DNA from: Oscillospiraceae bacterium
GTDB lineage: Bacteria > Bacillota > Clostridia > Oscillospirales > Ruminococcaceae
Assembly: GCA_017847875.1 (NCBI GenBank)
Contig: JAGASN010000002.1
Span: 62,001-126,000, forward strand
DNA length: 64,000 bases
Direction of reading: 5' to 3'
Within the stretch, counting starts at the first letter, position 1; the number at the start of each line of letters is the position of its first letter. This document shows positions 1 to 64,000 of this stretch, in pieces. A program made the translations under genes and the position numbers. The notes under the pieces are model-generated. The model was given only the letters and a program-made list of their open reading frames with translations, made no database searches and was not told where the DNA came from.

Positions 1-220
1 CCGGCTTGGTGCAAAGCTGCCACTGGGTTTCAAGGCGGCGAACTTCGATCGAACCTTCGAATTTTTCATATTTTGTTTTAAGACTTTCGAGAACCGCAAC
101 AGCGGCATCCTCATCGATTTCCATTGCCATTGCAACAACTTTTTGGTCAACCGGTTCCCCGCCGGCAAAAAGAATTGCTTCGGCTATTTTTTCATATTGT
201 TCCAGCTGCAGTTTCGTCAC
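1..220 (-). CDS. scpB: Segregation and condensation protein B, 5' part only (runs off the left edge)
   Basis: This is the N-terminal piece of ScpB, the winged-helix kleisin partner of SMC-ScpA in chromosome condensation and segregation. About 73 residues are visible. They begin MTKLQLEQYEKIAEAILFA and include the G-G-E-P-V segment typical of the first ScpB winged helix. The gene overlaps the 3' end of scpA by 29 bases, the usual translationally coupled arrangement. I chose a GTG start at 220; the preceding AAAGAGG sits too close to it for a standard spacer, so the exact start is unsure. The C-terminus lies outside the window. Confidence 0.82.
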   Translation of the reverse strand, partial: MTKLQLEQYEKIAEAILFAGGEPVDQKVVAMAMEIDEDAAVAVLESLKTKYEKFEGSIEVRRLETQWQLCTKP

Positions 221-944
221 CCTCTTTCTGTTTTTTTCGCTTCAGGTTTTTGCCGAGTTCAACGTTGTTTTCTTCATCAACGCTTATTCTTCCGTTTTTT
301 ACAAGTTCAAGAACCGCAAGGAACATTGCGACGCTTTCGCTTCTTGTTGAACCGGAAAAAAGTTCGTTCCATTTGAGCTTTGTGCGCTTATAAAGGCGTT
401 TTAAAAGGATTATTGCTCTTGAGGGAACGGATATAAGTTTTTTATGAACAACGCCGCTGAAGGCCTCTACGGGCGGCGGAAGCTTACGCTGTTTTCTTCC
501 AAGGGCGGAAAGATATGCTTTGAGGATATCTTCCGGCTGATGAATTCTTGTATAAGTGTTATCCGCTTCAACAGGCATCGGTTTTCTTGAAAAAACGCTG
601 TTTCCGCAAAATCTTTCCTTAAGTTCCGCGGCAACAAGCTTGCAGGCCTGATATTCGATAAGTTCTCCCTGGAGTTCCTGGCGGAGTTTTTCGCCTTCGT
701 CATCATAACGCGGAAGAAGCATTGCGGTTTTTATATAAACAAGCCTTGCGGCCATTTCGAGAAATTCCGCCGCGCCTTCCATATCATCGAAGTTTTCGAT
801 ATCTTTTATGGATTGGGTATATTGCTCCAGAAGTTCCGAAATGTTTATATCGCAGATATTAAGTTTGTGCTTTTGAATAAGAAAAAGCAGGAGGTCAAGA
901 GGTCCTTCAAAAGCCTCCAGCTTATAATTAAGTTTTTCGCTCAA
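192..944 (-). CDS. scpA: Segregation and condensation protein A (kleisin)
   Basis: ScpA is the kleisin subunit of the bacterial SMC condensin, bridging SMC heads and binding ScpB. The 250-residue length is normal. The N-terminal segment Y-K-L-E-A-F-E-G-P-L-D-L-L-L-x-L-I-x-K-x-K is the diagnostic kleisin SMC-binding motif (residues 7-27), followed by the I-D-I-x-I-S-E-L-type helix. The start is TTG at 944, eight bases after GGAG. It lies 15 bases behind the M50 protease gene and overlaps scpB, so the three form one minus-strand unit. Nothing is odd except the TTG start. Confidence 0.95.
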   Translation of the reverse strand: MSEKLNYKLEAFEGPLDLLLFLIQKHKLNICDINISELLEQYTQSIKDIENFDDMEGAAEFLEMAARLVYIKTAMLLPRYDDEGEKLRQELQGELIEYQACKLVAAELKERFCGNSVFSRKPMPVEADNTYTRIHQPEDILKAYLSALGRKQRKLPPPVEAFSGVVHKKLISVPSRAIILLKRLYKRTKLKWNELFSGSTRSESVAMFLAVLELVKNGRISVDEENNVELGKNLKRKKQKEGDETAAGTI

Positions 945-959
945 AATTCTATCTCCAAA

Positions 960-1652
960 TTAAAATTTAATTGCAAGAATGGCTGTGAGCCAATCGATCG
1001 GTCTTGTTGCAAAATCAAGGATTCCGGTCACCGCGTTGCTTACAAAACTTATGGGACCGTCAAGGATTCCGAACCAAAGAGCAACAAGCAAAGCTATGAA
1101 AATTATGTTTTCATACTGCATGATTTTGAAATAAATTCTCTGCGGAAGAAAATAAGTTGCAATTCTTGAACCGTCGAGAGGCGGAATCGGAATAAGGTTG
1201 AAAACGCCGAGGGTTATATTTATGCTTATCATATAAAGCAAAAAGGTCTGGATCGTTGCAAAAAACGCGCCGGAAGCTCCCATATATGCGGGAATGTAAC
1301 TTAACTTATAAAGAACCATTGAAAGGAAAGCAAGTCCGATATTCGAAAGCGGACCCGCAAGGGAAGAAAGCATCATTCCCTTTTTCGGGTTTTCAAAATT
1401 GAGCGGATCGATCGGAACCGGTTTTGCCCAGCCGAAACCGAAAAGGATTATTGCAAGAGTTCCGATAGGGTCGAAATGGGCAAGCGGATTAAGGGTAAGT
1501 CTTCCCTGCCTGTAAGCGGTATTATCTCCCATTCTGTAAGCGGCATAGCCATGGGCACATTCGTGTATCGGAAGCGCAATAAGCGCAACAATCAATCTTA
1601 TTACAAGAAGATAGACAGCGGATTGGATTCCGCCGGAAAGAACAGAAGGCAT
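960..1652 (-). CDS. Site-2 protease family M50 membrane metalloprotease
   Basis: This is a 230-residue polytopic membrane protein of the small M50B type (YwhC/FtsH-independent site-2 proteases). The zinc-binding HECAH sits at residues 30-34 inside a hydrophobic helix. A second site, N-L-I-P-I-P-P-L-D-G-S-R, supplies the third ligand aspartate. No PDZ domain is present, unlike the RseP homologue at 16.4 kb. Its substrate cannot be read from the sequence. It is first in a unit with scpA and scpB, an arrangement common in Clostridia. The ATG at 1652 follows AAAGGAG. Confidence 0.9.
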   Translation of the reverse strand: MPSVLSGGIQSAVYLLVIRLIVALIALPIHECAHGYAAYRMGDNTAYRQGRLTLNPLAHFDPIGTLAIILFGFGWAKPVPIDPLNFENPKKGMMLSSLAGPLSNIGLAFLSMVLYKLSYIPAYMGASGAFFATIQTFLLYMISINITLGVFNLIPIPPLDGSRIATYFLPQRIYFKIMQYENIIFIALLVALWFGILDGPISFVSNAVTGILDFATRPIDWLTAILAIKF

Positions 1653-1690
1653 TTGTTTCTCCTTTATTTAAACATAGTTACTTATAATAT

Positions 1691-1719
1691 ATTATATAGG
1701 AAAATCTTTCTTATTACAA
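1691..1719 (-). promoter_or_regulatory. Sigma-A-type promoter for the M50-scpA-scpB unit
   Basis: On the minus strand, TTGTAA (1714-1719) and TATAAT (1691-1696) are separated by 17 bases, about 40 bases upstream of the protease start codon. Confidence 0.65.
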
Positions 1720-1833
1720 GGAGAAAGAAGGCGGTTTTTGTTAAAGAGAGGTAAAATTTTTATTAACCGAAGATAAAGTTCCGTTTAAAATTAAAAAAAC
1801 ATTAAAATAATTGGAAAAATTGCCGATAAATAC

Positions 1834-1862
1834 TTGCTTTTTTCGTGAATGTTTGATATAAT
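1834..1862 (+). promoter_or_regulatory. Sigma-A-type promoter for rpmB
   Basis: TTGCTT (1834-1839), a 17-base spacer and TATAAT (1857-1862) lie 40 bases before the rpmB start. A strong GGAGGTG ribosome binding site is at 1891-1897. Confidence 0.75.
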
Positions 1863-1902
1863 ACGAACGTTGACTTTCTGATAGAACAAAGGAGGTGCCA
1901 CT

Positions 1903-2091
1903 ATGGCCAAATGTGATTTCTGCGGAAAAGGTGTTAGCTTTGGTATCAAAGTATCCCACTCCCACAGACGTTCCAACAGAACCTGGAAAGCTAACGTTCG
2001 TCGCGTAAAAGCTCTTGTTGATGGCAAACCTTGCCACGTATATGCATGCACTCGCTGCCTGCGTTCCGGTAAAGTTACCCGCGCTATCTGA
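1903..2091 (+). CDS. rpmB: 50S ribosomal protein L28
   Basis: This 62-residue basic protein is L28, a structural protein of the large ribosomal subunit. It begins MAKCDFCGKGVSFG and carries S-H-S-H-R-R-S-N-R-T-W-K, the hallmark rRNA-binding stretch. Two Cys pairs, C-x2-C near the N-terminus and C-x-R-C-L-R near the C-terminus, mark the zinc-binding (C+) form. It is a monocistronic plus-strand gene with its own promoter, surrounded by minus-strand genes and closed by strong hairpins. Confidence 0.97.
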   Translation: MAKCDFCGKGVSFGIKVSHSHRRSNRTWKANVRRVKALVDGKPCHVYACTRCLRSGKVTRAI

Positions 2092-2116
2092 TTTTTTAAT
2101 CTAAAGTAGCTTCTTT

Positions 2117-2141
2117 CTCCCGGAAAAGCGCTTTTCGGGAG
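2117..2141. terminator. GC-rich hairpin after rpmB
   Basis: CTCCCG and CGGGAG flank GAAAAGCGCTTTT in a near-perfect palindrome with one bulge. The following T tract is weak (TATTTT), so it may be only an auxiliary terminator. Confidence 0.5.
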
Positions 2142-2180
2142 TATTTTCAGTGTTCGAACACAATATTTTAACATGTTAAC

Positions 2181-2216
2181 AAAAAAAGAGCAGTCGGAAA
2201 CGACTGCTCTTTTTTT
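2181..2216. terminator. Bidirectional intrinsic terminator
   Basis: A 10-bp stem, AGAGCAGTCG/CGACTGCTCT, with a GAAA loop is flanked by A7 on one side and T6 on the other. Confidence 0.9.
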
Positions 2217-2230
2217 GGATTTTCAATATA

Positions 2231-2259
2231 AAAAGGCGGTCATTGACCGCCTTTTTTTG
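2231..2259. terminator. Intrinsic terminator at the end of the plsY-side operon
   Basis: GGCGGTC/GACCGCC stem (2235-2251) flanked by A and T runs. It lies just after the 93-residue membrane protein gene on the minus strand. Confidence 0.85.
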
Positions 2260-2264
2260 TTTCA

Positions 2265-2546
2265 TTATTCGCTTTCGTCTTCGTCTTCTCCGGAATCTTC
2301 TCCGTTAAGAATTCCGTGAACTCTTTTTGCGCCGAAGAAGAAAATAAGCGCAGGGAAAACAACATACATTCCGAAAACCGGCCAAAGTTCTCCCCTTTTT
2401 TCCGCAGGCACGGAAACATACATTCCCACACCGAGCCAGATGAAAAAAGCAAAAACAACGAAGGTTATAACCGCCGTTGCGGTTATTCTTTTTGCTTTTT
2501 TTGAAAGCATTATTTTTTTGATTTCAGGAAATTTTTCTTTGATCAT
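2265..2546 (-). CDS. Small membrane protein of unknown function, two predicted TM helices
   Basis: I do not recognise this 93-residue protein. It has a basic amphipathic N-terminus (MIKEKFPEIKKIMLSKKAKR), two hydrophobic segments (about residues 23-47 and 58-73) and a very acidic tail ending in D-E-D-E-S-E. Its ATG overlaps the plsY stop by four bases, so it is translationally coupled to plsY and is probably the last gene of the DUF512-der-plsY operon. In other Clostridia gpsA often follows plsY; it is absent here. Confidence 0.7.
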   Translation of the reverse strand: MIKEKFPEIKKIMLSKKAKRITATAVITFVVFAFFIWLGVGMYVSVPAEKRGELWPVFGMYVVFPALIFFFGAKRVHGILNGEDSGEDEDESE

Positions 2547-3199
2547 TTGTTTTTTCTCCCGAAAGAAGGTTCTGTTCCGCTTCTTAAACGTTTTATATTA
2601 TCCCTATGGGCATAGAAAACCAAAAGCGCCATTAAAAGCGACATTACGGTATATGGAACAACTTCTCCGAAAAAGCTTCTTCCCTGAAGGAAAAGAACCA
2701 CAAAGTTGAGTACCGGATAGAGCGAAGCACCGCAAAGGCAAACCGCCGAAACGATTTTTATAATAAAAACCATTGGCGCAATTCCGATTGCGATTGTTAC
2801 AAAAGCGATCCAGTTGAGAACAAACATTGCGCCGAGGGCGGTTGCAATTCCCTTTCCGCCTTTGAATCCGAAATAAAGCGGATAGATATGCCCAAGCATT
2901 ACAAAGAGCGCCGCAATATATGCAAGGTCGAGGTTCATCTGAAGGCTTTTTCCGATTTCGCGCGCAATAAAAACAACAATTGCGCCTTTTAAAAAGTCTC
3001 CGACAAAAGTCCAGGTTGCGGCTCTTTTTCCGAAAGTGCGAAGCATATTCGTCATTCCGGCGTTTCCGCTTCCGTAATCGCGGATATCTTTTGATTTATG
3101 AAATTTTGAAATAAGGATTGCCATATTAAGGCTTCCTATAAGATAGGAAATGACCGCTGTGGCAACATAAACAAAAATCATATTTGGAAATTCGTTCAA
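2543..3199 (-). CDS. plsY: Acyl-phosphate:glycerol-3-phosphate acyltransferase
   Basis: PlsY transfers the acyl chain of acyl-phosphate to sn-glycerol-3-phosphate, the first step of phosphatidic acid synthesis, in the membrane. The 218 residues contain the conserved loops S-G-N-A-G-M-T-N (motif 1) and F-K-G-G-K-G-I-A-T (motif 2), plus several TM helices. The start is TTG at 3199, eight bases after GGAGG. It is 30 bases behind der. The downstream phospholipid enzyme CdsA is encoded separately at 18.7 kb. Confidence 0.95.
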   Translation of the reverse strand: MNEFPNMIFVYVATAVISYLIGSLNMAILISKFHKSKDIRDYGSGNAGMTNMLRTFGKRAATWTFVGDFLKGAIVVFIAREIGKSLQMNLDLAYIAALFVMLGHIYPLYFGFKGGKGIATALGAMFVLNWIAFVTIAIGIAPMVFIIKIVSAVCLCGASLYPVLNFVVLFLQGRSFFGEVVPYTVMSLLMALLVFYAHRDNIKRLRSGTEPSFGRKNK

Positions 3200-3228
3200 G
3201 GTTTTATCCTCCGAATGAATAAAAAGAA

Positions 3229-4557
3229 TCAGCCTTTGTCGTTTCCGCGTTCGCGGATTACCATTTTGATGGGCGTTCCGGTAAGACCGAAGGTTTCTCT
3301 TATCTGGTTTTCAAGATAACGCTGGTAAGAGAAATGGAAAAGATCCGCGCGGTTGCAGAAAGTTACAAAAGTCGGCGGGTTGGTGGAAGCCTGGGTCATA
3401 TAATAAATCTTCAGGCGTTTGCCTTTATCGGAAGGCGGCTGGACTTTTGCGGTTGCGTAAGCAAGCATATCGTTGAGCATACCGGTGGAAATTCTTCTGC
3501 AGTTCTGTTCCCTTGTTGAAACAATGAGCTCAAAGAGTTTGTTTATTCTCTGACCGGTTTTTGCGGAAATGAAAACAAAAGGAGCATAGGACATGAAGCT
3601 GAAATCCGTCTGGAGCTTTTTGGTGAATTCGCTCATGGTGTTGGTTTCTTTTTCAATTGCGTCCCATTTGTTGATTGCGATTACGCAGGCTTTTCCCTGT
3701 TCATGGGCATAACCGGCAACTTTGCTGTCCTGTTCGGTGAATCCTTCGGTTGCATCGATCATAATTACGCAAACGTCGCTGCGGTCAACCGCCATATAAG
3801 AACGGAGAACGCTGTATTTTTCAATCTCGTTATCAACCCTGCTTTTGCGGCGGATACCTGCGGTATCGATGAGAACGAATTTTCCGTATTCATTTTCAAC
3901 TTCGGTATCGGTTGCGTCGCGGGTTGTTCCCGCCATATCCGCAACGATAACCCTTTCTTCGCCGGCAATTTTATTGACAAGGCTGCTTTTTCCAACGTTC
4001 GGTTTTCCGATGATGGCTACTTTTATTGTATCATCGTCTTCATCGTCTTCTTTGTCGAAATCGATATATTTGAAACATTCGTCAAGAAGGTCGCCGGTTC
4101 CGTTACCATGAACGGAAGAAACCGGGAACGGATCGCCGAGACCGAGGTTATAGAATTCATAGAATTCAGGCGGCGGTTCGCCGATTCTGTCGCATTTGTT
4201 TACGCAAAGGACAACGGGTTTTCCGCTTTTGAGAAGCATTGCGGCAATATCCGCATCGTTTGCGGTAACGCCGGAATGAAGGTCGGTTACAAGAATTATA
4301 ACATCGGCGCTTTCGATAGCAACGTTTGCCTGCGCTCTCATTTTGGAAAGTATGCCGTCATCGGTTTTGGGTTCGATACCGCCGGTATCGACAAGCATTA
4401 CCGTTTTGTTGAGCCATTCACATTCGCAGTAGATTCTGTCCCTTGTTACGCCGGGGGTATCTTCAACAATTGCAAGGCGTTTTCCGGTAAGCTTATTGAA
4501 AAGGGTGGATTTTCCCACGTTGGGGCGACCCACTATTGCAATAATCGGTTTTGCCAT
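3229..4557 (-). CDS. der: Ribosome biogenesis GTPase Der (EngA)
   Basis: Der is a double-GTPase needed for 50S subunit maturation. The 442 residues hold two G domains. The first has GRPNVGKS at 10-17, then D-T-G-G and N-K-C-D; the second has GKPNVGKS, D-T-A-G-I and N-K-W-D. They are followed by the KH-like C-terminal domain. An acidic linker (D-K-E-D-D-E-D-D-D) separates the two G domains. The ATG at 4557 follows GGAGG by nine bases. The neighbours DUF512 and plsY are a standard Clostridia arrangement. Confidence 0.97.
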   Translation of the reverse strand: MAKPIIAIVGRPNVGKSTLFNKLTGKRLAIVEDTPGVTRDRIYCECEWLNKTVMLVDTGGIEPKTDDGILSKMRAQANVAIESADVIILVTDLHSGVTANDADIAAMLLKSGKPVVLCVNKCDRIGEPPPEFYEFYNLGLGDPFPVSSVHGNGTGDLLDECFKYIDFDKEDDEDDDTIKVAIIGKPNVGKSSLVNKIAGEERVIVADMAGTTRDATDTEVENEYGKFVLIDTAGIRRKSRVDNEIEKYSVLRSYMAVDRSDVCVIMIDATEGFTEQDSKVAGYAHEQGKACVIAINKWDAIEKETNTMSEFTKKLQTDFSFMSYAPFVFISAKTGQRINKLFELIVSTREQNCRRISTGMLNDMLAYATAKVQPPSDKGKRLKIYYMTQASTNPPTFVTFCNRADLFHFSYQRYLENQIRETFGLTGTPIKMVIRERGNDKG

Positions 4558-4581
4558 TTTTATATTCCTCCAAACGGAATT

Positions 4582-5916
4582 TTATCCGTAAATTACATCA
4601 CATTCGTCTTCATCATCTTCCCCGAGCATTGCGCAGAGAAGTTTATATCCATCGTTCGGAACCATGAGCACGGGTGTTTCAAGTTCGTGCTCAACCCATT
4701 CGGGAGTGGTATCGTCGATGAATTTGTCGTGCTCATAGCGAAGGGTGCTTTCGCAAATGAGCACCGCGTCGCCGTTTTCTCTTCCTTTAAGCTGTTTTGC
4801 TATATCGCCGCCGGTGAGAAGTCCGGTAACGGTTATTTTTTCGCCGAAGAATTCGTTTTCCATCGGCAGAACATCGATTTTAAGGCCCTTATAGCGCTTT
4901 TCCGCCGCATCCGCAAGTTCTCTTATGGTGGAAAAAGCAGCTTTGCCTGTGGGAATTGTCACATGGCGGTCATATTCCCCTTCGGGAAAATAATCAAGCG
5001 CTTCGTAAAAATCGTGTTTCAGCAAAGCGCAAAGGCCTACGCCGTCCTCAAGCTGGGTAAATTCGCCGTAATATTCATATTCCGGGAACGGAAGTTCCGC
5101 TTTGATGAAAAATTCATCCGCGGCATAGAAAACCGGTTCGCCGTATTTTTCCATACATTCCGCACGGAATTCATCAACGATTTTTATAACCTCAAGAGAG
5201 CCTTCCTTATCAAAAGGAGTAAGCTTCGGAAGACCGGCCCTGCATTTTGTGAGCCCGACGGGAACGCAAACGGCGCTTTCGACGGAAGGACCGAGTTTTT
5301 CAACTTCGCTGAAGCTGTAGCGAAGTTCTTCCCCATCGTTTATTCCCGGGCAGAGAACAAACTGGAGATGAAGGGTTATTCCCGCTTCCGCCATTTTTTT
5401 GAGATAATCAAGAGAATCCGCCGCATGGGGGTTTTTCATCATCTCGACCCTGAGTTTCGGGTTCATTGTATGGACGGAAACATTTATCGGAGAAAGGCGC
5501 ATTTTTATGATTCGGTCAATGTCCTCTTCCTCAAGGTTTGTAAGAGTTACATAGTTTCCGAAAAGGAAGCCAAGTCGGGAATCGTCATCTTTAAAATAAA
5601 GAGTTTTTCTCATTCCCGGAGGCATCTGGTCGATGAAGCAGAAAACGCATTTGTTTTTGCAGGAATGTTCCTTATCCATAAGATAGTTTTCAAAATCAAG
5701 ACCGAGGTCTTCATATTCCTGTTTTTCAACCTTTACAAAACGGGTTTCGCCGTTTTTCAAAAGCTCGATCTCAAGCTTTTTATCGGTCATATAAAAGCGG
5801 TAATCCAGAACGTCTTTTATATGATTTCCGTTTATTGAAACAAGGCTTTCGCCGGAAATAATTCCCGCTTTTTCCGCCGGGGAGTTTTTTTCAACAGATG
5901 AGATAAGAACCGGCAA
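4582..5916 (-). CDS. DUF512 family radical SAM/PDZ protein
   Basis: This 444-residue protein belongs to the DUF512 family, a conserved clostridial and cyanobacterial group of putative Fe-S oxidoreductases of unknown reaction. Residues 1-60 form a PDZ-like fold (S-P-A-E-K-A-G-I-I-S-G-E). A radical SAM core follows, with cysteines at 86, 90 and 93 (C-x3-C-x2-C), then the DUF512 C-terminal domain. The start is TTG at 5916, six bases after AGGAGGG. It leads the operon with der, which suggests a link to ribosome or tRNA function, but that is inference. Confidence 0.88.
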   Translation of the reverse strand: MPVLISSVEKNSPAEKAGIISGESLVSINGNHIKDVLDYRFYMTDKKLEIELLKNGETRFVKVEKQEYEDLGLDFENYLMDKEHSCKNKCVFCFIDQMPPGMRKTLYFKDDDSRLGFLFGNYVTLTNLEEEDIDRIIKMRLSPINVSVHTMNPKLRVEMMKNPHAADSLDYLKKMAEAGITLHLQFVLCPGINDGEELRYSFSEVEKLGPSVESAVCVPVGLTKCRAGLPKLTPFDKEGSLEVIKIVDEFRAECMEKYGEPVFYAADEFFIKAELPFPEYEYYGEFTQLEDGVGLCALLKHDFYEALDYFPEGEYDRHVTIPTGKAAFSTIRELADAAEKRYKGLKIDVLPMENEFFGEKITVTGLLTGGDIAKQLKGRENGDAVLICESTLRYEHDKFIDDTTPEWVEHELETPVLMVPNDGYKLLCAMLGEDDEDECDVIYG

Positions 5917-5997
5917 CGCGCGCCCTCCTTTCGGAATAAAATGTTTACATTATATTATAACAAATTAAATTTGTTTTTTCCATAGTTTTATTTGCAA

Positions 5998-6480
5998 TTA
6001 TTCTTTATAAACAAAGTGTTTTGTTCCTTTTCCGAGTTCGGAAAGAAGTTTTGCGGAATCGGAAGGATAAATTTCAAGTTCCGCGGTTTTTTCAACCGGG
6101 ACCCAATGAAACTCGAGTTCAAAATTTCTGCCCTCAATATGTTCTTTTGCCATGAACATTCCGTCTTTAGGAATATTATCATCGGTAATTTCTATTGAAT
6201 AATAAAGACAAATTTGGTGACAGGGGCTTTCTCCCCAGGGAAAAAATGCTTCCGCAACCCATTCAAGTTCTCCAACGGAGATATCCGCGCCGATTTCTTC
6301 CCTGAATTCGCGGATAAGGGTTTCCTCATTGGTTTCGCCGAATTCAACGTGACCGCCCGGAAAGGCATAAAAATCTTCGTTGGTCGGCTTTTGCAAAAGA
6401 ACTTTGCCGTCCTGAACGGCAATTCCCGCAACACGGTATGAAAAAACGAAACCGTCTTTTCTGAAAAGAATATCGGACAA
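5998..6480 (-). CDS. NUDIX hydrolase
   Basis: This 160-residue NUDIX protein hydrolyses a nucleoside diphosphate-linked substrate that cannot be specified. The NUDIX box is clear: G-G-H-V-E-F-G-E-T-x5-R-E-F-R-E-E-I-G. I start it at TTG 6480, seven bases after GGAGG, giving MSDILFRKDGFVFSYRVAGI. The longer open frame upstream only translates a palindromic repeat (6503-6569). The gene stands alone on the minus strand between DUF512 and rpmF. Confidence 0.85.
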   Translation of the reverse strand: MSDILFRKDGFVFSYRVAGIAVQDGKVLLQKPTNEDFYAFPGGHVEFGETNEETLIREFREEIGADISVGELEWVAEAFFPWGESPCHQICLYYSIEITDDNIPKDGMFMAKEHIEGRNFELEFHWVPVEKTAELEIYPSDSAKLLSELGKGTKHFVYKE

Positions 6481-6502
6481 AACAGCACCTCCAGTATATA
6501 CA

Positions 6503-6569
6503 CCTCGTCCGACTTTTTGACCGAAAACGGTCAAAAAGCCACCTTTCCCCCAAGGGGAAAGCTTATAAG
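6503..6569. repeat. Two-hairpin palindromic repeat element upstream of the NUDIX gene
   Basis: Two perfect hairpins lie in tandem: TTTTTGACCG-AAAA-CGGTCAAAAA (6514-6537) and CTTTCCCC-CAA-GGGGAAAG (6543-6561), preceded by CCTCGTCCGAC. The architecture matches the repeats at 43.2, 51.9 and 56.9-57.4 kb: hairpin, short linker, second hairpin, then a G/C-rich tail. Confidence 0.7.
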
Positions 6570-6577
6570 GTTGCAAC

Positions 6578-6605
6578 AAAAAAGAGAGGATCTTTCGACC
6601 CTCTC
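6578..6605 (-). terminator. Terminator of the DUF177-rpmF operon
   Basis: On the minus strand GAGAGGGTC-GAAA-GATCCTCTC (one G-U pair) is followed by T6, fifteen bases after the rpmF stop. Confidence 0.85.
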
Positions 6606-6619
6606 CTGTTTTGCAAAGA

Positions 6620-6805
6620 TTATGCTTCTTCGACTTTGACGACTTCTCTACCTTTGTAGTATCCGCAATTCTGGCATACTACGTGGGGAGTTTTGAGTTC
6701 GCCGCACTGGGGGCATTTGCAGAATGCCGGGGCAGAGAGCTTCCAAACATTGGAACGTCTTGTATTTTTTCTTGCTTTAGAAACCTTTCTCTTCGGTACC
6801 GCCAT
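6620..6805 (-). CDS. rpmF: 50S ribosomal protein L32
   Basis: L32 is a small zinc-binding protein of the large subunit. The 61 residues start [19 protein letters not shown], the family signature. They contain C-P-Q-C and C-Q-N-C, the four zinc ligands. The start ATG at 6805 is placed by a strong AAGGAGGTG. It follows the DUF177 gene by about 30 bases, the conserved yceD-rpmF pair, and ends in a terminator. Confidence 0.97.
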
Positions 6806-6834
6806 GATGAGCACCTCCTTAACAGAATTAGTTC

Positions 6835-7335
6835 TTAGCTGTCGAGCAGCATTTTTAATTTTTCAAGGCGGGGGTCGATCTGCTTTTGATTACAATTGCA
6901 GGTCTTTTCGTTTAAATCCGATCCGCACACGGGACAGAGCCCTTTGCAGTCTTCGCGGCAAAGAAGCTGGAACGGAATTTCGAGCGTAACATCGGTCATA
7001 ACAAGCTCGTCCATATCGATCATGCCCGTCGGCACAAGGATATAGTCATCGTTTTCATCACCGGATTCAAGCTCGCGCGCGAGCCAATGCTCAAATTCAT
7101 ATTCAGTTTCTTTGGATGTTTCCTTGCCGCATCTGTCACAGTTATATTCAAGCACAGCGGTAGCCCTGTACTTCAATGTAACCAAGCCGGAGCGGTTTTT
7201 GAAAACGCCGCTTATCCGCACAGGGGAACAAAAAATTTTCTGTCCCCAAATATCCGTTTCCGACAAATCAACTTCGGCGGAAAGCGGAATCTCTGTGCCT
7301 GGCGCATCGAACAATTCTTTAATATCAATAATCAT
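6835..7335 (-). CDS. DUF177 (YceD-type) protein, rRNA accumulation factor
   Basis: This 167-residue protein is the DUF177 partner usually encoded directly before rpmF and linked to 23S rRNA accumulation. It starts [13 protein letters not shown], has N-C-D-R-C in the middle and C-P-V-C-G-S-D-L-N plus C-N-C near the end, and closes with D-P-R-L-E-K-L-K-x-L, the classic DUF177 tail. The ATG at 7335 follows GAGGG and lies about 22 bases after the predicted transcription start, so the leader is very short. Confidence 0.9.
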
Positions 7336-7363
7336 AGTAATCCCTCGCAACGCCACGGAAATT

Positions 7364-7392
7364 ATTATATCTTGATAATATGCTTTTGTCAA
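7364..7392 (-). promoter_or_regulatory. Consensus sigma-A promoter for DUF177-rpmF
   Basis: On the minus strand, perfect TTGACA (7387-7392) and TATAAT (7364-7369) are 17 bases apart. This is one of the two strongest promoters in the window. Confidence 0.88.
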
Positions 7393-7495
7393 GCGGTTTC
7401 AGCCGTTTTTTGGCAATTTTTCGCATAAAATCATAACATTAGAATTCTATCACAGCCAAAGGAAAAATGCAAACCTTTTTTGAAAAGTTTTTTAA

Positions 7496-8182
7496 TTATT
7501 TTTTCTGAAAATCAATTCCGCTTGCCGCAAGGGAAACAAAATCATCTTCCGCAAAAATAATGTGGTCAACAAGTTCAATTCCTATGGTTTTAAGAAGCGA
7601 ATATATTTCTTCGGTAAGAAAAATATCCTCCGCGGAAGGAACCGCAAAACCCCTCGGGTGGTTATGCGCAAGAATTACTCTTGTTGCGTCAACGCGCATT
7701 GCTTCTTCCATAATCTTTCTTTTTGAAAGATTAGCTCTGTCGGCTTCCCCTTCCGCAACAATTTTGCAGGAAACGATTTTATTTTTGTTATCAAGAGAAG
7801 CAAGCATTACCGTTTCAACGGTTCTTCCGACAAATTTCGGCATAAGATAATTCCCGATATCGTTATAGCTGCCTATAACGTTTACCGCTTCCGCCTTATC
7901 CTCAAGATATTTTCTCGCAACCTGCGGTATCATTGAAATAAGAACTGCGGTGTTTTCGGTTATTCCATCGACCTTCATAAGTTCTTCCGGCTTTGCGTCA
8001 AAAACGCCGGAAAGACTTCCGAAACGGTTTATAAGTCTATGCGCAAGAGGGTTGGTATCTTTTCTCGGAACGCTGTAAAAAAGCAGAAGTTCCAGAACGT
8101 TATGCGGTTCAAAATCATCAAGTCCGCTTTTTATAAAACGGGCTTTAAGTCTTTTTCTGTGTCCGTCATGTTCACAAGGCAA
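7496..8182 (-). CDS. radC: RadC/YsxA family JAB-domain protein
   Basis: RadC-family proteins have an N-terminal helix-hairpin-helix and a C-terminal JAB1/MPN metal-binding domain; the historical DNA repair name is doubtful. Here H-N-H-P-R-G-x-x-x-P-S-x-x-D gives the metal-binding H-x-H-x7-S-x2-D pattern. The N-terminal H-D-G-H-R-K-R-L-K-A-R-F is typical. I favour TTG at 8182, which is well spaced from AAGGAG; GTG at 8194 abuts that ribosome binding site. About 228 residues, normal for the family. It is divergent from the pseudouridine synthase gene. Confidence 0.88.
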   Translation of the reverse strand: MPCEHDGHRKRLKARFIKSGLDDFEPHNVLELLLFYSVPRKDTNPLAHRLINRFGSLSGVFDAKPEELMKVDGITENTAVLISMIPQVARKYLEDKAEAVNVIGSYNDIGNYLMPKFVGRTVETVMLASLDNKNKIVSCKIVAEGEADRANLSKRKIMEEAMRVDATRVILAHNHPRGFAVPSAEDIFLTEEIYSLLKTIGIELVDHIIFAEDDFVSLAASGIDFQKK

Positions 8183-8204
8183 AGCTTTTTTCACTCCTTT
8201 TCTC

Positions 8205-8233
8205 TTGATAAATCCGAAAGAAGATATTATACT
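8205..8233 (+). promoter_or_regulatory. Sigma-A-type promoter for the pseudouridine synthase
   Basis: TTGATA (8205-8210), a 17-base spacer and TATACT (8228-8233) lie 30 bases before the ATG. Confidence 0.65.
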
Positions 8234-8263
8234 TTAGCTATATTATTTCATCGAGGTATTTTA

Positions 8264-9232
8264 ATGAAAGAATTCACCATTTCAAAAAACGACGCGGGAC
8301 AGAGAATGGATAAGTTCATAACCAAGGCAATTCCGAAACTGCCCTCTTCCCTGCTTTATAAATATATCCGCCTTAAACGAATCAAGCTCAACGGAAAACG
8401 CTGTGAAATTTCAACCCGCCTTTCCGTAGGCGACCTTGTTCAGTGCTATGTTTCCGACGAATTTTTTGAAGCGGAGGAAAAGCGTCCGGAATTCATGCTT
8501 GCGCCTTCGGAAATTTCCGTTGTTTATGAAGATGAAAACATAATCCTGGTAAACAAACCCGCGGGACTTCTTGTTCACGAAGGTGACCAATGGTGCGCGG
8601 ATACCCTTATTGCAAGGATTCAGCATTATCTTTATAAAAAAGGCGAATATGACCCGAAAAAGGAAAATTCCTTTGTTCCCGCTCTTTGCAACAGAATTGA
8701 CCGCAACACCTGCGGAATTGTTATTGCGGCAAAAAACGCCGCAACCCTCCGGGTTCTCAACGATAAAATAAAAGACCGTGAGCTTGAGAAAAAATATCTT
8801 TGCGTAGTAAAAGGAACCCCAAAAAAGCAAAGCGGACTTCTTGAACATTTTCTCATAAAAAACGAAAAAACAAACACCGTTGAGGCGCATAAAGAACCGA
8901 AACCCGGCGCAAAAACCGCAAGAACAAAATACCGTGTTCTTTCCGAAAACGACGGAATGAGCCTTTGCGAAGCGGAACTTTTGACCGGGCGCACCCACCA
9001 GATCCGCGCGCAGTTTTCCGCAATAGGTCACCCGCTTATCGGCGACACAAAATATGGAAAAGCAAAGGACGGAAGAGGTTTTAACTGGCAGGCGCTTTGT
9101 TCCTACAAGCTCACTTTCCGTTTTGAGGAAGATGCGGAACATCTTGGCTATCTTGACGGAAAGACCTTTGCGGTAAAGGAAGCATGGTTCATTGATAAGC
9201 TCGGTTTTAAGTTCCCGAAGGAGCTTTTATGA
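8264..9232 (+). CDS. RluC/RluD family pseudouridine synthase
   Basis: This 322-residue enzyme isomerises uridine to pseudouridine in RNA, most likely 23S rRNA. An S4 RNA-binding domain covers about residues 15-70. The catalytic loop N-R-I-D-R-N-T-C-G-I-V-I holds the catalytic Asp. The usual H-R-L-D-x-x-T-S-G reads N-R-I-D-x-x-T-C-G here, a variant common in clostridial paralogues. G-R-T-H-Q-I-R-A-Q-F is the second signature. I use the ATG at 8264 after GAGGT; the open frame extends upstream without a ribosome binding site. Exact rRNA target unknown. Confidence 0.9.
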   Translation: MKEFTISKNDAGQRMDKFITKAIPKLPSSLLYKYIRLKRIKLNGKRCEISTRLSVGDLVQCYVSDEFFEAEEKRPEFMLAPSEISVVYEDENIILVNKPAGLLVHEGDQWCADTLIARIQHYLYKKGEYDPKKENSFVPALCNRIDRNTCGIVIAAKNAATLRVLNDKIKDRELEKKYLCVVKGTPKKQSGLLEHFLIKNEKTNTVEAHKEPKPGAKTARTKYRVLSENDGMSLCEAELLTGRTHQIRAQFSAIGHPLIGDTKYGKAKDGRGFNWQALCSYKLTFRFEEDAEHLGYLDGKTFAVKEAWFIDKLGFKFPKELL

Positions 9233-9285
9233 AAATATTCTACAATATTTTTTCGTTTTAAGCAATATACAAACGAGGTGAAATT

Positions 9286-10062
9286 ATGTATAACTTTTCT
9301 GACAGAGAACAATTTTTGAACAGCATAATTTCATTTTTTCAGAGCTGTCCGTTTTTCGAAGGACTTATACAAATCGGTTCAGGCGTTATAGGTTTTTCTG
9401 ACATTTATTCCGATATCGATTTGATGGCCGGTGTTATGATTTTGAATATAAAAAACGCCGATAACGCTCTTACGGATTTTTTTAAATCCATTGGAGCAAC
9501 GCATATTGAAAAACGCCGTTGGACAAATTCCGCTTTTGGAATATCCGCCTATTTTGAAAACGGGTTAAGTACGGATATTTCTTTTATGCCCACAGAAGAA
9601 ATTCCGATACGTTCTTCTTTGTATAAAATTATTTTTTCAAAAACCGAAAACTTTACTGCCGTAATAAACGGCCGTATTGAAAAATTTGAGCAACAGCCAA
9701 AATCATACAGCATAGACGATTCCATACACTATCGTTTTATAAACGAATTGCGATATGCAGAAATCGCTCTGTTCCGTAAAAATTATATTTTTGCGGAAAT
9801 TGCGCTCGGAAACGCAAGACAGTTTTTGCTTTCCGTTGAAACAGCTGCTGAAGGCAAAAAACTGCACCAGTTCAAAGCTTACAATACTCTTTCGGAAGAT
9901 TTTATTAAAAAATTGAATGAAACCTATCCGAAAGATTTATCTTTTGAAGAAATGCGCTTTGCAAAAGATAAAATACTTGCGCTTTATCTTGAAACCGTTA
10001 AGAACAGCGATGTTTTTAATTTTGACGATTCTCTGCTCTCTTTAATAAACTGTTTTGAATAA
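9286..10062 (+). CDS. Nucleotidyltransferase-fold protein of unknown substrate
   Basis: The 258 residues begin with a DNA polymerase beta-like nucleotidyltransferase domain: G-S at 31-32, S-D-I-D-L at 42-46, and a third acidic site in S-T-D-I-S-F near 97. This is the pattern of minimal nucleotidyltransferases, including aminoglycoside adenylyltransferases. The C-terminal half is helical. No HEPN partner or antitoxin is next to it. Ribosome binding site GAGGTG precedes the ATG. It is a single plus-strand gene with its own terminator among conserved genes, which suggests a laterally acquired cargo gene. The substrate cannot be named. Confidence 0.7.
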   Translation: MYNFSDREQFLNSIISFFQSCPFFEGLIQIGSGVIGFSDIYSDIDLMAGVMILNIKNADNALTDFFKSIGATHIEKRRWTNSAFGISAYFENGLSTDISFMPTEEIPIRSSLYKIIFSKTENFTAVINGRIEKFEQQPKSYSIDDSIHYRFINELRYAEIALFRKNYIFAEIALGNARQFLLSVETAAEGKKLHQFKAYNTLSEDFIKKLNETYPKDLSFEEMRFAKDKILALYLETVKNSDVFNFDDSLLSLINCFE

Positions 10063-10070
10063 AACTATAA

Positions 10071-10103
10071 AAAAACTCCCCGAATTTTTCGGGGAGTTTT
10101 TTT
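10071..10103. terminator. Intrinsic terminator, usable by both strands
   Basis: AAAACTCCCCGAA/TTCGGGGAGTTTT stem followed by a T run; it closes the nucleotidyltransferase gene. Confidence 0.9.
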
Positions 10104-10104
10104 A

Positions 10105-10131
10105 CGGCGGGAGCAAGCCCCCGCCCTACCG
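10105..10131. repeat. GGCGGGAGCAAGCCCCCGCC palindromic repeat, copy 1
   Basis: This GC-rich imperfect palindrome sits between the preceding terminator and the stop codon of the convergent minus-strand gene. A second copy with one extra A is at 38005-38030, in exactly the same setting. Confidence 0.75.
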
Positions 10132-11064
10132 TTATTTCAGTATTTCTTCAAGCGCTTTGAGTACTGCTTCGTTTTCGTCTTTTTCGCCGGCAAAAACGCA
10201 GAAATATCCGTCTTTGCAGCCGATTGAAATTCCCATTTCGAGAAGTTTTTCCGCCCTTTCTTCGGCGTTTTTGACCTTGAAGAAAACGCAGTTTGCTTTT
10301 GTTCTGTAAAGACGCTCGAGGGAATCATATTTTATCGCAAGTTTTTTGATACGGATATAAAGGCTGTCGCGGCTGTCCAGAAGTTTCCGCTGGGCGGTTT
10401 TAAGCGCGGAATTTTTATCGAAAATAACTTTTCCGACCGCCTGTTCGGAAGCGGAAATTTCGCAGTCGAACTCAGGAAGATTTTTTCCGCAGGCAAAAAC
10501 AGGCTCTCCGCCGAAGCGCATTCTTTTCAGCACGATCAGATTTTCCGTTTCCGGAACAAGCCCAAGTACCGAAACACTTTCATCAACGCAGAAACTTTCG
10601 TCAACGACGATTTTTGCCTTTGTAAGCGAACAAAGTTTTTTTATCTCTTCCGGAGAAATTTCAAGTCCGGTCGGACAGCATGGATTCGAAAGAAAAACCG
10701 CTTCCGCCCCGTTTTCATTCGCCGCTGCGGCAAGATTTTCCGCTTTTATTTTCATATCCGGAGATTTTTTGACAAAAACCGGCTCTGTTTCAAAAGCAGA
10801 AGCGAAGTTTTCCGCGGAAATATCAAATTCCAGAATAACGGCTTTCGGGCCTTTTGCCCAGATTCCGCGAAAAACTGTGGAATAATCCTTTCCCGCTCGG
10901 ATAAAATCCGGTTTTATTTTAAAAAACTTTCCGAATCCTTCGCAAAGTTCTTTTGCGTTTCTATCCGCTTCGGCATCTTTGTTTTCTTCCCTTGCCTTTT
11001 CGCAAAGGTTTGAAAAACAGCCTTCGATATCGAAGAAAAATCTGCTTCCGTCAAGATATATCAT
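10132..11064 (-). CDS. Divergent class I/II (HisC/CobD-like) PLP aminotransferase homologue
   Basis: The 310 residues resemble fold-type I aminotransferases of the HisC/CobD group. N-P-C-C-P-T-G-x-x-I (cofactor Asn region) and V-V-D-E-S-F (Asp binding the PLP pyridine) are present. The expected Schiff-base segment S-K-x-x-G-L-A-G-x-R is reduced to L-K-R-M-R-F-G-G, and the usual N-G-S-D-E near residue 65 reads R-A-G-K-D. The protein is shorter than HisC (about 350). It starts nine bases after polC and is probably read through from it. It may be a diverged or inactive enzyme; the true substrate is unknown. Confidence 0.7.
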   Translation of the reverse strand: MIYLDGSRFFFDIEGCFSNLCEKAREENKDAEADRNAKELCEGFGKFFKIKPDFIRAGKDYSTVFRGIWAKGPKAVILEFDISAENFASAFETEPVFVKKSPDMKIKAENLAAAANENGAEAVFLSNPCCPTGLEISPEEIKKLCSLTKAKIVVDESFCVDESVSVLGLVPETENLIVLKRMRFGGEPVFACGKNLPEFDCEISASEQAVGKVIFDKNSALKTAQRKLLDSRDSLYIRIKKLAIKYDSLERLYRTKANCVFFKVKNAEERAEKLLEMGISIGCKDGYFCVFAGEKDENEAVLKALEEILK

Positions 11065-11073
11065 CGAATTACC

Positions 11074-14000
11074 TCACATTTCAAAAAAGCTTATCTGGCG
11101 GCTTTCCGGAAGTCCTTTGAGCACGCCGTTTGTACGAAGGATATCCATTACGCCGGAACCTATTCCCGCTCTTGTAGCGACGTCATCAACAGAAAGATAT
11201 TCGCCTTTTCTGCCCGCTTCCTCAAGAGGTTTTGCGGCGTTTGCGCCAAGACCTTTAAGCGAAACGAAAGGCAGGCGGAGCTTTCCGTCTTCCGGAACGT
11301 ATTTTGTCGCGCTGGATTTATAAAGGTCAACGGGAAGTATCTCAACTCCTCTTGCGAGCATTTCATTCGCAACTTCGAGCATTGTGAGCTGGTCTTCCTC
11401 GCCTTTATTAAGGCTTTCCATGGCGCGCATTTCCTTTATCCTGCGTTTTACAGCTTCGTGACCTTTCATAACAATTCCGCCGTCAAGGTCATCTCCGCGG
11501 ACGGTAAAAATCGCCGCATAGAATTCAACCGGGTGATAAACCTTGAAATATGCAAGCCTTATGGCGCCTATCTGATAAGCCGCCGCATGGGCTTTCGGGA
11601 ACATATATTTGATTTTAAGGCAGCTGTCGATATACCATTCCGGAACACCGCACTCACGCATTGCGGCCTTATGTTCGTCCGTAAGAAGCTTTTTCGCTTT
11701 ACCCTTACGGGTTATCTCCATAATTTTGAACGCCATACTGGGGTCAAGTCCATAGCGGATAAGATCGGTCATAATGCTGTCACGGGTACCGATTACGTTT
11801 TCGATGGTGCAGGTACCGTTTTTGATAAGTTCCTGGGCGTTTCCGAGCCAAACGTCCGTTCCGTGAGAAAGACCCGCAATCTGTATAAGAGCAGAGAAGT
11901 TTTTCGGCTGGGTTTCAAGAAGCATTCCGCGGACGAAACCGGTTCCCAGTTCCGGAAGAGCAAGGCTTCCGGTCTGGCAATCGATATCTTCCGGCTCAAC
12001 GCCGAGAGCCTTCGGCGAAGTGAAGAGGCTGTAAACCTTTTCATCGCTCATGGGAACGTCCGTTACAAGAAGTCCGGTCATATCTTCAAGGTGCTTACAG
12101 AGGGTCGGAACATCGTGTCCGAGCTCATCGAGTTTAAGAATGGTATCGTGGAGTTTATGGAAATCGAAATGGGTCGTGAGCATATCGGATTCCGCATCGT
12201 CCGCAGGGTGCTGCATCGGGCAGAAATCGGTAATATCATATCCGGTCGGGATAACGACCATTCCGCCCGGGTGCTGACCGGTCGTTCTTTTAACTCCGGT
12301 ACAGCCGAGGGCAAGGCGGGTTTCTTCCGCCTTATGATAAATTATGCCTTTTTCCTCGCAATATTTTTTAACGTAACCGAAAGCGGTCTTATCCGCAACG
12401 GTACCGATTGTTCCGGCTTTGAAAACGTGGTCCTTTCCGAAAAGTTCTTCGGTATAGCGGTGGGCCCAGAATTGATATTCACCGGAAAAGTTAAGGTCAA
12501 TATCGGGCGCTTTGTCGCCATGGAAACCAAGGAAGGTTTCGAAAGGAATATCGTGGCCGTCCTGTTTATATTTTGTTCCGCAAACGGGACAGTTCTTCGG
12601 AGGAAGGTCAAAACCGGAACCGACTTCGCCTTTTTCGAAAAATTCGCTGTGGTGACAATTTGGGCAGACATAATGCGGAACAAGGGGGTTAACTTCGGAA
12701 ATTCCGCTCATGGTCGCAACAAAGGAAGAACCTACGGAACCACGGGAACCGACCTGGTAACCGTCCTCGTTTGATTTTGTAACGAGCTTCTGGGCGATTA
12801 CATAAAGAACCGCATAGCCGTGTTTGATAATGGAATCCAGTTCCCTTGCAAGGCGTTTTTCAACAAGCTCGGGGATTTTTCTTCCTTCGGGAGTTTCCTC
12901 CCCATAGACTTCGTAAGCCTTTTTCCAGCAGCGGTTTTTAAGGTCTTCTTCCGCGCCTTCGATATACGGAGTATAGGTTCCGTCGAGAATCGGTTTTATA
13001 ACTTCGCACATATCTGCGATTCGGTTCGGAACGGTTATAACAACTTCCCTTGCCTTTTCTTCGCCGAGATAGGAAAATTCATCAAGCATCTCGCGGGTCG
13101 TTTTAAGATAAAGCGGAGCCTGGTTGACCGCATCGGCAAAACCCTGGGAAGCCTGGATTATCTTTCGGTAATCCGCATCTTCCGGATCAAGGAAATGTAC
13201 GTCGCCGGTTGCGGCAACGGGAATTCCAAGTTCCTCGCCGAGAGCAACGATCTGTTTGTTCCATTCGCGGATCTGGTCTTCACTTTCGACCTTTCCGTCG
13301 CGGACCATAAATTCGTTGTTTCCGACGGGCTGAATTTCGAGGAAATCATAGAATTTTGCGATTTCGACAATTTCTTCGTGGGATTTTGCGCCGGTTATAG
13401 CTCTGTAAAGTTCTCCGGCTTCACAGGCAGAACCAACAATCAATCCTTCGCGGTGCTTTATAAGAAGGCTTTTCGGAACGCGCGGACGCTTTTTATAATA
13501 AGTAACGTGCGCCTGGGAAACAAGTTCATAAAGGTTTTTAAGGCCGCGCTGGGTCTTTGCGATTATGATCTGGTGATAGGTCGGAAGTTTTTTCGGGTCT
13601 GCACCGCGGAGAATTCCGTTGACTTCCGCAAAGTTATCGATATGCTCGGTTTCACGGAGCTGTTCCATCATCTTTACAAGAATGAGCGCAAGCTCCCTTG
13701 CATCGTCGCAGGCTCTGTGGTGATTGAACGGAGCAAGTTTAAGATGGTTTGCAACGGTATCGAGCTTATGATTTTTGATATTAGGATACATTGAGCGGGC
13801 CATTGCGACGGTATCCGCATAGGCACAGTTAAAGGGCATTTTGCATCTTTCCCCTGCCGCACGCAAAAATCCGGTATCGAAACCGGCGTTATGCGCAACA
13901 AGGAATCTGCAGTTTCCGCAGAATTCATAGAACATACGGAGCGCTTCTTCTTCGGAAGGCGCATCCGCAACCATTGAATCGTCGATTCCGGTGAGTTCGG

Positions 14001-15387
14001 TGATGCGTTCCGGAATATGTTTTTCCGGATTGACAAAGGTGTTGAATTCTTCCTTGAGCACGCCGTTCACAACTCTTACAGCACCGATTTCGGTCATTCT
14101 TTCCGTTGCGGCGGAAAGACCCGTTGTTTCAAGGTCGAAAACGATTATTTCGTCCTCGAAAGAAACATCAGGATCGCCGAAAACCGCTTTTACGGTATCG
14201 TCAACAAAATATGCCTCAACGCCGTAAACTACTTTAAAATTCGGGTCTTTAAGAGCTCTTAACGTTTCGGCGGCTTCCGGGAATCCCTGAACGTTGCCGT
14301 GGTCGGTAATGGCAATTCCACGGTGTCCCCATTCATGGGCGCGTTTTACAAGGTTTTCCGGAGAAGAAACGGCGTCCATCTGGGACATATTTGTATGACA
14401 ATGGAGCTCAAAACGCTTTTCTTCCTCGTCATCAGTTCTGTGAAGTCTTTTTACTTTACATATATCCCTGGGACGAATGGTGACATCGTGCTCATATTTA
14501 TCAAAGGAAGCTTCGCCGGCAACAACAACGGTATCGCCGCTTTTGAGCGCAAGAACACCTTCCGCTTCCTTTTTCTTCGCAATTATTTTAAGGATATTGG
14601 AACTTGTGAGGTCGGTGAGCATTATGGTTATGATAACGCTTTCGCCGTCCCTTGTTTCCCTGCTTTCGGTGGAGAAAATATCTCCCCATACAACAACTCT
14701 TCCGCTTTGCATATCAACGTCGCAAAGTTTCATCGGGCGCTGTTTAATGGGTCTTCCCATTACGACTTCCATTTTTGAAATATCTATCGGAAGACCGGTT
14801 GCGTCAAATCCGCCGTTTCCGAACGGAACAGCTTTCGGAATTTTCGGCTTCGGAGCGGAAGCGGAACTTCCCGCTTTTGCTTCGGAATAGGAAACGGCGG
14901 CGGTTTTTCTTTCGCTTATTTCCGTAACTTCGGTGGTTCCGGAAAATTCAATTTCAATTTCTCTTCCGAATTCTTCCCGGACGATGTTTTTCATAACGGT
15001 ATCACAGCGGTTTTTAAGAAGCATTTCCGCGCCGCCATGGGCAAGTTCCACCTTAAAAATTCCGTTTTCAAACGTTACTTTGCTGTCGCTGAAAAAGCCG
15101 TTTATCGGAACGCCGCGCATATTTGCTTCAAAAGCAATGTCACCGAAATAATCGGCGTTCAGCAACGAAGGATTATAAACAGGAATAAGCCGGACGTTTT
15201 TTACGCCCAGCTTTTCACAAAGTTCCTTTTGCGCGGAATATAATTCTTTTTTATGTACTGTTTTTTCCGGCGCAATTTTTGCGGCAACTTCCCTTTTTTC
15301 CATGTCGATATTCATACCGACAATTTCCGAAGATGAAAGTTCCTCACAAAAACCGGTTCCGAAAATTTCGGAAAAAGTTTTTCCCAT
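11074..15387 (-). CDS. polC: DNA polymerase III alpha subunit, PolC type
   Basis: PolC is the replicative polymerase of low-GC Gram-positives, with built-in 3'-5' proofreading. The 1437 residues show an OB-fold region (about 210-310), a PHP domain split around the exonuclease (H-C-H-T-N-M-S at 329, T-D-H-G-N at 361), the DEDD exonuclease beginning D-L-E-T-T-G at 418, a zinc-binding pair C-P-N-C and C-P-V-C at about 908-937, and the polymerase catalytic D-I-D-L at 962. Length is normal. It follows ispG by three bases, ending the isoprenoid/envelope operon. Confidence 0.98.
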   Translation of the reverse strand: MGKTFSEIFGTGFCEELSSSEIVGMNIDMEKREVAAKIAPEKTVHKKELYSAQKELCEKLGVKNVRLIPVYNPSLLNADYFGDIAFEANMRGVPINGFFSDSKVTFENGIFKVELAHGGAEMLLKNRCDTVMKNIVREEFGREIEIEFSGTTEVTEISERKTAAVSYSEAKAGSSASAPKPKIPKAVPFGNGGFDATGLPIDISKMEVVMGRPIKQRPMKLCDVDMQSGRVVVWGDIFSTESRETRDGESVIITIMLTDLTSSNILKIIAKKKEAEGVLALKSGDTVVVAGEASFDKYEHDVTIRPRDICKVKRLHRTDDEEEKRFELHCHTNMSQMDAVSSPENLVKRAHEWGHRGIAITDHGNVQGFPEAAETLRALKDPNFKVVYGVEAYFVDDTVKAVFGDPDVSFEDEIIVFDLETTGLSAATERMTEIGAVRVVNGVLKEEFNTFVNPEKHIPERITELTGIDDSMVADAPSEEEALRMFYEFCGNCRFLVAHNAGFDTGFLRAAGERCKMPFNCAYADTVAMARSMYPNIKNHKLDTVANHLKLAPFNHHRACDDARELALILVKMMEQLRETEHIDNFAEVNGILRGADPKKLPTYHQIIIAKTQRGLKNLYELVSQAHVTYYKKRPRVPKSLLIKHREGLIVGSACEAGELYRAITGAKSHEEIVEIAKFYDFLEIQPVGNNEFMVRDGKVESEDQIREWNKQIVALGEELGIPVAATGDVHFLDPEDADYRKIIQASQGFADAVNQAPLYLKTTREMLDEFSYLGEEKAREVVITVPNRIADMCEVIKPILDGTYTPYIEGAEEDLKNRCWKKAYEVYGEETPEGRKIPELVEKRLARELDSIIKHGYAVLYVIAQKLVTKSNEDGYQVGSRGSVGSSFVATMSGISEVNPLVPHYVCPNCHHSEFFEKGEVGSGFDLPPKNCPVCGTKYKQDGHDIPFETFLGFHGDKAPDIDLNFSGEYQFWAHRYTEELFGKDHVFKAGTIGTVADKTAFGYVKKYCEEKGIIYHKAEETRLALGCTGVKRTTGQHPGGMVVIPTGYDITDFCPMQHPADDAESDMLTTHFDFHKLHDTILKLDELGHDVPTLCKHLEDMTGLLVTDVPMSDEKVYSLFTSPKALGVEPEDIDCQTGSLALPELGTGFVRGMLLETQPKNFSALIQIAGLSHGTDVWLGNAQELIKNGTCTIENVIGTRDSIMTDLIRYGLDPSMAFKIMEITRKGKAKKLLTDEHKAAMRECGVPEWYIDSCLKIKYMFPKAHAAAYQIGAIRLAYFKVYHPVEFYAAIFTVRGDDLDGGIVMKGHEAVKRRIKEMRAMESLNKGEEDQLTMLEVANEMLARGVEILPVDLYKSSATKYVPEDGKLRLPFVSLKGLGANAAKPLEEAGRKGEYLSVDDVATRAGIGSGVMDILRTNGVLKGLPESRQISFFEM

Positions 15388-15390
15388 TTT

Positions 15391-16428
15391 TTACATCCGT
15401 CCGATTTCTTCAAGAAGAGCCGGAAGAATTTTGTTTTCCGGAACTTTTCTTAAAATTTCACCTTTTTTAAAAATAAGACCGCATTTATCGCCGCCGGCAA
15501 CACCGATATCGGCTTCTCTTGCTTCGCCGGGTCCGTTTACTGCGCAGCCCATTACAGCAACGGTAATCGGCTTTTCACAGCCTCTGAGAGCCTCCTCAAC
15601 CTCGTTTGCAAGTTTGATGAGGTCAATTCTTGTTCTTCCGCAAGTAGGGCAGGAAACGATGTTTACGCCAAAATTACGGACACCCGCCGCTTTAAGTATA
15701 TCTTTTGCGGCATAGATTTCGCGAACCGGGTCAGCGGTAAGGGTTACGCGGATAGTTGAACCGATTCCGTCAACAAGAAGTCCGCCGATTCCGATTGCAT
15801 TTTTGATGATTCCCATATGCTCGGTTCCGGCTTCGGTAACACCGAGATGGAGCGGATAATCGCATCTTTCCGCCACAAGGCGGCAGGCGTTTATCATTGT
15901 TTTTACGTTGCTGGATTTTATGGAAATTACCGTATCGGTAAAGCCATATTTTTCAAGGATTGCAACATGATCCATGGCGCTTTCCGCAAGAGCTTCCGCC
16001 GTCGGAGAGCCGTATTTTTCCAGAAGGCGTTTATCAAGGCTTCCGCCGTTTACTCCTACACGTATTGCAACTCCGGCATTTCCGCAGGCTTCAACAACCT
16101 GGCGGGTGCGTTCTTCAGAACCGATGTTGCCCGGATTTATGCGGATTTTATCGATTCCGTTTTCAACCGCTGCAAGCGCAAGGCGATAATCAAAATGGAT
16201 ATCCGCAACAAGCGGAATTGAAATTTTATCTTTTATCGCGGGAATAAGTTCCACCGCCGCCATATCCGGAATTGCCGCGCGGATTATTTCGCAGCCGGCT
16301 TTTTCAAGTTCAACAGCCTGCTTTACGCTTCCTTCGATATCTGTTGAAGGAACACTTATCATGGACTGTATCGCAACGGGATTTTCGCCGCCTATGGCGA
16401 TTTTTCCGATTTTAACTTCCTTTGCCAT
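15391..16428 (-). CDS. ispG: 4-hydroxy-3-methylbut-2-enyl diphosphate synthase (GcpE)
   Basis: IspG converts MEcPP to HMBPP in the non-mevalonate isoprenoid pathway using a [4Fe-4S] cluster. The 345 residues begin KEVKIGKIAIGGENPVAIQSM-like (TIM barrel start). C-P-T-C-G-R-T and C-A-V-N-G-P-G-E-A carry the three cluster cysteines near the C-terminus. ATG at 16428. It sits four bases after the rseP-like gene and three bases before polC, so it is tightly operonic. dxr and uppS upstream in the same block belong to the same pathway and its use. Confidence 0.97.
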   Translation of the reverse strand: MAKEVKIGKIAIGGENPVAIQSMISVPSTDIEGSVKQAVELEKAGCEIIRAAIPDMAAVELIPAIKDKISIPLVADIHFDYRLALAAVENGIDKIRINPGNIGSEERTRQVVEACGNAGVAIRVGVNGGSLDKRLLEKYGSPTAEALAESAMDHVAILEKYGFTDTVISIKSSNVKTMINACRLVAERCDYPLHLGVTEAGTEHMGIIKNAIGIGGLLVDGIGSTIRVTLTADPVREIYAAKDILKAAGVRNFGVNIVSCPTCGRTRIDLIKLANEVEEALRGCEKPITVAVMGCAVNGPGEAREADIGVAGGDKCGLIFKKGEILRKVPENKILPALLEEIGRM

Positions 16429-16432
16429 AAAG

Positions 16433-17455
16433 TCAGCCTCCTGTTATAAGTCTTGCAATGTCGTTATATGCAACGACCACCATAAGAAGCATTAAAAGCC
16501 CCATTCCTACCGCATGGATCATTCCCTCGACCTTTTGGTTGATTGGTTTTCCACGGAAAAGTTCGATAACCATGAAGAAAATTCTTCCGCCGTCAAGCGC
16601 CGGCAAAGGAAGAAGGTTGAATACCCCGAGGTTTACGGTAATTACCGCAAGAATAAGGAGCAGACCTTTATAGTTGGTTTTCTGCACCGCATCGGAAATT
16701 GTTTCGGTAACGCCTATCGGGCCGGAAAGCTGGCTTATTCCGAATTCTCCGCTTATTATATCGCCGAGAGAACGCCAGACAAGTTTTACCAAAGACCAGG
16801 TCCAGCGGAAGGAATAGCCGATTCTTCCGAAAAATGTCGGTTCTTCACCAAGAATGCTGAAATCGAGTATGATTGCCTGCATTCCGTTTGTTTCCCTGGT
16901 ATCGAAAACAACCTTATCAAGATGAACTTTTTCTCCGCCGCGGAGAACATCCATTGAAACAATTCCGTCCGTATCGCGGATAAGGGAATATACTATATCA
17001 TAATCACAGCCGGCTTTTTCGCCGTTTACCGCAAGAATTTCGTCCCCGGCTTCAAGATATTCGGAAGAAGACGAATTTTCGAGGAAAGAAGCAACGGTTG
17101 TTGTTCCCAAAAGCGTTTGGCCGCAGGTAAGAACAAGGACAACCGCAAAACCAAGGATAAGGTTCATAACGGCGCCGGCGGAAGTTATAATAATCCTTTT
17201 CCAAACCGGGCAGGCCATAAAGCGGCGTTCATCATCGCTTTCTTCGTCTTCCCCTTCCATTGCTACAAAACCGCCTATCGGAAGAAGGCGAAGGGAATAA
17301 TCCGTTTCTCCTTTTGTGAAGGAAAAAATCTTCGGGCCCATTCCGATGGAAAATTCGTTGACACGAACTCCCGCCCATTTTGCCGTTGCAAAATGTCCGA
17401 GTTCATGGAAAAAAATCATAAAACCAAAAAGTAAAATCGCAATTACAATGCTCAA
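16433..17455 (-). CDS. rseP: RseP-type site-2 zinc metalloprotease with PDZ domain
   Basis: Intramembrane protease of family M50 that trims anti-sigma factors and signal peptide remnants. The 340 residues contain H-E-L-G-H at 17-21 in the first TM helix, a PDZ domain at about 120-200 (L-E-A-G-D-E-I-L-A-V-N-G), and L-P-L-P-A-L-D-G-G-R near 290, which supplies the third zinc ligand. The start is TTG at 17455, placed by AAGGAG. The conserved position between dxr and ispG supports the call. Confidence 0.94.
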   Translation of the reverse strand: MSIVIAILLFGFMIFFHELGHFATAKWAGVRVNEFSIGMGPKIFSFTKGETDYSLRLLPIGGFVAMEGEDEESDDERRFMACPVWKRIIITSAGAVMNLILGFAVVLVLTCGQTLLGTTTVASFLENSSSSEYLEAGDEILAVNGEKAGCDYDIVYSLIRDTDGIVSMDVLRGGEKVHLDKVVFDTRETNGMQAIILDFSILGEEPTFFGRIGYSFRWTWSLVKLVWRSLGDIISGEFGISQLSGPIGVTETISDAVQKTNYKGLLLILAVITVNLGVFNLLPLPALDGGRIFFMVIELFRGKPINQKVEGMIHAVGMGLLMLLMVVVAYNDIARLITGG

Positions 17456-17467
17456 ATGGCTATCTCC

Positions 17468-18607
17468 TTATTTGATAAGTGAAGAAGCAAATTTGCGTGC
17501 CTCTTTATCTGTTTCAAAAACTTCTTCAAAACTGTCGCCGTTTGAAAAATTCTTTTCAACAGTCTGTTCAAGAATTTTCGGAATATCGGTGAAACCAATT
17601 TTTCCTTCAAGAAAAGCCGCTACGGCAATTTCGTCCGCGGCGTTGAAAGCGGCGGTTGCTGTTTTTCCAATCGAAAGAGCCCGCCTTGCAATATCCGTTG
17701 CGGGAAAAGCAAGATTATCCTGCGCAAAGAAATGGAGCGTTCCGATTTTTGCAAGGTCGAGGTGTTCAACAATGCTTTCACATCTTTCCGGAACGGTGAG
17801 CGCATATTGAATCGGCGTTCTCATATCCGGAACGCCAAGCTGCGCCAGAACGGAATTATCGGTGAATTCAACAAGGGAATGAACAATGCTTTCCCTGTGG
17901 ATCACCACTTCAATATTATTCTGCGGAACGCCGAAAAGATGCGCGGCTTCGATAATTTCAAGACCTTTGTTTGCCATTGTGGCGGAATCTATGGTAACTT
18001 TTCTGCCCATATTCCAGGTCGGGTGGTTAAGGGCATCTTCCGGTTTCATTTTTTCAAGTTCCGCAGCGTTTTTTCCGAAAAAAGGTCCGCCGGAAGCAGT
18101 TAAAATAAGTTTTTGTATTCTTGCGTAATCGCCTTTTGCCTGAAGGCATTGAAAAATTGCGGAATGTTCGCTGTCCACCGGAAGGATTTTTACATCATGC
18201 TCCTTTGCATAATCCATAACCCTTTTGCCGCCGGCAACAAGGGTTTCCTTATTTGCGAGGGCAACATCGTTTCCGGCTTCAATTGCGGTTATTGTCGGGC
18301 GAAGTCCGGCAATTCCGGTAACGGCATTGAGCACGATATCGCATTCGATTTCCGCCGCTTTGAGCACGCCTTCTTCCCCACCGAGCACGGTTATATCAGT
18401 ATCGGAAAGCGCGATGCTCAAGCCCTTTGCCGCTTTTTCATCATAAAGAGCAACAAGCTTTGGCTTAAATTCTCTCGCTTGTTTTTCAAGAAGTTCGGCA
18501 TTGGTTCCTGCCGCAAGGGCAACAACGGAATAGCCGAGATTTCTGCATACATCAAGAGCCTGGGTTCCGATTGAACCGGTTGAACCCAAAATTGAAAGGC
18601 GCTTCAT
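17468..18607 (-). CDS. dxr: 1-deoxy-D-xylulose 5-phosphate reductoisomerase
   Basis: Dxr makes MEP, the committed step of the non-mevalonate pathway, using NADPH. The 379 residues begin with the nucleotide-binding G-S-T-G-S-I-G-T-Q (residues 8-16). P-V-D-S-E-H-S-A-I-F and S-G-G-P-F hold metal and substrate residues, and N-M-G-R-K-V-T-I-D-S-A-T-M is the family signature. ATG at 18607 after AGGAGG. Start of the dxr-rseP-ispG-polC run; 78 bases separate it from cdsA. Confidence 0.97.
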   Translation of the reverse strand: MKRLSILGSTGSIGTQALDVCRNLGYSVVALAAGTNAELLEKQAREFKPKLVALYDEKAAKGLSIALSDTDITVLGGEEGVLKAAEIECDIVLNAVTGIAGLRPTITAIEAGNDVALANKETLVAGGKRVMDYAKEHDVKILPVDSEHSAIFQCLQAKGDYARIQKLILTASGGPFFGKNAAELEKMKPEDALNHPTWNMGRKVTIDSATMANKGLEIIEAAHLFGVPQNNIEVVIHRESIVHSLVEFTDNSVLAQLGVPDMRTPIQYALTVPERCESIVEHLDLAKIGTLHFFAQDNLAFPATDIARRALSIGKTATAAFNAADEIAVAAFLEGKIGFTDIPKILEQTVEKNFSNGDSFEEVFETDKEARKFASSLIK

Positions 18608-18685
18608 TTTTATAAAAAAGCCTCCTTTTTTCTATAAAATTATTGCCGCACAAAGCGGCAATAAAACATTATCACAAATTTATAA

Positions 18686-19501
18686 TCAAACTATGAACGG
18701 GAAATAAAGATTCCACATATAAAGAATTGGTGCAACAAAAACCCAGCTGTCAAAACGGTCCATAATTCCGCCGTGACCGGGCATTATTTTTCCGTAATCC
18801 TTAACACCATACTGGCGTTTTATTGCGGAAGCGGCAAGGTCGCCGAAAATTGCAATTATCGCGCCGATTGGAAGGAAAATTGCGAAACTGGGCCAATTTA
18901 TTGTTTCTCCGGTAACTTTCGAGAAAATAAGGGCAAGAACGCAGCAGACCAAAAGATCGCCGAAAACTCCGCCAATGGCGCCTTCGACTGTTTTTTTGGG
19001 GCTTAATTCCGGGCAAAGCTTGCGTTTTCCGAAGAAATAGCCGCTGAAATATGCACAGGTATCGTTAAGCCATGCAACGGCAAGGCTCATCAGCACAAGA
19101 AAATAGGAAACCGGTTCGCCATAGTTTCTGAAAAGAAGAATTGTCGAAAATGCTTTCGGAAGAAAAAAGGTGAAGAAAAACGCAAAAGCCGCATCGGTTG
19201 CTTTTAAATCTTTATGGTGGTTCATTACAAAAAGAAGAACCACTATTCCGAAAGAAAATTCAACATATCCGGAAACGGAACCCATGGTCTGGTAAAAAGT
19301 TGTGGAAAAAAACGCCGCAAAAACCGCGCAGACCCCTGTGAATATTTTGTTTTCTGAAATTCCGACAGCGTTTAACATTTCATAAACTGCCATAACAGAA
19401 AGAGCGGCAACGGCTATATCCAAAACCGCAGTTTCAAAAAGGAATAAAACCGCACCGAGCAGAACAAGTCCCGCCAGGGCAGAAATAATTCTTGTTTTCA
19501 A
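18686..19501 (-). CDS. cdsA: Phosphatidate cytidylyltransferase
   Basis: CdsA makes CDP-diacylglycerol from phosphatidate and CTP in the membrane. The 271 residues form several TM helices, and the C-terminus carries K-D-x-G-x-x-x-P-G-H-G-G-I-M-D-R-F-D, the diagnostic CdsA motif. The start appears to be TTG at 19501 behind GAAGG. It directly follows uppS, as in most Firmicutes. Its substrate derives from the PlsY branch encoded at 2.5 kb. Confidence 0.95.
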   Translation of the reverse strand: MKTRIISALAGLVLLGAVLFLFETAVLDIAVAALSVMAVYEMLNAVGISENKIFTGVCAVFAAFFSTTFYQTMGSVSGYVEFSFGIVVLLFVMNHHKDLKATDAAFAFFFTFFLPKAFSTILLFRNYGEPVSYFLVLMSLAVAWLNDTCAYFSGYFFGKRKLCPELSPKKTVEGAIGGVFGDLLVCCVLALIFSKVTGETINWPSFAIFLPIGAIIAIFGDLAASAIKRQYGVKDYGKIMPGHGGIMDRFDSWVFVAPILYMWNLYFPFIV

Positions 19502-19528
19502 ATCTGTTTTACCTTCTTTTGCCTGATT

Positions 19529-20233
19529 TTAAACTCCGCCAAAGCGGCGGTTTCTTTTGGAGTATTCCTCCAAAGCTTTTTCAAGGTCGGATTTGGTAAA
19601 ATCCGGCCAGAGCACATCCATAAAAACAAATTCGGAATATGCGCTTTCCCAAAGGAGAAAGTTGGAAAGCCTTTCTTCCCCGCTTGGACGAATTATAAGG
19701 TCACATTCGGGAGTTCCCGAATAAAGATTTTCGGAAATCGTTTCTTCGGAAATTTCTTCCGGAGAAATTTCGCCGGAGGCAATTTTTTTCGCAATTTCCC
19801 GTACGGAATGGACGATTTCGTCCCTTCCGCCATAGTTAAGAGCAATCTGAACGGTCGTTATAATTTCGCCGACGTCCGCATTTTCCGCTTCCTCCATAAG
19901 TTTGAGCAAATCTTCGTCAAATGGCGTTCTGTCGCCGATAAAACGAACAGCGATATGTTCGTTTTTTGCCTTTGCCATGCCTTTAAGATAGCTTCGCATA
20001 AGGTTCATAATGCCTTCAACCTCGTCCTTCGGACGCTTCCAGTTTTCGGTTGAAAAGGCATAGACAGTGAGCCATTTTATTCCAAAATCACGGCAGCAGC
20101 GGGAAATATTTTCAAAAACCTCCGCGCCTTTTTTATGGCCGGCATTTCGCGGAAGGCCGCGTTTTTTTGCCCAACGGCCGTTTCCGTCCATAATAATGCC
20201 GATATGTTCCGGCAAAATCAGTTTATCGGACAT
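19529..20233 (-). CDS. uppS: Undecaprenyl diphosphate synthase (cis-prenyltransferase)
   Basis: UppS condenses isopentenyl diphosphate units into the C55 lipid carrier for cell wall synthesis. The 234 residues start MSDKLILPEHIGIIMDGNG, with catalytic Asp in I-M-D-G-N-G-R-W-A, then T-V-Y-A-F-S-T-E-N-W, and R-P-S-G-E-x-R-L-S-N-F-L-L-W near the end. The ATG at 20233 is fixed by GGAGG seven bases upstream; an upstream in-frame ATG has none. Confidence 0.96.
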   Translation of the reverse strand: MSDKLILPEHIGIIMDGNGRWAKKRGLPRNAGHKKGAEVFENISRCCRDFGIKWLTVYAFSTENWKRPKDEVEGIMNLMRSYLKGMAKAKNEHIAVRFIGDRTPFDEDLLKLMEEAENADVGEIITTVQIALNYGGRDEIVHSVREIAKKIASGEISPEEISEETISENLYSGTPECDLIIRPSGEERLSNFLLWESAYSEFVFMDVLWPDFTKSDLEKALEEYSKRNRRFGGV

Positions 20234-20263
20234 ATCGGCACCTCCATTCAAAATATAGGATCA

Positions 20264-20818
20264 TCAGATCTCCATGATCTCTTTTTCTTTTTCGTTAGCC
20301 ATTTTTTCAATTCTTGCTACGAAATCATCGGTGAGTTTCTGGATATCTTTTTCAAGATCCTTAAGGTCATCTTCGGTGATGAGCTTATCTTTAAGCTGTT
20401 TTTTGCAAAAATCGTTTGCGTCACGTCTGTGGTTACGGACATTTACTTTTGCTTCTTCGGAATGTTTTGCAATGGTTTTGCAAAGGTCTTTACGGCGTTC
20501 CTCGGTAAGAGGCGGGAAAACAAGGCGGATGCAAACACCGTCATTCTGGGGCGGAATTCCGATATCGGAAGCGTTGATTGCTTTTTCAATAAGTTTAAGG
20601 CAGCTTCTGTCCCAGGGCTGGATAACAAGGATTCTTGCTTCGGAAACAGAAACGGCAGCAACCTGGTTGATGGGGGTCATGGAACCGTAATATTCAACGC
20701 TTACTCTGTCAAGAACGCCGGGGTTCGCGCGTCCTGCACGGATTGAAGCAAAGTCGCTTGCAAGTACGGAAAGGGTTTTCTCCATTTTTTCATTATAGGG
20801 AATAAGTTGTTCTCTCAT
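20264..20818 (-). CDS. frr: Ribosome recycling factor
   Basis: RRF splits post-termination ribosomes with EF-G. The 184 residues match the family length (185). R-A-G-R-A-N-P-G-V-L-D and the C-terminal K-x-L-T-D-x-F-V-x-x-I-x-x-x-x-x-x-K-E-K-E-I-M-E-I are diagnostic. ATG at 20818 follows AAGGAGG. It lies between pyrH and uppS, the canonical position. Confidence 0.98.
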   Translation of the reverse strand: MREQLIPYNEKMEKTLSVLASDFASIRAGRANPGVLDRVSVEYYGSMTPINQVAAVSVSEARILVIQPWDRSCLKLIEKAINASDIGIPPQNDGVCIRLVFPPLTEERRKDLCKTIAKHSEEAKVNVRNHRRDANDFCKKQLKDKLITEDDLKDLEKDIQKLTDDFVARIEKMANEKEKEIMEI

Positions 20819-20913
20819 AACGTCCTCCTTTTTCTCGGTGACTAAGGATTATAAAAGCCGGTTTTGCGGAAAATTCACCGGATTTTCCGCCGGCAAAATT
20901 AACTTTTTAATAA

Positions 20914-21621
20914 TCAGCCGGTAACGACGGTACCGATGTTTTCGCCCTGGATAGCTCTTACGATATTTTCCGGATCATCAAGGTTGAAAACAAGAACGGG
21001 CATGTTGTTATCGCGGCAAAGAGCTGCGGAAGTTGCGTCCATAACGGCAAGTTCCTTATCAAGAACTTCCTTGAAGGTAAGGGTATCATAGCGTTTTGCG
21101 TCTTCGAACTTATGCGGGTCTTTGTCATAAACTCCGTCAACCATGGTTGCTTTGAAGAATATATCCGCATTGATTTCAACCGCTCTGAGGGCACTTGCGG
21201 TATCGGTAGAGAAACAGGGTCTTCCTATTCCGCCGCCGAAAACGACAACACGACCTTTGTTAAGGTGTCTTATGGCTCTTCCTTTGATGAAAAGTTCCGC
21301 AATTTCCGGCATGGAGATAGCGGTCTGAACTCTTGAATCAACGCCCATCTGTTCAAGGGTATCGCCGACAGCGATTGCGTTGATAATTGTTGCGAGCATT
21401 CCCATGTGGTCGGCTCTGGTTCTGTCCATGTTTCCGCTTGAGCGTCCGCGCCAGAAGTTTCCGCCGCCAACAACAATTGCGACCTCAGCGCCGAGTTCGA
21501 CACATTTTTTAATGCTTTCGCAAATGGGGGTGATGATGCTGAAATCAAGGCCAACGCCTTTGGGTCCTGCAAGGGCTTCTCCGCTTATTTTAATAAGCAC
21601 CCTTTTGTATTTAAGTCCCAT
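20914..21621 (-). CDS. pyrH: UMP kinase
   Basis: PyrH phosphorylates UMP to UDP. The 235 residues start [19 protein letters not shown] and contain [11 protein letters not shown]-x-M-G-M-L-A-T-x-I-N and [11 protein letters not shown], all typical. I chose ATG 21621, nine bases after GGAG, over the in-frame ATG at 21636. In most relatives pyrH directly follows tsf; here the PduS/PduT-like pair and a terminator intervene. Confidence 0.96.
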
Positions 21622-21760
21622 ATCATATCGCTCCAATCGTCATAGCAGGAAGAAGCTTATTCCCCTCCCTATTCTATATTATTTTACTATAATAAAGAAC
21701 AGATGTAAAGATTAAAAATGATAATTTTGGGAATTTGGTTTTCATATTTTGTTTACTGCA

Positions 21761-21800
21761 TAAAAAAACACCCTGCCGATTGGCAGGGTGTTTTTTTTAT
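21761..21800. terminator. Strong bidirectional terminator after the PduT-like gene
   Basis: ACACCCTGCC-GATT-GGCAGGGTGT stem with flanking A7 and T8 runs. The palindrome extends outward to TGCAT/ATGCA. It closes the PduS-PduT unit and separates it from pyrH. Confidence 0.93.
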
Positions 21801-21814
21801 GCAGTGTACAGTGA

Positions 21815-22363
21815 TTACAGAAGAGAATCGAAAAGTTCGGGTGCATATTTCGGGATAACGGTGGAACCGATATAGAGGTCCATTCTTGCTGCTTCTTCAA
21901 TACCAGCAGCAACTGCGGCTCTTACAGCACCAACATCACCGGTAAGGGTTACAATACCTTTACCGCCGACAGCATAACCCATGGTGATACCAACGAGGCT
22001 GATCTGTGCAGCTTTTGCAGCAACATCAGCTGCTTTGATAGCAGAAGTGATGCTGTAGAATTCCATTGCGCCGATTGCATCGCCTTTGACAATCTGGGCG
22101 GTGCCGCTAAGTGCAGGAATAAGCTGGGGATGTACGTTCTGGATAATCATCTTATCAACAACGCAGTTTGCACCGTTCATTTCGCCGGCAAGAACGGAGG
22201 CTTTAACGGAACCGGTGTCGCCGGTGATGATGATGATATATTTGCCGGGGCATACAGTGGAAGTTCTGATAAGAGAAACGTCCGCTGCTTTGAGCATTAC
22301 ATCGCAGGTTTCGATACCTTTTGCAATGCTGTTGAATTCAAGCATTCCGATAGTCTGGATCAT
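21815..22363 (-). CDS. pduT: PduT-like microcompartment trimeric shell protein (tandem BMC domains)
   Basis: The 182 residues form two BMC domains in tandem: residues 1-90, beginning I-G-M-L-E-F-N-S-I-A-K-G, and 91-182, beginning I-G-A-M-E-F-Y-S-I-T. This is the BMC-T pseudohexameric shell class. Overall form and length match PduT of the propanediol-utilisation compartment (184 residues). Cys38 lies in T-V-C-P-G-K, the same place as the PduT cysteine that binds a [4Fe-4S] cluster in the pore. Its ATG overlaps the PduS-like stop by four bases. No other BMC gene is in the window. Function as an electron conduit is inferred from the family. Confidence 0.9.
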   Translation of the reverse strand: MIQTIGMLEFNSIAKGIETCDVMLKAADVSLIRTSTVCPGKYIIIITGDTGSVKASVLAGEMNGANCVVDKMIIQNVHPQLIPALSGTAQIVKGDAIGAMEFYSITSAIKAADVAAKAAQISLVGITMGYAVGGKGIVTLTGDVGAVRAAVAAGIEEAARMDLYIGSTVIPKYAPELFDSLL

Positions 22364-23715
22364 TTGCTCTCCCTCCTTAATACTACTCTGTCAGTAACAG
22401 CGACAACTTCGCCGTCAAAGCTTGCATAAACATTTGCGCCAAGTTTACCTTCGTCCATCTGGCCAATTACGTCGCCCTTTTTGACTTTGTCACCAACTGC
22501 AACAACAGCGGTGGAAGGAGCGCCGATATGCTGTTTGAGAGGAATCTCAACAGTTTCGGGTTCAAGAACGATGGGTTCATCGGTAAGAAGATGTTTGCCA
22601 TAGTATTTGGTAAGGTCAAGACGAGCTGCAAGGCGGTTGGTCGGAATCTTTCTGACCTCGCGTTCAGGTCTTTCAACGGGTTCCATGTTCTTGGGAACAT
22701 CGATTCCTCTTGCGCGAAGCTCGTTCTTGATATAAACGTTTGCTTTTCTGGGAGCAAGGTGCATCGGGCAGGAGAAGAGTTCGCAAGCACCGCATTCGCA
22801 GCAGTTCATTGCATGTCCGAATACGCGAAGGAATTCGTCATTATCGTTGATCATGTTAACTCTGTAAAGGTTTCTCATAATCTTATGAGGTTCAATATCA
22901 TGACCAATCTGATATCTGGGGCAGTTATCAGTGCACATACGGCACTGGATGCAGCTGGATTTTGCTCTGTTCTTCATGGACTCGGATTTGAGGTGAGCCC
23001 ATCTTACAAGGTGATGATCTTTGGGAAGAACGATGATGTTACCATCGGTTTTGGTGATAACAAGTTTATCGATATCTTCTTCCTGATCGTGAACACCGCC
23101 CATCATAGGTCCGCCCATGATTACTGCATAGTTGGAAATGGTGGGGTTTGCTGCTTCAACGCATGCACGAACAGAAGTTCCGAGCGGTACGGAAAGCATA
23201 ACAGGATGTTTTACTTCACCGACAACGCTGAGGAATTTATCGGTAACAGGTTTGCCCTCAAAAGCATCTACGATGTTGAGAACAGTACCGACGTTGTCAA
23301 CAACAGCGCCTACCATAAGCGGAATTCCTCTTTCGGGAACGGATTTACCGGTGATTTCGCAAACGATTACCTGCTCGTCACCAGCCGGGTAGAAATAGCC
23401 CATTTTGTGGAGTTTGATGTCGCTTCCGGCTTCAGCAATAGCGGCTTCGAGAGCAGCAATTTCGGTTTTGTATGCTGCTTTGAGAGCTATGTACTTTTTG
23501 TCAGCGCCGAGTTCTTTTGCGATCATGTCAACACCTTTTACAAGGTCTGCTGCTCTGGTACGCATGAGGAACTTATCGGTTTCGATAAGGGGCTCACACT
23601 CTGCTGCGTTGACAATGAAGTACTCGGATTTAGCGTTCAGTTTTACATGGGTAGGAAAACCTGCGCCGCCCGCACCGACTATACCGGCATTCTTTACGGT
23701 TTCGACTAAACTCAT
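22360..23715 (-). CDS. pduS: PduS-like RnfC-family Fe-S flavoprotein
   Basis: The 451 residues match PduS, an RnfC-like protein described as a cobalamin reductase and redox partner of PduT. It has the glycine-rich G-A-G-G-A-G-F-P at about 14-21 (FMN/NADH-binding RnfC core), an SLBB-type middle, and two [4Fe-4S] motifs: C-I-Q-C-R-M-C-T-D-N-C-P (255-266) and C-C-E-C-G-A-C-E-L-F-S-C-P (about 305-317). A C-terminal barrel-sandwich region follows. The start is ATG 23715 after GGGAGGTG. It has its own promoter region and no neighbouring diol dehydratase, EutT/PduO or aldehyde dehydrogenase. Confidence 0.9.
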   Translation of the reverse strand: MSLVETVKNAGIVGAGGAGFPTHVKLNAKSEYFIVNAAECEPLIETDKFLMRTRAADLVKGVDMIAKELGADKKYIALKAAYKTEIAALEAAIAEAGSDIKLHKMGYFYPAGDEQVIVCEITGKSVPERGIPLMVGAVVDNVGTVLNIVDAFEGKPVTDKFLSVVGEVKHPVMLSVPLGTSVRACVEAANPTISNYAVIMGGPMMGGVHDQEEDIDKLVITKTDGNIIVLPKDHHLVRWAHLKSESMKNRAKSSCIQCRMCTDNCPRYQIGHDIEPHKIMRNLYRVNMINDNDEFLRVFGHAMNCCECGACELFSCPMHLAPRKANVYIKNELRARGIDVPKNMEPVERPEREVRKIPTNRLAARLDLTKYYGKHLLTDEPIVLEPETVEIPLKQHIGAPSTAVVAVGDKVKKGDVIGQMDEGKLGANVYASFDGEVVAVTDRVVLRRESK

Positions 23716-23777
23716 ATGAATGCACCTCCCTGTAATTTTCTGCAATTTACGCTTTAATAAAATCCAGAAGAATATAA

Positions 23778-23808
23778 ATTATAATACAAATCTATCTTCT
23801 TCTGTCAT
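23778..23808 (-). promoter_or_regulatory. Probable promoter of the PduS-PduT pair
   Basis: A TATAAT (23778-23783) on the minus strand is preceded at 19 bases by ATGACA (23803-23808), in the tsf-pduS gap. The long spacer makes the -35 tentative. Confidence 0.5.
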
Positions 23809-23834
23809 AACGCACTTAATTCATTAAGGCTGAA

Positions 23835-24755
23835 TTATTTGCCTGCCATCTGTTTGGCAACTTCGTCTGCGAAGTTTTCCTGTTTTTTCTCAATGCCTTC
23901 GCCTTTTTCCATGCGAACGAATTCAGTGATTTTGATGGAACCGCCGAGTTCTTTTGCAACTTTTTCGGTGTAGCCTTTGATATCGAAATCAGGATCTTTA
24001 ACGAATTCCTGGTTCATGAGGCAGTTTTCTTTATAGAATTTGCCGATTCTGCCGTCAACCATTTTTTCTTTAACTGCGTCGGGTTTGTTTGCAAGTTTTT
24101 CGTCGTTGCTGATCTGAGCAAAGAGGATTTCTTTCTCATGAGCAATAACTTCTGCGGGAACGCAGTGCTCGCAGATATAGGTGGGGTTTGCTGCAGCGAT
24201 CTGCATAGCAACGTCTTTGCCGTATTCAGCAAAGCCTTCTTTGTCTGCAACATCGGTTGCGAATTTTACCATAACACCGATGGTGCCGCCGCCGTGAACA
24301 TAAGTTGCGACGTCGCCTTCATAACGAACGAAACGACGAACTTTAAGGTTTTCACGGATTTTGAGCTGTCTGTCCTGAAGGTGTTCGTTAACGGTTCTGC
24401 CGTCAACAACACAAGCGAGGAGAGCTTCGACGTCTGCAGGATCGTTGTCGATAACAGCCTGTCCTGCAAGTTTTACGAATTCACGGAAATCTTCGTTTTT
24501 GGAAACGAAGTCGGTTTCGGAGTTAACTTCGATAGCAACGGAAACTTTCTTTTCTGCATCGGTGAATGCAAGAACAAGACCTTCTGCTGCAATTCTGCCG
24601 GATTTTTTTGCAACGGATGCAAGACCTTTTTCACGAAGGAATTCAACTGCTTTTTCCATGTCGCCATCGGTTTCGATGAGAGCTTTTTTGCAGTCGAGCA
24701 TTCCGCATTCGGTCATTTCGCGGAGAGTTTTAACGTCTTGAGCGGTAAAGGGCAT
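23835..24755 (-). CDS. tsf: Elongation factor Ts
   Basis: EF-Ts is the nucleotide exchange factor of EF-Tu. The 306 residues start MPFTAQDVKTLREMTECGM, the UBA-like domain with L-R-x-x-T-x-x-G-M-x-D-C-K-K-A-L. E-V-N-S-E-T-D-F-V-S-K-N-E-x-F follows at about 75-90. ATG 24755 follows GAGGAGG, which lies inside the last codons of rpsB; the genes are one base apart. An upstream in-frame start inside rpsB was rejected. Confidence 0.97.
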   Translation of the reverse strand: MPFTAQDVKTLREMTECGMLDCKKALIETDGDMEKAVEFLREKGLASVAKKSGRIAAEGLVLAFTDAEKKVSVAIEVNSETDFVSKNEDFREFVKLAGQAVIDNDPADVEALLACVVDGRTVNEHLQDRQLKIRENLKVRRFVRYEGDVATYVHGGGTIGVMVKFATDVADKEGFAEYGKDVAMQIAAANPTYICEHCVPAEVIAHEKEILFAQISNDEKLANKPDAVKEKMVDGRIGKFYKENCLMNQEFVKDPDFDIKGYTEKVAKELGGSIKITEFVRMEKGEGIEKKQENFADEVAKQMAGK

Positions 24756-24756
24756 A

Positions 24757-25479
24757 TTATTCTGCCTCCTCTTCAGATTCTTCAGGAAGATTCTGTTCAC
24801 CCTGTCTGCCTTCAATGATAGCGTCAGCGATGGTGCCTGCGATGAGTTTTACAGCGCGGATAGCGTCATCGTTGCCGGGGATAACATAGTCGACATCGTC
24901 GGGGTCGCAGTTAGTGTCAACAATAGCTACGATCGGAATACCGAGTTTTTTTGCTTCTGCAACGGCGATTTTCTCTTTTCTGGAGTCAACGATGAAGAGA
25001 GCGCCGGGGAGCTCGGTCATATCTTCGATACCGCCAAGGAATTTTTCAAGTTTCTCAATTTCAAGAGTGAGCTTGGTTGCTTCTTTCTTGGTAAGGCGAT
25101 CGAAAGTGCCGTCTTCCTCCATTTTGCGGAGCTGCTGAAGACGAGCGATTCTTCTTCTGATGGTCTTGAAGTTGGTGAGCATACCGCCGAGCCAGCGAGC
25201 GTTTACGAAATATGCGCCTGCTCTTTCAGCTTCTTCACGGACGGAATCGGCAGCCTGTTTTTTGGTGCCAACGAAAAGAACGGATTTGCCTTCTGCGGAA
25301 AGTTCGTTTACGAAGGAATATGCTTCCTCGATTTTCTTAACGGTTTTCTGAAGGTCGATGATGTAGATTCCGTTTCTTTCGGTGAAGATATACGGAGCCA
25401 TTTTAGGGTTCCAGCGGCGGGTCTGGTGACCAAAGTGTACACCAGCTTCAAGCAGCTGTTTCATAGATACTACGGACAT
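24757..25479 (-). CDS. rpsB: 30S ribosomal protein S2
   Basis: S2 of the small subunit. The 240 residues start [19 protein letters not shown], then [12 protein letters not shown], and end in the acidic tail [11 protein letters not shown]. The ATG at 25479 follows AAGGAGG; a longer open frame upstream overlaps the structured leader and is rejected. First gene of the rpsB-tsf unit. Confidence 0.97.
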
Positions 25480-25500
25480 TGTTTTTTTCCTCCTTGTTAT

Positions 25501-25572
25501 TACCTCCACCCCAGTCATTTCCCGGCAGCAACCGGGTTTTCCCGGTCAACGACCGACGGGATTGTGGGGTGT
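25501..25572 (-). promoter_or_regulatory. Structured 5' leader of rpsB, candidate S2 autoregulatory element
   Basis: An outer stem CACCCCA/TGGGGTG (25507-25513 with 25565-25571) encloses CCCG/CGGG (25521-25524 with 25557-25560). Inside are two mutually exclusive hairpins sharing 25543-25546: ACCGGG-TTTT-CCCGGT (25531-25546) and CGGTC-AAC-GACCG (25543-25555). The outer stem ends about 20 bases before the AAGGAGG of rpsB. I know of no named Firmicutes leader of this type. Confidence 0.55.
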
Positions 25573-25622
25573 GTGTGCTTTTAGAAGACGCAATTATAGA
25601 CTTACAGTCTTCCAGCCATTAG

Positions 25623-25651
25623 ATTATAACACTAAAAGCAATTTATTGCAA
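25623..25651 (-). promoter_or_regulatory. Sigma-A-type promoter for rpsB-tsf
   Basis: TTGCAA (25646-25651) and TATAAT (25623-25628) on the minus strand are 17 bases apart, giving a leader of about 140 bases before rpsB. Confidence 0.75.
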
Positions 25652-25664
25652 CCGTTTTTGCTGT

Positions 25665-25967
25665 TTATGATAAGAAAAAATTTAAAAATTTTTGTAAAAT
25701 ATTTATCTTTTCCTTGTGTATTCTGCCACATTCTTCGGTTTTTACAAGAATTATATCTTTCCCGATGGTTTCGATTTTATCCCAGTTTATAACAAAGTCC
25801 TCTTCCCTTCCGAAAATTCCGAAAAATCCCGGTTTTCCCTTTATGATTATTGCCGCTGTTTTTCGCGTTTCCGTATCAAAAAGAACATCCCCCGGGAAGC
25901 CGAAAGAACTTCCGTCCAGAACATTTATCACTTCTTTTTCAAGGATTTCTCCGAAAGTTGTAAGCAT
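25665..25967 (-). CDS. YlmC/YmxH family sporulation protein (PRC-barrel)
   Basis: The 100 residues form a PRC-barrel-like protein of the YlmC/YmxH sporulation family: an N-terminal L-x-x-x-E-V-I-N-V-x-D-G-x-x-x-G-x-x-x-D-V-x-F-D segment, then F-G-I-F-G-R-E-E-D and I-N-W-D-K-I-x-x-I-G-x-D-I-I-L-V. Its molecular job is unknown. It faces away from sigG, which fits a sporulation neighbourhood. The ATG at 25967 follows AGGTGG. Confidence 0.88.
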   Translation of the reverse strand: MLTTFGEILEKEVINVLDGSSFGFPGDVLFDTETRKTAAIIIKGKPGFFGIFGREEDFVINWDKIETIGKDIILVKTEECGRIHKEKINILQKFLNFFLS

Positions 25968-26024
25968 ATATCCACCTTCTTTTTTTCACAAATATATGCC
26001 GGTTTTTTTATTTTTTGTATGTCC

Positions 26025-26083
26025 GTGCTCAAAAATTACCATTTTCAAAAGCCGTGCTCAAATGAATATTTCTGTGCTCAAAA
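26025..26083. repeat. Three direct GTGCTCAAA repeats upstream of sigG
   Basis: Copies at 26025, 26054 and 26074 lie in the gap between ylmC and sigG. The same 9-mer recurs elsewhere in the window (see findings). Here it could also be an operator cluster. Confidence 0.7.
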
Positions 26084-26128
26084 GTCAAGGATTAACTTTG
26101 AAAAAATCATTCTGAATGGGGTTTTTTA

Positions 26129-26899
26129 ATGTATTACGGTAAGGTTGAAATCTGCGGAATAAACACGGCGAAGCTTCCGGTGCTCACTGAAAAGGAAAAA
26201 ACCGAGCTTTTGAAACTTGCAAAAAACGGTGATAAAAAAGCAAGAGAGAAAATGATAAACGGAAATTTGCGACTTGTTTTAAGCGTTGTTCAAAAATTTT
26301 CCGGTCGTGGCGAACCGCCCGATGACCTTTTTCAGGTGGGCTGCATCGGACTTATCAAGGCCATTGATAATTTCGATCCAAGCCTTGACGTGCGCTTTTC
26401 CACTTATGGAGTGCCAATGATAATCGGCGAGATAAGGCGGTTTTTGCGGGATTCGGGTGCGGTTCGGGTAAGTCGTTCAATGCGTGATATAGCCTACCGG
26501 GCGATGCAGATAAAGGAGGATTTTATTAATGAGCACGGGCGTGAACCGCTTATAGATGAAATAGCAAAAATTATGGAAATTCCGAAAAGCCAGGTGGTGG
26601 TCGCTTTGGAATCCATTGTTGAACCGGTTTCGCTTTATGAGCCGGTTTATTCCGATTCCGGCGACACAATTTTTGTTATGGACCAGCTGAGCGACAAAAA
26701 TTCCGACGCCGGCTGGCTCGAAGAAATTGCACTTAAAGAAGCGGTTAAAAGCCTTTCCCAACGGGAAAAACGGATTCTCGCAATGCGTTTTTTTGACGGG
26801 AGGACCCAAATGGACGTTGCTTCCCAAATCGGCATAAGTCAGGCGCAGGTTTCCAGATTGGAAAAAGGCGCTTTGCAAAAAATTAAAAAACAGCTTTAA
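26129..26899 (+). CDS. sigG: RNA polymerase sigma-G factor (late forespore)
   Basis: SigG directs late forespore transcription. The 256 residues match Bacillus SigG in length and in the subtype-specific N-terminus K-V-E-I-C-G-x-x-T-x-K-L-P-V-L. Region 2 is N-G-N-L-R-L-V-L-S-V-V-Q-K-F and D-L-F-Q-V-G-C-I-G-L-I-K-A-I-D-N-F-D. Region 4 is T-Q-M-D-V-A-S-Q-I-G-I-S-Q-A-Q-V-S-R-L-E-K. It shows that the organism can make endospores or recently could. In B. subtilis sigG follows spoIIGA-sigE; those are not next to it here. No sigma-F/G-type promoter was convincing. Confidence 0.96.
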   Translation: MYYGKVEICGINTAKLPVLTEKEKTELLKLAKNGDKKAREKMINGNLRLVLSVVQKFSGRGEPPDDLFQVGCIGLIKAIDNFDPSLDVRFSTYGVPMIIGEIRRFLRDSGAVRVSRSMRDIAYRAMQIKEDFINEHGREPLIDEIAKIMEIPKSQVVVALESIVEPVSLYEPVYSDSGDTIFVMDQLSDKNSDAGWLEEIALKEAVKSLSQREKRILAMRFFDGRTQMDVASQIGISQAQVSRLEKGALQKIKKQL

Positions 26900-26953
26900 A
26901 CCGTCAACGTTTTATGATAAAATATTTTCATAAATTTTTCGGCGGTGATTTTT

Positions 26954-27538
26954 ATGAAAAAACTTTTGATAACCGGTTTTGAACCTTTCGGCGGAGAAAA
27001 AATCAATCCTTCCTGGGAAGCTGTTAAACTTCTTCCGGATGTGATTGGTGATTTTGAACTCACAAAAATTGAAATTCCCGTTGTTTTCGGAAAAGCGGCG
27101 GAAACAGTTATCAAAAAAGCGGAAGAAATAATCCCCGATGCAATAATCTGCGTCGGTCAGGCAGGAGGAAGAACCGGCGTTACCCCGGAAATGGTTGCAA
27201 TAAACCTTCGCTTTGCTTCAATTCCGGATAACGAAGGAAATCAGCCGAAGGACGTTCCCTGCGCTGAATGTGGCGAAAATGCTTATTTTTCCACACTTCC
27301 GGTGAGAAAAATTACCTCCGCAATTTCCGAAGCGGATATCCCCTGCTCCGTTTCCTATTCCGCAGGAACTTACGTTTGCAATGACCTTATTTATCACGTT
27401 CTTCATCGTTACAAAGGAACGGAAACAAAAGCCTGTTTTATACACGTTCCGTTCATTCCGGAACAGACAAACGATAAGCCCAGCCTTCCGCTTGAAACAA
27501 TCGCAAAAGCTCTTGAAATTGCTATCGAAACAATATAA
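26954..27538 (+). CDS. pcp: Pyrrolidone-carboxylate peptidase (pyroglutamyl peptidase I)
   Basis: Pcp removes N-terminal pyroglutamate from peptides in the cytosol (family C15). The 194 residues start M-K-K-L-L-I-T-G-F-E-P-F-G-G. The catalytic triad regions are G-x-T-P-E-M-V-A-I-N-L-R (Glu), S-Y-S-A-G-T-Y-V-C-N (Cys) and F-I-H-V-P-F-I-P-E-Q (His). I use ATG 26954; a GTG nine bases upstream is possible. It follows sigG by 54 bases with a terminator after it. Confidence 0.95.
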   Translation: MKKLLITGFEPFGGEKINPSWEAVKLLPDVIGDFELTKIEIPVVFGKAAETVIKKAEEIIPDAIICVGQAGGRTGVTPEMVAINLRFASIPDNEGNQPKDVPCAECGENAYFSTLPVRKITSAISEADIPCSVSYSAGTYVCNDLIYHVLHRYKGTETKACFIHVPFIPEQTNDKPSLPLETIAKALEIAIETI

Positions 27539-27573
27539 AAAACTCCCTGCCGGAAACGGCAGGGAGTTTTTTT
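27537..27573. terminator. Intrinsic terminator after pcp
   Basis: AAAAACTCCCTGCCG-GAAA-CGGCAGGGAG stem followed by T7; the convergent lipoprotein gene ends just beyond, so it may serve both. Confidence 0.92.
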
Positions 27574-27578
27574 GTTTT

Positions 27579-28388
27579 TTACGAGTTTTTATAGCGCTGA
27601 TGGGAAATTATTTTATAAGTGCCTTCATCTTCCTGTAAAACGAGCATATCCATTCCTTCGCCATATTCCATGGCTATATAAAACGGTTCTTCTTCCTCAT
27701 AAAGATAAATGGTATTTCCATCTCTTATTCCTTTGGTACAAACAAAAGTTCCGGGACCGTAATCCGAGGTGGAAGTATAATAGCAGTCATATTCTTCCAG
27801 ATATGCAACAGCGGAAGTATCCAGATCGTCAGAAGTAATGCCGGCATATTCCATAAGAACGGTGTCAACTTCTTTTTTCGAAATTGAATGGACCGGAACA
27901 ACCATATCCTCGAGGGTTTTGCAGTTTTCAAATCCCCAGGCTTCAACTTTCCGCAGTTTCTGAAATTCTTCCTCATCAACGTGTCTTCCGTCACAGGGAA
28001 AATAATAAACAAACATCGGAAAACTCATTTCACGCACATTGTCATAATACGACATAAAGAAATGGCTCAAGGGGTTTGTTTCCAAATCTTCGGTCACATC
28101 ATTAAGCATTGGACGAAACAGCTCGTTGAAAAACTCGATTTCTTCTTCCGATAAAGGTTCCCCTTCTATTTCCGGAAGAGGTTTTATCTGCGGTTTCTCT
28201 TCAGAAACAGGTTCTTCAATTTCTTCATTATGTTCCGATTTTTCCGTAACAGATTCTTCACTTTGTTCCGAACTTTCCAAAACGGGTGCGGAAATATTTT
28301 CCTCCGGAGGAATATTTTCTCCCCTGCTGCAGGATACAAAAGTTAAAACAAAAACCAATGCAAGAACAATCGCTATGTATTTTTTCAT
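27579..28388 (-). CDS. Secreted lipoprotein of unknown function, acidic linker
   Basis: A 269-residue protein with a lipoprotein signal: basic MKKY, hydrophobic core, and the lipobox L-T-F-V-S-C at 15-20. A Ser/Glu-rich linker (about 25-80) precedes a globular domain with C-D-G-R-H-V-D-E-E-E-F and a final beta-rich part. I recognise no domain. A second lipoprotein of similar layout is at 29.2 kb, on the other side of the AIM24-family gene. The ATG follows AAGGAAG. Confidence 0.72.
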   Translation of the reverse strand: MKKYIAIVLALVFVLTFVSCSRGENIPPEENISAPVLESSEQSEESVTEKSEHNEEIEEPVSEEKPQIKPLPEIEGEPLSEEEIEFFNELFRPMLNDVTEDLETNPLSHFFMSYYDNVREMSFPMFVYYFPCDGRHVDEEEFQKLRKVEAWGFENCKTLEDMVVPVHSISKKEVDTVLMEYAGITSDDLDTSAVAYLEEYDCYYTSTSDYGPGTFVCTKGIRDGNTIYLYEEEEPFYIAMEYGEGMDMLVLQEDEGTYKIISHQRYKNS

Positions 28389-28465
28389 AAAAACACTTCC
28401 TTAAAATATCTTCTGTCTATATAGTGTTTAAAAAAACAGATTTTGATGCATTGATTAAGAATATT

Positions 28466-29143
28466 TTATTTTCCCTGAACTATGAAGGGCTGAATCGCGC
28501 TTGCGACCTTATAAATCGGCATTGTCTGGAGCATAACTCTTCCGGGACCGGTTATAACGGTATCAACAAGACCTTCGCCGCCGAAAAGAGCGTTTTTAAC
28601 GCTTCCGACCATTCTTACATCCATTTTGCAACTTTCCTCCATCATTGCGACAACGCCGGTGTCGCAGACAAGTTCTTCGCCCGCCGCAAGGTTATATTCC
28701 TTGCAGTAACCATCGATTTCGAAGAAAGCAAGACCGGGACCTGTGACCTTTTGCATAATAAAACCTTCGCCGCCGAAAAGACCCGCTCCGACTTTTTTAC
28801 GGAAGAAAATTGAAAGCTGGGTGCCTTCGGTTGCGCAAAGAAAAGCGCGTTTCTGGCAAATTACGCTTTCGCCCGGAGCAAGCTGGCGTGAAACAATTCT
28901 TCCCGGGAAAGAGGAAGTAAAGGCGATTTCACCCGCTCCTTTGGCTTTATAATGGTTGAGGAAAAGGCTTTCGCCGGAAAACATTCTTCCAATGCTTCCG
29001 CCAAGACCGCCGTCGGCTTTTACGTCGGTTGTAATCGGACCTTTTATCCAAGTTCTTCCGCCGGATTCACTTACAAGACCTTCGCCGGCTTCAAGCTGGA
29101 TCACCAATGCGGGAAGAGAGCCTCCTTCAATTTCATAACGCAT
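28466..29143 (-). CDS. AIM24/TIGR00266 family protein
   Basis: The 225 residues match the TIGR00266 (AIM24-like) beta-sandwich family. Glycine-rich turns recur: G-G-S-L-P, L-E-A-G-E-G-L-V-S-E-S-G, M-F-S-G-E-S-L-F-L-N, L-F-G-G-E-G-F-I-M-Q and L-F-G-G-E-G-L-V. The function is unknown in bacteria; mitochondrial AIM24 affects inner-membrane organisation. The ATG follows AAGGAGG. It lies between two lipoprotein genes on the same strand, about 80 bases from each. Confidence 0.9.
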   Translation of the reverse strand: MRYEIEGGSLPALVIQLEAGEGLVSESGGRTWIKGPITTDVKADGGLGGSIGRMFSGESLFLNHYKAKGAGEIAFTSSFPGRIVSRQLAPGESVICQKRAFLCATEGTQLSIFFRKKVGAGLFGGEGFIMQKVTGPGLAFFEIDGYCKEYNLAAGEELVCDTGVVAMMEESCKMDVRMVGSVKNALFGGEGLVDTVITGPGRVMLQTMPIYKVASAIQPFIVQGK

Positions 29144-29225
29144 AAAAACGCCTCCTTTTTATATTTTTCAACTAAAGTTTACCATTGCTCACAAAAACTT
29201 ACAAGAAAACTTTTTGTTAACAATT

Positions 29226-29927
29226 TCAGCCGATTATTATTGAAGATGCAAAATCGTTGCAGGCTTTTTCGTGCTCCGAAAAAGGAATGTAATCATCATT
29301 AAGCCTTACGTTCTGGTGCAAAACAACAACGTATCCGTCAAATTGAAGAACATAAAACCATTGGCTCGATAAAAACCAGTTTTCGCTGTCACCGAGATTT
29401 TTGCTCGGACCGTCAACCCGGATATAAACGCCTTTTGAAAAATTTCCGAAAACTTCATTGAAAGTGTGGTCGCTGATTTTAAGTCCCCATAAATACTGAT
29501 CATAAAAATAATCATAAACTGTTCCGTCATCTTTATAAACGAGAAGATACGTTTCAAATCTTTCATCCCACGGCATTGTAAAGGTTATGCCAAAAATATC
29601 TCCTTTTTCTTCAAGGGTTCCCGGTTCCCAACCTTCCGGAACAGACATTGAAACTTCAACAAGTTCATTTTCAAAAACATTTTCTCTTTCCGGAGAAACG
29701 GGAACCATTGGGTGTATCATTCCGGAAAGTTTTCCGTTTTCGATTTTGATATAGCTTTCCGGAATTTTTTCAATGCTTTCCGTCTGCTCCGGTTCGCTTT
29801 CGGTTTTTATTTCGGATTCCGATTCGATCATTTCTTCCTCCGGAACAACAATTTCATCTTTTCTGCTGCAAGCGGAAAAGGAAAGCAACATCGCAACGGC
29901 AAGAAAAACAGAAATAATTTTTTTCAT
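29226..29927 (-). CDS. Secreted lipoprotein of unknown function
   Basis: A 233-residue lipoprotein: MKKIISVFLAVAMLLSFSAC has a lipobox ending at Cys20. An acidic Glu/Ser-rich spacer (about 25-55) follows, then a globular domain with M-S-V-P-E-G-W and several Tyr/Phe-rich beta strands, ending S-S-I-I-I-G. It resembles uncharacterised clostridial lipoproteins with a surface-exposed domain. The signal, the K-D/E-rich linker and the spacing resemble the lipoprotein at 27.6 kb, but their C-terminal domains differ. The ATG follows GGAG. Confidence 0.72.
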   Translation of the reverse strand: MKKIISVFLAVAMLLSFSACSRKDEIVVPEEEMIESESEIKTESEPEQTESIEKIPESYIKIENGKLSGMIHPMVPVSPERENVFENELVEVSMSVPEGWEPGTLEEKGDIFGITFTMPWDERFETYLLVYKDDGTVYDYFYDQYLWGLKISDHTFNEVFGNFSKGVYIRVDGPSKNLGDSENWFLSSQWFYVLQFDGYVVVLHQNVRLNDDYIPFSEHEKACNDFASSIIIG

Positions 29928-29995
29928 GAAATCGTCTCCTTTTTATCCTTCTGAAATAATAGTAGCATAAAAACCCGATTTTGTTGCACCAAAAC

Positions 29996-30028
29996 AAAAA
30001 AATCCGCAGAAAATCTGCGGATTTTTTT
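29996..30028. terminator. Intrinsic terminator between the lipoprotein and TetR genes
   Basis: AAAATCCGCAGA-AAA-TCTGCGGATTTT stem with T7; it overlaps the stop of the TetR gene. Confidence 0.9.
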
Positions 30029-30635
30029 AATAATTATTAAGCCCGAAAATACAATCGTTTATTATTTTTATTATTTCTTCTTCCGGTTTAGCGCAATCAT
30101 CTTTAATCCATTCCGTTATAATTGAATTAATTCCGTTCAGATAAAACGCCATTACATATTTTCTTTCGCCTTCCGGATATCTGAATCTGTTAAGAATCGG
30201 GTTAAAGATGTTATCATAAAGTTTTTTATAGATCTCTTCAAAACCAAAAAGTTCTCTGTTTTCAAGAAGTGTCAGAAAAATTTTTCTGTTTTCCTTAAAG
30301 TATAAAAGGTACGGCATCAGATATTTTTCGGTTATAAAAAACAGTTTTTCCTTTGGAACATTATCAAAATCAATCGGCGAAATCTTTCCGTCCGGAATAA
30401 AATACAAAACAAAATCGCCGGACATTTTCTTTACCGTTTCTTCCAGAAGATCCTTTGTATTTTCGTAATGGAGATAAAAAGTTGAACGGTTGACCCCGGC
30501 TTTTTTGCAAATTTCGCTTACTGTAATAAATTCAAAAGGTTTTGTTTTTAAAAATTCTATAAGCGCCATATTCATTTTTACGGCAGTATTGAAATATTTG
30601 CTTTCGTTTTTATTCAACCGATCATTCCCTTTCAA
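30027..30635 (-). CDS. TetR/AcrR family transcriptional regulator
   Basis: The 202 residues carry an N-terminal TetR helix-turn-helix (about 25-65): I-T-V-S-E-I-C-K-K-A-G-V-N-R-S-T-F-Y-L-H-Y, then a helical ligand-binding domain of the clostridial TetR type. The ligand is unknown. It starts six bases after a two-TM protein gene (30641-30991), so the pair is probably cotranscribed and the regulator may control it. The start could be TTG at 30635 or TTG six codons further in, behind AAAGGG. Confidence 0.88.
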   Translation of the reverse strand: MKGNDRLNKNESKYFNTAVKMNMALIEFLKTKPFEFITVSEICKKAGVNRSTFYLHYENTKDLLEETVKKMSGDFVLYFIPDGKISPIDFDNVPKEKLFFITEKYLMPYLLYFKENRKIFLTLLENRELFGFEEIYKKLYDNIFNPILNRFRYPEGERKYVMAFYLNGINSIITEWIKDDCAKPEEEIIKIINDCIFGLNNY

Positions 30636-30640
30636 AAAAA

Positions 30641-30991
30641 TTAGTCTCCGCTTATTTCTTTAGCAAGTTCAACGATTTCAAAAGCATATTTTTTCTTGCC
30701 TTTTTCAAGAAGTTTTTTATATATCGGATAGTTTATTCCACAGCAGGAAAAACCGATTATTCCGATTATAATTCCCAAAACGAGCATAGCTGTTCCCTCG
30801 CCTATTACCTGCATTGCAAGACACATTCCGAGACCCGCAACAAGCGAAGAAACTATTCCGAAAGAATAGGCAAAAACCGTTGCGGGTAGTTTTGCTTTTT
30901 TATCAAGTTTTTTAAGTGCTGTTACTTTGGAATCATCTTTGGGGGCATATTCTTTCGCAATAGCTTCCGCCCAGATTTTATCAGTGTTCAT
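30641..30991 (-). CDS. Small membrane protein of unknown function, co-transcribed with TetR
   Basis: The 116 residues start MNTDKIWAEAIAKEYAPKDDS, placed by GGAGG at ATG 30991. A soluble N-terminal part of about 45 residues precedes two hydrophobic helices (about 38-62 and 66-88, with G-F-S-C-C-G-I-N-Y between or after), then a Lys-rich C-terminal helix. I recognise no family. The overlapping order with the TetR gene suggests it is the target or a sensor partner of that regulator. Confidence 0.65.
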   Translation of the reverse strand: MNTDKIWAEAIAKEYAPKDDSKVTALKKLDKKAKLPATVFAYSFGIVSSLVAGLGMCLAMQVIGEGTAMLVLGIIIGIIGFSCCGINYPIYKKLLEKGKKKYAFEIVELAKEISGD

Positions 30992-31083
30992 TTTTATGAA
31001 CCTCCTTTTCAAAATTTACAACATCATTATAAATTCCGATTCGGTCAGAATGAACACCATGTTTTTTTAATTTTGTTGATTTT

Positions 31084-31124
31084 AAAAAAATCCGCATATC
31101 ACTGCGATATGCGGATTTCTTTTT
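31084..31124. terminator. Intrinsic terminator after the ElaA-type acetyltransferase
   Basis: AAATCCGCATATC-ACTGC-GATATGCGGATTT stem (31088-31118) with A and T runs on both sides. Confidence 0.88.
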
Positions 31125-31565
31125 TTATTCAACTTCAAGAGTCATAAGAATATGCGGAATTCCGTCCTCAAGAAATTCTTCCGAAACCTGCCTGAAACCA
31201 ACGTTTTCATAGAATTTTCTTGCATAGACCTGTGCTTCAATCGTAATTTTATCCGCGCCGAATTTTTCCTTCGCAAGGCGGATTCCCTCTTTGAGCACTA
31301 TGGTTCCAAAACCTTTTCTGCGCCTTGCGGAAATAACTCTTCCGACTGCGGCATCTTCGAAAGAAACGCCTTTATCGAGAACACGAAGATAGGCGGCAAT
31401 GCCTTCCTCGTCCCGGAGCCAGATGTGGTAGGCGTTCTGGTCCTTATCATCGATTTCAGGATACGGACATTCCTGTTCCACAACAAAAACGTTGACCCGG
31501 AGTTTTAAAATATCATAAAGCTCGTTTACGGTAAGTTCATCGAATTTTTTGATAACAAGTTCCAT
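31125..31565 (-). CDS. ElaA-type GNAT N-acetyltransferase
   Basis: The 146 residues match the ElaA family: Y-D-I-L-K-L-R-V-N-V-F-V-V-E-Q-x-C-P-Y-P-E-I-D at about 17-39, then acetyl-CoA-binding R-V-I-S-A-R-R-R-K-G-F-G-T and A-Q-V-Y-A-R-K-F-Y-E-N-V-G-F. The acceptor is unknown. The ATG immediately follows the CNNM stop codon (zero-base gap) and uses GAGGAAG within that gene, so it is translationally coupled to it. A terminator closes the pair. Confidence 0.9.
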   Translation of the reverse strand: MELVIKKFDELTVNELYDILKLRVNVFVVEQECPYPEIDDKDQNAYHIWLRDEEGIAAYLRVLDKGVSFEDAAVGRVISARRRKGFGTIVLKEGIRLAKEKFGADKITIEAQVYARKFYENVGFRQVSEEFLEDGIPHILMTLEVE

Positions 31566-32816
31566 TTATTCTTCCTCTGCTTCGGAAAGCGGTTCAAGTT
31601 TTTCAACAAGGGCGGTATCCACCCTCATTCCGTCAACGGTTTCGACAGTGAATCTGTAGCCGCTGTTTTCAAAGGTATCGCCCACTTCCGGAACTTTGTT
31701 GAGTTCGTCCATGATCCAACCGCTCAAGGTTGCATAAGGAACTTCCTCAATATCGATTTCAAGTTCTTCAAAAAGTTCTTCCGGTTCCATACTTCCGGAA
31801 ACGGTATAAACGCCTTTGTTTTCGCTGATATCCTCTTCAACTTCGTCGTGTTCGTCCCAGATTTCGCCGACAAGTTCTTCAAGAATATCTTCCATTGTTA
31901 CAATTCCGTAAGTGCCGCCGTATTCATCGGTTACAACAGCCATGTGGCATTTGTTTTTCTGAAGAAGTTTCAAAAGGGCGCCGATTTTCATGGTTTTCGG
32001 AACAAAGACCGGTTTTGTAAGCATTGTATCGGCGATGTTTTCCATTTCATAATTGTTATAGAAATCGGTGCGGTGGATAATTCCGATTATGTTATCAAGG
32101 CTGTCCACATAAACCGGAAGACGGGAATATCCGGTTTCCACAAAAACTTCCGCAACTTCTTCCTTTGTCCAGTCTTTTCCTACCGCTTCGATATCAACAC
32201 GGGGAGTTGCGATATCCGCGCAGTCGTTTTCGTTGAGTTCCATTGCGTTTCGGATAAGTTCGCCTTCCTGTTCTCCGATTCCGCCGCTGTGTTCAACTTC
32301 ATCGACCATGGAAAGAAGTTCTTCTTCGGTAACAGCCTGTTCGTCGCCGCATTTAAAAATGATTGAAATAAGCTTTTTCCAAAGACCGAAAAGATAGTTT
32401 ATGGGGGTAAGGATTACCGCAAGGAAATTGATTATCGGTGCGGAAAATCTTGCAAAAGCTTCGGGAGATTCCTTTGCAACGCTTTTCGGAGTAATTTCAC
32501 CGAAAATGAGAACAACAACGGTGATTACCGCGGTGGAAAGAGTTGCGCCCGCATCGCCGACAAGTTCGATAAAGAAAACAGTTGCCATTGCGGAAAGGGC
32601 AATGTTTACTATATTGTTGCCGACGAGGATCGTTGTAAGAAGGCGGTTATAATCTTCAACAAGACGAAGCATAAGGATTGCGCCTTTGTCGCCTTTTTCT
32701 GCAGAAATTTTTAGTTTTGTAATATTAAGACTGTTGAAAGCGGTTTCCGTTGCGGAAAAATATGCCGACATCATTACAAGAACGCCCATGGCGATTATTG
32801 TGCCGATATTGTTCAT
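31566..32816 (-). CDS. CNNM/CorC-type transporter (DUF21-CBS-CorC_HlyC), probable Mg2+ efflux
   Basis: The 416 residues show a DUF21 membrane domain (about 1-190, starting with a TM helix and S-A-Y-F-S-A-T-E-T-A-F), two CBS motifs (about 200-320, including T-P-R-V-D-I-E-A and M-T-K-P-V-F-V-P), and a C-terminal CorC_HlyC domain. Bacterial members export Mg2+ or affect Mg2+/Co2+ resistance; the old name hemolysin is misleading. The ribosome binding site before ATG 32816 is poor. Upstream is a leader with a short ORF and terminator, suggesting control by attenuation. Confidence 0.92.
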   Translation of the reverse strand: MNNIGTIIAMGVLVMMSAYFSATETAFNSLNITKLKISAEKGDKGAILMLRLVEDYNRLLTTILVGNNIVNIALSAMATVFFIELVGDAGATLSTAVITVVVLIFGEITPKSVAKESPEAFARFSAPIINFLAVILTPINYLFGLWKKLISIIFKCGDEQAVTEEELLSMVDEVEHSGGIGEQEGELIRNAMELNENDCADIATPRVDIEAVGKDWTKEEVAEVFVETGYSRLPVYVDSLDNIIGIIHRTDFYNNYEMENIADTMLTKPVFVPKTMKIGALLKLLQKNKCHMAVVTDEYGGTYGIVTMEDILEELVGEIWDEHDEVEEDISENKGVYTVSGSMEPEELFEELEIDIEEVPYATLSGWIMDELNKVPEVGDTFENSGYRFTVETVDGMRVDTALVEKLEPLSEAEEE

Positions 32817-32857
32817 TTTTTAATTGATACAACCTTTCGAAAATTTATAATTAACGC

Positions 32858-32899
32858 AAAAAAGCACAGCCCGAGGCATTTTTTTGCCCAGGCTATGCT
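32858..32899 (-). terminator. Intrinsic terminator inside the CNNM leader
   Basis: On the minus strand an imperfect stem pairs AGCATAGCC with GGCTGTGCT and TGCC/GGCA around an A-rich loop, then T6 (32858-32863). It begins eight bases after the stop of the 12-codon leader ORF. Confidence 0.75.
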
Positions 32900-32906
32900 C
32901 CGAAAA

Positions 32907-32945
32907 TCAATTTATAATAATACTTGGTATGTCTGCGTCGTCCAT
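32907..32945 (-). CDS. Leader peptide MDDADIPSIIIN upstream of the CNNM gene
   Basis: A 12-codon ORF starts ATG at 32945, six bases after AAAGGT, and stops TGA at 32907. Its N-terminus has Asp at 2, 3 and 5 and Pro at 7. It lies about 30 bases after a consensus promoter and eight bases before an intrinsic terminator, with the CNNM gene beyond. In enterobacteria, Asp/Glu/Pro-rich leader peptides (MgtL type) destabilise ribosomes at low Mg2+. By analogy this could couple translation to termination. That role is inference; peptide production is unproven. Confidence 0.6.
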   Translation of the reverse strand: MDDADIPSIIIN

Positions 32946-32975
32946 TTTTTGACCTTTCAAAAATATAATATGAAT

Positions 32976-33004
32976 ATTATACACAAGCGTTGCTCACTTG
33001 TCAA
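32976..33004 (-). promoter_or_regulatory. Consensus sigma-A promoter for the CNNM leader
   Basis: TTGACA (32999-33004) and TATAAT (32976-32981) on the minus strand, 17-base spacer, directly after the mnmA stop codon. Confidence 0.88.
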
Positions 33005-34015
33005 TCACCCGATGATTATTCCGCCGCCGAGAAGTTTTTCACCGTCATAGATAACTGCGGACTGTCCAGGGGTCACAGCTCTCTGGGGTTCATCAAAAAG
33101 GATAAGCGCTCTGTCATCACGGAAATAGGTGCTTGCGAGAGCAGGAGCGGGATTATGAGCATAGCGGATTTTGCATGTCACCGCGACAGGCATATCCGGT
33201 GCACCGTTTATCCAATGGAAAGCGCCGACGATAACGCGCTTTTTGAAAAGGGATTCGTTTTCAACGAGAACAACTTCGTTTTCTTCCGGGTCGATTTTTC
33301 CGACATAAAGCGGCGCCGGAAGAGAAAGTCCGAGACCTTTTCTCTGGCCTATGGTATAGCGGCAGATGCCCTTATGTTCGCCGAGGCATTTTCCGCATTC
33401 ATCAACAAATTTTCCGTGGGGCATTTCGCCGATTACCCGTTCGATATAACCATGGGTATCTCCGTCCGGAATAAAGCAGATATCCTGGGAATCCGGCTTA
33501 TTCGCAACGGGGATTCCCGCTTTTTCCGCAATTTCGCGGATTTCGTCTTTTGATAAATCCGCAAGAGGAAAACGAAGATGAGGAATAAGTTCCTTATCTA
33601 TGTTATACATCATATAACTCTGGTCTTTCGCAAGGTTTTTTGCCCGGAAGATGTTGTTTCCGTCGGTTCTTGCATAATGACCTGTGGAAATAAGGTCATA
33701 GCCGAGTTTTTGCGCTTCCTCGAAAAAAGCCGGGAATTTAATGAATTTGTTGCATCTTACGCAGGGGTTCGGTGTTCTTCCCTTTTTATATTCTTCGGTG
33801 AAATTATCGAGGACTTCCTTTTTGAAAATTTCGCGGAAATCGAAAATATAATGCGGGATTCCGAGAAAATCCGCAACGGCTTTTGCGTCCTTTGCTTCGT
33901 CCCAATCATCAAAAAGGCGGAAAGTCGCTCCCGCGACCTCGTAACCCTGTTCTTTTAAAAGATATGCTGCGGCCGCACTGTCAACTCCGCCGCTGAGCCC
34001 GACCATTACCTTCAT
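33005..34015 (-). CDS. mnmA: tRNA 2-thiouridylase MnmA
   Basis: MnmA thiolates U34 of tRNA Lys, Glu and Gln with sulfur relayed from IscS. The protein of 336 residues starts MKVMVGLSGGVDS (PP-loop at 7-13), has N-P-C-V-R-C-N-K-F-I-K-F with the first catalytic Cys, S-T-G-H-Y-A-R, and S-Q-D-I-C-F-I with the second. The start is ATG 34015, which overlaps the stop of a 32-residue membrane ORF as ATGA; a GTG four codons earlier is possible. It is slightly shorter than typical MnmA (about 360). Confidence 0.95.
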   Translation of the reverse strand: MKVMVGLSGGVDSAAAAYLLKEQGYEVAGATFRLFDDWDEAKDAKAVADFLGIPHYIFDFREIFKKEVLDNFTEEYKKGRTPNPCVRCNKFIKFPAFFEEAQKLGYDLISTGHYARTDGNNIFRAKNLAKDQSYMMYNIDKELIPHLRFPLADLSKDEIREIAEKAGIPVANKPDSQDICFIPDGDTHGYIERVIGEMPHGKFVDECGKCLGEHKGICRYTIGQRKGLGLSLPAPLYVGKIDPEENEVVLVENESLFKKRVIVGAFHWINGAPDMPVAVTCKIRYAHNPAPALASTYFRDDRALILFDEPQRAVTPGQSAVIYDGEKLLGGGIIIG

Positions 34016-34110
34016 CCTATCATCCACGCAAGAGCAAAGGCAAAGGAAGGAACTATCATCGCAATGATGAGAACAATTACCATAATTCTTACAAAAAGCT
34101 TGTTCTGCAT
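34012..34110 (-). CDS. 32-residue single-pass membrane miniprotein
   Basis: A short gene starts ATG 34110 behind an excellent GGAGGTAAAAA and ends TGA at 34012, overlapping the mnmA start by the classic ATGA. The peptide is MQNKLFVRIMVIVLIIAM followed by V-P-S-F-A-F-A-L-A-W-M-I-G: one basic N-terminal turn, then a single TM helix. It lies 15 bases after lepB. I cannot name a family; small DUF4044-like proteins are comparable in style. The strong ribosome binding site and coupling argue that it is translated. Confidence 0.72.
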   Translation of the reverse strand: MQNKLFVRIMVIVLIIAMIVPSFAFALAWMIG

Positions 34111-34125
34111 TTTTTACCTCCGAGG

Positions 34126-34710
34126 TTATTCAAGAATTCCGAAATTGCTGAACGGAAAAAGGACGAACCTTGCTTTTCCTTTTACTTCACTTTTATGAAT
34201 ATAAGGTTCATCCCAGAATCTTGCATCATGAGAACCGGCGCGGTTATCCCCGAGGAAAAAATAGCAATCTTCCGGAACGGTAAACTCGCCTTCAAAATCC
34301 GACCAGCTGCTTACATAAGGTTCTTTAAGAAGAGCGCCGTTTACATAAACATCTCCGGTTCCGTCGAAATAGACAGAATCTCCCGGAAGGCCTATGCAGC
34401 GTTTTATTAAAACAACGCCAAGTTCATCGCTGTTGAAAACAATTATATCGCCGTGGTTAATATTATCTTTATTAAAAATCCTTGTTGTAACAACCTGTGC
34501 TCCGACAGGAATAGTCGTTTCCATAGAGCCGGTGGGAACGCTTGCCATAAAACAGAAAGTCTGGAAAATTGCAAGGGGCAAAACACAATAAAGAAGCAGC
34601 GTTTTTGCCCAATCCAGAATTTCTTCCTTTGCGCTCTTTTTCTTTTTTTCGGGAGCAGAAATTTCTTCTTCGAGCTCCATAACTTCGTTTTCGAGTTTGT
34701 TTTCTTCCAT
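34126..34710 (-). CDS. lepB: Signal peptidase I
   Basis: Type I signal peptidase cleaves Sec signal peptides at the membrane surface (family S26). The 194 residues have an acidic N-terminus, one TM helix (about 32-52), the catalytic Ser in P-T-G-S-M-E-T-T-I, the catalytic Lys in V-L-I-K-R-C-I-G-L-P-G-D, and the box L-G-D-N-R-A-G-S-H-D-A-R-F-W. ATG 34710 follows AGGAA. It heads the lepB-miniprotein-mnmA unit. Confidence 0.95.
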   Translation of the reverse strand: MEENKLENEVMELEEEISAPEKKKKSAKEEILDWAKTLLLYCVLPLAIFQTFCFMASVPTGSMETTIPVGAQVVTTRIFNKDNINHGDIIVFNSDELGVVLIKRCIGLPGDSVYFDGTGDVYVNGALLKEPYVSSWSDFEGEFTVPEDCYFFLGDNRAGSHDARFWDEPYIHKSEVKGKARFVLFPFSNFGILE

Positions 34711-34848
34711 ATATTCCTCCGTAACGGTTTTTTTACCGTTTATAATCGCTAATTAAATTATTATAGCAACATTTTGTTTTTTTATCAATAATGCCCGGCT
34801 AAAATTCACAGTTTGGACAATAATAAACATAAAAAGGGGGCGGAATTT

Positions 34849-35526
34849 TTGTTTGTTGTGTTTTTCAGAACTCTGATTATCTATTTTGTGATAATCGTAT
34901 GTTTAAGAGTTATGGGAAAGCGTCAGCTTGGGGAACTTCAGCCTTCGGAATTTGTTATTGCAATTCTTATTTCCAACATTGCAACCCTTTCAATCGAAGA
35001 TACGGATATTCCGCTTATCGGCGCCGTTGTTCCGATTATAACCCTTATGAGCGCGGAAGTTATTCTTTCTTTTATCACTCTTAAAAGCGGAAAAGCACAG
35101 GTGATAGTCACCGGAAATCCGGTTGCCATAATCCGAAACGGAAACATTGACCAGAAAAGCATGCGTGACCTGCGTTTTTCCATCGAAGACCTTATGAGCC
35201 AGCTTCGGATAAACGGTTTTTTTGACATTCGCGAAGTTTCCTGGGCAATTGTTGAAACAAACGGACAGCTCACGGTTTTTCCAAAAGCAAATTTCCGTCC
35301 GCTCTCTCCGGATTCGCTTTTTGAACCCGAAAAGCAAAACAACGTTCCTCCAATGGTGCTCATAAGCGACGGTGAGCTGTGCTCAAAAATTCTTAAAGAA
35401 TGCAATCTTACGGAAAAATGGCTTGAAGGCGTGCTCAAAAAAGAAAAACTTTCGCCAAAAGAGATTTTTCTTATGACCTGTGACCCTTCGGCTGATTATT
35501 ACATTGTAAAACGGGAGAAAAACTGA
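34849..35526 (+). CDS. DUF421 (YetF/YcaP-type) membrane protein
   Basis: The 225 residues have three N-terminal TM helices with the family motif M-G-K-R-Q-L-G-E-L-Q-P-S-E-F-V, then a cytoplasmic alpha/beta domain (D-L-R-F-S-I-E-D-L-M-S-Q-L-R, P-K-A-N-F-R-P-L). YetF-like proteins are linked to spore or envelope functions but their activity is unknown. I start at TTG 34849, six bases after GGGGGCGG; a longer frame from TTG 34813 has no ribosome binding site. It is followed by a DUF4363 gene two bases on, the usual pair in spore-formers. Confidence 0.9.
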   Translation: MFVVFFRTLIIYFVIIVCLRVMGKRQLGELQPSEFVIAILISNIATLSIEDTDIPLIGAVVPIITLMSAEVILSFITLKSGKAQVIVTGNPVAIIRNGNIDQKSMRDLRFSIEDLMSQLRINGFFDIREVSWAIVETNGQLTVFPKANFRPLSPDSLFEPEKQNNVPPMVLISDGELCSKILKECNLTEKWLEGVLKKEKLSPKEIFLMTCDPSADYYIVKREKN

Positions 35527-35528
35527 AA

Positions 35529-35909
35529 ATGAAAAGGGTTATTTTTGCCGCAATTCTTCTTGCGGCACTTATCGGATTCAATTTTTTCTGTCTTGTAACA
35601 CTTGAAAAAATCAAGGATGAAGCAACGGAGAAACTTGGCGAACTGTATCTTTGTGCCGAGGGCGGAAACCTTTTAAAAACCGCATCGGAATGCGAAAAGT
35701 TCACTGATTACTGGCATTCGGAACACCACATTTTAAGCAGGATAGTAAGGCATGAACTTCTTGACGAAGCGACAATGTCCGTTGCCCGTTTTGTTCCTCT
35801 TGCAAAGTTCGGTGAAACCGGCGAACTTGCTTCGGAAATTAACCGATGCAGATTTCTTATCGAAGAGATCTGGGATTCCGAAATTCCTTTCCTCAGGAAT
35901 ATTTTTTAA
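35529..35909 (+). CDS. DUF4363 family protein
   Basis: The 126 residues carry an N-terminal signal anchor (MKRVIFAAILLAALIGFNFF) and a helical domain with W-H-S-E-H-H-I-L-S-R-I-V-R-H-E-L-L-D-E-A, matching the DUF4363 pattern of small extracytoplasmic helical proteins found next to DUF421. The function is unknown; presence is correlated with sporulation. Only two bases separate it from the DUF421 stop, so they are cotranscribed, and a terminator follows. Confidence 0.88.
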   Translation: MKRVIFAAILLAALIGFNFFCLVTLEKIKDEATEKLGELYLCAEGGNLLKTASECEKFTDYWHSEHHILSRIVRHELLDEATMSVARFVPLAKFGETGELASEINRCRFLIEEIWDSEIPFLRNIF

Positions 35910-35920
35910 ATTTTCCGCAT

Positions 35921-35957
35921 AAAAAAATCCGTGCTCAAATTTTGAGCACGGATTTTT
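35921..35957. terminator. Terminator formed by two inverted GTGCTCAAA copies
   Basis: AAATCCGTGCTCAAA is followed by its inverse TTTGAGCACGGATTT and a T7 run. The stem is built entirely from the window-wide enriched 9-mer in inverted orientation. Confidence 0.9.
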
Positions 35958-35960
35958 TTG

Positions 35961-36479
35961 TTACTGGATAACCGTTATCACAATTTCGGTCGGTTCGGAA
36001 GAACCGATTGATTCTTCGGTATTCGGGTCGAAGCCTTCAAAAAAAGCTTTTGCTTCATAAGTTCCGACTTCGGGAATTTTATCAAGAAAATCTTCCGCTA
36101 TATGCTGGTTCGGTTTAAGATAACCTGTCTGATAAATCACTTCGTCGTCAACGGTGATTTTTACTTTCATAAGACAGGTGTTCTTTCCGGAGTTTTCAAT
36201 TTTAAAATCTCCTTTTCCTTCTGCAAAATCCACCGTGATTTCTCCAGCGATTTTATAGGAAAGTTTTCCGGCGGAGTTTTTTTCTCCTTCGTAATAAGTT
36301 CCGTCAAGCATTCCGTCAACAGCGGCGGAATCTGAAACTATCCAGGGGAACTGATCTTTTTCCGCCGGAGCTTCACCGCCGAAAACGATAAAACCGGCAA
36401 CGGCAAAAGCCGCAATTACGATTACAAGGATCAGCGAAGCGGCAAAGGTTTTTATATTATTTTCACGATTGTTTCTCAA
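35961..36479 (-). CDS. Membrane-anchored extracytoplasmic protein of unknown function
   Basis: The 172 residues start at TTG 36479 after GGGAGGG (MRNNRENNIK). One TM helix (about 11-34) precedes a beta-rich outer domain resembling an Ig-like or FixG-type fold: I-E-N-S-G-K-N-T-C-L-M-K-V-K-I-T-V-D-D-E-V-I-Y-Q-T-G. The middle includes W-I-V-S-D. I recognise no family. It ends at a terminator shared with DUF4363. Confidence 0.7.
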   Translation of the reverse strand: MRNNRENNIKTFAASLILVIVIAAFAVAGFIVFGGEAPAEKDQFPWIVSDSAAVDGMLDGTYYEGEKNSAGKLSYKIAGEITVDFAEGKGDFKIENSGKNTCLMKVKITVDDEVIYQTGYLKPNQHIAEDFLDKIPEVGTYEAKAFFEGFDPNTEESIGSSEPTEIVITVIQ

Positions 36480-36562
36480 AAAATTCCCTCCCGAAAGCGA
36501 ATATACATAATAGTATAACAGATATTCCAAGTTTTTCAACAATTTTTCGTATTTCTTTTATA

Positions 36563-36591
36563 TTGAAGATTAACAAATTATGTGTTAAAAT
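36563..36591 (+). promoter_or_regulatory. Sigma-A-type promoter for the phosphofructokinase
   Basis: TTGAAG (36563-36568), 17 bases, TAAAAT (36586-36591), about 90 bases before the start codon. Confidence 0.6.
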
Positions 36592-36681
36592 AATGTTACT
36601 AATATACACAAGTTCTGTTTTTAATCGAAACCGGGATTGTGGAAATTAACAAACTTTTTACATAAAACAGGGGGCTTTTTT

Positions 36682-37941
36682 ATGAGCGAACTTATCGGCG
36701 CATGTCTTATCGGACAATCCGGCGGTCCTACCGCAGTTATCAACTCCAGCGCATACGGCGTTATCAAAACAGCGCTTGGAAAAAAATGCATTACAAAAGT
36801 TCTGGCCGCACAGCACGGAATCCGTGGTGTTCTTGATGACAACATTATCGACATGGGCAAAGAAGATGCAGAAACCCTTGAACTTATGCTCACAACCCCC
36901 GCTTCCCTTATAAGGAGCTGCCGCTATAAACTCAAAGATTTCCGCGAGGACGATACCGATTATAAACGTATCCTCGAAATTTTCAAAAAATACGATATCC
37001 GTTATTTCTTCTATAACGGCGGAAACGACAGCATGGATACCTGCAACAAAATTTCCGAATATATGGCTACCCAGGATTACGAATGCCGCATAATCGGCGT
37101 TCCGAAGACCATAGATAACGACCTTGTCGGAACGGACCATTGCCCCGGTTTCGGTTCTTCCGCAAAATATATCGCTCTTTCCGTTGCCGAAGTTATAAAA
37201 GACGTTCACGTTTATGACCGTGACGCAATCGTTGTAATCGAAGTTATGGGACGCCATGCAGGCTGGCTTGCGGGTGCTGCAGCACTTTCAAAAATCTGCT
37301 GCGAAGGTCCCGCTTTTATATACCTTCCGGAAGTTCCTTTCGATATGGACCAGTTCTTCAAGGATCTTGATGAATTCCATAAACACCACAAACGCATCGT
37401 ACTTGTTTTCTCCGAAGGCATTAAAGACAAACACGGAAAATTTATCAGCGAATACGGAATCAACGACCTTAACATCACCGATGAGTTCGGTCATTCCCAG
37501 CTTGGCGGTCTTGCGGCGACCATGTCCAACATAATCCGCGCAAAAACCGGTTCCAAAGTCCGCGGAATTGAACTTTCCCTTCTCCAGAGATGTGCAAGCC
37601 ACGCCGGTTCCAAAACCGACCGTGACGAAGCGGCAATGGCCGGTGCTTTTGCTGTTGAAGCCGCCGTTTCCGGCGAAACCGGAAAAATGGTTGCTTTCCG
37701 CCGCGACACAAAATACGGCATTTACAAATGCACACCTGTCCTTGTTGATCTTAAAGAGGTTGCGAACGCAGAAAAATGTGTTCCGCGCGAATGGATCAAC
37801 GAAGAAGGCAACAACGTTACCGATGAATTTATCGAATATGTTGTTCCGCTTATCCAGGGCGAAATCGAAACTCCTTATGAACACGGAATGCCCAAATACG
37901 CAAGACTCAAACGTATTCCCGCAGAACCCGTTAACGAATAA
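36682..37941 (+). CDS. pfp: PPi-dependent 6-phosphofructokinase
   Basis: It phosphorylates fructose 6-phosphate with pyrophosphate in glycolysis. The 419 residues start MSELIGACLIGQSGGPTAVIN. The donor-specificity site reads G-G-N-D-S (113-117) with Asp where ATP enzymes have Gly, and P-K-T-I-D-N-D-L (141-148) has the Lys typical of PPi enzymes. M-G-R-H-A-G-W-L-A-G binds substrate. The ATG at 36682 is fixed by GGGGGG upstream. Codon use is optimised (AAC, GGC, CGC), consistent with high expression. Confidence 0.94.
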   Translation: MSELIGACLIGQSGGPTAVINSSAYGVIKTALGKKCITKVLAAQHGIRGVLDDNIIDMGKEDAETLELMLTTPASLIRSCRYKLKDFREDDTDYKRILEIFKKYDIRYFFYNGGNDSMDTCNKISEYMATQDYECRIIGVPKTIDNDLVGTDHCPGFGSSAKYIALSVAEVIKDVHVYDRDAIVVIEVMGRHAGWLAGAAALSKICCEGPAFIYLPEVPFDMDQFFKDLDEFHKHHKRIVLVFSEGIKDKHGKFISEYGINDLNITDEFGHSQLGGLAATMSNIIRAKTGSKVRGIELSLLQRCASHAGSKTDRDEAAMAGAFAVEAAVSGETGKMVAFRRDTKYGIYKCTPVLVDLKEVANAEKCVPREWINEEGNNVTDEFIEYVVPLIQGEIETPYEHGMPKYARLKRIPAEPVNE

Positions 37942-37951
37942 GTTGAGATAT

Positions 37952-37988
37952 AAAAACCTCCCGCAGATTTTCTGCGGGAGGTTTTTTT
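37952..37988 (+). terminator. Terminator of the phosphofructokinase gene
   Basis: AAAAACCTCCCGCAGA-TTTT-TCTGCGGGAGG then T7. Confidence 0.92.
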
Positions 37989-38004
37989 GTTATATTGAAA
38001 AAAC

Positions 38005-38030
38005 CGGCGGGAGCAAAGCCCCCGCCCTAC
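38005..38030. repeat. GGCGGGAGCAAAGCCCCCGCC palindromic repeat, copy 2
   Basis: It differs by one inserted A from the copy at 10105-10131 and likewise lies between a plus-strand terminator and the 3' end of a minus-strand gene. Confidence 0.75.
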
Positions 38031-38046
38031 TGTATAATTCAGTTAA

Positions 38047-39177
38047 TCATGCCAACGCTTTTTTGATTTCCTCTTCGGTTTTTCCGTTGACGTCATTATG
38101 GATTATGCGGTAAACGGTTGCGGCAATCGGAACGCCGACGAGCATTCCCATTATTCCCATTACTCCGCCGCCTATGGTTACAGCCGCAAGAACCCAGATT
38201 GCCGGAAGCCCCATTGAGGAACCGACTACCTTCGGATAGATGATATTTCCTTCAAGCTGCTGGAGAACCACAAGGAAAACAACGAAAATCAGCGCCTGGA
38301 GCGGGTTTACCATAAGAATCATAAACGCTCCTATTCCGCCGCCGATGAACGCGCCGGCAACTGGAATAAGCGCGGTAAAAGCCACCAGTGCGCCAATCAT
38401 TGTTGCGTAAGGAAGACCGAGTATTCCCATTCCTATGGCGCAAAGTCCGCCGAGGATGACCGCTTCGGTACATTGGCCAACGATATATTTATGGAAGCTG
38501 TCGCTGAAAGTATGAAGCACATAGCGAAGCTTTTCATACCAGCTTTGTTTAAGATATTTTTTTGCGATTTTGTCTGCCTGGTTTTCGAGTTTTTCCTTAT
38601 CGAGAAGGATATAAATTGCAAAAATAAGGCTCAGGAATGCGGTTACTATTCCGCCGAGAACCGTTGAAACGGTCGAGATAACAACTCCCATTACGTTTCC
38701 GACTCCGGAGGTTACGGCTTTTATAATTTTTTCGATCTGGGAATTCCAATCGATTGAAACAAGCATATCGATGATATCCTGCGGAACATATTCAAGTTTT
38801 TCGAGCTGTTCAACAATCCAGTTAGCTGCTTCCGGAATATAATCCACAACGAGCATTATTGCGGAAACAAATTGGGGCAGAACAAGCCAGATTACAATTG
38901 CAAGCACCGCAACAAGGGTTATGAAAGCGATTATCATACAAAGCGGTCTTTTTATTTTCAGCAGTTTTTTGTTTTTTGTTTTTCCAAAAAATCTGCGTTC
39001 ATAAAAACTCATAAGTATGTTGACAACATAAGCTGCCGCAGCGCCGATAAAAAGCGGTGTCGCCGCGCCGAACACCATTCCGATAAAACCGGAAACGGTT
39101 TTCCAATATGTTATTGCAAGAAAAAGCACAAAAAGACTTATTACGATTTTAGCGCAGGTTTTCCACTCGATTTTCAT
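38047..39177 (-). CDS. AI-2E (PF01594) family transporter
   Basis: The 376 residues form about eight TM helices with the family-specific segment A-L-I-P-V-A-G-A-F-I-G-G-G-I-G-A and Q-Q-L-E-G-N-I-I-Y-P-K-V-V-G-S-S-M-G-L-P-A. Members export AI-2, Na+/H+ or unknown solutes; the substrate here is unspecified. The ATG at 39177 lies inside the end of ogt (29-base overlap) behind AAGGAAAA. It ends at a palindromic repeat. Confidence 0.9.
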   Translation of the reverse strand: MKIEWKTCAKIVISLFVLFLAITYWKTVSGFIGMVFGAATPLFIGAAAAYVVNILMSFYERRFFGKTKNKKLLKIKRPLCMIIAFITLVAVLAIVIWLVLPQFVSAIMLVVDYIPEAANWIVEQLEKLEYVPQDIIDMLVSIDWNSQIEKIIKAVTSGVGNVMGVVISTVSTVLGGIVTAFLSLIFAIYILLDKEKLENQADKIAKKYLKQSWYEKLRYVLHTFSDSFHKYIVGQCTEAVILGGLCAIGMGILGLPYATMIGALVAFTALIPVAGAFIGGGIGAFMILMVNPLQALIFVVFLVVLQQLEGNIIYPKVVGSSMGLPAIWVLAAVTIGGGVMGIMGMLVGVPIAATVYRIIHNDVNGKTEEEIKKALA

Positions 39178-39643
39178 TATGTTTTCCTTTCAATCTGGCT
39201 TCGTGACCAAGGAGCCATTTTTTAACTTCCGTTCCGCAGGCAAAACCGGTTACCTTTCCTCCCGCTCCGATAACTCTGTGGCAGGGAACGATTATTGCAA
39301 GCGGATTTTTGTTGCAGGAAGAACCGACGGCTCTTCCCGCTTTTGGATTTCCTATTGCGGCCGCAATTTCGCCATAGGTTTTTGTTTCCCCGAAGGGAAT
39401 TTTTTCAAGTTCGCGCCAGACGGATTTTTGAAAATCCGTTCCGGAAAAATCATATTCCAGCTCGAAAAATCTTCTTTTTCCGGAAAAATATTCAAAAAGC
39501 TGTTTTTCGGCTTTTAAAAGGATTTTTTCGGTTATTACGGAATCCGGCTTTTCATCTGTTTTAAGATTGATGCGGATTATTTTTTCGTTTTCGGCGAAAA
39601 TCGCGATTTTTCCGATTGGCGAATCAATTACGGTTTTGTTCAT
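39149..39643 (-). CDS. ogt: Methylated-DNA-protein cysteine methyltransferase
   Basis: Ogt repairs O6-methylguanine by transferring the methyl group to its own Cys. The 164 residues contain the active site I-V-P-C-H-R-V-I and the Arg-finger region G-E-T-K-T-Y-G-E-I-A. The start overlaps the mutS2 stop by four bases and has no clear ribosome binding site, so it depends on coupling. It is followed by an overlapping AI-2E gene. Confidence 0.94.
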   Translation of the reverse strand: MNKTVIDSPIGKIAIFAENEKIIRINLKTDEKPDSVITEKILLKAEKQLFEYFSGKRRFFELEYDFSGTDFQKSVWRELEKIPFGETKTYGEIAAAIGNPKAGRAVGSSCNKNPLAIIVPCHRVIGAGGKVTGFACGTEVKKWLLGHEARLKGKHNENRVENLR

Positions 39644-42027
39644 TTAAGTTCAACAATGGTTACGCCAGTTTCGCCTTCGCCATAAACTCCGAGGCGGAAA
39701 GAGCGAACCGCTTTGTTCTTTTTAAGAGCCTGGTGAACAGCGGCGCGAAGAACGCCGGTTCCCTTTCCGTGAATAATGGAAACGGTGTTGAGGTTGAGAA
39801 GCACACATTCGTCAATGAATCTGTCCATTTCGAGAAGACCCTGTTCAACGTCCATTCCGCGAAGGTCAACTTCGGAAGCGGCTTTTCTTCTTGAAGCGCT
39901 TTCGATTGTTTTCGTTACGGAACCGCCGCCGAGGGTGTTTTTCTTCGCCTTGTTGTTTTCGATAAGGCGAAGTTCGGAAATATGGACTTTTGATTTAACG
40001 ATTCCGGTCTGAACAAGGCAATAGCCTGCTCCGTCCGGAAGGCCAACAAGAGTTCCGTCTTTGCTCATTCCGTTTATGCGGACGGTATCGCCGCGGACAA
40101 GATTCCTCGGAAGGCGGTAGCCGCTGTCTTTGGAAGCGATGGGGTCCGCAATATCCTGGATTCGGGCGATTCCGGTTTTCATCTGGGCTCTTGCCCTTGC
40201 GGCCATATCCGCGGCAGACTCTGACTCTGCCTGCTTTTTGGTTTCGATGATTTCGTCGATGAGCTTCTGGGATTCGGCACGGACCTGTTCAACAAGACGT
40301 TTTGCGGAAAGTCTTGCGGCTTCGAGTTCTTTTTCCCTGTTGCGTTCCATTTCCTCTTTTTCTTTTGCGATTTCAAGGCGGATACGCTCGGTTTCCTTAC
40401 GGTAATTTTCGGCCTTTTCGTGTTCTTTTTCAAGTTCCTGGCGGCTTTGTTCAAGCTTTTCGACAACGTCCTCGAAGTTTGCGTTTTCCGCGGAAACAAG
40501 CTCCCTCGCTCTGTCAACAATGCTTGTATCCATTCCAAGGCGCTCGGTTATGGCGAATGCGTTGGATTTTCCGGGAACGCCGACCAGCAGACGATAAGTC
40601 GGAGAAAGGGTTTCCACATTGAATTCACAGCAGGCATTTTCGACTCTCGGGGTCTGGAGCGCATACATCTTGATTTCGGCATAGTGGGTTGTTGCGGCAA
40701 CCTTTGCTCCATAAAGCTTAAGGCGTTCGATAATGGCAACTGCAAGAGCGGCACCCTCGATAGGGTCCGTTCCTGCGCCGAGTTCATCGAGAAGAACAAG
40801 ACTTCTGTCGTCGGTCTGTTCAAGGATTTTTATGGTGTTGTTGATATGGGAAGAGAAAGTTGAAAGGCTTTGCTCAATGCTCTGTTCATCGCCGATATCC
40901 GCAAAAACGTTTTCGAAAACGGAAACGGAGGAGCTTTCTCCCGCGGGAATCATCATTCCGCACATTGCCATAAGGGTAAGAAGTCCGATGGTTTTAAGCG
41001 CAACGGTTTTACCGCCGGTGTTCGGACCGGTTATTACGAGAACGTCATAATCATAGCCGAGGGCAATATCTATCGGAACGATCTTATTTTTATCGATAAG
41101 GGGGTGTCTTGCCTTTGAAAGGCGGACTTTTCCGTCATCGGAAAGGTTCGGAACGGAAGCGTTCATTTTTGAAGCAAGTCTTGCCTTTGCGAAATAAAGG
41201 TCCAGTTCAACGATTGCGGCATAGTCTTCGATAAAGGAATCCGCATGGTTTCCGATATCGCAGGAAAGTTCATAGAGGATTCTCTGAATTTCCTGCTGTT
41301 CCTTTGCTTTAAGAACCCGGGTTTCGTTATTTTCGTCAACAACGCCCGCAGGCTCGATAAAAATTGTTGCGCCGGAACCGGAGGTATCGTGGACCATACC
41401 TTTTATTTCGTTGCGGTATTCCGCTTTTACCGGAACGCAGTATCTTCCGTCACGCATTGTGACAATCGGTTCCTGGAGATATTTTGAATAGGTGTTGGAA
41501 TGGATAAGGCGGTCAAGCTGTTCCTTGACCTTGCTTTGGGAATTGCGGATTTTTCTGCGGATATCCGCAAGGGTCGGGCTTGCGGTATCGCTTACTTCGT
41601 CTTCGGAAACAACGGTGAAACCGATTTTTTCCTCAAGGCGCTGGTTCGGCATAAGGCTTTCGAAAAACTCATCGAGGGAGGTTTCTTTTTCGCCCTCATA
41701 ATTATTGCGGAAATCTTTCATTTCCCGAAGGGCTTTTAAAAATCTTTCGATATCAATAAATTCCGGAAGCGAAAGGGTCGCGCCCATTTTTGCTCTTCGG
41801 AGAGAACCGGTAACGTTTTTAACTCCATGGAGAGAAGGCGCGCCGAATCTTGCGGAAAGCATAAAAGCGTCCGCGGTTCTGTCCATAAGGCGCTTTGCTT
41901 CCCGAAGGTTTGTTTTCGGTTCGGTTTTAAGGGCAAGGTTTCGGCTGTCTTCACAGCCGGTGCAATCCGCAAGCATTGTGAGGATTTTATCAAGTTCCAA
42001 TGCCCTATGGTGTCTGTTTTCGGTCAT
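39640..42027 (-). CDS. mutS2: Endonuclease MutS2 (Rqc-associated)
   Basis: The 795 residues have the MutS core with Walker A G-P-N-T-G-G-K-T and Walker B L-V-L-L-D-E-L-G-A-G-T-D-P, no mismatch-recognition domain, a long coiled coil with E/K-rich text (about 515-600), and a C-terminal Smr domain (V-D-L-R-G-M-D-V-E-Q-G, H-G-K-G-T-G-V-L-R). MutS2 suppresses recombination and rescues collided ribosomes. ATG 42027 follows GAGGT. Normal length for the family (about 785). Confidence 0.97.
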   Translation of the reverse strand: MTENRHHRALELDKILTMLADCTGCEDSRNLALKTEPKTNLREAKRLMDRTADAFMLSARFGAPSLHGVKNVTGSLRRAKMGATLSLPEFIDIERFLKALREMKDFRNNYEGEKETSLDEFFESLMPNQRLEEKIGFTVVSEDEVSDTASPTLADIRRKIRNSQSKVKEQLDRLIHSNTYSKYLQEPIVTMRDGRYCVPVKAEYRNEIKGMVHDTSGSGATIFIEPAGVVDENNETRVLKAKEQQEIQRILYELSCDIGNHADSFIEDYAAIVELDLYFAKARLASKMNASVPNLSDDGKVRLSKARHPLIDKNKIVPIDIALGYDYDVLVITGPNTGGKTVALKTIGLLTLMAMCGMMIPAGESSSVSVFENVFADIGDEQSIEQSLSTFSSHINNTIKILEQTDDRSLVLLDELGAGTDPIEGAALAVAIIERLKLYGAKVAATTHYAEIKMYALQTPRVENACCEFNVETLSPTYRLLVGVPGKSNAFAITERLGMDTSIVDRARELVSAENANFEDVVEKLEQSRQELEKEHEKAENYRKETERIRLEIAKEKEEMERNREKELEAARLSAKRLVEQVRAESQKLIDEIIETKKQAESESAADMAARARAQMKTGIARIQDIADPIASKDSGYRLPRNLVRGDTVRINGMSKDGTLVGLPDGAGYCLVQTGIVKSKVHISELRLIENNKAKKNTLGGGSVTKTIESASRRKAASEVDLRGMDVEQGLLEMDRFIDECVLLNLNTVSIIHGKGTGVLRAAVHQALKKNKAVRSFRLGVYGEGETGVTIVELK

Positions 42028-42086
42028 ATTTTTACCTCTGAAGTTTACTTCAAATTATAAATAATCGGAATTTTCAATGTATTCGG

Positions 42087-42117
42087 AATATGTCCGCCGC
42101 TTCGCGGCGGACATATT
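42087..42117. repeat. Perfect 14-bp hairpin between recO and mutS2
   Basis: AATATGTCCGCCGC-TTC-GCGGCGGACATATT. Neither strand has a T tract after the stem, so it is not a normal terminator; it resembles a REP-like palindrome or an mRNA stability element. Confidence 0.75.
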
Positions 42118-42129
42118 AAAAAATTATAA

Positions 42130-42879
42130 TCAGAACGAACGGATTGAATTCAGAAATTCAAGAGTGGGATAAACTTTGTCCATTTGTTCGATAACATATT
42201 TTTCCGCCGCATTCGAAAGTTCGATAAGCGAATTTTCGCCGACACGGAAAGAAAAAAGCTGTTCAAGCGGCGCATAGACAATATGTCTTGCGGCAAGAAA
42301 AGCGGCTTTTGAAAGCAAAACTTCGCTTGCGGCGCCGTTTGGACGGCAATCCGTACAGGTTGCGTTTCCGCTTTTTGTATCGAACCAATAGGCATTTTTT
42401 TCAAATTCACCGCATTCGCTGCAGGCGATGAGATCCGGAGCATAGCCGATGAGGCTCATAAGGCGGAGTTCAAAAATCGCCTTGAGCATTGCGGGATGGA
42501 CTTTTTTGTTTTCAAGCATATGTAAAGTGTTGAGAAGAAGCCGAAGGATATCCTTCGAATCCTCCTCGGGGTTTGCGGCGCTTAAACAAAGCTCGCAAAA
42601 ATAGCTTGCGTAGGCAAGGCTGTCCAAATCTTTTCGGATTCCGAAAAAAAGCCTTTCGCTTTCGGCGGAATCCACAGTATATTTTTCACGGTTTTTGAAG
42701 AAAACAAATTCGCCGTAACAAAGCATTGATGAAACGGTTGAAAGAGCGCTTTTCATTCTTCTTGCGCCGGAAGCATAGGCATAAATAACCCCTCGGTCCT
42801 CCGTTAAAACGGTGAGAAGCTTATCGTTTTCGTTATAATCTTGTACTTTAAGGACGATGCCTTTCGTCTTGATTTGCAT
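42130..42879 (-). CDS. recO: DNA repair protein RecO
   Basis: RecO anneals ssDNA and loads RecA with RecR. The 249 residues have the N-terminal OB-fold I-K-T-K-G-I-V-L-K-V-Q-D-Y-N-E-N-D-K-L-L-T-V-L and a C-terminal zinc finger C-S-E-C-x15-C-T-D-C. I start at ATG 42879; TTG 42885 is also possible. It overlaps the 3' end of the YqzL-like gene by 32 bases. Confidence 0.93.
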   Translation of the reverse strand: MQIKTKGIVLKVQDYNENDKLLTVLTEDRGVIYAYASGARRMKSALSTVSSMLCYGEFVFFKNREKYTVDSAESERLFFGIRKDLDSLAYASYFCELCLSAANPEEDSKDILRLLLNTLHMLENKKVHPAMLKAIFELRLMSLIGYAPDLIACSECGEFEKNAYWFDTKSGNATCTDCRPNGAASEVLLSKAAFLAARHIVYAPLEQLFSFRVGENSLIELSNAAEKYVIEQMDKVYPTLEFLNSIRSF

Positions 42880-43081
42880 AACCAATACCGCCGTTCACGG
42901 AAAAATGGAGCTTTTTAAAATCCGAACTTTCTTCCGGCTTTCCGACATCGGTCGGAAGGGCGGGTTTGATTTCGCCCGCGTTTATCTTTTCGTTGATAAC
43001 GTTTTTGTTTGAAAGTTTATAGTTCAGATAATCGCTTATTTTTCCTGTTTTTTCAAAATCGTTCCAGCTTTTTTCGTTCAT
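42848..43081 (-). CDS. YqzL-like small protein
   Basis: The 77 residues begin MNEKSWNDFEKTGKISDYLNYK. The spacing W-x2-F-x2-T-G-x-I-x2-Y-L-x-Y-K matches the YqzL family, and YqzL sits between era and recO in Bacillus, as here. The rest is a polar tail rich in Asn, Lys and Glu, longer than normal YqzL (about 47). Function unknown. It overlaps recO. Position and the N-terminal motif are seen directly; family membership is inferred from them. Confidence 0.65.
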   Translation of the reverse strand: MNEKSWNDFEKTGKISDYLNYKLSNKNVINEKINAGEIKPALPTDVGKPEESSDFKKLHFSVNGGIGYANQDERHRP

Positions 43082-43217
43082 ATCTTTTACCCCGCATCAA
43101 AATTTTTTCATAATCATTTTATGATTTTTGAAAAACAATATGTGAGGTAAAAAATGTTTTTAAAGAATCACTCCACCGCATCTGTGCAACGATTGAATGG
43201 GGATAATCCATCCGAAA

Positions 43218-43281
43218 GCTGACAGGGTTACAATCCCTCAGTCACCTTCGGTGACAGTTCCCTTTACACAAGGGAGCCTTT
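43218..43281. repeat. Two-hairpin palindromic repeat downstream of era
   Basis: CCCTCA, then GTCACC-TTCG-GGTGAC-type hairpin and a CCCTTTACACAAGGG hairpin plus GAGCC. In reverse complement it reads GGCTCCCT...AGGGAACTGTCA...TGACTGAGGG, the same layout as the repeats bounding the DUF559 gene. It touches the era stop codon. Confidence 0.75.
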
Positions 43282-44195
43282 TATTGTTCGGTGAAACCGA
43301 AGTTGCGGAGAAGTCCGTCGCGGTTGCGCCAGTCTTCCTTGACTTTTACCCAAAGCTGAAGGTTTGCCTTACAGCCGAGGAAGCGTTCTATGCTCATTCT
43401 GGATTCGCTGCCGATTTTTTTGAGCATTGCGCCTTTTTTGCCGATTATGATACCTTTGTGGCTGTCGCGTTCGCAATAAATTATTGCGTCGATATCGACC
43501 ATATCCTTGCCTTCGCGTTCCTTCATGGCTTCGATGGAAACTGCGATTCCGTGGGGAACTTCGTCCTCAAGGTCAACAAGCATTCTTTCGCGGATAAGTT
43601 CCGCAACAATTGCTCTTTCCGGCTGGTCGGTTATGGAATCGTCTGCAAAATAATGGGGACCTTCTTCCGCATATTTTTCAAGCTCATCGGTGAGGATATT
43701 GATTCCGTCTTTTTTGAGCGCGGAAATCGGGATTACCTCGTCGAAATTATATTCTTTGGAAAGCATTGCGATTTTCGCAAGCATTTCCTCTTTGTTTTCA
43801 AGAGTATCGATTTTGTTGATGCAAAGGATTGCGGGAAGGCGAAGAGCCTTGAAGCGTTCAATAAGGTCGCGTTCAGGCTGGGTTATTTCGCCTTTTGGTT
43901 CAACAACAAGAATTGCGATATCAACGTCCGCAACGGAATCTCCAACCTGTTTTACCATGAAATCCGCAAGTTTTGTCTTAGGTTTATGGAGACCGGGAGT
44001 ATCGATGAAAACGAACTGGGTAAGTCCTTTGGTAAGGATACCGGTGATTCTTGTTCTGGTTGTCTGGGGTTTTGCGGAAACGGCGGCAACTTTTTCGCCG
44101 ATAAGCGCATTAAGAAGCGAGCTTTTTCCAACGTTGGGTCTTCCCACTATTGCTACAAAAGCGGATTTTGTTTCAAAATTTTTATTATTCATTGA
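43281..44195 (-). CDS. era: GTPase Era
   Basis: Era is a 16S rRNA-binding GTPase for 30S assembly. About 304 residues: G-R-P-N-V-G-K-S (Walker A), D-T-P-G-L-H (G3), N-K-I-D (G4), and a C-terminal KH domain with H-K-G-I-I-I-G-K-K-G-A-M-L-K-K-I-G. The start could be ATG 44195 or 44189; both lie inside the ybeY end, without a clear ribosome binding site, so translation is coupled. Position in phoH-ybeY-era-yqzL-recO is canonical, without the usual dgkA and cdd. Confidence 0.96.
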   Translation of the reverse strand, partial: SMNNKNFETKSAFVAIVGRPNVGKSSLLNALIGEKVAAVSAKPQTTRTRITGILTKGLTQFVFIDTPGLHKPKTKLADFMVKQVGDSVADVDIAILVVEPKGEITQPERDLIERFKALRLPAILCINKIDTLENKEEMLAKIAMLSKEYNFDEVIPISALKKDGINILTDELEKYAEEGPHYFADDSITDQPERAIVAELIRERMLVDLEDEVPHGIAVSIEAMKEREGKDMVDIDAIIYCERDSHKGIIIGKKGAMLKKIGSESRMSIERFLGCKANLQLWVKVKEDWRNRDGLLRNFGFTEQ

Positions 44196-44682
44196 CATAA
44201 CTTGCGTCACGCTGAAGACCAAGCTTCGCGAGGACGGTTTCCTCCCTTTCTCTCATATGTACCTGTTCCATGCCGCCGTTGACATGGTCATAACCAAGAA
44301 GATGCAAAACGGAATGGACGGTGAGATAGGCAACCTCTCTTTGAAGAGTGTGTCCGTAAAGTTCCGCCTGCTGTTCCGCTTTTTTCAGAGATATTACAAT
44401 ATCTCCGAGAAGAAGCGCACCGCTTTCCGGATTGCGGTCATAAATTCCGTTTTCTCCCAAAGGGAACGAAATTACATCGGTTACCGCATCAACATTTCTG
44501 AATTCGGCGTTAATTTTTTTGATTTCCTCATTGGAAACAAAACTGATGCTTATTTCCCCAGTTTCGGTAAAACCTTCGGTAAGAAGGGTCGCTTCGCAGC
44601 AGCGGCGCATAAGCATTCTTATTCCGGTTGGAATTTTAACTTCTTTCTGTCTGTTTGATATGATAACTTTTGCGATTGCCAT
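44185..44682 (-). CDS. ybeY: Endoribonuclease YbeY
   Basis: YbeY is a zinc RNase for 16S rRNA 3' end processing. The 165 residues start MAIAKVIISNRQKEVK (ATG 44682 behind AAAGGA); D-V-I-S-F-P and the zinc site H-S-V-L-H-L-L-G-Y-D-H are visible. The gene overlaps phoH by 47 bases and era by about 11, tight coupling in both directions. Confidence 0.95.
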   Translation of the reverse strand: MAIAKVIISNRQKEVKIPTGIRMLMRRCCEATLLTEGFTETGEISISFVSNEEIKKINAEFRNVDAVTDVISFPLGENGIYDRNPESGALLLGDIVISLKKAEQQAELYGHTLQREVAYLTVHSVLHLLGYDHVNGGMEQVHMREREETVLAKLGLQRDASYVNE

Positions 44683-45616
44683 TTTCTTTTGCTGTCCTTT
44701 CGTAATATTTTTCGTACGCCTTAATAATATTCTGGACAAGGCGATGGCGCACGACGTCTTTTTCGGTGAATTTTATAAGGGAAATATCTTCCACATCTTT
44801 AAGAACTTTTACCGCTTCAACAAGGCCGCTTTTTTTAATCGACGGAAGGTCGATCTGGGTGGCGTCGCCGTTTATTACGGCTTTTGAATTGAAACCGAGC
44901 CTTGTCAGGAACATTTTCATCTGCTCCGGAGTTGTGTTCTGTGCTTCATCAAGGATTATGAAGGAATCATCAAGAGTTCTTCCGCGCATATAGGCAAGAG
45001 GAGCAACTTCGATGTTTCCGCGTTCAACAAAGCGCTGATAGTTTTCCGCGCCGAGCATTTCGAAAAGCGCATCATAAAGCGGGCGGAGATAGGGGTCAAC
45101 TTTGTTCTGAAGGTCGCCGGGAAGAAAACCGAGTTTTTCGCCCGCTTCAACAGCCGGACGGGTGAGGATTATTCTGTTTACTTCCTGGTTGCGGAAGGCT
45201 TTTACCGCCATTGCGACGGCAAGATAGGTCTTACCTGTTCCGGCAGGGCCGACTCCTATGGTTATGGTGGTGTTTTTAATGGCTTCGATATACGCTTTCT
45301 GGCCAAGAGTTTTTGCTTTGACCGGTTTGCCTTTTGAAGTTATACAGATGCAGTCGGAACTGATTTTGTTGACCTGGTCTTCGTTGCCTTCGTTGACCAG
45401 ATCCATAACGTAGTGAATGTTCTGGTCGTTAAGTTCTTCTCCTCTGCTGATGAGGGAAAGAAGGCTTTGAACAGCTTTTCCCGCAAGAGAAACTTTTTCC
45501 GGATCGCCGGAAATTTTTATCTGGGTTCCCCGGCAAAGAATTCCGACTCCGTAGGCTTTTTCTATTTCTTTTATATTTTCGTCGAAGCTTCCGAAAAGGG
45601 CGACGGCGTTTTCCAT
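44636..45616 (-). CDS. phoH: PhoH family ATPase
   Basis: PhoH-like proteins are RNA-binding P-loop ATPases, cotranscribed with ybeY. Walker A G-P-A-G-T-G-K-T and Walker B F-I-I-L-D-E-A-Q-N-T-T are clear. The conservative start is ATG 45616 (326 residues). However, family proteins extend several residues before L-F-G, and the only AAGGAG is 35 bases upstream, eight bases from an in-frame ACG at 45643. Translation from there would add T-E-Q-L-V-D-I-E-R. A non-AUG start is therefore possible. Confidence 0.93.
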   Translation of the reverse strand: MENAVALFGSFDENIKEIEKAYGVGILCRGTQIKISGDPEKVSLAGKAVQSLLSLISRGEELNDQNIHYVMDLVNEGNEDQVNKISSDCICITSKGKPVKAKTLGQKAYIEAIKNTTITIGVGPAGTGKTYLAVAMAVKAFRNQEVNRIILTRPAVEAGEKLGFLPGDLQNKVDPYLRPLYDALFEMLGAENYQRFVERGNIEVAPLAYMRGRTLDDSFIILDEAQNTTPEQMKMFLTRLGFNSKAVINGDATQIDLPSIKKSGLVEAVKVLKDVEDISLIKFTEKDVVRHRLVQNIIKAYEKYYERTAKENGNRKSYHIKQTERS

Positions 45617-45760
45617 TCTTTCAATATCGACTAACTGTTCCGTAACGTTTTCTCCTTTTTATGGCTGAATTAAAAATAAATAAATTTTCACAAATACATA
45701 GTATATCAGAAATATTATATAAAATAAAGGGAAAATCTGTATTTTTTATGTTTATTTTTC

Positions 45761-45787
45761 ACCTTGAAACTATTATCCGCATAAACT
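45761..45787 (+). promoter_or_regulatory. Possible sigma-K-type (mother cell) promoter of the amidase
   Basis: AC at 45761-45762, 17 bases, then CATAAACT (CATANNNT) at 45780-45787. Pattern match only; such short consensus sites occur by chance. Confidence 0.4.
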
Positions 45788-45818
45788 GATGATATATTGA
45801 AGTTTTGGAGGAAATTTT

Positions 45819-46559
45819 ATGCCGATAATATATCTCAGTCCTTCCACCCAACAGGCAAACACCTACGTTACCGGAGGAAGCGAAGAATATTGGATGAACC
45901 TTCTTGCGGACGAACTTGAACCCTGGCTTATTTCAAGCGGGATACGCTTCAGCAGGAACACTCCGCAGATGACCGCAGGTTCATCAATCCGCGCTTCAAA
46001 CGCCGGGAATTATGATTTTCATCTTGCACTCCATTCAAACGCGGCGCCGGAAGGAAGATACGGCGAAGTTCAGGGCATAATTGCATTTTATGCGCCCAAC
46101 AGCGTTAACGGAAAAAGAGCCGCGGTGCTGATTTCCGAAAACCTCGGCACGATTTATCCATATCCTGAAGGAGCCCGTGCTCAAAGCACAACTTCTCTCG
46201 GCGAAGTCACAAGAACAAGGGCACCGGCGGTGCTCGTTGAGATTGCTTATCACGATAACATCGACGACGCGAACTGGATAACGTCAAATCTCGAGCAGAT
46301 TGCAGAAAAGCTTGCCCTTTCCATGACGGAATATTTTGGGCTTCCGCTTGTTCCGCCAATGGCTCCGCAAACAGGAAAAGTGGCTTTATCAAGCGGAAAT
46401 TTGAATATAAGAAATTTTCCGAGCACCGGAGGAAAAATCATTTCCTCCGCGCCGAACAATTCCGTGCTCACGGTGCTCGGAAACCGAAACGGCTGGTACA
46501 CGGTGAACTATAACGGAACTGTCGGCTTTGCAAATTCGGATTATATCCGGCTCATCTGA
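45819..46559 (+). CDS. N-acetylmuramoyl-L-alanine amidase with SH3 domain, no signal peptide
   Basis: The 246 residues: an Amidase_3 zinc domain (about 1-180) beginning Y-L-S-P-S-T-Q-Q-A-N-T-Y, with H-L-A-L-H-S-N-A and V-L-V-E-I-A-Y-H-D-N; then a Pro-rich linker and a bacterial SH3 domain (about 190-246: L-N-I-R-N-F-P-S-T-G-G). It cleaves peptidoglycan amide bonds. No signal peptide is present, as in CwlC-type mother-cell autolysins or phage endolysins. No phage genes are near. Strong GGAGG start. Confidence 0.86.
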   Translation: MPIIYLSPSTQQANTYVTGGSEEYWMNLLADELEPWLISSGIRFSRNTPQMTAGSSIRASNAGNYDFHLALHSNAAPEGRYGEVQGIIAFYAPNSVNGKRAAVLISENLGTIYPYPEGARAQSTTSLGEVTRTRAPAVLVEIAYHDNIDDANWITSNLEQIAEKLALSMTEYFGLPLVPPMAPQTGKVALSSGNLNIRNFPSTGGKIISSAPNNSVLTVLGNRNGWYTVNYNGTVGFANSDYIRLI

Positions 46560-46623
46560 CCCCTTGATTAATCTTCCGGAATGATGTATTATATTGTTAT
46601 ATTCTTTCCGGAGGTGCAAACCC

Positions 46624-47193
46624 ATGTCCCTTGATGAACTTCGTGCTCAATGTCTGAACTGTAAAAAATGCGGGCTTTGTGAAACCCGCAACAACGTTGT
46701 TTTCGGAATCGGAAATCCGAAATCTAAAGTTCTTTTCATCGGCGAAGGTCCCGGAGAAAACGAAGATCTGCAGGGCAAGCCTTTTGTCGGAAGAGGCGGA
46801 ATGCTTCTTGATAAGATGCTTGCGGTGGTCGATCTTTCCCGCGAAAAAAACATCTATATTGCGAACATGGTAAAATGCCGTCCGCCTAAAAACCGCGACC
46901 CGGAAGAAACGGAAGTTGCCGCCTGCCGTCCCTGGCTTGAAGAACAGATCCGTATTATCGACCCGAAGATAATCGTCTGCCTCGGAAGAGTTTCGGCGAT
47001 CCGTTTTATCGACCCGAATTTTAAGGTTACCAAAGAGCACGGTCAGTTTATTGAAAAAGACGGCCGCCTTGTTATGGGAACTTTCCACCCGGCGGCGATT
47101 CTCCGCAACCCGAACCAGAAACCCGCCGCAATGGAAGATTTTTTTGCGCTCCAGGAAAAAATCAAGGAAATCTGCCCGGAAACTTATGCATAA
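46624..47193 (+). CDS. Family 4 uracil-DNA glycosylase
   Basis: UDG type 4 excises uracil from DNA and holds a [4Fe-4S] cluster. The 189 residues start MSLDELRAQCLNCKKC. Cluster Cys are in C-x2-C near the N-terminus and later positions (C-R-P-P-K, C-R-P-W). G-E-G-P-G-E-N-E-D and G-x-F-H-P-A-A-I-L-R-N-P are the two active-site motifs. I chose ATG 46624 after CCGGAGGTG; an upstream in-frame start has no ribosome binding site. Confidence 0.94.
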   Translation: MSLDELRAQCLNCKKCGLCETRNNVVFGIGNPKSKVLFIGEGPGENEDLQGKPFVGRGGMLLDKMLAVVDLSREKNIYIANMVKCRPPKNRDPEETEVAACRPWLEEQIRIIDPKIIVCLGRVSAIRFIDPNFKVTKEHGQFIEKDGRLVMGTFHPAAILRNPNQKPAAMEDFFALQEKIKEICPETYA

Positions 47194-47194
47194 T

Positions 47195-47227
47195 AAAAAT
47201 CCACCCGTGTAGCGGGTGGATTTTTTT
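47195..47227. terminator. Terminator after the uracil-DNA glycosylase
   Basis: AAAAATCCACCCG-TGTAG-CGGGTGGA then T7; serves the convergent acetyltransferase gene too. Confidence 0.9.
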
Positions 47228-47663
47228 ATATTGTTTTTGCAAAATGAACGGTGCGCTCTATTTCCTTAAAACCGAGCGCCATATGGAAAGCATAGCTTGC
47301 TTCGTTGGTCAAAAGGCAATCGCTTCCGAATTCCTTGCAGCCTTTTTCTTTTGCCCAGTCGGCGCAAAATTCAAAAAGCTTTTTTGCAATTCCTTTTCCG
47401 CGGAATTCTTCCGAAACGGCAATTCCCTCAAGATATGCCACCGGAGAAGATTTTGTTCCGGCAACATATTCACTGCGTAACCTTATATTTGCAAACCCGA
47501 CAACTTTTCCGGAAAATTCTGCAACTGCGACCAAATCTTTTTCAGAATCGAGGAGCTGTTCAAAATCCTCACGGAGTTCTTCCTCGTTTCCGCCCCAAAC
47601 TTCCGGCAAAGAAGCGAGAGAGGCGAGAAAGGCTATATCCCTGTTTTCAGCCTTGCGAATCAT
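47226..47663 (-). CDS. GNAT acetyltransferase resembling aminoglycoside 6'-acetyltransferases
   Basis: The 145 residues contain Y-L-E-G-I-A-V-S-E-E-F-R-G-K-G-I-A-K-K-L (acetyl-CoA loop) and A-D-W-A-K-E-K-G-C-K-E-F-G-S-D, then S-Y-A-F-H-M-A-L-G-F-K-E-I-E-R-T-V-H-F, the order seen in AAC(6')-I-type enzymes. Substrate is not provable from sequence; many such chromosomal genes have no resistance phenotype. Its ATG overlaps the next upstream gene's stop by four bases. Confidence 0.8.
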   Translation of the reverse strand: MIRKAENRDIAFLASLASLPEVWGGNEEELREDFEQLLDSEKDLVAVAEFSGKVVGFANIRLRSEYVAGTKSSPVAYLEGIAVSEEFRGKGIAKKLFEFCADWAKEKGCKEFGSDCLLTNEASYAFHMALGFKEIERTVHFAKTI

Positions 47664-47872
47664 TTCTTTTTCCCGCTTACAAAGAAGAAAATTATTCCGC
47701 CGACAGCAAGAAGCGCAAGAACTCCCGCTCCGATCATAAGGCCAAGACCTTCGCCGCCGGTGTTGATTATTCCTTCCGGCTGTTCAAAAAGAACCGGTGC
47801 GCCGGCGAATGCGGTTACGGAAAGCATAAAACTCATCATAAAAGCGCAAAGCGCTGAAAAAACTTTTTTCAT
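47660..47872 (-). CDS. Tiny secreted protein: signal peptide plus C-terminal sorting-like signal
   Basis: The 70 residues consist of a signal peptide (MKKVFSALCAFMMSFMLSVTAFA, cleavage near A23), a short mature stretch of about 15 residues, then I-N-T-G-G-E-G-L-G-L followed by a TM helix (about 47-66) and S-G-K-K-K. The T-G-G-E-G plus helix and basic tail looks like a cell wall sorting signal, but the L-P-x of a standard motif is missing. It overlaps the acetyltransferase start. I know no exact family. Confidence 0.68.
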   Translation of the reverse strand: MKKVFSALCAFMMSFMLSVTAFAGAPVLFEQPEGIINTGGEGLGLMIGAGVLALLAVGGIIFFFVSGKKK

Positions 47873-48039
47873 AACGGAAAACCTCTCTTCTGTTGAATTG
47901 CTATGAAATAATTTTATTCTTTTTTCTTTTACAAGTCAATGAATATTCTGTAAAGAGTGTCTTAAGATTGCGATTCGGAATAATTTAGAGATATATACCA
48001 TAAGAAAACCCTTTTATATTTTATCGTTTTATGATAGAA

Positions 48040-48045
48040 TATAAT
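48040..48045 (+). promoter_or_regulatory. Likely -10 element upstream of YgiQ gene
   Basis: TATAAT 29 bases before the start; no convincing -35. Confidence 0.45.
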
Positions 48046-48073
48046 AGATTTAGTATGTTTTGGAGGTATCGGA

Positions 48074-49987
48074 ATGCCTTTTTTGCCCGTTAATAAAGAA
48101 GATATGAAAAAACGCGGCTGGGACGAAGTTGATTTTGTCTTCGTAACCGGCGACGCTTATGTTGACCACCCTTCCTTCGGTCCGGCAATTCTTTCCCGCC
48201 TGCTTGAAAGCAGAGGTTACAGAGTTGCGATTCTTGCCCAGCCGGATTGGAAAAGCAATTATGATTTCACCCGTTTTGGAAAACCGCGCCTTGGATTCCT
48301 TGTTTCCGCGGGTAACATCGACTCCATGGTCGCCCATTACACCGTTGCAAAACGCAAACGCCGTGACGACGCTTATTCCCCGGGCAAAAAAGCGGGACTT
48401 CGTCCGGACAGAGCGGTCACCGTTTACAGCAAAAAGATAAAATCCATTTATCCGGACGTTCCGGTTATCATCGGCGGAATCGAAGCTTCGCTCCGTCGCT
48501 TTGCCCATTATGATTATTGGGAAAACAAGGTTATGCCTTCGGTTCTTCTTGATTCCGGAGCGGATTTGCTTTCTTACGGAATGGGCGAACACCAGACCCT
48601 TGAAATTGCGGAAAGACTCAATAACGGCGAATATCCCGTCACCATGACCGACATTCGCGGAACCTGCTATCTTGTTCCGGTAAACGAATATGAACCGGGT
48701 CCTGCGGTCGAATGTCCTTCCTTCGAAAAAGTCTGCGAAAGCAAAACGGATTATGCCGTTGCCACCAGAAAACAGCAGGACGAGCAGGACCATATCCGCG
48801 GCAAAAAGATAATACAGCGCCACGGAAACATGATGCTTGTTCAGAACCCGCCTTCCGCTCCTCTTAATCAGGAAGAACTGGACGAGGTTTTTGCTCTTCC
48901 CTATATGCGCGATTATCACCCGATGTATCAGAAAATGGGCGGAGTTCCCGCCATTGAGGAAGTCCTTTTTTCCATCAACCACAACCGCGGCTGCTTTGGC
49001 GGCTGTAACTTCTGCGCCCTTGCTTTCCATCAGGGAAGATACGTTACCAGCAGAAGCCGCGAATCCATTATGGAAGAAGCAAAGATCCTTACTGCGGACC
49101 CGAGATTCAAAGGATATATCCACGACGTTGGCGGTCCTTCCGCAAACTTCCGCAATCCTGCCTGCGAAAAACAGAAAAAGCTCGGACTTTGCGCCGGCAA
49201 AAAATGCCTTGCGCCCAATCCCTGCCCCAATCTTATTGCGGACCACAGCGAATATCTCGAAATTCTTCGGGAACTTCGTTCTCTTCCGAGAGTTAAAGCT
49301 GTTTTTATCCGCAGCGGAATCCGTTATGACTACGTTATGGCGGACAAGGACGACAGATTCTTTAAAGACCTTGTAAGATATCACGTCAGCGGACACCTTA
49401 AAGTTGCACCGGAACATTGCAACGCCGGCGTTCTCGATATGATGGGCAAGCCGCATATCGACGTTTTTGAAAAATTCCAGAAAAGATTTATGGAACTCAC
49501 CCGCTCCGCCGGAAAAGAACAGTATCTCGTTCCCTATCTTATGTCCTCCCACCCGGGAAGCACCATTAAAGATGCCGTTGCGGTTGCCCAGTTCCTTAAA
49601 AAACACGATATCCGTCCGGAACAGGTACAGGATTTTTATCCCACTCCCGGAACGGTTTCCACCTGCATGTTCTACACAGGTCTTGATCCTTACACCATGA
49701 AGGAAGTTTACGTTCCGACCAATTCCGAGGACAAGGCTCTTCAGCGTGCTCTTTTGCAGTATTATATTCCGGAAAACGCTGATATGGTAAGAAAAGCTCT
49801 TCGCAAGGCACACAGGGAAGAACTTATAGGAAACGGTCCGGATTGCCTTGTTCGTGAAGATTTCCGCGCAAAAAACATTGCGGAGAAAAACGGAACCAAA
49901 GTTGTTTACAGTGAAAAGAAACCCCTTGGAAAACACAAGAACCCGAAGCTTTCCGGAAAATCCAAAAAGCCGAAGAGAGTTAAATAA
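48074..49987 (+). CDS. YgiQ family radical SAM protein
   Basis: The 637 residues match the YgiQ/UPF0313 family of unknown reaction. N-terminal segment M-P-F-L-P-V-N-K-E-D-M is followed by D-V-P-V-I-I-G-G-I-E-A-S-L-R-R-F-A-H-Y-D-Y-W, typical of the B12-like binding part. The radical SAM cluster is C-F-G-G-C-N-F-C, with C-x3-C-x2-C. The basic, low-complexity tail ends K-S-K-K-P-K-R-V-K. Strong GGAGG start. guaD follows 20 bases later. Confidence 0.93.
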   Translation: MPFLPVNKEDMKKRGWDEVDFVFVTGDAYVDHPSFGPAILSRLLESRGYRVAILAQPDWKSNYDFTRFGKPRLGFLVSAGNIDSMVAHYTVAKRKRRDDAYSPGKKAGLRPDRAVTVYSKKIKSIYPDVPVIIGGIEASLRRFAHYDYWENKVMPSVLLDSGADLLSYGMGEHQTLEIAERLNNGEYPVTMTDIRGTCYLVPVNEYEPGPAVECPSFEKVCESKTDYAVATRKQQDEQDHIRGKKIIQRHGNMMLVQNPPSAPLNQEELDEVFALPYMRDYHPMYQKMGGVPAIEEVLFSINHNRGCFGGCNFCALAFHQGRYVTSRSRESIMEEAKILTADPRFKGYIHDVGGPSANFRNPACEKQKKLGLCAGKKCLAPNPCPNLIADHSEYLEILRELRSLPRVKAVFIRSGIRYDYVMADKDDRFFKDLVRYHVSGHLKVAPEHCNAGVLDMMGKPHIDVFEKFQKRFMELTRSAGKEQYLVPYLMSSHPGSTIKDAVAVAQFLKKHDIRPEQVQDFYPTPGTVSTCMFYTGLDPYTMKEVYVPTNSEDKALQRALLQYYIPENADMVRKALRKAHREELIGNGPDCLVREDFRAKNIAEKNGTKVVYSEKKPLGKHKNPKLSGKSKKPKRVK

Positions 49988-50007
49988 CAGAAAGAAGATA
50001 ATATATA

Positions 50008-51288
50008 ATGAATCGTTTTGCCTGGAAAGGCCAGATTTATCATACAAACGAAAAAAGAGAACTCAAAATTTTTGAAAACAGCTGGGTCCTTTGCGAAAAC
50101 GGAATCTGCAAAGGCGTTTTCGGGGAGCTTCCGGAAGACTGGAAAGACGCGGAACTCACCGATTTCGGCGACAAAATAATAATCCCCGGTTTTTCCGATC
50201 TTCATGTTCACGCCGCGCAGTATTCCTATATCGGAACCGGAATGGACGAAGAACTTCTGGGCTGGCTTGAAAAATATGCCTTCCCGGAAGAAGCCGCCTT
50301 TTTCGACCTTGAATATGCGAAAAAAGCCTATTCCTGTTTTGTCCGCGACCTTCGGAAAAGCGCAACCACCAGAGCTTCGATTTTTGCTTCGAAACACGTT
50401 CCCGCAACGGAGCTTTTAATGGAAATGCTCGACAAAACCGGACTTAAAACCTACGTTGGAAAAGTGAACATGGACCGCAACTGCCCGGATTATATCCGCG
50501 AAGAAAGCGCGGAAATTTCCGGAAACGACACGGAAAAATGGGTTTCGGAAACCATTGATAAATTCGAAAATACAAAACCAATTCTTACTCCCCGTTTCAC
50601 TCCGACCTGTTCCGACGAAGTTATGGCGAAGCTTGGAGAGATCCAGAAAAAATACGGCGTTGCCATGCAAAGCCACCTTTCCGAAAACCAGGGAGAAATT
50701 GCCTGGGTAAAGGAACTTTGTCCGGATACCGAATTTTACGGCGAGGCTTATGACAAATTCGGACTTTTCGGCGGAGAAAACTGCCCGACCATTATGGCGC
50801 ACTGCGTTTATTCTTCCGATGAGGAACTTGAACTTATTGAAAAGCGCGGAGTATGGATCTGTCTTTGTCCCCAATCCAACATGAACGTTGCAACCGGAAT
50901 TGCACCCGCAAGAAAATATCTTGAAAAAGGTCTTAAAATCGGTCTCGGAAGTGACCTTGCCGGCGGAAGCACCCTTTCCATTTTCCGGGCGATAACCGAT
51001 TCCGTTGTTGCATCAAAACTCCGCTGGAGACTTGTTGACCAGAATCTTAAACCCCTTTCCGTTGCCGAAGCGTTTTATATGGCAACCCGAGGAGGCGGAA
51101 GCTTTTTCGGAAAAACCGGCGCATTTGAGGAAGGTTTTGAAATGGATGCGGTAGTAATCGACGATTCCGCCCTTTATACCCCGAAAAAGCTTTCCATGCA
51201 CGACCGTTTTGAAAGACTTTGCTATCTTTATACCGACAGCAAAATCGTCGCAAAATGCGTTGCGGGAAAAATGATCAATCTGGAATAA
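50008..51288 (+). CDS. guaD: Guanine deaminase (amidohydrolase)
   Basis: GuaD converts guanine to xanthine. The 426 residues have the metal-binding H-V-H-A-A-Q (H at about 69 and 71), T-P-R-F-T-P-T-C-S-D-E and Q-S-H-L-S-E-N, the guanine deaminase signatures, then H-C-V-Y and G-S-D-L-A-G-G. No riboswitch was seen upstream. It is likely read through from the YgiQ gene and ends at a hairpin. Confidence 0.9.
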   Translation: MNRFAWKGQIYHTNEKRELKIFENSWVLCENGICKGVFGELPEDWKDAELTDFGDKIIIPGFSDLHVHAAQYSYIGTGMDEELLGWLEKYAFPEEAAFFDLEYAKKAYSCFVRDLRKSATTRASIFASKHVPATELLMEMLDKTGLKTYVGKVNMDRNCPDYIREESAEISGNDTEKWVSETIDKFENTKPILTPRFTPTCSDEVMAKLGEIQKKYGVAMQSHLSENQGEIAWVKELCPDTEFYGEAYDKFGLFGGENCPTIMAHCVYSSDEELELIEKRGVWICLCPQSNMNVATGIAPARKYLEKGLKIGLGSDLAGGSTLSIFRAITDSVVASKLRWRLVDQNLKPLSVAEAFYMATRGGGSFFGKTGAFEEGFEMDAVVIDDSALYTPKKLSMHDRFERLCYLYTDSKIVAKCVAGKMINLE

Positions 51289-51292
51289 TAAA

Positions 51293-51324
51293 AAATCGGC
51301 AGCCTTTTAAGACTGCCGATCCAA
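51293..51324. terminator. Hairpin terminator after guaD
   Basis: ATCGGCAG/CTGCCGAT stem (about 51297-51322) with A-rich sequence on one side; it lies between convergent guaD and GtrA genes. Confidence 0.75.
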
Positions 51325-51777
51325 TTATTTTTTTCGGTAAAGAAGAATTTTTTTCATAAAGAAGTTCCAGAAAAGGACGATTACTGCCGCGGCGGCTTTT
51401 GAAATCATATAATACAGGCCGAGTTTTTCGGTAAAAGCCCACATAAGAAGTTCGGTCAGACCAAGACCCATGACCGCGATTATTGCGAAAACGGAAAATT
51501 CCTTTGCTTTTTCCGCGCCGGTTGTTTTTTTGCTGAAAACAAGGAGTTTTGAAAGAGCATAGTTTACGCAAAGACCGGAAATAAACGAAATTATTCCGGA
51601 AACGAGATAGTAAACTCCGAGTTCGGTTATAATATGAAGAAGAACATAATCGGCAACAAAACTTGCTCCGCCAACGAAAATATAGCGGAAGAACTGGAGA
51701 AAACCGTCTTCGGTCGGTTCCAGCAAAAGACCTTTAAGGTCGCCTTTTTTAAGAAGTTCAAAGAATTTTTTAAGCAT
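51325..51777 (-). CDS. GtrA-family membrane protein
   Basis: The 150 residues have four TM helices of the GtrA fold: Q-F-F-R-Y-I-F-V-G-G-A-S-F-V-A-D-Y and S-F-I-S-G-L-C-V-N-Y-A-L-S-K-L-L-V-F. GtrA proteins flip or help transfer polyprenyl-linked sugars. A GtrB-like glycosyltransferase is encoded 1 kb downstream on the other strand, so the two may act together even though not in one operon. The ATG at 51777 has AAGGA upstream. Confidence 0.9.
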   Translation of the reverse strand: MLKKFFELLKKGDLKGLLLEPTEDGFLQFFRYIFVGGASFVADYVLLHIITELGVYYLVSGIISFISGLCVNYALSKLLVFSKKTTGAEKAKEFSVFAIIAVMGLGLTELLMWAFTEKLGLYYMISKAAAAVIVLFWNFFMKKILLYRKK

Positions 51778-52104
51778 TTTTTATCCTTTTTATTTTGAAA
51801 TTACTTTTTATATTCTATAACTTATCGTGGCAAAAAGCAATAGATTACTGAATTGAATCTTTTTAATATACAACCCCATTTCTTTTGTAACCAAAAGAAA
51901 CCGGGTTGTGCCTGAAAAGAAAAGTTTTATCCCCTACCCGCTTGCTCCCGCAAGCGACTCCCCCTTAAAATAAGGGGGAATAAACTCTCCACCAAACGAA
52001 TTGAGTTTTCCATTTCCGACTGTCGCTGCCACCTTCGGAGGCAGCAACAGTTTTCATTACAATTATTTTGCCCGACCATTTTTCCCGAAAGGAGGAACGT
52101 TTTT
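51778..52104. repeat. 327-base gene-free region containing a mosaic of palindromes
   Basis: It holds an interrupted 16-bp hairpin (51870-51909, TTTCTTTTG-TAAC-CAAAAGAAA inside ACAACCC/GGGTTGT), CGCTTGC-TCCC-GCAAGCG (51939-51956), TCCCCCTTA-AAA-TAAGGGGGA (51959-51979) and CTGTCGCTGCC/GGCAGCAACAG with one mismatch (52020-52050). The middle two resemble the window's two-hairpin repeat family. No ORF or RNA gene is evident. Confidence 0.65.
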
Positions 52105-52812
52105 TTGGAAAGACTTGATAAAATCATTTCTAACAGAACCGGAATTTCCAGAAAAGACGCAAAAGCGGCAATTTCCGCAGGAAAAGTTACGGTTTCCGGT
52201 AAAATTATACGTTCTTCCGACTTTAAAGTTGGCGAAAACGACGAAATTTTTCTTGGCTGCAACAAAATAAGCGGAAATGCGCACATATATATTGTGCTCA
52301 ACAAACCGAAAGGCTATGTTTCCGCAACGGAAGACCCGGAGCAGAAAACCGTTATTGAACTTGTTCCTCCGGAGCTTTTCCGAAACGGAATTTTCCCGGC
52401 GGGAAGATTGGACAAGGATACCACCGGACTTATGATAATAACCGACGACGGAGATTTTGCCCACAGGATTCTTGCGCCGAAAAAACACGTTCCTAAAAAA
52501 TATGCGGTCACCATTGACCTTCCGGTAACGGACGAAATGGAGAAAGGTTTTTCCGAAGGAATCGAACTTTCCGACGGAATCTGCAAATCCGCAAAGCTCC
52601 TGAAAACCGGCGATTTTACCTGTGAAGTAACCCTTTCCGAAGGGCGATATCACCAGATCAAAAGAATGTTTGGCTGTTTCGGAGCAAAGGTCACGGAACT
52701 TCACCGCCTTTCCATGGGCGGTTTTTGTCTTCCGGAAAATCTGCTCCCGGGAGAATGCCGGGAACTTACCAATGAAGAATTGGCTTTGATTGAAAGCAAG
52801 GTGAACGAATGA
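52105..52812 (+). CDS. RsuA/RluB family pseudouridine synthase
   Basis: The 235 residues start at TTG 52105, ten bases after AAGGAGG, with an S4 domain (M-E-R-L-D-K-I-I-S-N-R-T-G-I-S-R-K-D). The catalytic G-R-L-D-K-D-T-T-G-L and the G-R-Y-H-Q-I-K-R-M-F box place it in the RsuA/RluB/E/F group. The rRNA target is not specified. Its stop overlaps the glycosyltransferase ATG by four bases, an odd pairing of functions. Confidence 0.92.
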   Translation: MERLDKIISNRTGISRKDAKAAISAGKVTVSGKIIRSSDFKVGENDEIFLGCNKISGNAHIYIVLNKPKGYVSATEDPEQKTVIELVPPELFRNGIFPAGRLDKDTTGLMIITDDGDFAHRILAPKKHVPKKYAVTIDLPVTDEMEKGFSEGIELSDGICKSAKLLKTGDFTCEVTLSEGRYHQIKRMFGCFGAKVTELHRLSMGGFCLPENLLPGECRELTNEELALIESKVNE

Positions 52813-53747
52813 TACTTTATACCGTAATTCCCTGTTACAACGAGGAAAAAGTTTTGCCCGAAACCATTCGGGTAATGACAGAAAAATATGAAAGTCTTAT
52901 CCAGCGGAAGATGATTTCCGAAAAAAGCAGAGTGCTTTTTGTTGATGACGGTTCCTTTGACGATACCTGGGAAACAATCTGCGAAGCTCATAAGAAAAAC
53001 GAGATTTTCTGCGGAATAAAACTCAGCAGAAACCGCGGACACCAAAACGCCCTTCTTGCGGGACTTATGGAAGCAAAGGAATTTTGCGATGCGGCGATTT
53101 CCGTTGATGCGGACCTTCAGGACGATATCGACGCCATTGACGAAATGGTTGAAAAATTCGGCGAAGGCCGCGACATTGTTTACGGAGTCCGCAACAAACG
53201 CAGCACCGACCGCTTTATGAAGCGTTTTACCGCCGAAGGTTATTACCGCCTTATGGAATTTTTCGGAACGCACATCATCTTCAACCATGCGGATTACCGC
53301 CTTATGAGCAAAAAAGCTCTTGAAGCGCTTTCGGAATTCGACGAAGTCAACCTTTTCCTTCGGGGAATGGTTCCGATGCTTGGTTTTAAAACCGCAAAAG
53401 TTTATTACGAACGCAGGGAGCGTTTTGCCGGCGAAAGCAAATACAGCGTTGGAAAGATGATTGATCTTGCATGGAACGGAATCACTTCCTTCAGCGTAAA
53501 GCCCGTTGATATGATTCTTTTTGCCGGCGTGCTCATTGCGGGATTTTCTGTGCTCGCAATGTTCATTCTTTTGGTGCTCACGCTTTTTGGTGTGCTCAAA
53601 GGAGCAACCGGCTGGATAATTGCTTCGGTTTTCCTTTGCACCGGAATAAATCTCACAGCACTCGGCGTTGTCGGGCAATATGTTTGCAGGGCTTATCTTG
53701 AAGCGAAACACAGACCGAAATATATAATTGAAGAAAAGACAGAATAA
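52809..53747 (+). CDS. GtrB-like polyprenyl-phosphate glycosyltransferase
   Basis: The 312 residues are a GT2/DPM1-type enzyme: V-I-P-C-Y-N-E-E at 6-13, V-D-D-G-S-x-D-D-T, S-V-D-A-D-L-Q-D-D (catalytic DxD), and Y-x-x-R-x-R-F-A-G-E-S-K-Y-S, then two C-terminal TM helices (about 230-300). It charges undecaprenyl phosphate with a sugar. In the two TM helices, V-L pairs are encoded GTGCTC four times in 70 bases. GtrA is nearby at 51.3 kb. Confidence 0.9.
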   Translation: MILYTVIPCYNEEKVLPETIRVMTEKYESLIQRKMISEKSRVLFVDDGSFDDTWETICEAHKKNEIFCGIKLSRNRGHQNALLAGLMEAKEFCDAAISVDADLQDDIDAIDEMVEKFGEGRDIVYGVRNKRSTDRFMKRFTAEGYYRLMEFFGTHIIFNHADYRLMSKKALEALSEFDEVNLFLRGMVPMLGFKTAKVYYERRERFAGESKYSVGKMIDLAWNGITSFSVKPVDMILFAGVLIAGFSVLAMFILLVLTLFGVLKGATGWIIASVFLCTGINLTALGVVGQYVCRAYLEAKHRPKYIIEEKTE

Positions 53748-53751
53748 TTTT

Positions 53752-53781
53752 AAATACCCCGGATTTTTTCGGGGTATTTTT
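53752..53781 (+). terminator. Terminator after the GtrB-like gene
   Basis: AAATACCCCG/CGGGGTATTT stem with following T run. Confidence 0.85.
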
Positions 53782-53919
53782 GTGTCAATTTTTTGGCTTT
53801 TTACTTTATCGCTTTATTTTGCTGAATTATTTTTATTTCGCTAAAATTTGTATTTTTTATATTCTATATTTTAGTATAGTTAAAAAACAGCTTTATTAAA
53901 ATAAAAATTTATATTTAAG

Positions 53920-53948
53920 TTAAAATTCGTCTATAAATAGTATATAAT
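53920..53948 (+). promoter_or_regulatory. Sigma-A-type promoter of putP
   Basis: TTAAAA (53920-53925), 17 bases, TATAAT (53943-53948) in an AT-rich upstream region. Confidence 0.5.
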
Positions 53949-54022
53949 TAGTTCTGTGTTGCAGTCTATAAAACGAAGGTGTATAATATGCTCAAGTTTT
54001 TGAAAAACGGAGGGCATTCACC

Positions 54023-55606
54023 ATGACTGACGCACAGATCAAGATGTTAATTTCAATGGTTCTTTATATGGCGGTCGTAATCGCCATCGGCGTTTATTTT
54101 TCAAAACGCGCCAACAGGAACAGCAACGAATATTTTCTCGGCGGACGCAGTCTTGGTCCATGGGTCACCGCTATGAGCGCGGAAGCTTCCGATATGAGCG
54201 GCTGGCTTTTGATGGGACTTCCGGGCGTTGCATACTGGATGGGTCTTGCGGACGCTTTCTGGACCGCTGTAGGCCTTGCGGCAGGAACCTACGTTAACTG
54301 GCTCATTGTTGCAAAGCGTCTTCGCCGTTACAGCGTTAAAATCGACGCCATCACCGTCCCGGATTATTTTTCAAAACGCTTCCACGAAGCGGACGGCAAA
54401 AAATCCCTTCTTATCATCGCTTCGATTTTCATTCTTGTTTTCTTTTCCGTATATGCGGGAAGCTGTTTTGTTGCCTGCGGAAAACTTTTTTCCACTCTCT
54501 TTGGTCTTCCCTATGTTCCGATGATGATAATCGGCGCAATTTTCGTTATTGTCTATACCTTCCTCGGTGGATTCCTTGCAGAAAGCGCTTCCGATTTTAT
54601 GCAGGCAATCGTTATGATAGCTGCGCTCACCGTTATCCTTACCCTTTCGACCATTTCCGCCGGCGGAATCGGTGCTGTTATTGAAAACGCAAAGAACATT
54701 CCCGGTTTCTTCGAGCTTTTCGGAATTGCAACTCCGGTCCTCGGCGAAAACGGACTTCAGCTTGTTGAAAACGGAAAACCCGTTTTCGGTGAAGCGGGCG
54801 CTTACGGAATCATAACCGTTCTTTCAACTCTCAGCTGGGGACTCGGATATTTCGGAATGCCCCAGGTTCTTCTCCGCTTTATGGCGGCAAGAAAAACTTC
54901 CGAAATCACCATGAGCCGCCGCATCGCCACCGTTTGGGTAATAATTTCTCTTGCGGCCGCGGTTACAATCGGTATTATCGGAAGAGCATTGCTCCCCACC
55001 GAAGAAGCTCTTCTTTCCTCTTCCGGCGCGGAAAACGTATTTATCATAATCTGCGGAAAACTTCTTCCGCCTATCGTTGCCGGCGTAATCATGTCCGGAA
55101 TTCTTGCGGCAACAATAAGCTCTTCCGATTCCTATCTTCTCATTGCGGCTTCCGCATTTTCGAAGAACCTTTATCAGGGAGTTTTTCATAAGAGAGCCAC
55201 CGACAAACAGGTTATGCGCTGCTCAAAAATCGTTCTTGTTGCAATCGCACTTTTCGGAATTATTGTTGCTCTTGATGAAAACAGCGTTATTTTCAACGTA
55301 GTTTCCTTTGCCTGGGCAGGCTTTGGCGCAACTTTTGGTCCTCTTATGCTCATCAGCCTTTTCTGGAAAAAAGTTACCCATTCCGCCGCTGTTGCAGGAA
55401 TGCTTTCCGGCGGAGCAATGGTTTTCATCTGGGAATATGTTTTCACTCCTTTCGGCAAAACAAACGGAATAAGCGTTCTTACGGTTTATGAACTTCTTCC
55501 GGCATTCCTTGTTTCCACTGCAGTTATCTTCGCGGTCTCGAAATTCACAAAAGCTCCCGCAGAAGAAATCACCGCGGAATTCGATTCCGTTGCGGCAGTT
55601 GAATAA
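54023..55606 (+). CDS. putP: Sodium/proline symporter PutP
   Basis: SSS family (13 TM) transporter importing proline with Na+. The 527 residues start MTDAQIKMLISMVLYMAVV; S-A-E-A-S-D-M-S-G-W-L and G-G-R-S-L-G-P-W are PutP motifs. Length is typical (about 500). GGAGGG precedes ATG 54023. An insertion in loop 6 (residues 225-260, P-V-L-G-E-N-G) is longer than in E. coli PutP. Confidence 0.93.
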   Translation: MTDAQIKMLISMVLYMAVVIAIGVYFSKRANRNSNEYFLGGRSLGPWVTAMSAEASDMSGWLLMGLPGVAYWMGLADAFWTAVGLAAGTYVNWLIVAKRLRRYSVKIDAITVPDYFSKRFHEADGKKSLLIIASIFILVFFSVYAGSCFVACGKLFSTLFGLPYVPMMIIGAIFVIVYTFLGGFLAESASDFMQAIVMIAALTVILTLSTISAGGIGAVIENAKNIPGFFELFGIATPVLGENGLQLVENGKPVFGEAGAYGIITVLSTLSWGLGYFGMPQVLLRFMAARKTSEITMSRRIATVWVIISLAAAVTIGIIGRALLPTEEALLSSSGAENVFIIICGKLLPPIVAGVIMSGILAATISSSDSYLLIAASAFSKNLYQGVFHKRATDKQVMRCSKIVLVAIALFGIIVALDENSVIFNVVSFAWAGFGATFGPLMLISLFWKKVTHSAAVAGMLSGGAMVFIWEYVFTPFGKTNGISVLTVYELLPAFLVSTAVIFAVSKFTKAPAEEITAEFDSVAAVE

Positions 55607-55653
55607 GATTTTTTTACTCCTTTTCTTCTTTTAGTTTTTCCCTTTGCGGGAAT

Positions 55654-55686
55654 AAAAAAGCATCTGCCCTGCAGATGCTTTTTTAT
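55654..55686. terminator. Terminator after putP
   Basis: AAAAAGCATCTGC/GCAGATGCTTTTT stem with T run. Confidence 0.9.
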
Positions 55687-55690
55687 TTTT

Positions 55691-56193
55691 TCATTCGGTT
55701 TTTGTTCCGTATTCGCTTACAAATTCATCAAGAGCATTTCCAAGCGAGCGGTCTATATAATAAAACTTCATTTCATCTTTACTGAAAAACAGTTCGTTAT
55801 CTCCGATATATATCCATTCCGCAGTATTATCCGGTCTTGCTATAGCTATATCGAACCAGATATTGCCGCTGTTTTGTTTGATTTTCCGGGGAGAAGGTTT
55901 TTTGGTGAATTTATAATCTTTTCATTGCTCAAAATTTCCAGCAATTTTTCATTCAGTCCGTTTTCCGGAGTACATTCAACCGAATATCTTTCCAGATCCA
56001 AAGGACCTTTTGAAGCGGAGGTGAATTTTTTCTGGCTGATATGTATTACGCAGTTTTCATTTACCGGAGAATCAAAAGCGCTTTCGATTGGACGTGGAAA
56101 GAAATATATTGCCACAACCAGCAAAACGGCGGCAATTATTGATAAAACCGCAATTTTTCTTTTGTCAATTTTAATCCCATGCGTCTTCTGCAT
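55691..56193 (-). pseudogene. Membrane-anchored protein interrupted by a -1 frameshift
   Basis: The frame starting MQKTHGIKIDKRKIAVLSII (TM helix about 11-33) ends at 55846. A second frame continues smoothly to TGA at 55691: S-G-N-I-W-F-D-I-A-I-A-R-P-D-N-T-A-E-W-I-Y and Y-Y-I-D-R-S-L-G-N-A-L-D-E-F. The join needs a -1 shift near 55898-55922. There A AAA AAC (55897-55903) is a textbook -1 slippery heptamer, and an A4 run at 55919-55922 is a plausible indel site. It may be a real mutation, a sequencing error or programmed slippage. The starting ATG overlaps the LRR gene by 23 bases. Confidence 0.7.
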
Positions 56194-56905
56194 AGATATC
56201 TTCCCCTTTCCCTTCAAGTTTTGAAATTGTTCTTACTCCGAGATTGGGGCAATCCGCAAAAGCTCCTGCTCCGACATACTTAAGGCTTTTCGGAACAACA
56301 ACGGTCCTTAAATTTCTGCAGCCGTAAAACGCTTTATCATAGATTTCCTCAAGACCTTCCGGAAGAACGATTTTCCTAAGGCTTTCGCAGGTTGAAAAAG
56401 CGCCGTAACCGATTTTTGTAACTCCTTCGGGAATCGTTATTTCCCGAAGTTTCCAGCAGCCGATAAATGCCAAATCATTTATTTCCGTTTCCGTAGGAAG
56501 AAGTTCGGCTTTTTTAATTGCCGATCCGCTTAAAATTCCGCTTGCCCTCGGCATATCTTTTGGAATTTCAATTTCCGAAAGCCTTTTGCAGATGCAGAAA
56601 ATTCGCGGAATTTCCCCTTCGATTTTTCCGGAAATTTTTATTTTCCGCAGATCCTCGCAAAGGAAGAATACTTCCTTTCCGATTTTTGTTACCGTTTCCG
56701 GAATTTCAATTTCCCGAATATCCGAACCGCGAAAAGCGCATTCACCGATTTCCTTAACACTTTTCGGAATCGTTACGGAATCTATTTCCGCCACCTCAAA
56801 GGCGCTTTTTCCGATTTTTTCAACGCCTTCCGGAATTACCGGATTTTTTGATTTTCCGTTATATTTTATAAGGACTTTTCGTTTTATTTCAAAATCTTTC
56901 GGCAT
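56171..56905 (-). CDS. Leucine-rich repeat (LRR_5/BspA-type) protein
   Basis: The 244 residues start MPKDFEIKRKVLIKYNG, ATG 56905 after AAAGGAG. They are almost entirely LRR_5 repeats of about 23 residues, as in I-P-E-G-V-E-K-I-G-K-S-A-F and L-P-E-G-L-E-E-I-Y-D-K-A-F-Y-G-C-R-N-L-R. There is no signal peptide or TM helix, so it seems cytosolic. BspA-like proteins are often surface or interaction proteins. It is read with the frameshifted membrane gene downstream. Confidence 0.83.
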   Translation of the reverse strand: MPKDFEIKRKVLIKYNGKSKNPVIPEGVEKIGKSAFEVAEIDSVTIPKSVKEIGECAFRGSDIREIEIPETVTKIGKEVFFLCEDLRKIKISGKIEGEIPRIFCICKRLSEIEIPKDMPRASGILSGSAIKKAELLPTETEINDLAFIGCWKLREITIPEGVTKIGYGAFSTCESLRKIVLPEGLEEIYDKAFYGCRNLRTVVVPKSLKYVGAGAFADCPNLGVRTISKLEGKGEDIYAEDAWD

Positions 56906-56909
56906 TAAA

Positions 56910-57317
56910 TCAACTCCTTTCTCCATAAGCTCCCTCTGATGAGGGAGCTGTCAGCATTGCTGACTGAGGGAGAGATTTTACCTCGGAATCAATATATTTA
57001 CATACATCTTCGAATTTATAATAAATATCGAAATTAGAAATTCTTATTACCTTTAATCCGAATTTTTCAAGTTCTTCCGTCCTGATCAAATCCCTTGTGT
57101 ATATTTCTTTTTCAAAATGTTCTTTTCCGTCTATTTCCACTATGAGTTTCGCTTTTGCACAGTAAAAATCCACTATATATTCGCCTATTGCTTTTTGCCT
57201 TTGAAAACGAATAGGATAGTTCCTTAAAAATTGATACCACAATTTCTTTTCCCACGGAGTCATATTTTTCCGTAAAGATCTGGCGGCCGGAATATTATTT
57301 TTATTATATTCTATCAT
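56910..57317 (-). CDS. DUF559 (VSR-like endonuclease fold) protein
   Basis: The 135 residues match DUF559: R-x-x-M-T-x-x-E-x-x-L-W-x-x-L-R-N-x-x-I-R-F-x-R-Q-x-x-I-G-x-Y-I-V-D-F-Y-C, then L-I-V-E-I-D-G-K-E-H-F. This is the PD-(D/E)XK-like core D-F-x-C and E-I-D-G. The start ATG at 57317 uses a GGGAGAG ribosome binding site that belongs to the right-hand repeat. The last 20 codons (S-L-P-Q-S-A-M-L-T-A-P-S-S-E) translate the left-hand repeat. The gene therefore lies wholly inside a repeat-bounded unit. Confidence 0.86.
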   Translation of the reverse strand: MIEYNKNNIPAARSLRKNMTPWEKKLWYQFLRNYPIRFQRQKAIGEYIVDFYCAKAKLIVEIDGKEHFEKEIYTRDLIRTEELEKFGLKVIRISNFDIYYKFEDVCKYIDSEVKSLPQSAMLTAPSSEGAYGERS

Positions 57318-57367
57318 ATTCTCTCCCTCCGCCTCATTACATTCGGCACCTCCCTCATCAGAGGGAG
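56930..57367. mobile_element. DUF559 cassette bounded by 18-bp perfect inverted repeats
   Basis: Left terminus CTCCCTCTGATGAGGGAG (56930-56947) and right terminus, its exact reverse complement (57350-57367), bound about 438 bp. Each terminus is followed inward by a second palindrome and GGAGGGAGAG or its equivalent (left to 56974, right from 57321). Left reads hairpin-CTGTCAGC-ATT-GCTGAC-TGAGGGAGAG. No target-site duplication is obvious. Interpretation as a mobile or REPIN-like unit is inference. Confidence 0.6.
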
Positions 57368-57371
57368 GTTA

Positions 57372-58397
57372 TTAAACTTCGATTTCCCCGGAGATTATTT
57401 TTTTGTAATCCTCAAGGTTTTTAACAAGAAGTTCCGCGGCGTTGAGACCATAGGGACATTTTGTATGGCATTTTCCGCAGTGGATGCAGTCTTCGATTTT
57501 TGCCATTTCCGCCTGCCATTCTTCGGAAACCCAGCCTTTTGAAGGCGCACGGCGAATCATAAGGGACATTCTTGCGCAGTCGTTGATTTTTATTCCCGCA
57601 GGACAGGGCATGCAGTAACCGCATCCGCGGCAGAAATCTCCAGCAAGTTCCGAGCGGTCTTTTTCAATTGTTTCAAGAAGTTCGCCTTTCATTTCCGCCG
57701 GATTTTCAAAATAGCCGAGGAATTCTTCAAGCTCGGTCATGCGCTGGATTCCCCAGATCGGAAGGACGTTATCGAACTGCTGCATCCAGGCAAAAGCGGC
57801 GGCGGAATTGTTGATAAGTCCGCCGGCAAGAGCTTTCATGGCAATAAAGCCCATGTTTTGTTCTTTACATCTTTTTACAAGGTTAAGTTCCTGTTCGCCG
57901 GAAAGATAACTCAGCGGGAACTGGAGAGTTTCATAAAGCCCGCTTTCAACCGCTTCTTCCGCAACCTTGATTTTATGTGCGGTTATTCCGATATGGCGGA
58001 TCTTTCCCTGCGCTTTTGCCTCAAGCATCGCTTCATACATTCCGGTGCCGTCGCCGGGCTTATAGCATTGGGAAGCCTGGTGGAACTGATAGATATCGAC
58101 GTAATCGGTTTTCATAAGGCGAAGGGAGGTTTCGAGATCCTTCCAAAAATCCTCCGGAGTTTTTGCGGCGGTTTTTGTCGCTATGAAGATTTTTTCGCGG
58201 ATATCGGAAAGGGCGTTTCCGATTTTTTCTTCGCTGTCGGTATAGGCTCTTGCGGTATCGAAAAAGGTCATTCCGCCTTCGTATGCTCTGCGAAGGATTT
58301 TTACCGCAGTTTCCATATCATCACGCTGGACCGGAAGGGCACCGAAAGCATTTTGGGGTGTAACTATTCCTGTTGAACCGAGGGTTATTGTTTTCAT
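57372..58397 (-). CDS. Aldo/keto reductase with C-terminal ferredoxin motifs
   Basis: The 341 residues have an AKR barrel: F-D-T-A-R-A-Y-T-D-S-E-E-K-I-G (catalytic Asp, Tyr), A-T-K-T-A, and Y-Q-F-H-Q. The usual His in H-x-x is retained as F-H-Q. A C-terminal 4Fe-4S region follows: C-R-G-C-G-Y-C-M-P-C-P and C-I-H-C-G-K-C-H-T-K-C-P-Y. Such fusion proteins are common in anaerobes; the substrate is unknown. ATG 58397 follows GGAGG. It begins next to the right end of the DUF559 cassette. Confidence 0.9.
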   Translation of the reverse strand: MKTITLGSTGIVTPQNAFGALPVQRDDMETAVKILRRAYEGGMTFFDTARAYTDSEEKIGNALSDIREKIFIATKTAAKTPEDFWKDLETSLRLMKTDYVDIYQFHQASQCYKPGDGTGMYEAMLEAKAQGKIRHIGITAHKIKVAEEAVESGLYETLQFPLSYLSGEQELNLVKRCKEQNMGFIAMKALAGGLINNSAAAFAWMQQFDNVLPIWGIQRMTELEEFLGYFENPAEMKGELLETIEKDRSELAGDFCRGCGYCMPCPAGIKINDCARMSLMIRRAPSKGWVSEEWQAEMAKIEDCIHCGKCHTKCPYGLNAAELLVKNLEDYKKIISGEIEV

Positions 58398-58495
58398 TTT
58401 TCTACCTCCGAAAAACTTTTGTCTGATTCAAGAATAAACCCCGGGGCGGATTTTGTCAATTTAAGATTTTATTAAAAGTTGCGACAGTTTTCATC

Positions 58496-58524
58496 TTGAC
58501 ATTTTTCCGAAAATGCAACATAAT
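58496..58524 (+). promoter_or_regulatory. Consensus promoter for tRNA-Gly
   Basis: TTGACA (58496-58501), 17 bases, CATAAT (58519-58524), 11 bases before the tRNA. Confidence 0.8.
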
Positions 58525-58535
58525 ATTTTATATTC

Positions 58536-58609
58536 GCAGGCATAGTTCATCGGTAGAACGGTCGCTTCCCAAGCCACAAAGGCGGGTTCGATTCCCGTTG
58601 CCTGCTCCA
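58536..58609 (+). tRNA. tRNA-Gly (CCC anticodon), CCA encoded
   Basis: Acceptor GCAGGCA/TGCCTGC with discriminator T and genomic CCA. The D arm is GTTC-ATCGGTA-GAAC, the anticodon loop TTCCCAA, and the T arm G-C-G-G-G-TTCGATT-C-C-C-G-T. The anticodon stem has an unusual C-C mismatch in its third pair (58563 and 58575). It may act through wobble with modification, or be a minor defect. Confidence 0.9.
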
Positions 58610-58616
58610 GAAATAG

Positions 58617-58649
58617 GGCGTACTTTTTTCTTTAAAGTGCGCCTTTTTT
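58617..58649 (+). terminator. Terminator between tRNA-Gly and ridA
   Basis: GGCG-T-ACTTT pairs with AAAGT-G-CGCC, then T6; probably lets some transcription reach ridA. Confidence 0.75.
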
Positions 58650-58671
58650 GATTTTTAACGGAGGAGAAAAA

Positions 58672-59046
58672 ATGGAAAAGAACAGAATCCACACCGAAAA
58701 AGCACCGGCGGCAATAGGCCCTTATTCCCAGGCTATCGACCTTGGCGAAATGATTTTTACAAGCGGCCAAATTCCCGTCGCACCGGACGGAAGCGTCAGC
58801 GACGATATTTCCGAACAGACCCGACAGGCACTTTTAAACCTTAAAGCGGTTGTTGAAGCCGGCGGAAGCAGTTTTGACAAAGTTTTCAAAACAACCGTTT
58901 TCATCACCGATATGGCGCAGTTCGGCGCAATAAACGCCGTTTATTCCGAATTTTTCAGCGAACCTTATCCCGCAAGAAGCTGTGTTCAGGTTGCGGCACT
59001 CCCTAAAGGAGTTTCCATAGAAATCGAAGCCGTTGCGCTTAAATAA
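58672..59046 (+). CDS. ridA: RidA family reactive intermediate/imine deaminase
   Basis: RidA hydrolyses enamine/imine products of PLP enzymes. The 124 residues start MEKNRIHTEKAPAAIGPYS, then F-T-S-G-Q-I-P and the substrate Arg in Y-P-A-R-S-C-V-Q-V-A-A-L-P. The ATG follows GGAGGAG. Length is as expected (about 125). Confidence 0.95.
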   Translation: MEKNRIHTEKAPAAIGPYSQAIDLGEMIFTSGQIPVAPDGSVSDDISEQTRQALLNLKAVVEAGGSSFDKVFKTTVFITDMAQFGAINAVYSEFFSEPYPARSCVQVAALPKGVSIEIEAVALK

Positions 59047-59050
59047 AGCA

Positions 59051-59082
59051 AAAAATACCGTCCGGTCAGGACGGGATTTTTT
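59051..59082. terminator. Terminator between convergent ridA and clpC
   Basis: CCGTCC-GGTCA-GGACGG stem with A and T runs. Confidence 0.83.
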
Positions 59083-61351
59083 ATATCATAATTTCCTGCG
59101 CTTTTTTGAAAAAAATTCTGCCATCGGCAGATTCTTCACAGGTTATTCTGTCACCAAAAGAAATTTCGCCGGAAAGGATCATTTCCGAAATCGGGTCTTC
59201 GGCAATTTCGCGGATATATCTTTGCAAAGGTCTTGCACCTTTATCCGGAGAAAAACCGTTTTTCACCGCGTTTTCAACCGCAAAATCCGAAAAATCCGCC
59301 GCAATTCCGGCGCCGCAAAGACGTTTTTCAAGGCTTCCGTAATATTTTTCAGCAATTTTTCTTGCGGCGGATTCATCAAGACGTTCAAAAACCACCGTTT
59401 CGTCAATCCTGTTTATGAATTCGGGACGGAAAATTTTTTTCATCTCTCCGAAAACCATTTTTCCGTTAAAACTATTCTTTTCCTTTTCATCAAAAAATCC
59501 AAAACCAAGCCCCTGACCTTTTCCGATATATTCAGCGCCTATGTTGGAAGTCATTATCACAACGCAGTTTGTAAAATTTACTTTTACCCCGTGGGAATCC
59601 GTAAGAGTTCCTTCGTCCATAAGCTGGAGAAAAAGGTTATAAACGCTTGGGTCAGCTTTTTCAATTTCATCAAAAAGCACAACGGAATATGGTCGCCGGC
59701 GTACCGCTTCCGTAAGTTTTCCTCCGTCATCATAACCGATATAACCCGGCGGTGAACCGATCAGCTTCGTTACGGAAGCTTTGTCGGAATATTCCGACAT
59801 ATCGAAACGAACAAGCGCTTTTTCGTCACCGAAAAGTTCCTCCGCAAGTGCTTTTGAAAGTTCGGTTTTTCCAACCCCGGCAGGACCGCAGAAAAGAAAA
59901 ATTCCTATGGGGCGCTTCGGATCCCGAAGCCCGGCCCGGTTTCTTCTTATTGCTTTTGCAACGGCGGAAACCGCCTTTTCCTGACCGGCAACTCTTTTTC
60001 GAAGATTTCCCTCAAGTTTCAAAAGTCTTTTGCTTTCGTCTTCGGTTATTTTTCCAACGCTTATTCCGGTTGCAAGCGAAAGGACCTTCGCAATGTCTTC
60101 TTCCAGAAGAACGTTCCCGAAAATTTCCCGGGAAGAAATGTTTTCAATTACCTTTCCTGAGCAGGCTTCGTCAATAAGATCAATTGCCTTATCCGGAAGG
60201 CGCTTTTCCGGAAGATAGCGGACAGAAAGACGCACCGCGGCTTTTATTGCGGAATCCGAAATTGTGATTTTATGGAATTTTTCGTAGCGTTCTTTAAGAC
60301 CAAAAAGAATTTTTTCCGCAGTTTCAAAACTTGGTTCTTCCACCAGAACGCTTTGAAAACGGCGTTCCAATGCGGCTTCCTTTTGAATAAACCTTCGGTA
60401 TTCCTCCGTGGTTGTTGCACCGATAAGTTGGAATTCTCCCCTTGCAAGCTGTGGTTTTAAAATATTGGAAGCATCAATTGCGCCTTCCGCGGCACCTGCT
60501 CCCACTATTGTATGCACCTCGTCTATAAACAGGATTATATTATTCGCGCGTATAACTTCATCGATTATGGTCTTTATTCTTTCCTCAAAATCGCCGCGAT
60601 ACTTCGTTCCGGCAATCATAAGGGAAAGATCCAGCGAACAAAGGCGGCGGTTTTTAAGATTATCCGGAACTTCGCCTTTAACTATCCTTTGGGCTATTCC
60701 TTCCGCAATTGCTGTTTTTCCAACTCCGGCATCACCTATCAGACAGGGGTTGTTTTTTGTGCGCCTTGAAAGAATTTGTATAACTCTGCTTATCTCCTTT
60801 TCCCTTCCGATAACCGGATCAAAAGCATTTTCTTTCGCAAGGCGGGTCAGGTCACGGCTATATTTATCAAGACCGGGTGTTTTTAATTTTTGTTTATCCT
60901 TTGGAAGATAGTCCGCAGAAAGAGGCATTGTTGAAACTTCTCTGAAAAGTTCGTTAAGGTCACAGCCTAAGGCGGAAAGATATTTTACGGCACTGCATTC
61001 CGGTTCACGCAAAATTGCGGAAATGATGGTTCCCACATCCGCAAGGGAAAAATTACGTTTTGCTTCCGCAAGAGAATTTTCCAGAACTTTTCGGCAAAGG
61101 GGAGAAAAATCCGCCGGTGAAAGATTTGCCTTTGTTCCTCTTCCAATGTTTTCCAAAAGTTTGCCCATAACTTTTTCACAATCTATCCCGCTTTCGGCAA
61201 TGCTTTTGATCTCGCTTCCTCCGCCTTCTCTCAAAATTCCCCAGAGAAGATGCTCCGTTCCAACAAAAGAATGTCCCAGAAGCGAAGCTTCCCCCATGGC
61301 GGCATTAATTGAAGAATTTGCTTTAGGAGTAAAACCGGAAAATTTAAACAT
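59081..61351 (-). CDS. ClpC/ClpA-type AAA+ unfoldase lacking the middle domain
   Basis: The 756 residues: Clp N-terminal repeats (about 1-145), AAA+ domain 1 with G-D-A-G-V-G-K-T (206-213) and I-L-F-I-D-E-V-H-T, AAA+ domain 2 with G-P-A-G-V-G-K-T (about 490) and V-V-L-F-D-E-I-E-K-A-D. Between D1 and D2 only about 20 residues (S-G-K-V-I-E-N-I-S-S-R-E-I-F-G-N) replace the coiled-coil M domain of ClpC that binds MecA and is used by McsB. It would therefore act more like ClpA, or with another adaptor. No mcsAB or ctsR is next to it. Confidence 0.92.
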   Translation of the reverse strand: MFKFSGFTPKANSSINAAMGEASLLGHSFVGTEHLLWGILREGGGSEIKSIAESGIDCEKVMGKLLENIGRGTKANLSPADFSPLCRKVLENSLAEAKRNFSLADVGTIISAILREPECSAVKYLSALGCDLNELFREVSTMPLSADYLPKDKQKLKTPGLDKYSRDLTRLAKENAFDPVIGREKEISRVIQILSRRTKNNPCLIGDAGVGKTAIAEGIAQRIVKGEVPDNLKNRRLCSLDLSLMIAGTKYRGDFEERIKTIIDEVIRANNIILFIDEVHTIVGAGAAEGAIDASNILKPQLARGEFQLIGATTTEEYRRFIQKEAALERRFQSVLVEEPSFETAEKILFGLKERYEKFHKITISDSAIKAAVRLSVRYLPEKRLPDKAIDLIDEACSGKVIENISSREIFGNVLLEEDIAKVLSLATGISVGKITEDESKRLLKLEGNLRKRVAGQEKAVSAVAKAIRRNRAGLRDPKRPIGIFLFCGPAGVGKTELSKALAEELFGDEKALVRFDMSEYSDKASVTKLIGSPPGYIGYDDGGKLTEAVRRRPYSVVLFDEIEKADPSVYNLFLQLMDEGTLTDSHGVKVNFTNCVVIMTSNIGAEYIGKGQGLGFGFFDEKEKNSFNGKMVFGEMKKIFRPEFINRIDETVVFERLDESAARKIAEKYYGSLEKRLCGAGIAADFSDFAVENAVKNGFSPDKGARPLQRYIREIAEDPISEMILSGEISFGDRITCEESADGRIFFKKAQEIMI

Positions 61352-61492
61352 CTTGAACCTCGCTTTTCATATAACTTACATATTTTAATATTGTCGGTTA
61401 AATTTCGGTTATTCAAAAAGGGAAAATTTGCATAACAATAAAGAAATTATTTTGAAGTTTTTTATAAATAATTGAAACTCTTTTTGTTTTTA

Positions 61493-61521
61493 GTGACAAA
61501 TTCAGATTTTGGTGTTAAGAT
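61493..61521 (+). promoter_or_regulatory. Possible promoter for ktrB-ktrA
   Basis: GTGACA (61493-61498), 17 bases, TAAGAT (61516-61521), 30 bases before the ATG. Confidence 0.5.
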
Positions 61522-61550
61522 TAGGTATAAACGTTTTTTTGAGGTTTGAA

Positions 61551-62894
61551 ATGTTCAGAAAAATTTATAAAAAACTGACCTATTCCCAATTTCTTGCGCT
61601 TGGCTTTATGGTTGTAATTCTTTCAGGAACTTTTTTGCTTTGTCTTCCGGTTTCGTCAAAAACCGGAAACTGGACAGACCCTTTGACTGCGCTTTTCACC
61701 GCAACAAGTTCCACATGCGTAACCGGTCTTGCAGTAAAGGACACATATCTTTATTGGTCGCGCTTCGGTCAAATTGTTCTTCTTTTCCTGATACAAATCG
61801 GCGGACTTGGGTTTATGTCTATTTTCACCATTTTTTCGGTTTTTTTGAAGAAAAAAATTTCTCTCGGAGAAAGAAAAATCCTTGTTCAGATTTCCGGAAA
61901 CATGAGATATCACGGCGTTGTTTCCATGATGAAAAAAATTATTTTTGGAACTTTTCTTATCGAAGGATTGGGCGCGCTTGTTCTTTCTTTTCGGTTTTGC
62001 CGCGAAATGCCCTTCGGAGAAGGACTTTTTTATTCGGTTTTCCATTCGGTTTCCGCTTTTTGCAATGCGGGTTTTGACCTTATGAGCCAATTCAGTTCCG
62101 AAACTTCTTTTTCATCATATTCCGGCGATTGGCTTGTTAACCTTACTCTTATGTCTCTGATTATAACCGGTGGAATAGGTTTTCTTGTTTGGGACGATTT
62201 TGAAAAACACCGTTTTAATTTCAGAAACTATTGTCTTCACAGCAAACTTGCTGTTCTATCGAGCGCAATTCTTCTCTCATTCGGTTTTGTTTTTTTCCTC
62301 GTTTCAGAATGGAACGCTTCTTTTTCTGAAATGTCCGTTCCGGAAAAAATTCTTGCGGCAATGTTCCAATCCACAACAACAAGAACCGCGGGTTTTTGCA
62401 CCGTTCCGCAAAACGAGCTCAGCGAAGCAGGGAAGCTTTTTACTTCCGTTTTTATGTTCATCGGCGGAAGCCCTGCTTCGACCGCCGGCGGAGTTAAAAC
62501 AACTACCATTCTTGTTGTAATACTTAGCTCCATCGCTTCCGCAAGAAACATTAAAAATGTCACTATTTTTAAAAAACGCATTGACGAAAACGTTGTTCAT
62601 CAAGCAACTTCCATATCCACAATTTATCTTTGCGCCATTATTCTTTCCTGTGCAATAATGACAATTATTGAACCTTTTTCTCTTTCCGATATGCTTTATG
62701 AAACCGTTTCCGCTGTTGGAACAGTTGGGCTTTCCGTTGGAATAACGGCGGAACTTACCGTTTTTTCAAAATTGCTTTTGATTTTGCTTATGTTCTTCGG
62801 AAGAATCGGCGGGCTTTCGCTTGTTCTTGTTCTTGCGGAAAAACAAACGCCCATTTTTACGGAACGCCCTGTTGAAAATATTTTGATTGGTTAA
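61551..62894 (+). CDS. ktrB: K+ uptake channel subunit KtrB (TrkH family)
   Basis: The 447 residues start MFRKIYKKLTYSQFLALGF (ATG 61551 after GAGGT) and form the four-repeat TrkH/KtrB fold. Selectivity filter repeats include S-T-C-V-T-G-L, S-A-F-C-N-A-G-F-D-L, T-T-R-T-A-G-F and A-V-G-T-V-G-L-S. Longer open frame upstream has no ribosome binding site. ktrA follows 12 bases later, as is usual. Confidence 0.94.
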   Translation: MFRKIYKKLTYSQFLALGFMVVILSGTFLLCLPVSSKTGNWTDPLTALFTATSSTCVTGLAVKDTYLYWSRFGQIVLLFLIQIGGLGFMSIFTIFSVFLKKKISLGERKILVQISGNMRYHGVVSMMKKIIFGTFLIEGLGALVLSFRFCREMPFGEGLFYSVFHSVSAFCNAGFDLMSQFSSETSFSSYSGDWLVNLTLMSLIITGGIGFLVWDDFEKHRFNFRNYCLHSKLAVLSSAILLSFGFVFFLVSEWNASFSEMSVPEKILAAMFQSTTTRTAGFCTVPQNELSEAGKLFTSVFMFIGGSPASTAGGVKTTTILVVILSSIASARNIKNVTIFKKRIDENVVHQATSISTIYLCAIILSCAIMTIIEPFSLSDMLYETVSAVGTVGLSVGITAELTVFSKLLLILLMFFGRIGGLSLVLVLAEKQTPIFTERPVENILIG

Positions 62895-62906
62895 GGAGAA
62901 AATAAA

Positions 62907-63563
62907 ATGAAATCTATTCTTGTTCTCGGTCTTGGAAGATTTGGAAGACATCTTGCCAACAAACTTCAGCAACTTGGAAACGAAGTTATGGTAATTGATA
63001 AGGACGAAGCGCTTGTTGAAAAATATTCCAACACTTTTACCGATGCGCAGATTGGCGATTGCACCGATGAAGCGGTTATTCGTTCCCTTGGGGTAAACCA
63101 GTTTGATGTTTGTTTCGTTACAATCTGTGATGATTTTCAGTCTTCCCTTGTTACCACTTCCCTTGTTAAAAAAATGGGTGCACGCCACGTTGTTGCAAAA
63201 GCAAAAAGGGATATCCAGGCGGAATTTCTTAAGAAAATCGGCGCGAACGAAGTTATTTATCCGGAAAGGGAAATTGCGGAAAGCGTTGCGATGCGTTATA
63301 ATTCTGACAACATTTTCGATTATATTGAACTTACAAGCGAATATTCGATTTATGAAATTCCTATTCTTCCGGAATGGGCAGGAAAAAATATTCTTGAACT
63401 CAATATCCGGAAAGAATACCGCATAAACATCATCGCAATTAAGTACAAGGAACATCTTGAGCCCATGCCGGGACCGGATTATGAATTCCGAAAATCTGAC
63501 CACGTTATTGTGCTTGGAAAAAGCGACGATATTTTTCGCCTTGCCGGAAAAGCAATTAAATAA
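62907..63563 (+). CDS. ktrA: K+ uptake regulatory subunit KtrA (RCK domain)
   Basis: The 218 residues contain a Rossmann RCK_N domain (I-L-V-L-G-L-G-R-F-G-R-H-L-A, then I-D-K-D-E-A) and an RCK_C domain (I-Y-E-I-P-I-L-P-E-W-A-G-K). It gates KtrB by binding ATP/ADP or c-di-AMP. AAGGAG precedes ATG 62907. Terminator follows. Confidence 0.95.
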   Translation: MKSILVLGLGRFGRHLANKLQQLGNEVMVIDKDEALVEKYSNTFTDAQIGDCTDEAVIRSLGVNQFDVCFVTICDDFQSSLVTTSLVKKMGARHVVAKAKRDIQAEFLKKIGANEVIYPEREIAESVAMRYNSDNIFDYIELTSEYSIYEIPILPEWAGKNILELNIRKEYRINIIAIKYKEHLEPMPGPDYEFRKSDHVIVLGKSDDIFRLAGKAIK

Positions 63564-63599
63564 AAAAATACGCCTGCATTTTTATGCAGGCGTATTTTT
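63564..63599. terminator. Terminator after ktrA
   Basis: AAAAATACGCCTGCAT-TTTT-ATGCAGGCGTATTTTT; shared with the convergent minus-strand gene. Confidence 0.92.
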
Positions 63600-64000
63600 C
63601 AGATTAAATCAAGAATATTTGCGGTTTTCGCTTCAACAAGCGAAAAATCCATTGCTTTTATATAAAATGTTTCCAGTTCATCGTGCAGGGATTTTGCCTC
63701 CTTCATGCAGGCAACCGCTTCCTCGATAAGTTTTGCGGCTGAACGAAGGGCAAAACGAATTTTTGCTTTGTGGTGGGAATATTTTTTTTGGTCATAAAAT
63801 CTTACCGCATGAATAATTTTTTCCGGAACGATTTCAAGCCTGTGGCGCTTGTTTATTGTAACAAATCCGAGCTTCAGCGAAGGGATAAAAAGATGTTCCG
63901 TTTTTTCGTTCGGAAAAATCGGACATTTACAGGTAATGATATCAAGCCCATGCTCAAGGGCGAATTTTTTAACCGCATTCATAAAAATCCGCGAAACGGC
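63599..64000 (-). CDS. C-terminal part of an ATPase-like protein of the PRK06851 type (runs off the right edge)
   Basis: The frame is open beyond the internal ATG at 63982 to the window edge (A-V-S-R-I-F-M-N-A-V), so this is a 3' fragment of a longer gene. The visible part, C-P-I-F-P-N-E-K-T-E-H-L-F-I-P-S-L-K-L-G-F-V-T-I-N-K-R-H, resembles the C-terminal region of a conserved clostridial P-loop protein of unknown function. The tail is helical. The catalytic P-loop, if present, lies outside. The family call is from memory and moderate. Confidence 0.6.
   Translation of the reverse strand, partial: AVSRIFMNAVKKFALEHGLDIITCKCPIFPNEKTEHLFIPSLKLGFVTINKRHRLEIVPEKIIHAVRFYDQKKYSHHKAKIRFALRSAAKLIEEAVACMKEAKSLHDELETFYIKAMDFSLVEAKTANILDLI

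Follow-up and report, generated by a model that had tools for sequence, protein, structure and literature searches.

Leader architecture at the CNNM locus

The minus strand of the window, by which we mean the whole stretch of 64,000 nucleotides analysed here, encodes a CNNM/CorB-type transporter directly downstream of mnmA, and the interval between the two genes holds a compact leader with its own promoter, a short open reading frame and an intrinsic terminator. In the direction of transcription, the features are as follows:

33005..34027, minus strand: mnmA (tRNA 2-thiouridylase; Pfam PF03054, PF20258, PF20259), the upstream neighbour, outside the leader unit
32976..33004, minus strand: promoter of the sigma-70/SigA type, TTGACA-17-TATAAT, matching consensus at 12/12 positions; hexamers kept in congeners, spacer divergent
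32953..32958, minus strand: Shine-Dalgarno sequence GAAAGG of the leader ORF, 7 nt 5' of its ATG, assigned from sequence; invariant in 14 genomes
32907..32945, minus strand: leader ORF MDDADIPSIIIN with its stop, 12 codons, acidic at residues 2, 3 and 5; D2, D3, A4, D5 and S8 invariant in 14 genomes
32858..32899, minus strand: intrinsic terminator, hairpin at 32899-32863 (about -25 kcal/mol), T6 at 32863-32858
32833..32838, minus strand: putative Shine-Dalgarno sequence GAAAGG of CNNM, 16 nt 5' of its ATG, assigned from sequence; invariant in 14 genomes
31566..32816, minus strand: CNNM/CorB-type transporter of 416 aa, with DUF21/CNNM, a CBS pair and CorC_HlyC (Pfam)

The transporter assignment draws on Pfam matches to PF01595 (E 9e-49), PF00571 and PF03471, and the nearest solved chain is 7m1t, a CNNM/CorB "hemolysin with CBS domains" (E 9e-55). 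The stop codon of mnmA (33007-33005) directly adjoins the -35 hexamer of the leader promoter (33004-32999), which is followed after 17 nt by the -10 hexamer (32981-32976). The leader peptide is coded by ATG GAC GAC GCA GAC ATA CCA AGT ATT ATT ATA AAT TGA, with the ATG at 32945 and the TGA at 32909-32907. A preliminary description of this DNA had reported the consensus promoter and, beyond it, a 12-codon ORF with a ribosome binding site, a terminator ending in T6 and then the CNNM gene, and we find all of these elements to within one base of where it put them. It had also placed the stop eight bases before the terminator; the gap is indeed short, but the predicted fold gives 7 nt between the stop and the first paired base of the hairpin. 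The folding of the leader as a whole surpasses that of all 200 dinucleotide shuffles (z -4.2).

For CNNM itself, GAAAGG is the sole Shine-Dalgarno-like sequence, and its 16-nt spacing to the ATG is unusually long. The plus strand carries, at 32824-32851 within the CNNM 5' leader, a promoter-like sequence (TTGATA-16-TATAAT, 11/12) directed back through the terminator and leader ORF, from which an antisense transcript is possible. When 1.0 Mb of the home genome, window included, was scanned on both strands, the CNNM leader was the only clean case of an acidic upstream ORF (uORF) with a terminator, and three other matches resemble gene ends or an alaS leader. Near 4441 on the minus strand of L386, a uORF-like match and a strong hairpin lie 5' of an alaS-like gene, probably as an unrelated leader.

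Conservation within the genus

Thirteen related genomes have a close CNNM ortholog (82-99% identity), and the leader is present in every one of them, so that with the home genome the same promoter hexamers, Shine-Dalgarno sequence, ORF and hairpin are found in 14/14, the hexamers being scored only where the contig extends to them. The -35 and -10 hexamers, the Shine-Dalgarno sequence, the first five codons and the base of the stem are invariant or nearly so, and variation is found in the hairpin loop, the stem tip and codons 6, 7 and 10; the stem is kept, with changes on both sides at two of the tip pairs. In nearly all genomes the peptide reads MDDAD[I/T]RSI[x]IN, with Met, Lys, Leu and Phe also occurring at residue 10. 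The motif D-D-x-D-x-P, for which the preliminary description had proposed a search, does not survive as such, residue 7 being Pro in the window's genome only and Arg in the other 13. Acidity rather than an Asp/Pro signature is thus the conserved feature in this genus, with Pro prominent in other lineages only.

The exact leader motif occurs as one copy per genome in 14/15 genomes, and in the remaining one (G012) CNNM has diverged and is preceded by a leader of its own, MDDGDPGG. In several congeners (e.g. at loci L003, L004, L011 and L015) the upstream gene is a different one, and promoter, ORF, terminator and CNNM remain together. Because the leader stays with CNNM when its upstream neighbour changes, the unit is to be assigned to CNNM rather than to mnmA.

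Within the genus, the conserved residues of the leader also keep their codons, which is unusual when compared with CNNM itself, where this is so at only 35/218 invariant residues, and an additional RNA-level constraint may therefore act on the leader here. A further observation at the RNA level is that codons 3-5 of the uORF (GACGCAGA) can pair with the U-tract and GCGUU after the terminator in an 8-bp helix that is invariant in the genus (alignment columns 81-88 with 164-171; in the window, about 32940-32930 with 32862-32853). This long-range helix was sought across lineages and not found (mean z -0.28).

Distribution beyond the genus

In the CNNM 5' regions taken from genomes of the order and from named species, the leaders are unlike one another in sequence and have a common plan. 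Many are Asp-rich, such as MDDADSDADRIIYIEDLGHGLA, MDSDSSDDYDNCYLRNDKHICG, MDGDSSEDDTANF..., MQDDADGDAAPYHSITNV, MDDADCDEDRTNCK... (Lactonifactor longoviformis) and MPDNAPEDAAPYND... (Hungatella hathewayi). Others are rich in Pro, including MDEPPPSNN..., MSDPDPAGR..., MDEPPLTGNQPG... (Intestinimonas butyriciproducens) and MDEPPLPDNPNDRRRR... (Pseudoflavonifractor phocaeensis, locus L161). By family labels, no fewer than eleven families of the order, and the named species as well, have acidic CNNM leaders. The comparison of related genomes that the preliminary description had called for thus came out in its favour with respect to the short ORF, its acidic N-terminus and the terminator, all of which are kept with CNNM in the genus and recur in these families.

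The excess over expectation was assessed by two tests. In one, a uORF with a Shine-Dalgarno sequence had to carry at least 3 D/E in residues 2-9, with the expectation taken from dinucleotide shuffles; 28/83 non-genus orthologs have such a uORF against 2.4 expected, and with at least 4 D/E the count is 17 of the same 83 against 0.15. The other adds a terminator whose 5' arm begins after codon 8 and no more than 25 nt after the stop, and is passed by 14/14 leaders in the genus, 30/83 in the order set and 20/80 in the named set, as compared with 0.1, 0.1 and 0.3 in shuffles. Removal of similar leaders left a non-redundant set of 142 CNNM orthologs from outside the genus group, 44 of which have a D/E/P-rich uORF with a terminator in the same geometry. 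The D/E/P criterion was picked after the first leaders had been inspected; independence is large but not complete for the named set. The same uORF-plus-terminator test is passed by 2/359 control genes of comparable genomes (a set that leaves out the CNNM of the window), by 0/38 CNNM paralogs and by 1/42 importers of Mg2+ (MgtE/CorA), whose upstream regions, examined for uORFs, yield them at chance level only. For CNNM orthologs versus control genes, Fisher's test gives 2e-24. The occurrence of the leader is not due to chance.

Nor is the device universal among CNNM orthologs: by a loose criterion a uORF is found in 71/142, about half being without one, and in a phylum-wide draw the more distant CNNM lineages mostly lack it. 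Two D/E/P-rich uORFs, MDDVPLYETK.. in Acetobacterium wieringae (L176) and MEEVPLSRCN.. in a genome of the Erysipelotrichaceae (L217), end at the CNNM start codon or shortly 5' of it, no terminator was seen there by eye, and their placement suggests a translational-coupling version of the same logic.

What the peptides have in common

Across lineages, the codons, the positions of individual residues, the length of the peptide and its C-terminus all vary, and the N-terminus remains acidic, within residues 2-9 (e.g. MDDADSDADR, MDSDSSDDYDN, MDGDSSEDD, MDEPPPSN and MSDPDPAGR). Such an acidic N-terminal run, with or without Pro, is what is found in sensors based on intrinsic ribosome destabilisation. 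Among peptides sub-selected on residues 2-5, the D/E frequency is 0.32 at residues 6-9, a figure that is not selection-free since the peptide set itself was picked on residues 2-9, and falls to 0.08 at residues 10-13, which is free of selection; basic residues rise from 3% to 16% between the same two segments. Asp outnumbers Glu about tenfold in the family (114 vs 11), and both Asp codons are in use (GAC 90, GAT 24). Because acidity of the N-terminus persists while codons and positions vary, and because both Asp codons are used, the comparison points to selection acting on the nascent chain rather than on the RNA sequence, with peptides that converge on composition and not on sequence.

We also considered whether the acidic motif has moved into the N-terminus of CNNM itself in orthologs without a leader. 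D/E at residue 2 is found in 41/69 leaderless and 28/71 leader-bearing orthologs (p about 0.03, phylogeny ignored), and this candidate was dropped as a weak trend only. Paralogous CNNMs without a leader (L002 of G000, L033-L071) often start with M/L-D-[ST]-P-G or MDDPGSP, N-termini that could be ribosome-destabilising by analogy with that of E. coli CorC.

Geometry and proposed mechanism

The leader has a translatable short ORF (putative, as read from the sequence) between promoter and gene, and an intrinsic terminator that is placed, on geometry alone, where a translating ribosome could affect its folding, as in an attenuator in the broad sense. With no limit imposed on distance, 65/67 acidic uORFs come to within 9 nt of the hairpin, end in it or run past it. 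In 36/38, the hairpin follows the last acidic codon at a distance of 17-58 nt. This is the geometry needed for the earlier proposal that a ribosome at the stop codon covers the terminator stem. With the end of the uORF near or in the hairpin and the acidic codons well 5' of it, a ribosome that completes the ORF would cover or melt the stem, and one lost on the way would leave the stem free. Four folded leaders were compared for a shared sequence farther 5' that could pair with the 5' arm, and none was seen; since no mutually exclusive antiterminator hairpin is apparent, we propose occlusion by the ribosome and not a classical attenuator of the trpL type.

We therefore picture the system as follows. 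The promoter 3' of mnmA would yield a short leader RNA with the Asp-rich ORF and the intrinsic terminator. At ample Mg2+, a stable ribosome would finish the ORF and at its stop cover the foot of the terminator stem, or, in other species, translate into or through the stem; with the stem covered, RNA polymerase would continue into CNNM. At low Mg2+, the acidic N-terminal run would destabilise the ribosome (intrinsic ribosome destabilisation), which would drop off at least 17 nt before the hairpin, so that the terminator folds and the exporter is off. The leader is thus probably a translation-controlled transcription attenuator of a CNNM Mg2+-efflux gene, on at ample Mg2+, in which completion of an acidic peptide blocks termination. 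The sequences themselves show how the leader is built, that it is conserved, that its peptides converge, how uORF and hairpin are placed and that the device is specific to this CNNM group. The attenuator mechanism is well supported by comparative evidence; ribosome drop-off, antitermination and Mg2+ as the signal are steps that we infer. The genus peptide, with its three acidic residues only, may be a mild destabiliser.

The RNA polymerase of Bacillus subtilis is reported to outrun ribosomes, and a polymerase outrunning ribosomes in Firmicutes would weaken antitermination that depends on coupling. Short distances between uORF and hairpin may help coupling despite a fast polymerase.

Comparison with known systems

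A close known relative in design is mgtL-mgtA of Salmonella and E. coli, where a short peptide with an acidic, Pro-containing N-terminus (MEPDPTPLPRRR in E. coli, starting MEPDP) is likewise encoded 5' of a Mg2+ transporter, and where low Mg2+ is sensed through the drop-off of ribosomes, which turns the importer on (PMC11282234). The Pseudoflavonifractor leader MDEPPLPDNPNDRRRR is strikingly close to MgtL in composition, and the DEPPP and DPDP runs of some lineages also recall its MEPDP. This likeness is compositional, and we claim no sequence homology between the leaders. The CNNM leader falls outside the mgtL family proper, its gene being a CNNM and not an MgtA-type P-ATPase. Furthermore, mgtL uses a Rho-dependent terminator by way of RNA refolding, whereas the CNNM leader has an intrinsic terminator that the uORF abuts or overlaps. 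Drop-off on mgtL switches an importer on; on the CNNM leader it should switch an exporter off. We infer, then, that completion means on and drop-off means off, the reverse of mgtL and a sign that suits an exporter. The preliminary description had argued for the same sign, and this fits the induction of Salmonella corC and mgpA by high Mg2+ (PMC12421838).

A short uORF with acidic, destabilising residues is also found in Salmonella mgtQ-mgtB, where Asp2 and Glu5 of the 8-aa mgtQ destabilise the ribosome and are needed for regulation and the Pro codon is dispensable (PMC8092293), which fits the Pro-less peptide of the genus. Unlike the CNNM leader, mgtQ is intergenic and controls the translation of mgtB, an importer gene whose expression is promoted by drop-off. 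CorC (YbeX) of E. coli is a related protein (CBS pair and CorC_HlyC in common) with the same expected sign, on at ample Mg2+. Its N-terminus is described as an intrinsic-ribosome-destabilisation sequence in the part of the work of Chadani 2021 that is cited in PMC12421838, and its start, MSDDNSHSSD, is close in composition to the leader MDSDSSDDYDN; the destabilising sequence of CorC lies within the gene itself, however, and there is neither a separate uORF nor a terminator. A leader ORF 5' of an exporter-type gene is found as well in yoaL-yoaE/mgpA of E. coli and Salmonella, and loss of its translation lowers expression, as cited in PMC12421838. YoaL was rejected as a direct parallel, its N-terminus (MDRHRRHF) not being acidic and yoaL overlapping the gene start.

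Transporter genes of Firmicutes are likewise placed under Mg2+ control in cis by the M-box (ykoK) riboswitch, but there the RNA senses directly and no peptide is involved. Neither the M-box (RF00380) nor any other Rfam family matches the leader in the window or at L001. An M-box was found at L296, the mgtE locus of the diverged congener G012, which also has CorA. The genus has MgtE and is mostly without CorA; at the mgtE locus of G000 (L284) there is no M-box, and the encoded N-terminus, MAEPEERFEEVYDELRDELE, is very acidic.

Alternative explanations

The same attenuator might answer to a signal other than Mg2+, with CNNM tuned to general ribosome stability or translation capacity (bL31, polyamines, EF-P/ABC-F activity, antibiotics). 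Peptide-induced destabilisation does respond to ribosomal protein L31 (PMC8092293) and to EttA (PMC11282234), and the sequence has nothing that is specific to Mg2+. Against this, the device is found with the CNNM group as opposed to 359 other genes and the Mg2+ importers, and Mg2+ is the one signal that connects a sensor of ribosome stability with a Mg2+ exporter; we regard a different signal as unlikely, if by no means far-fetched. A classical amino-acid attenuator, in which ribosomes stall at Asp (or Ile) codons when charged tRNA is scarce, would be in keeping with the three Asp and four Ile codons among the window's 12 and with the preference for Asp over Glu in the family. The Ile codons are not kept, however, as shown by the variety at residue 10, and CNNM is not an Asp or Ile gene. 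Nor did folding reveal a conserved antiterminator 5' of the 5' arm. Some lineages have DEPPP or DPDP with few Asp codons, and because of these leader classes Asp-codon attenuation was set aside as improbable.

That a structured, riboswitch-like RNA element is at work, with peptide coding incidental, would account for the invariant nucleotides of the first codons in the genus, so unlike the codon usage at invariant CNNM residues, and for the long-range 8-bp helix between uORF and post-terminator sequence. Yet the leader has no Rfam match, the helix is absent across lineages, and between lineages only the acidity of the peptide and the hairpin persist, which leaves this reading very improbable. 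Finally, genes commonly end in intrinsic terminators and the hairpin does lie between mnmA and CNNM, so that one might take it for the mnmA terminator, or for an inert leader terminator, and the ORF for a by-product of AT-rich sequence. We give this next to no credence, as a consensus promoter separates mnmA from the hairpin, congeners with another upstream gene retain the leader, and the uORF is conserved and enriched far above shuffles and control genes.

Significance

Seen as a whole, the translation-controlled attenuator of CNNM would belong to a known kind, the ribosome-destabilising leader peptides, and what appears new is the reversed sign, the intrinsic terminator and a wide distribution for which we found no description; a search of the literature, covering open-licence papers only, did not turn up an account of such a leader in Firmicutes. 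The broader proposal is that Clostridia and neighbouring Firmicutes have a widespread class of switches for Mg2+ excess, in which destabilising leader peptides hold CNNM exporters off unless the ribosome is sufficiently stable to finish them, in a terminator form and an apparent translational-coupling form, with a sign opposite to that of mgtL. We consider this generalization about as likely to hold as to fail.

Acidic nascent chains that sense the environment by destabilising the ribosome are known mainly from Mg2+ importers of enterobacteria. Should the present reading be right, a large share of gut Clostridia would employ an identical physical effect, turned by evolution into a switch of opposite sign for an exporter, in which the sensor consists of no more than a few acidic residues and the output of a bare terminator. 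The leader would then be a minimal system in which to study nascent-chain-induced drop-off and would help to recognise efflux-acting CNNM genes in annotation, as well as offering a handle on Mg2+ homeostasis in a Firmicutes genus that is mostly without CorA and has no M-box at the mgtE locus checked.
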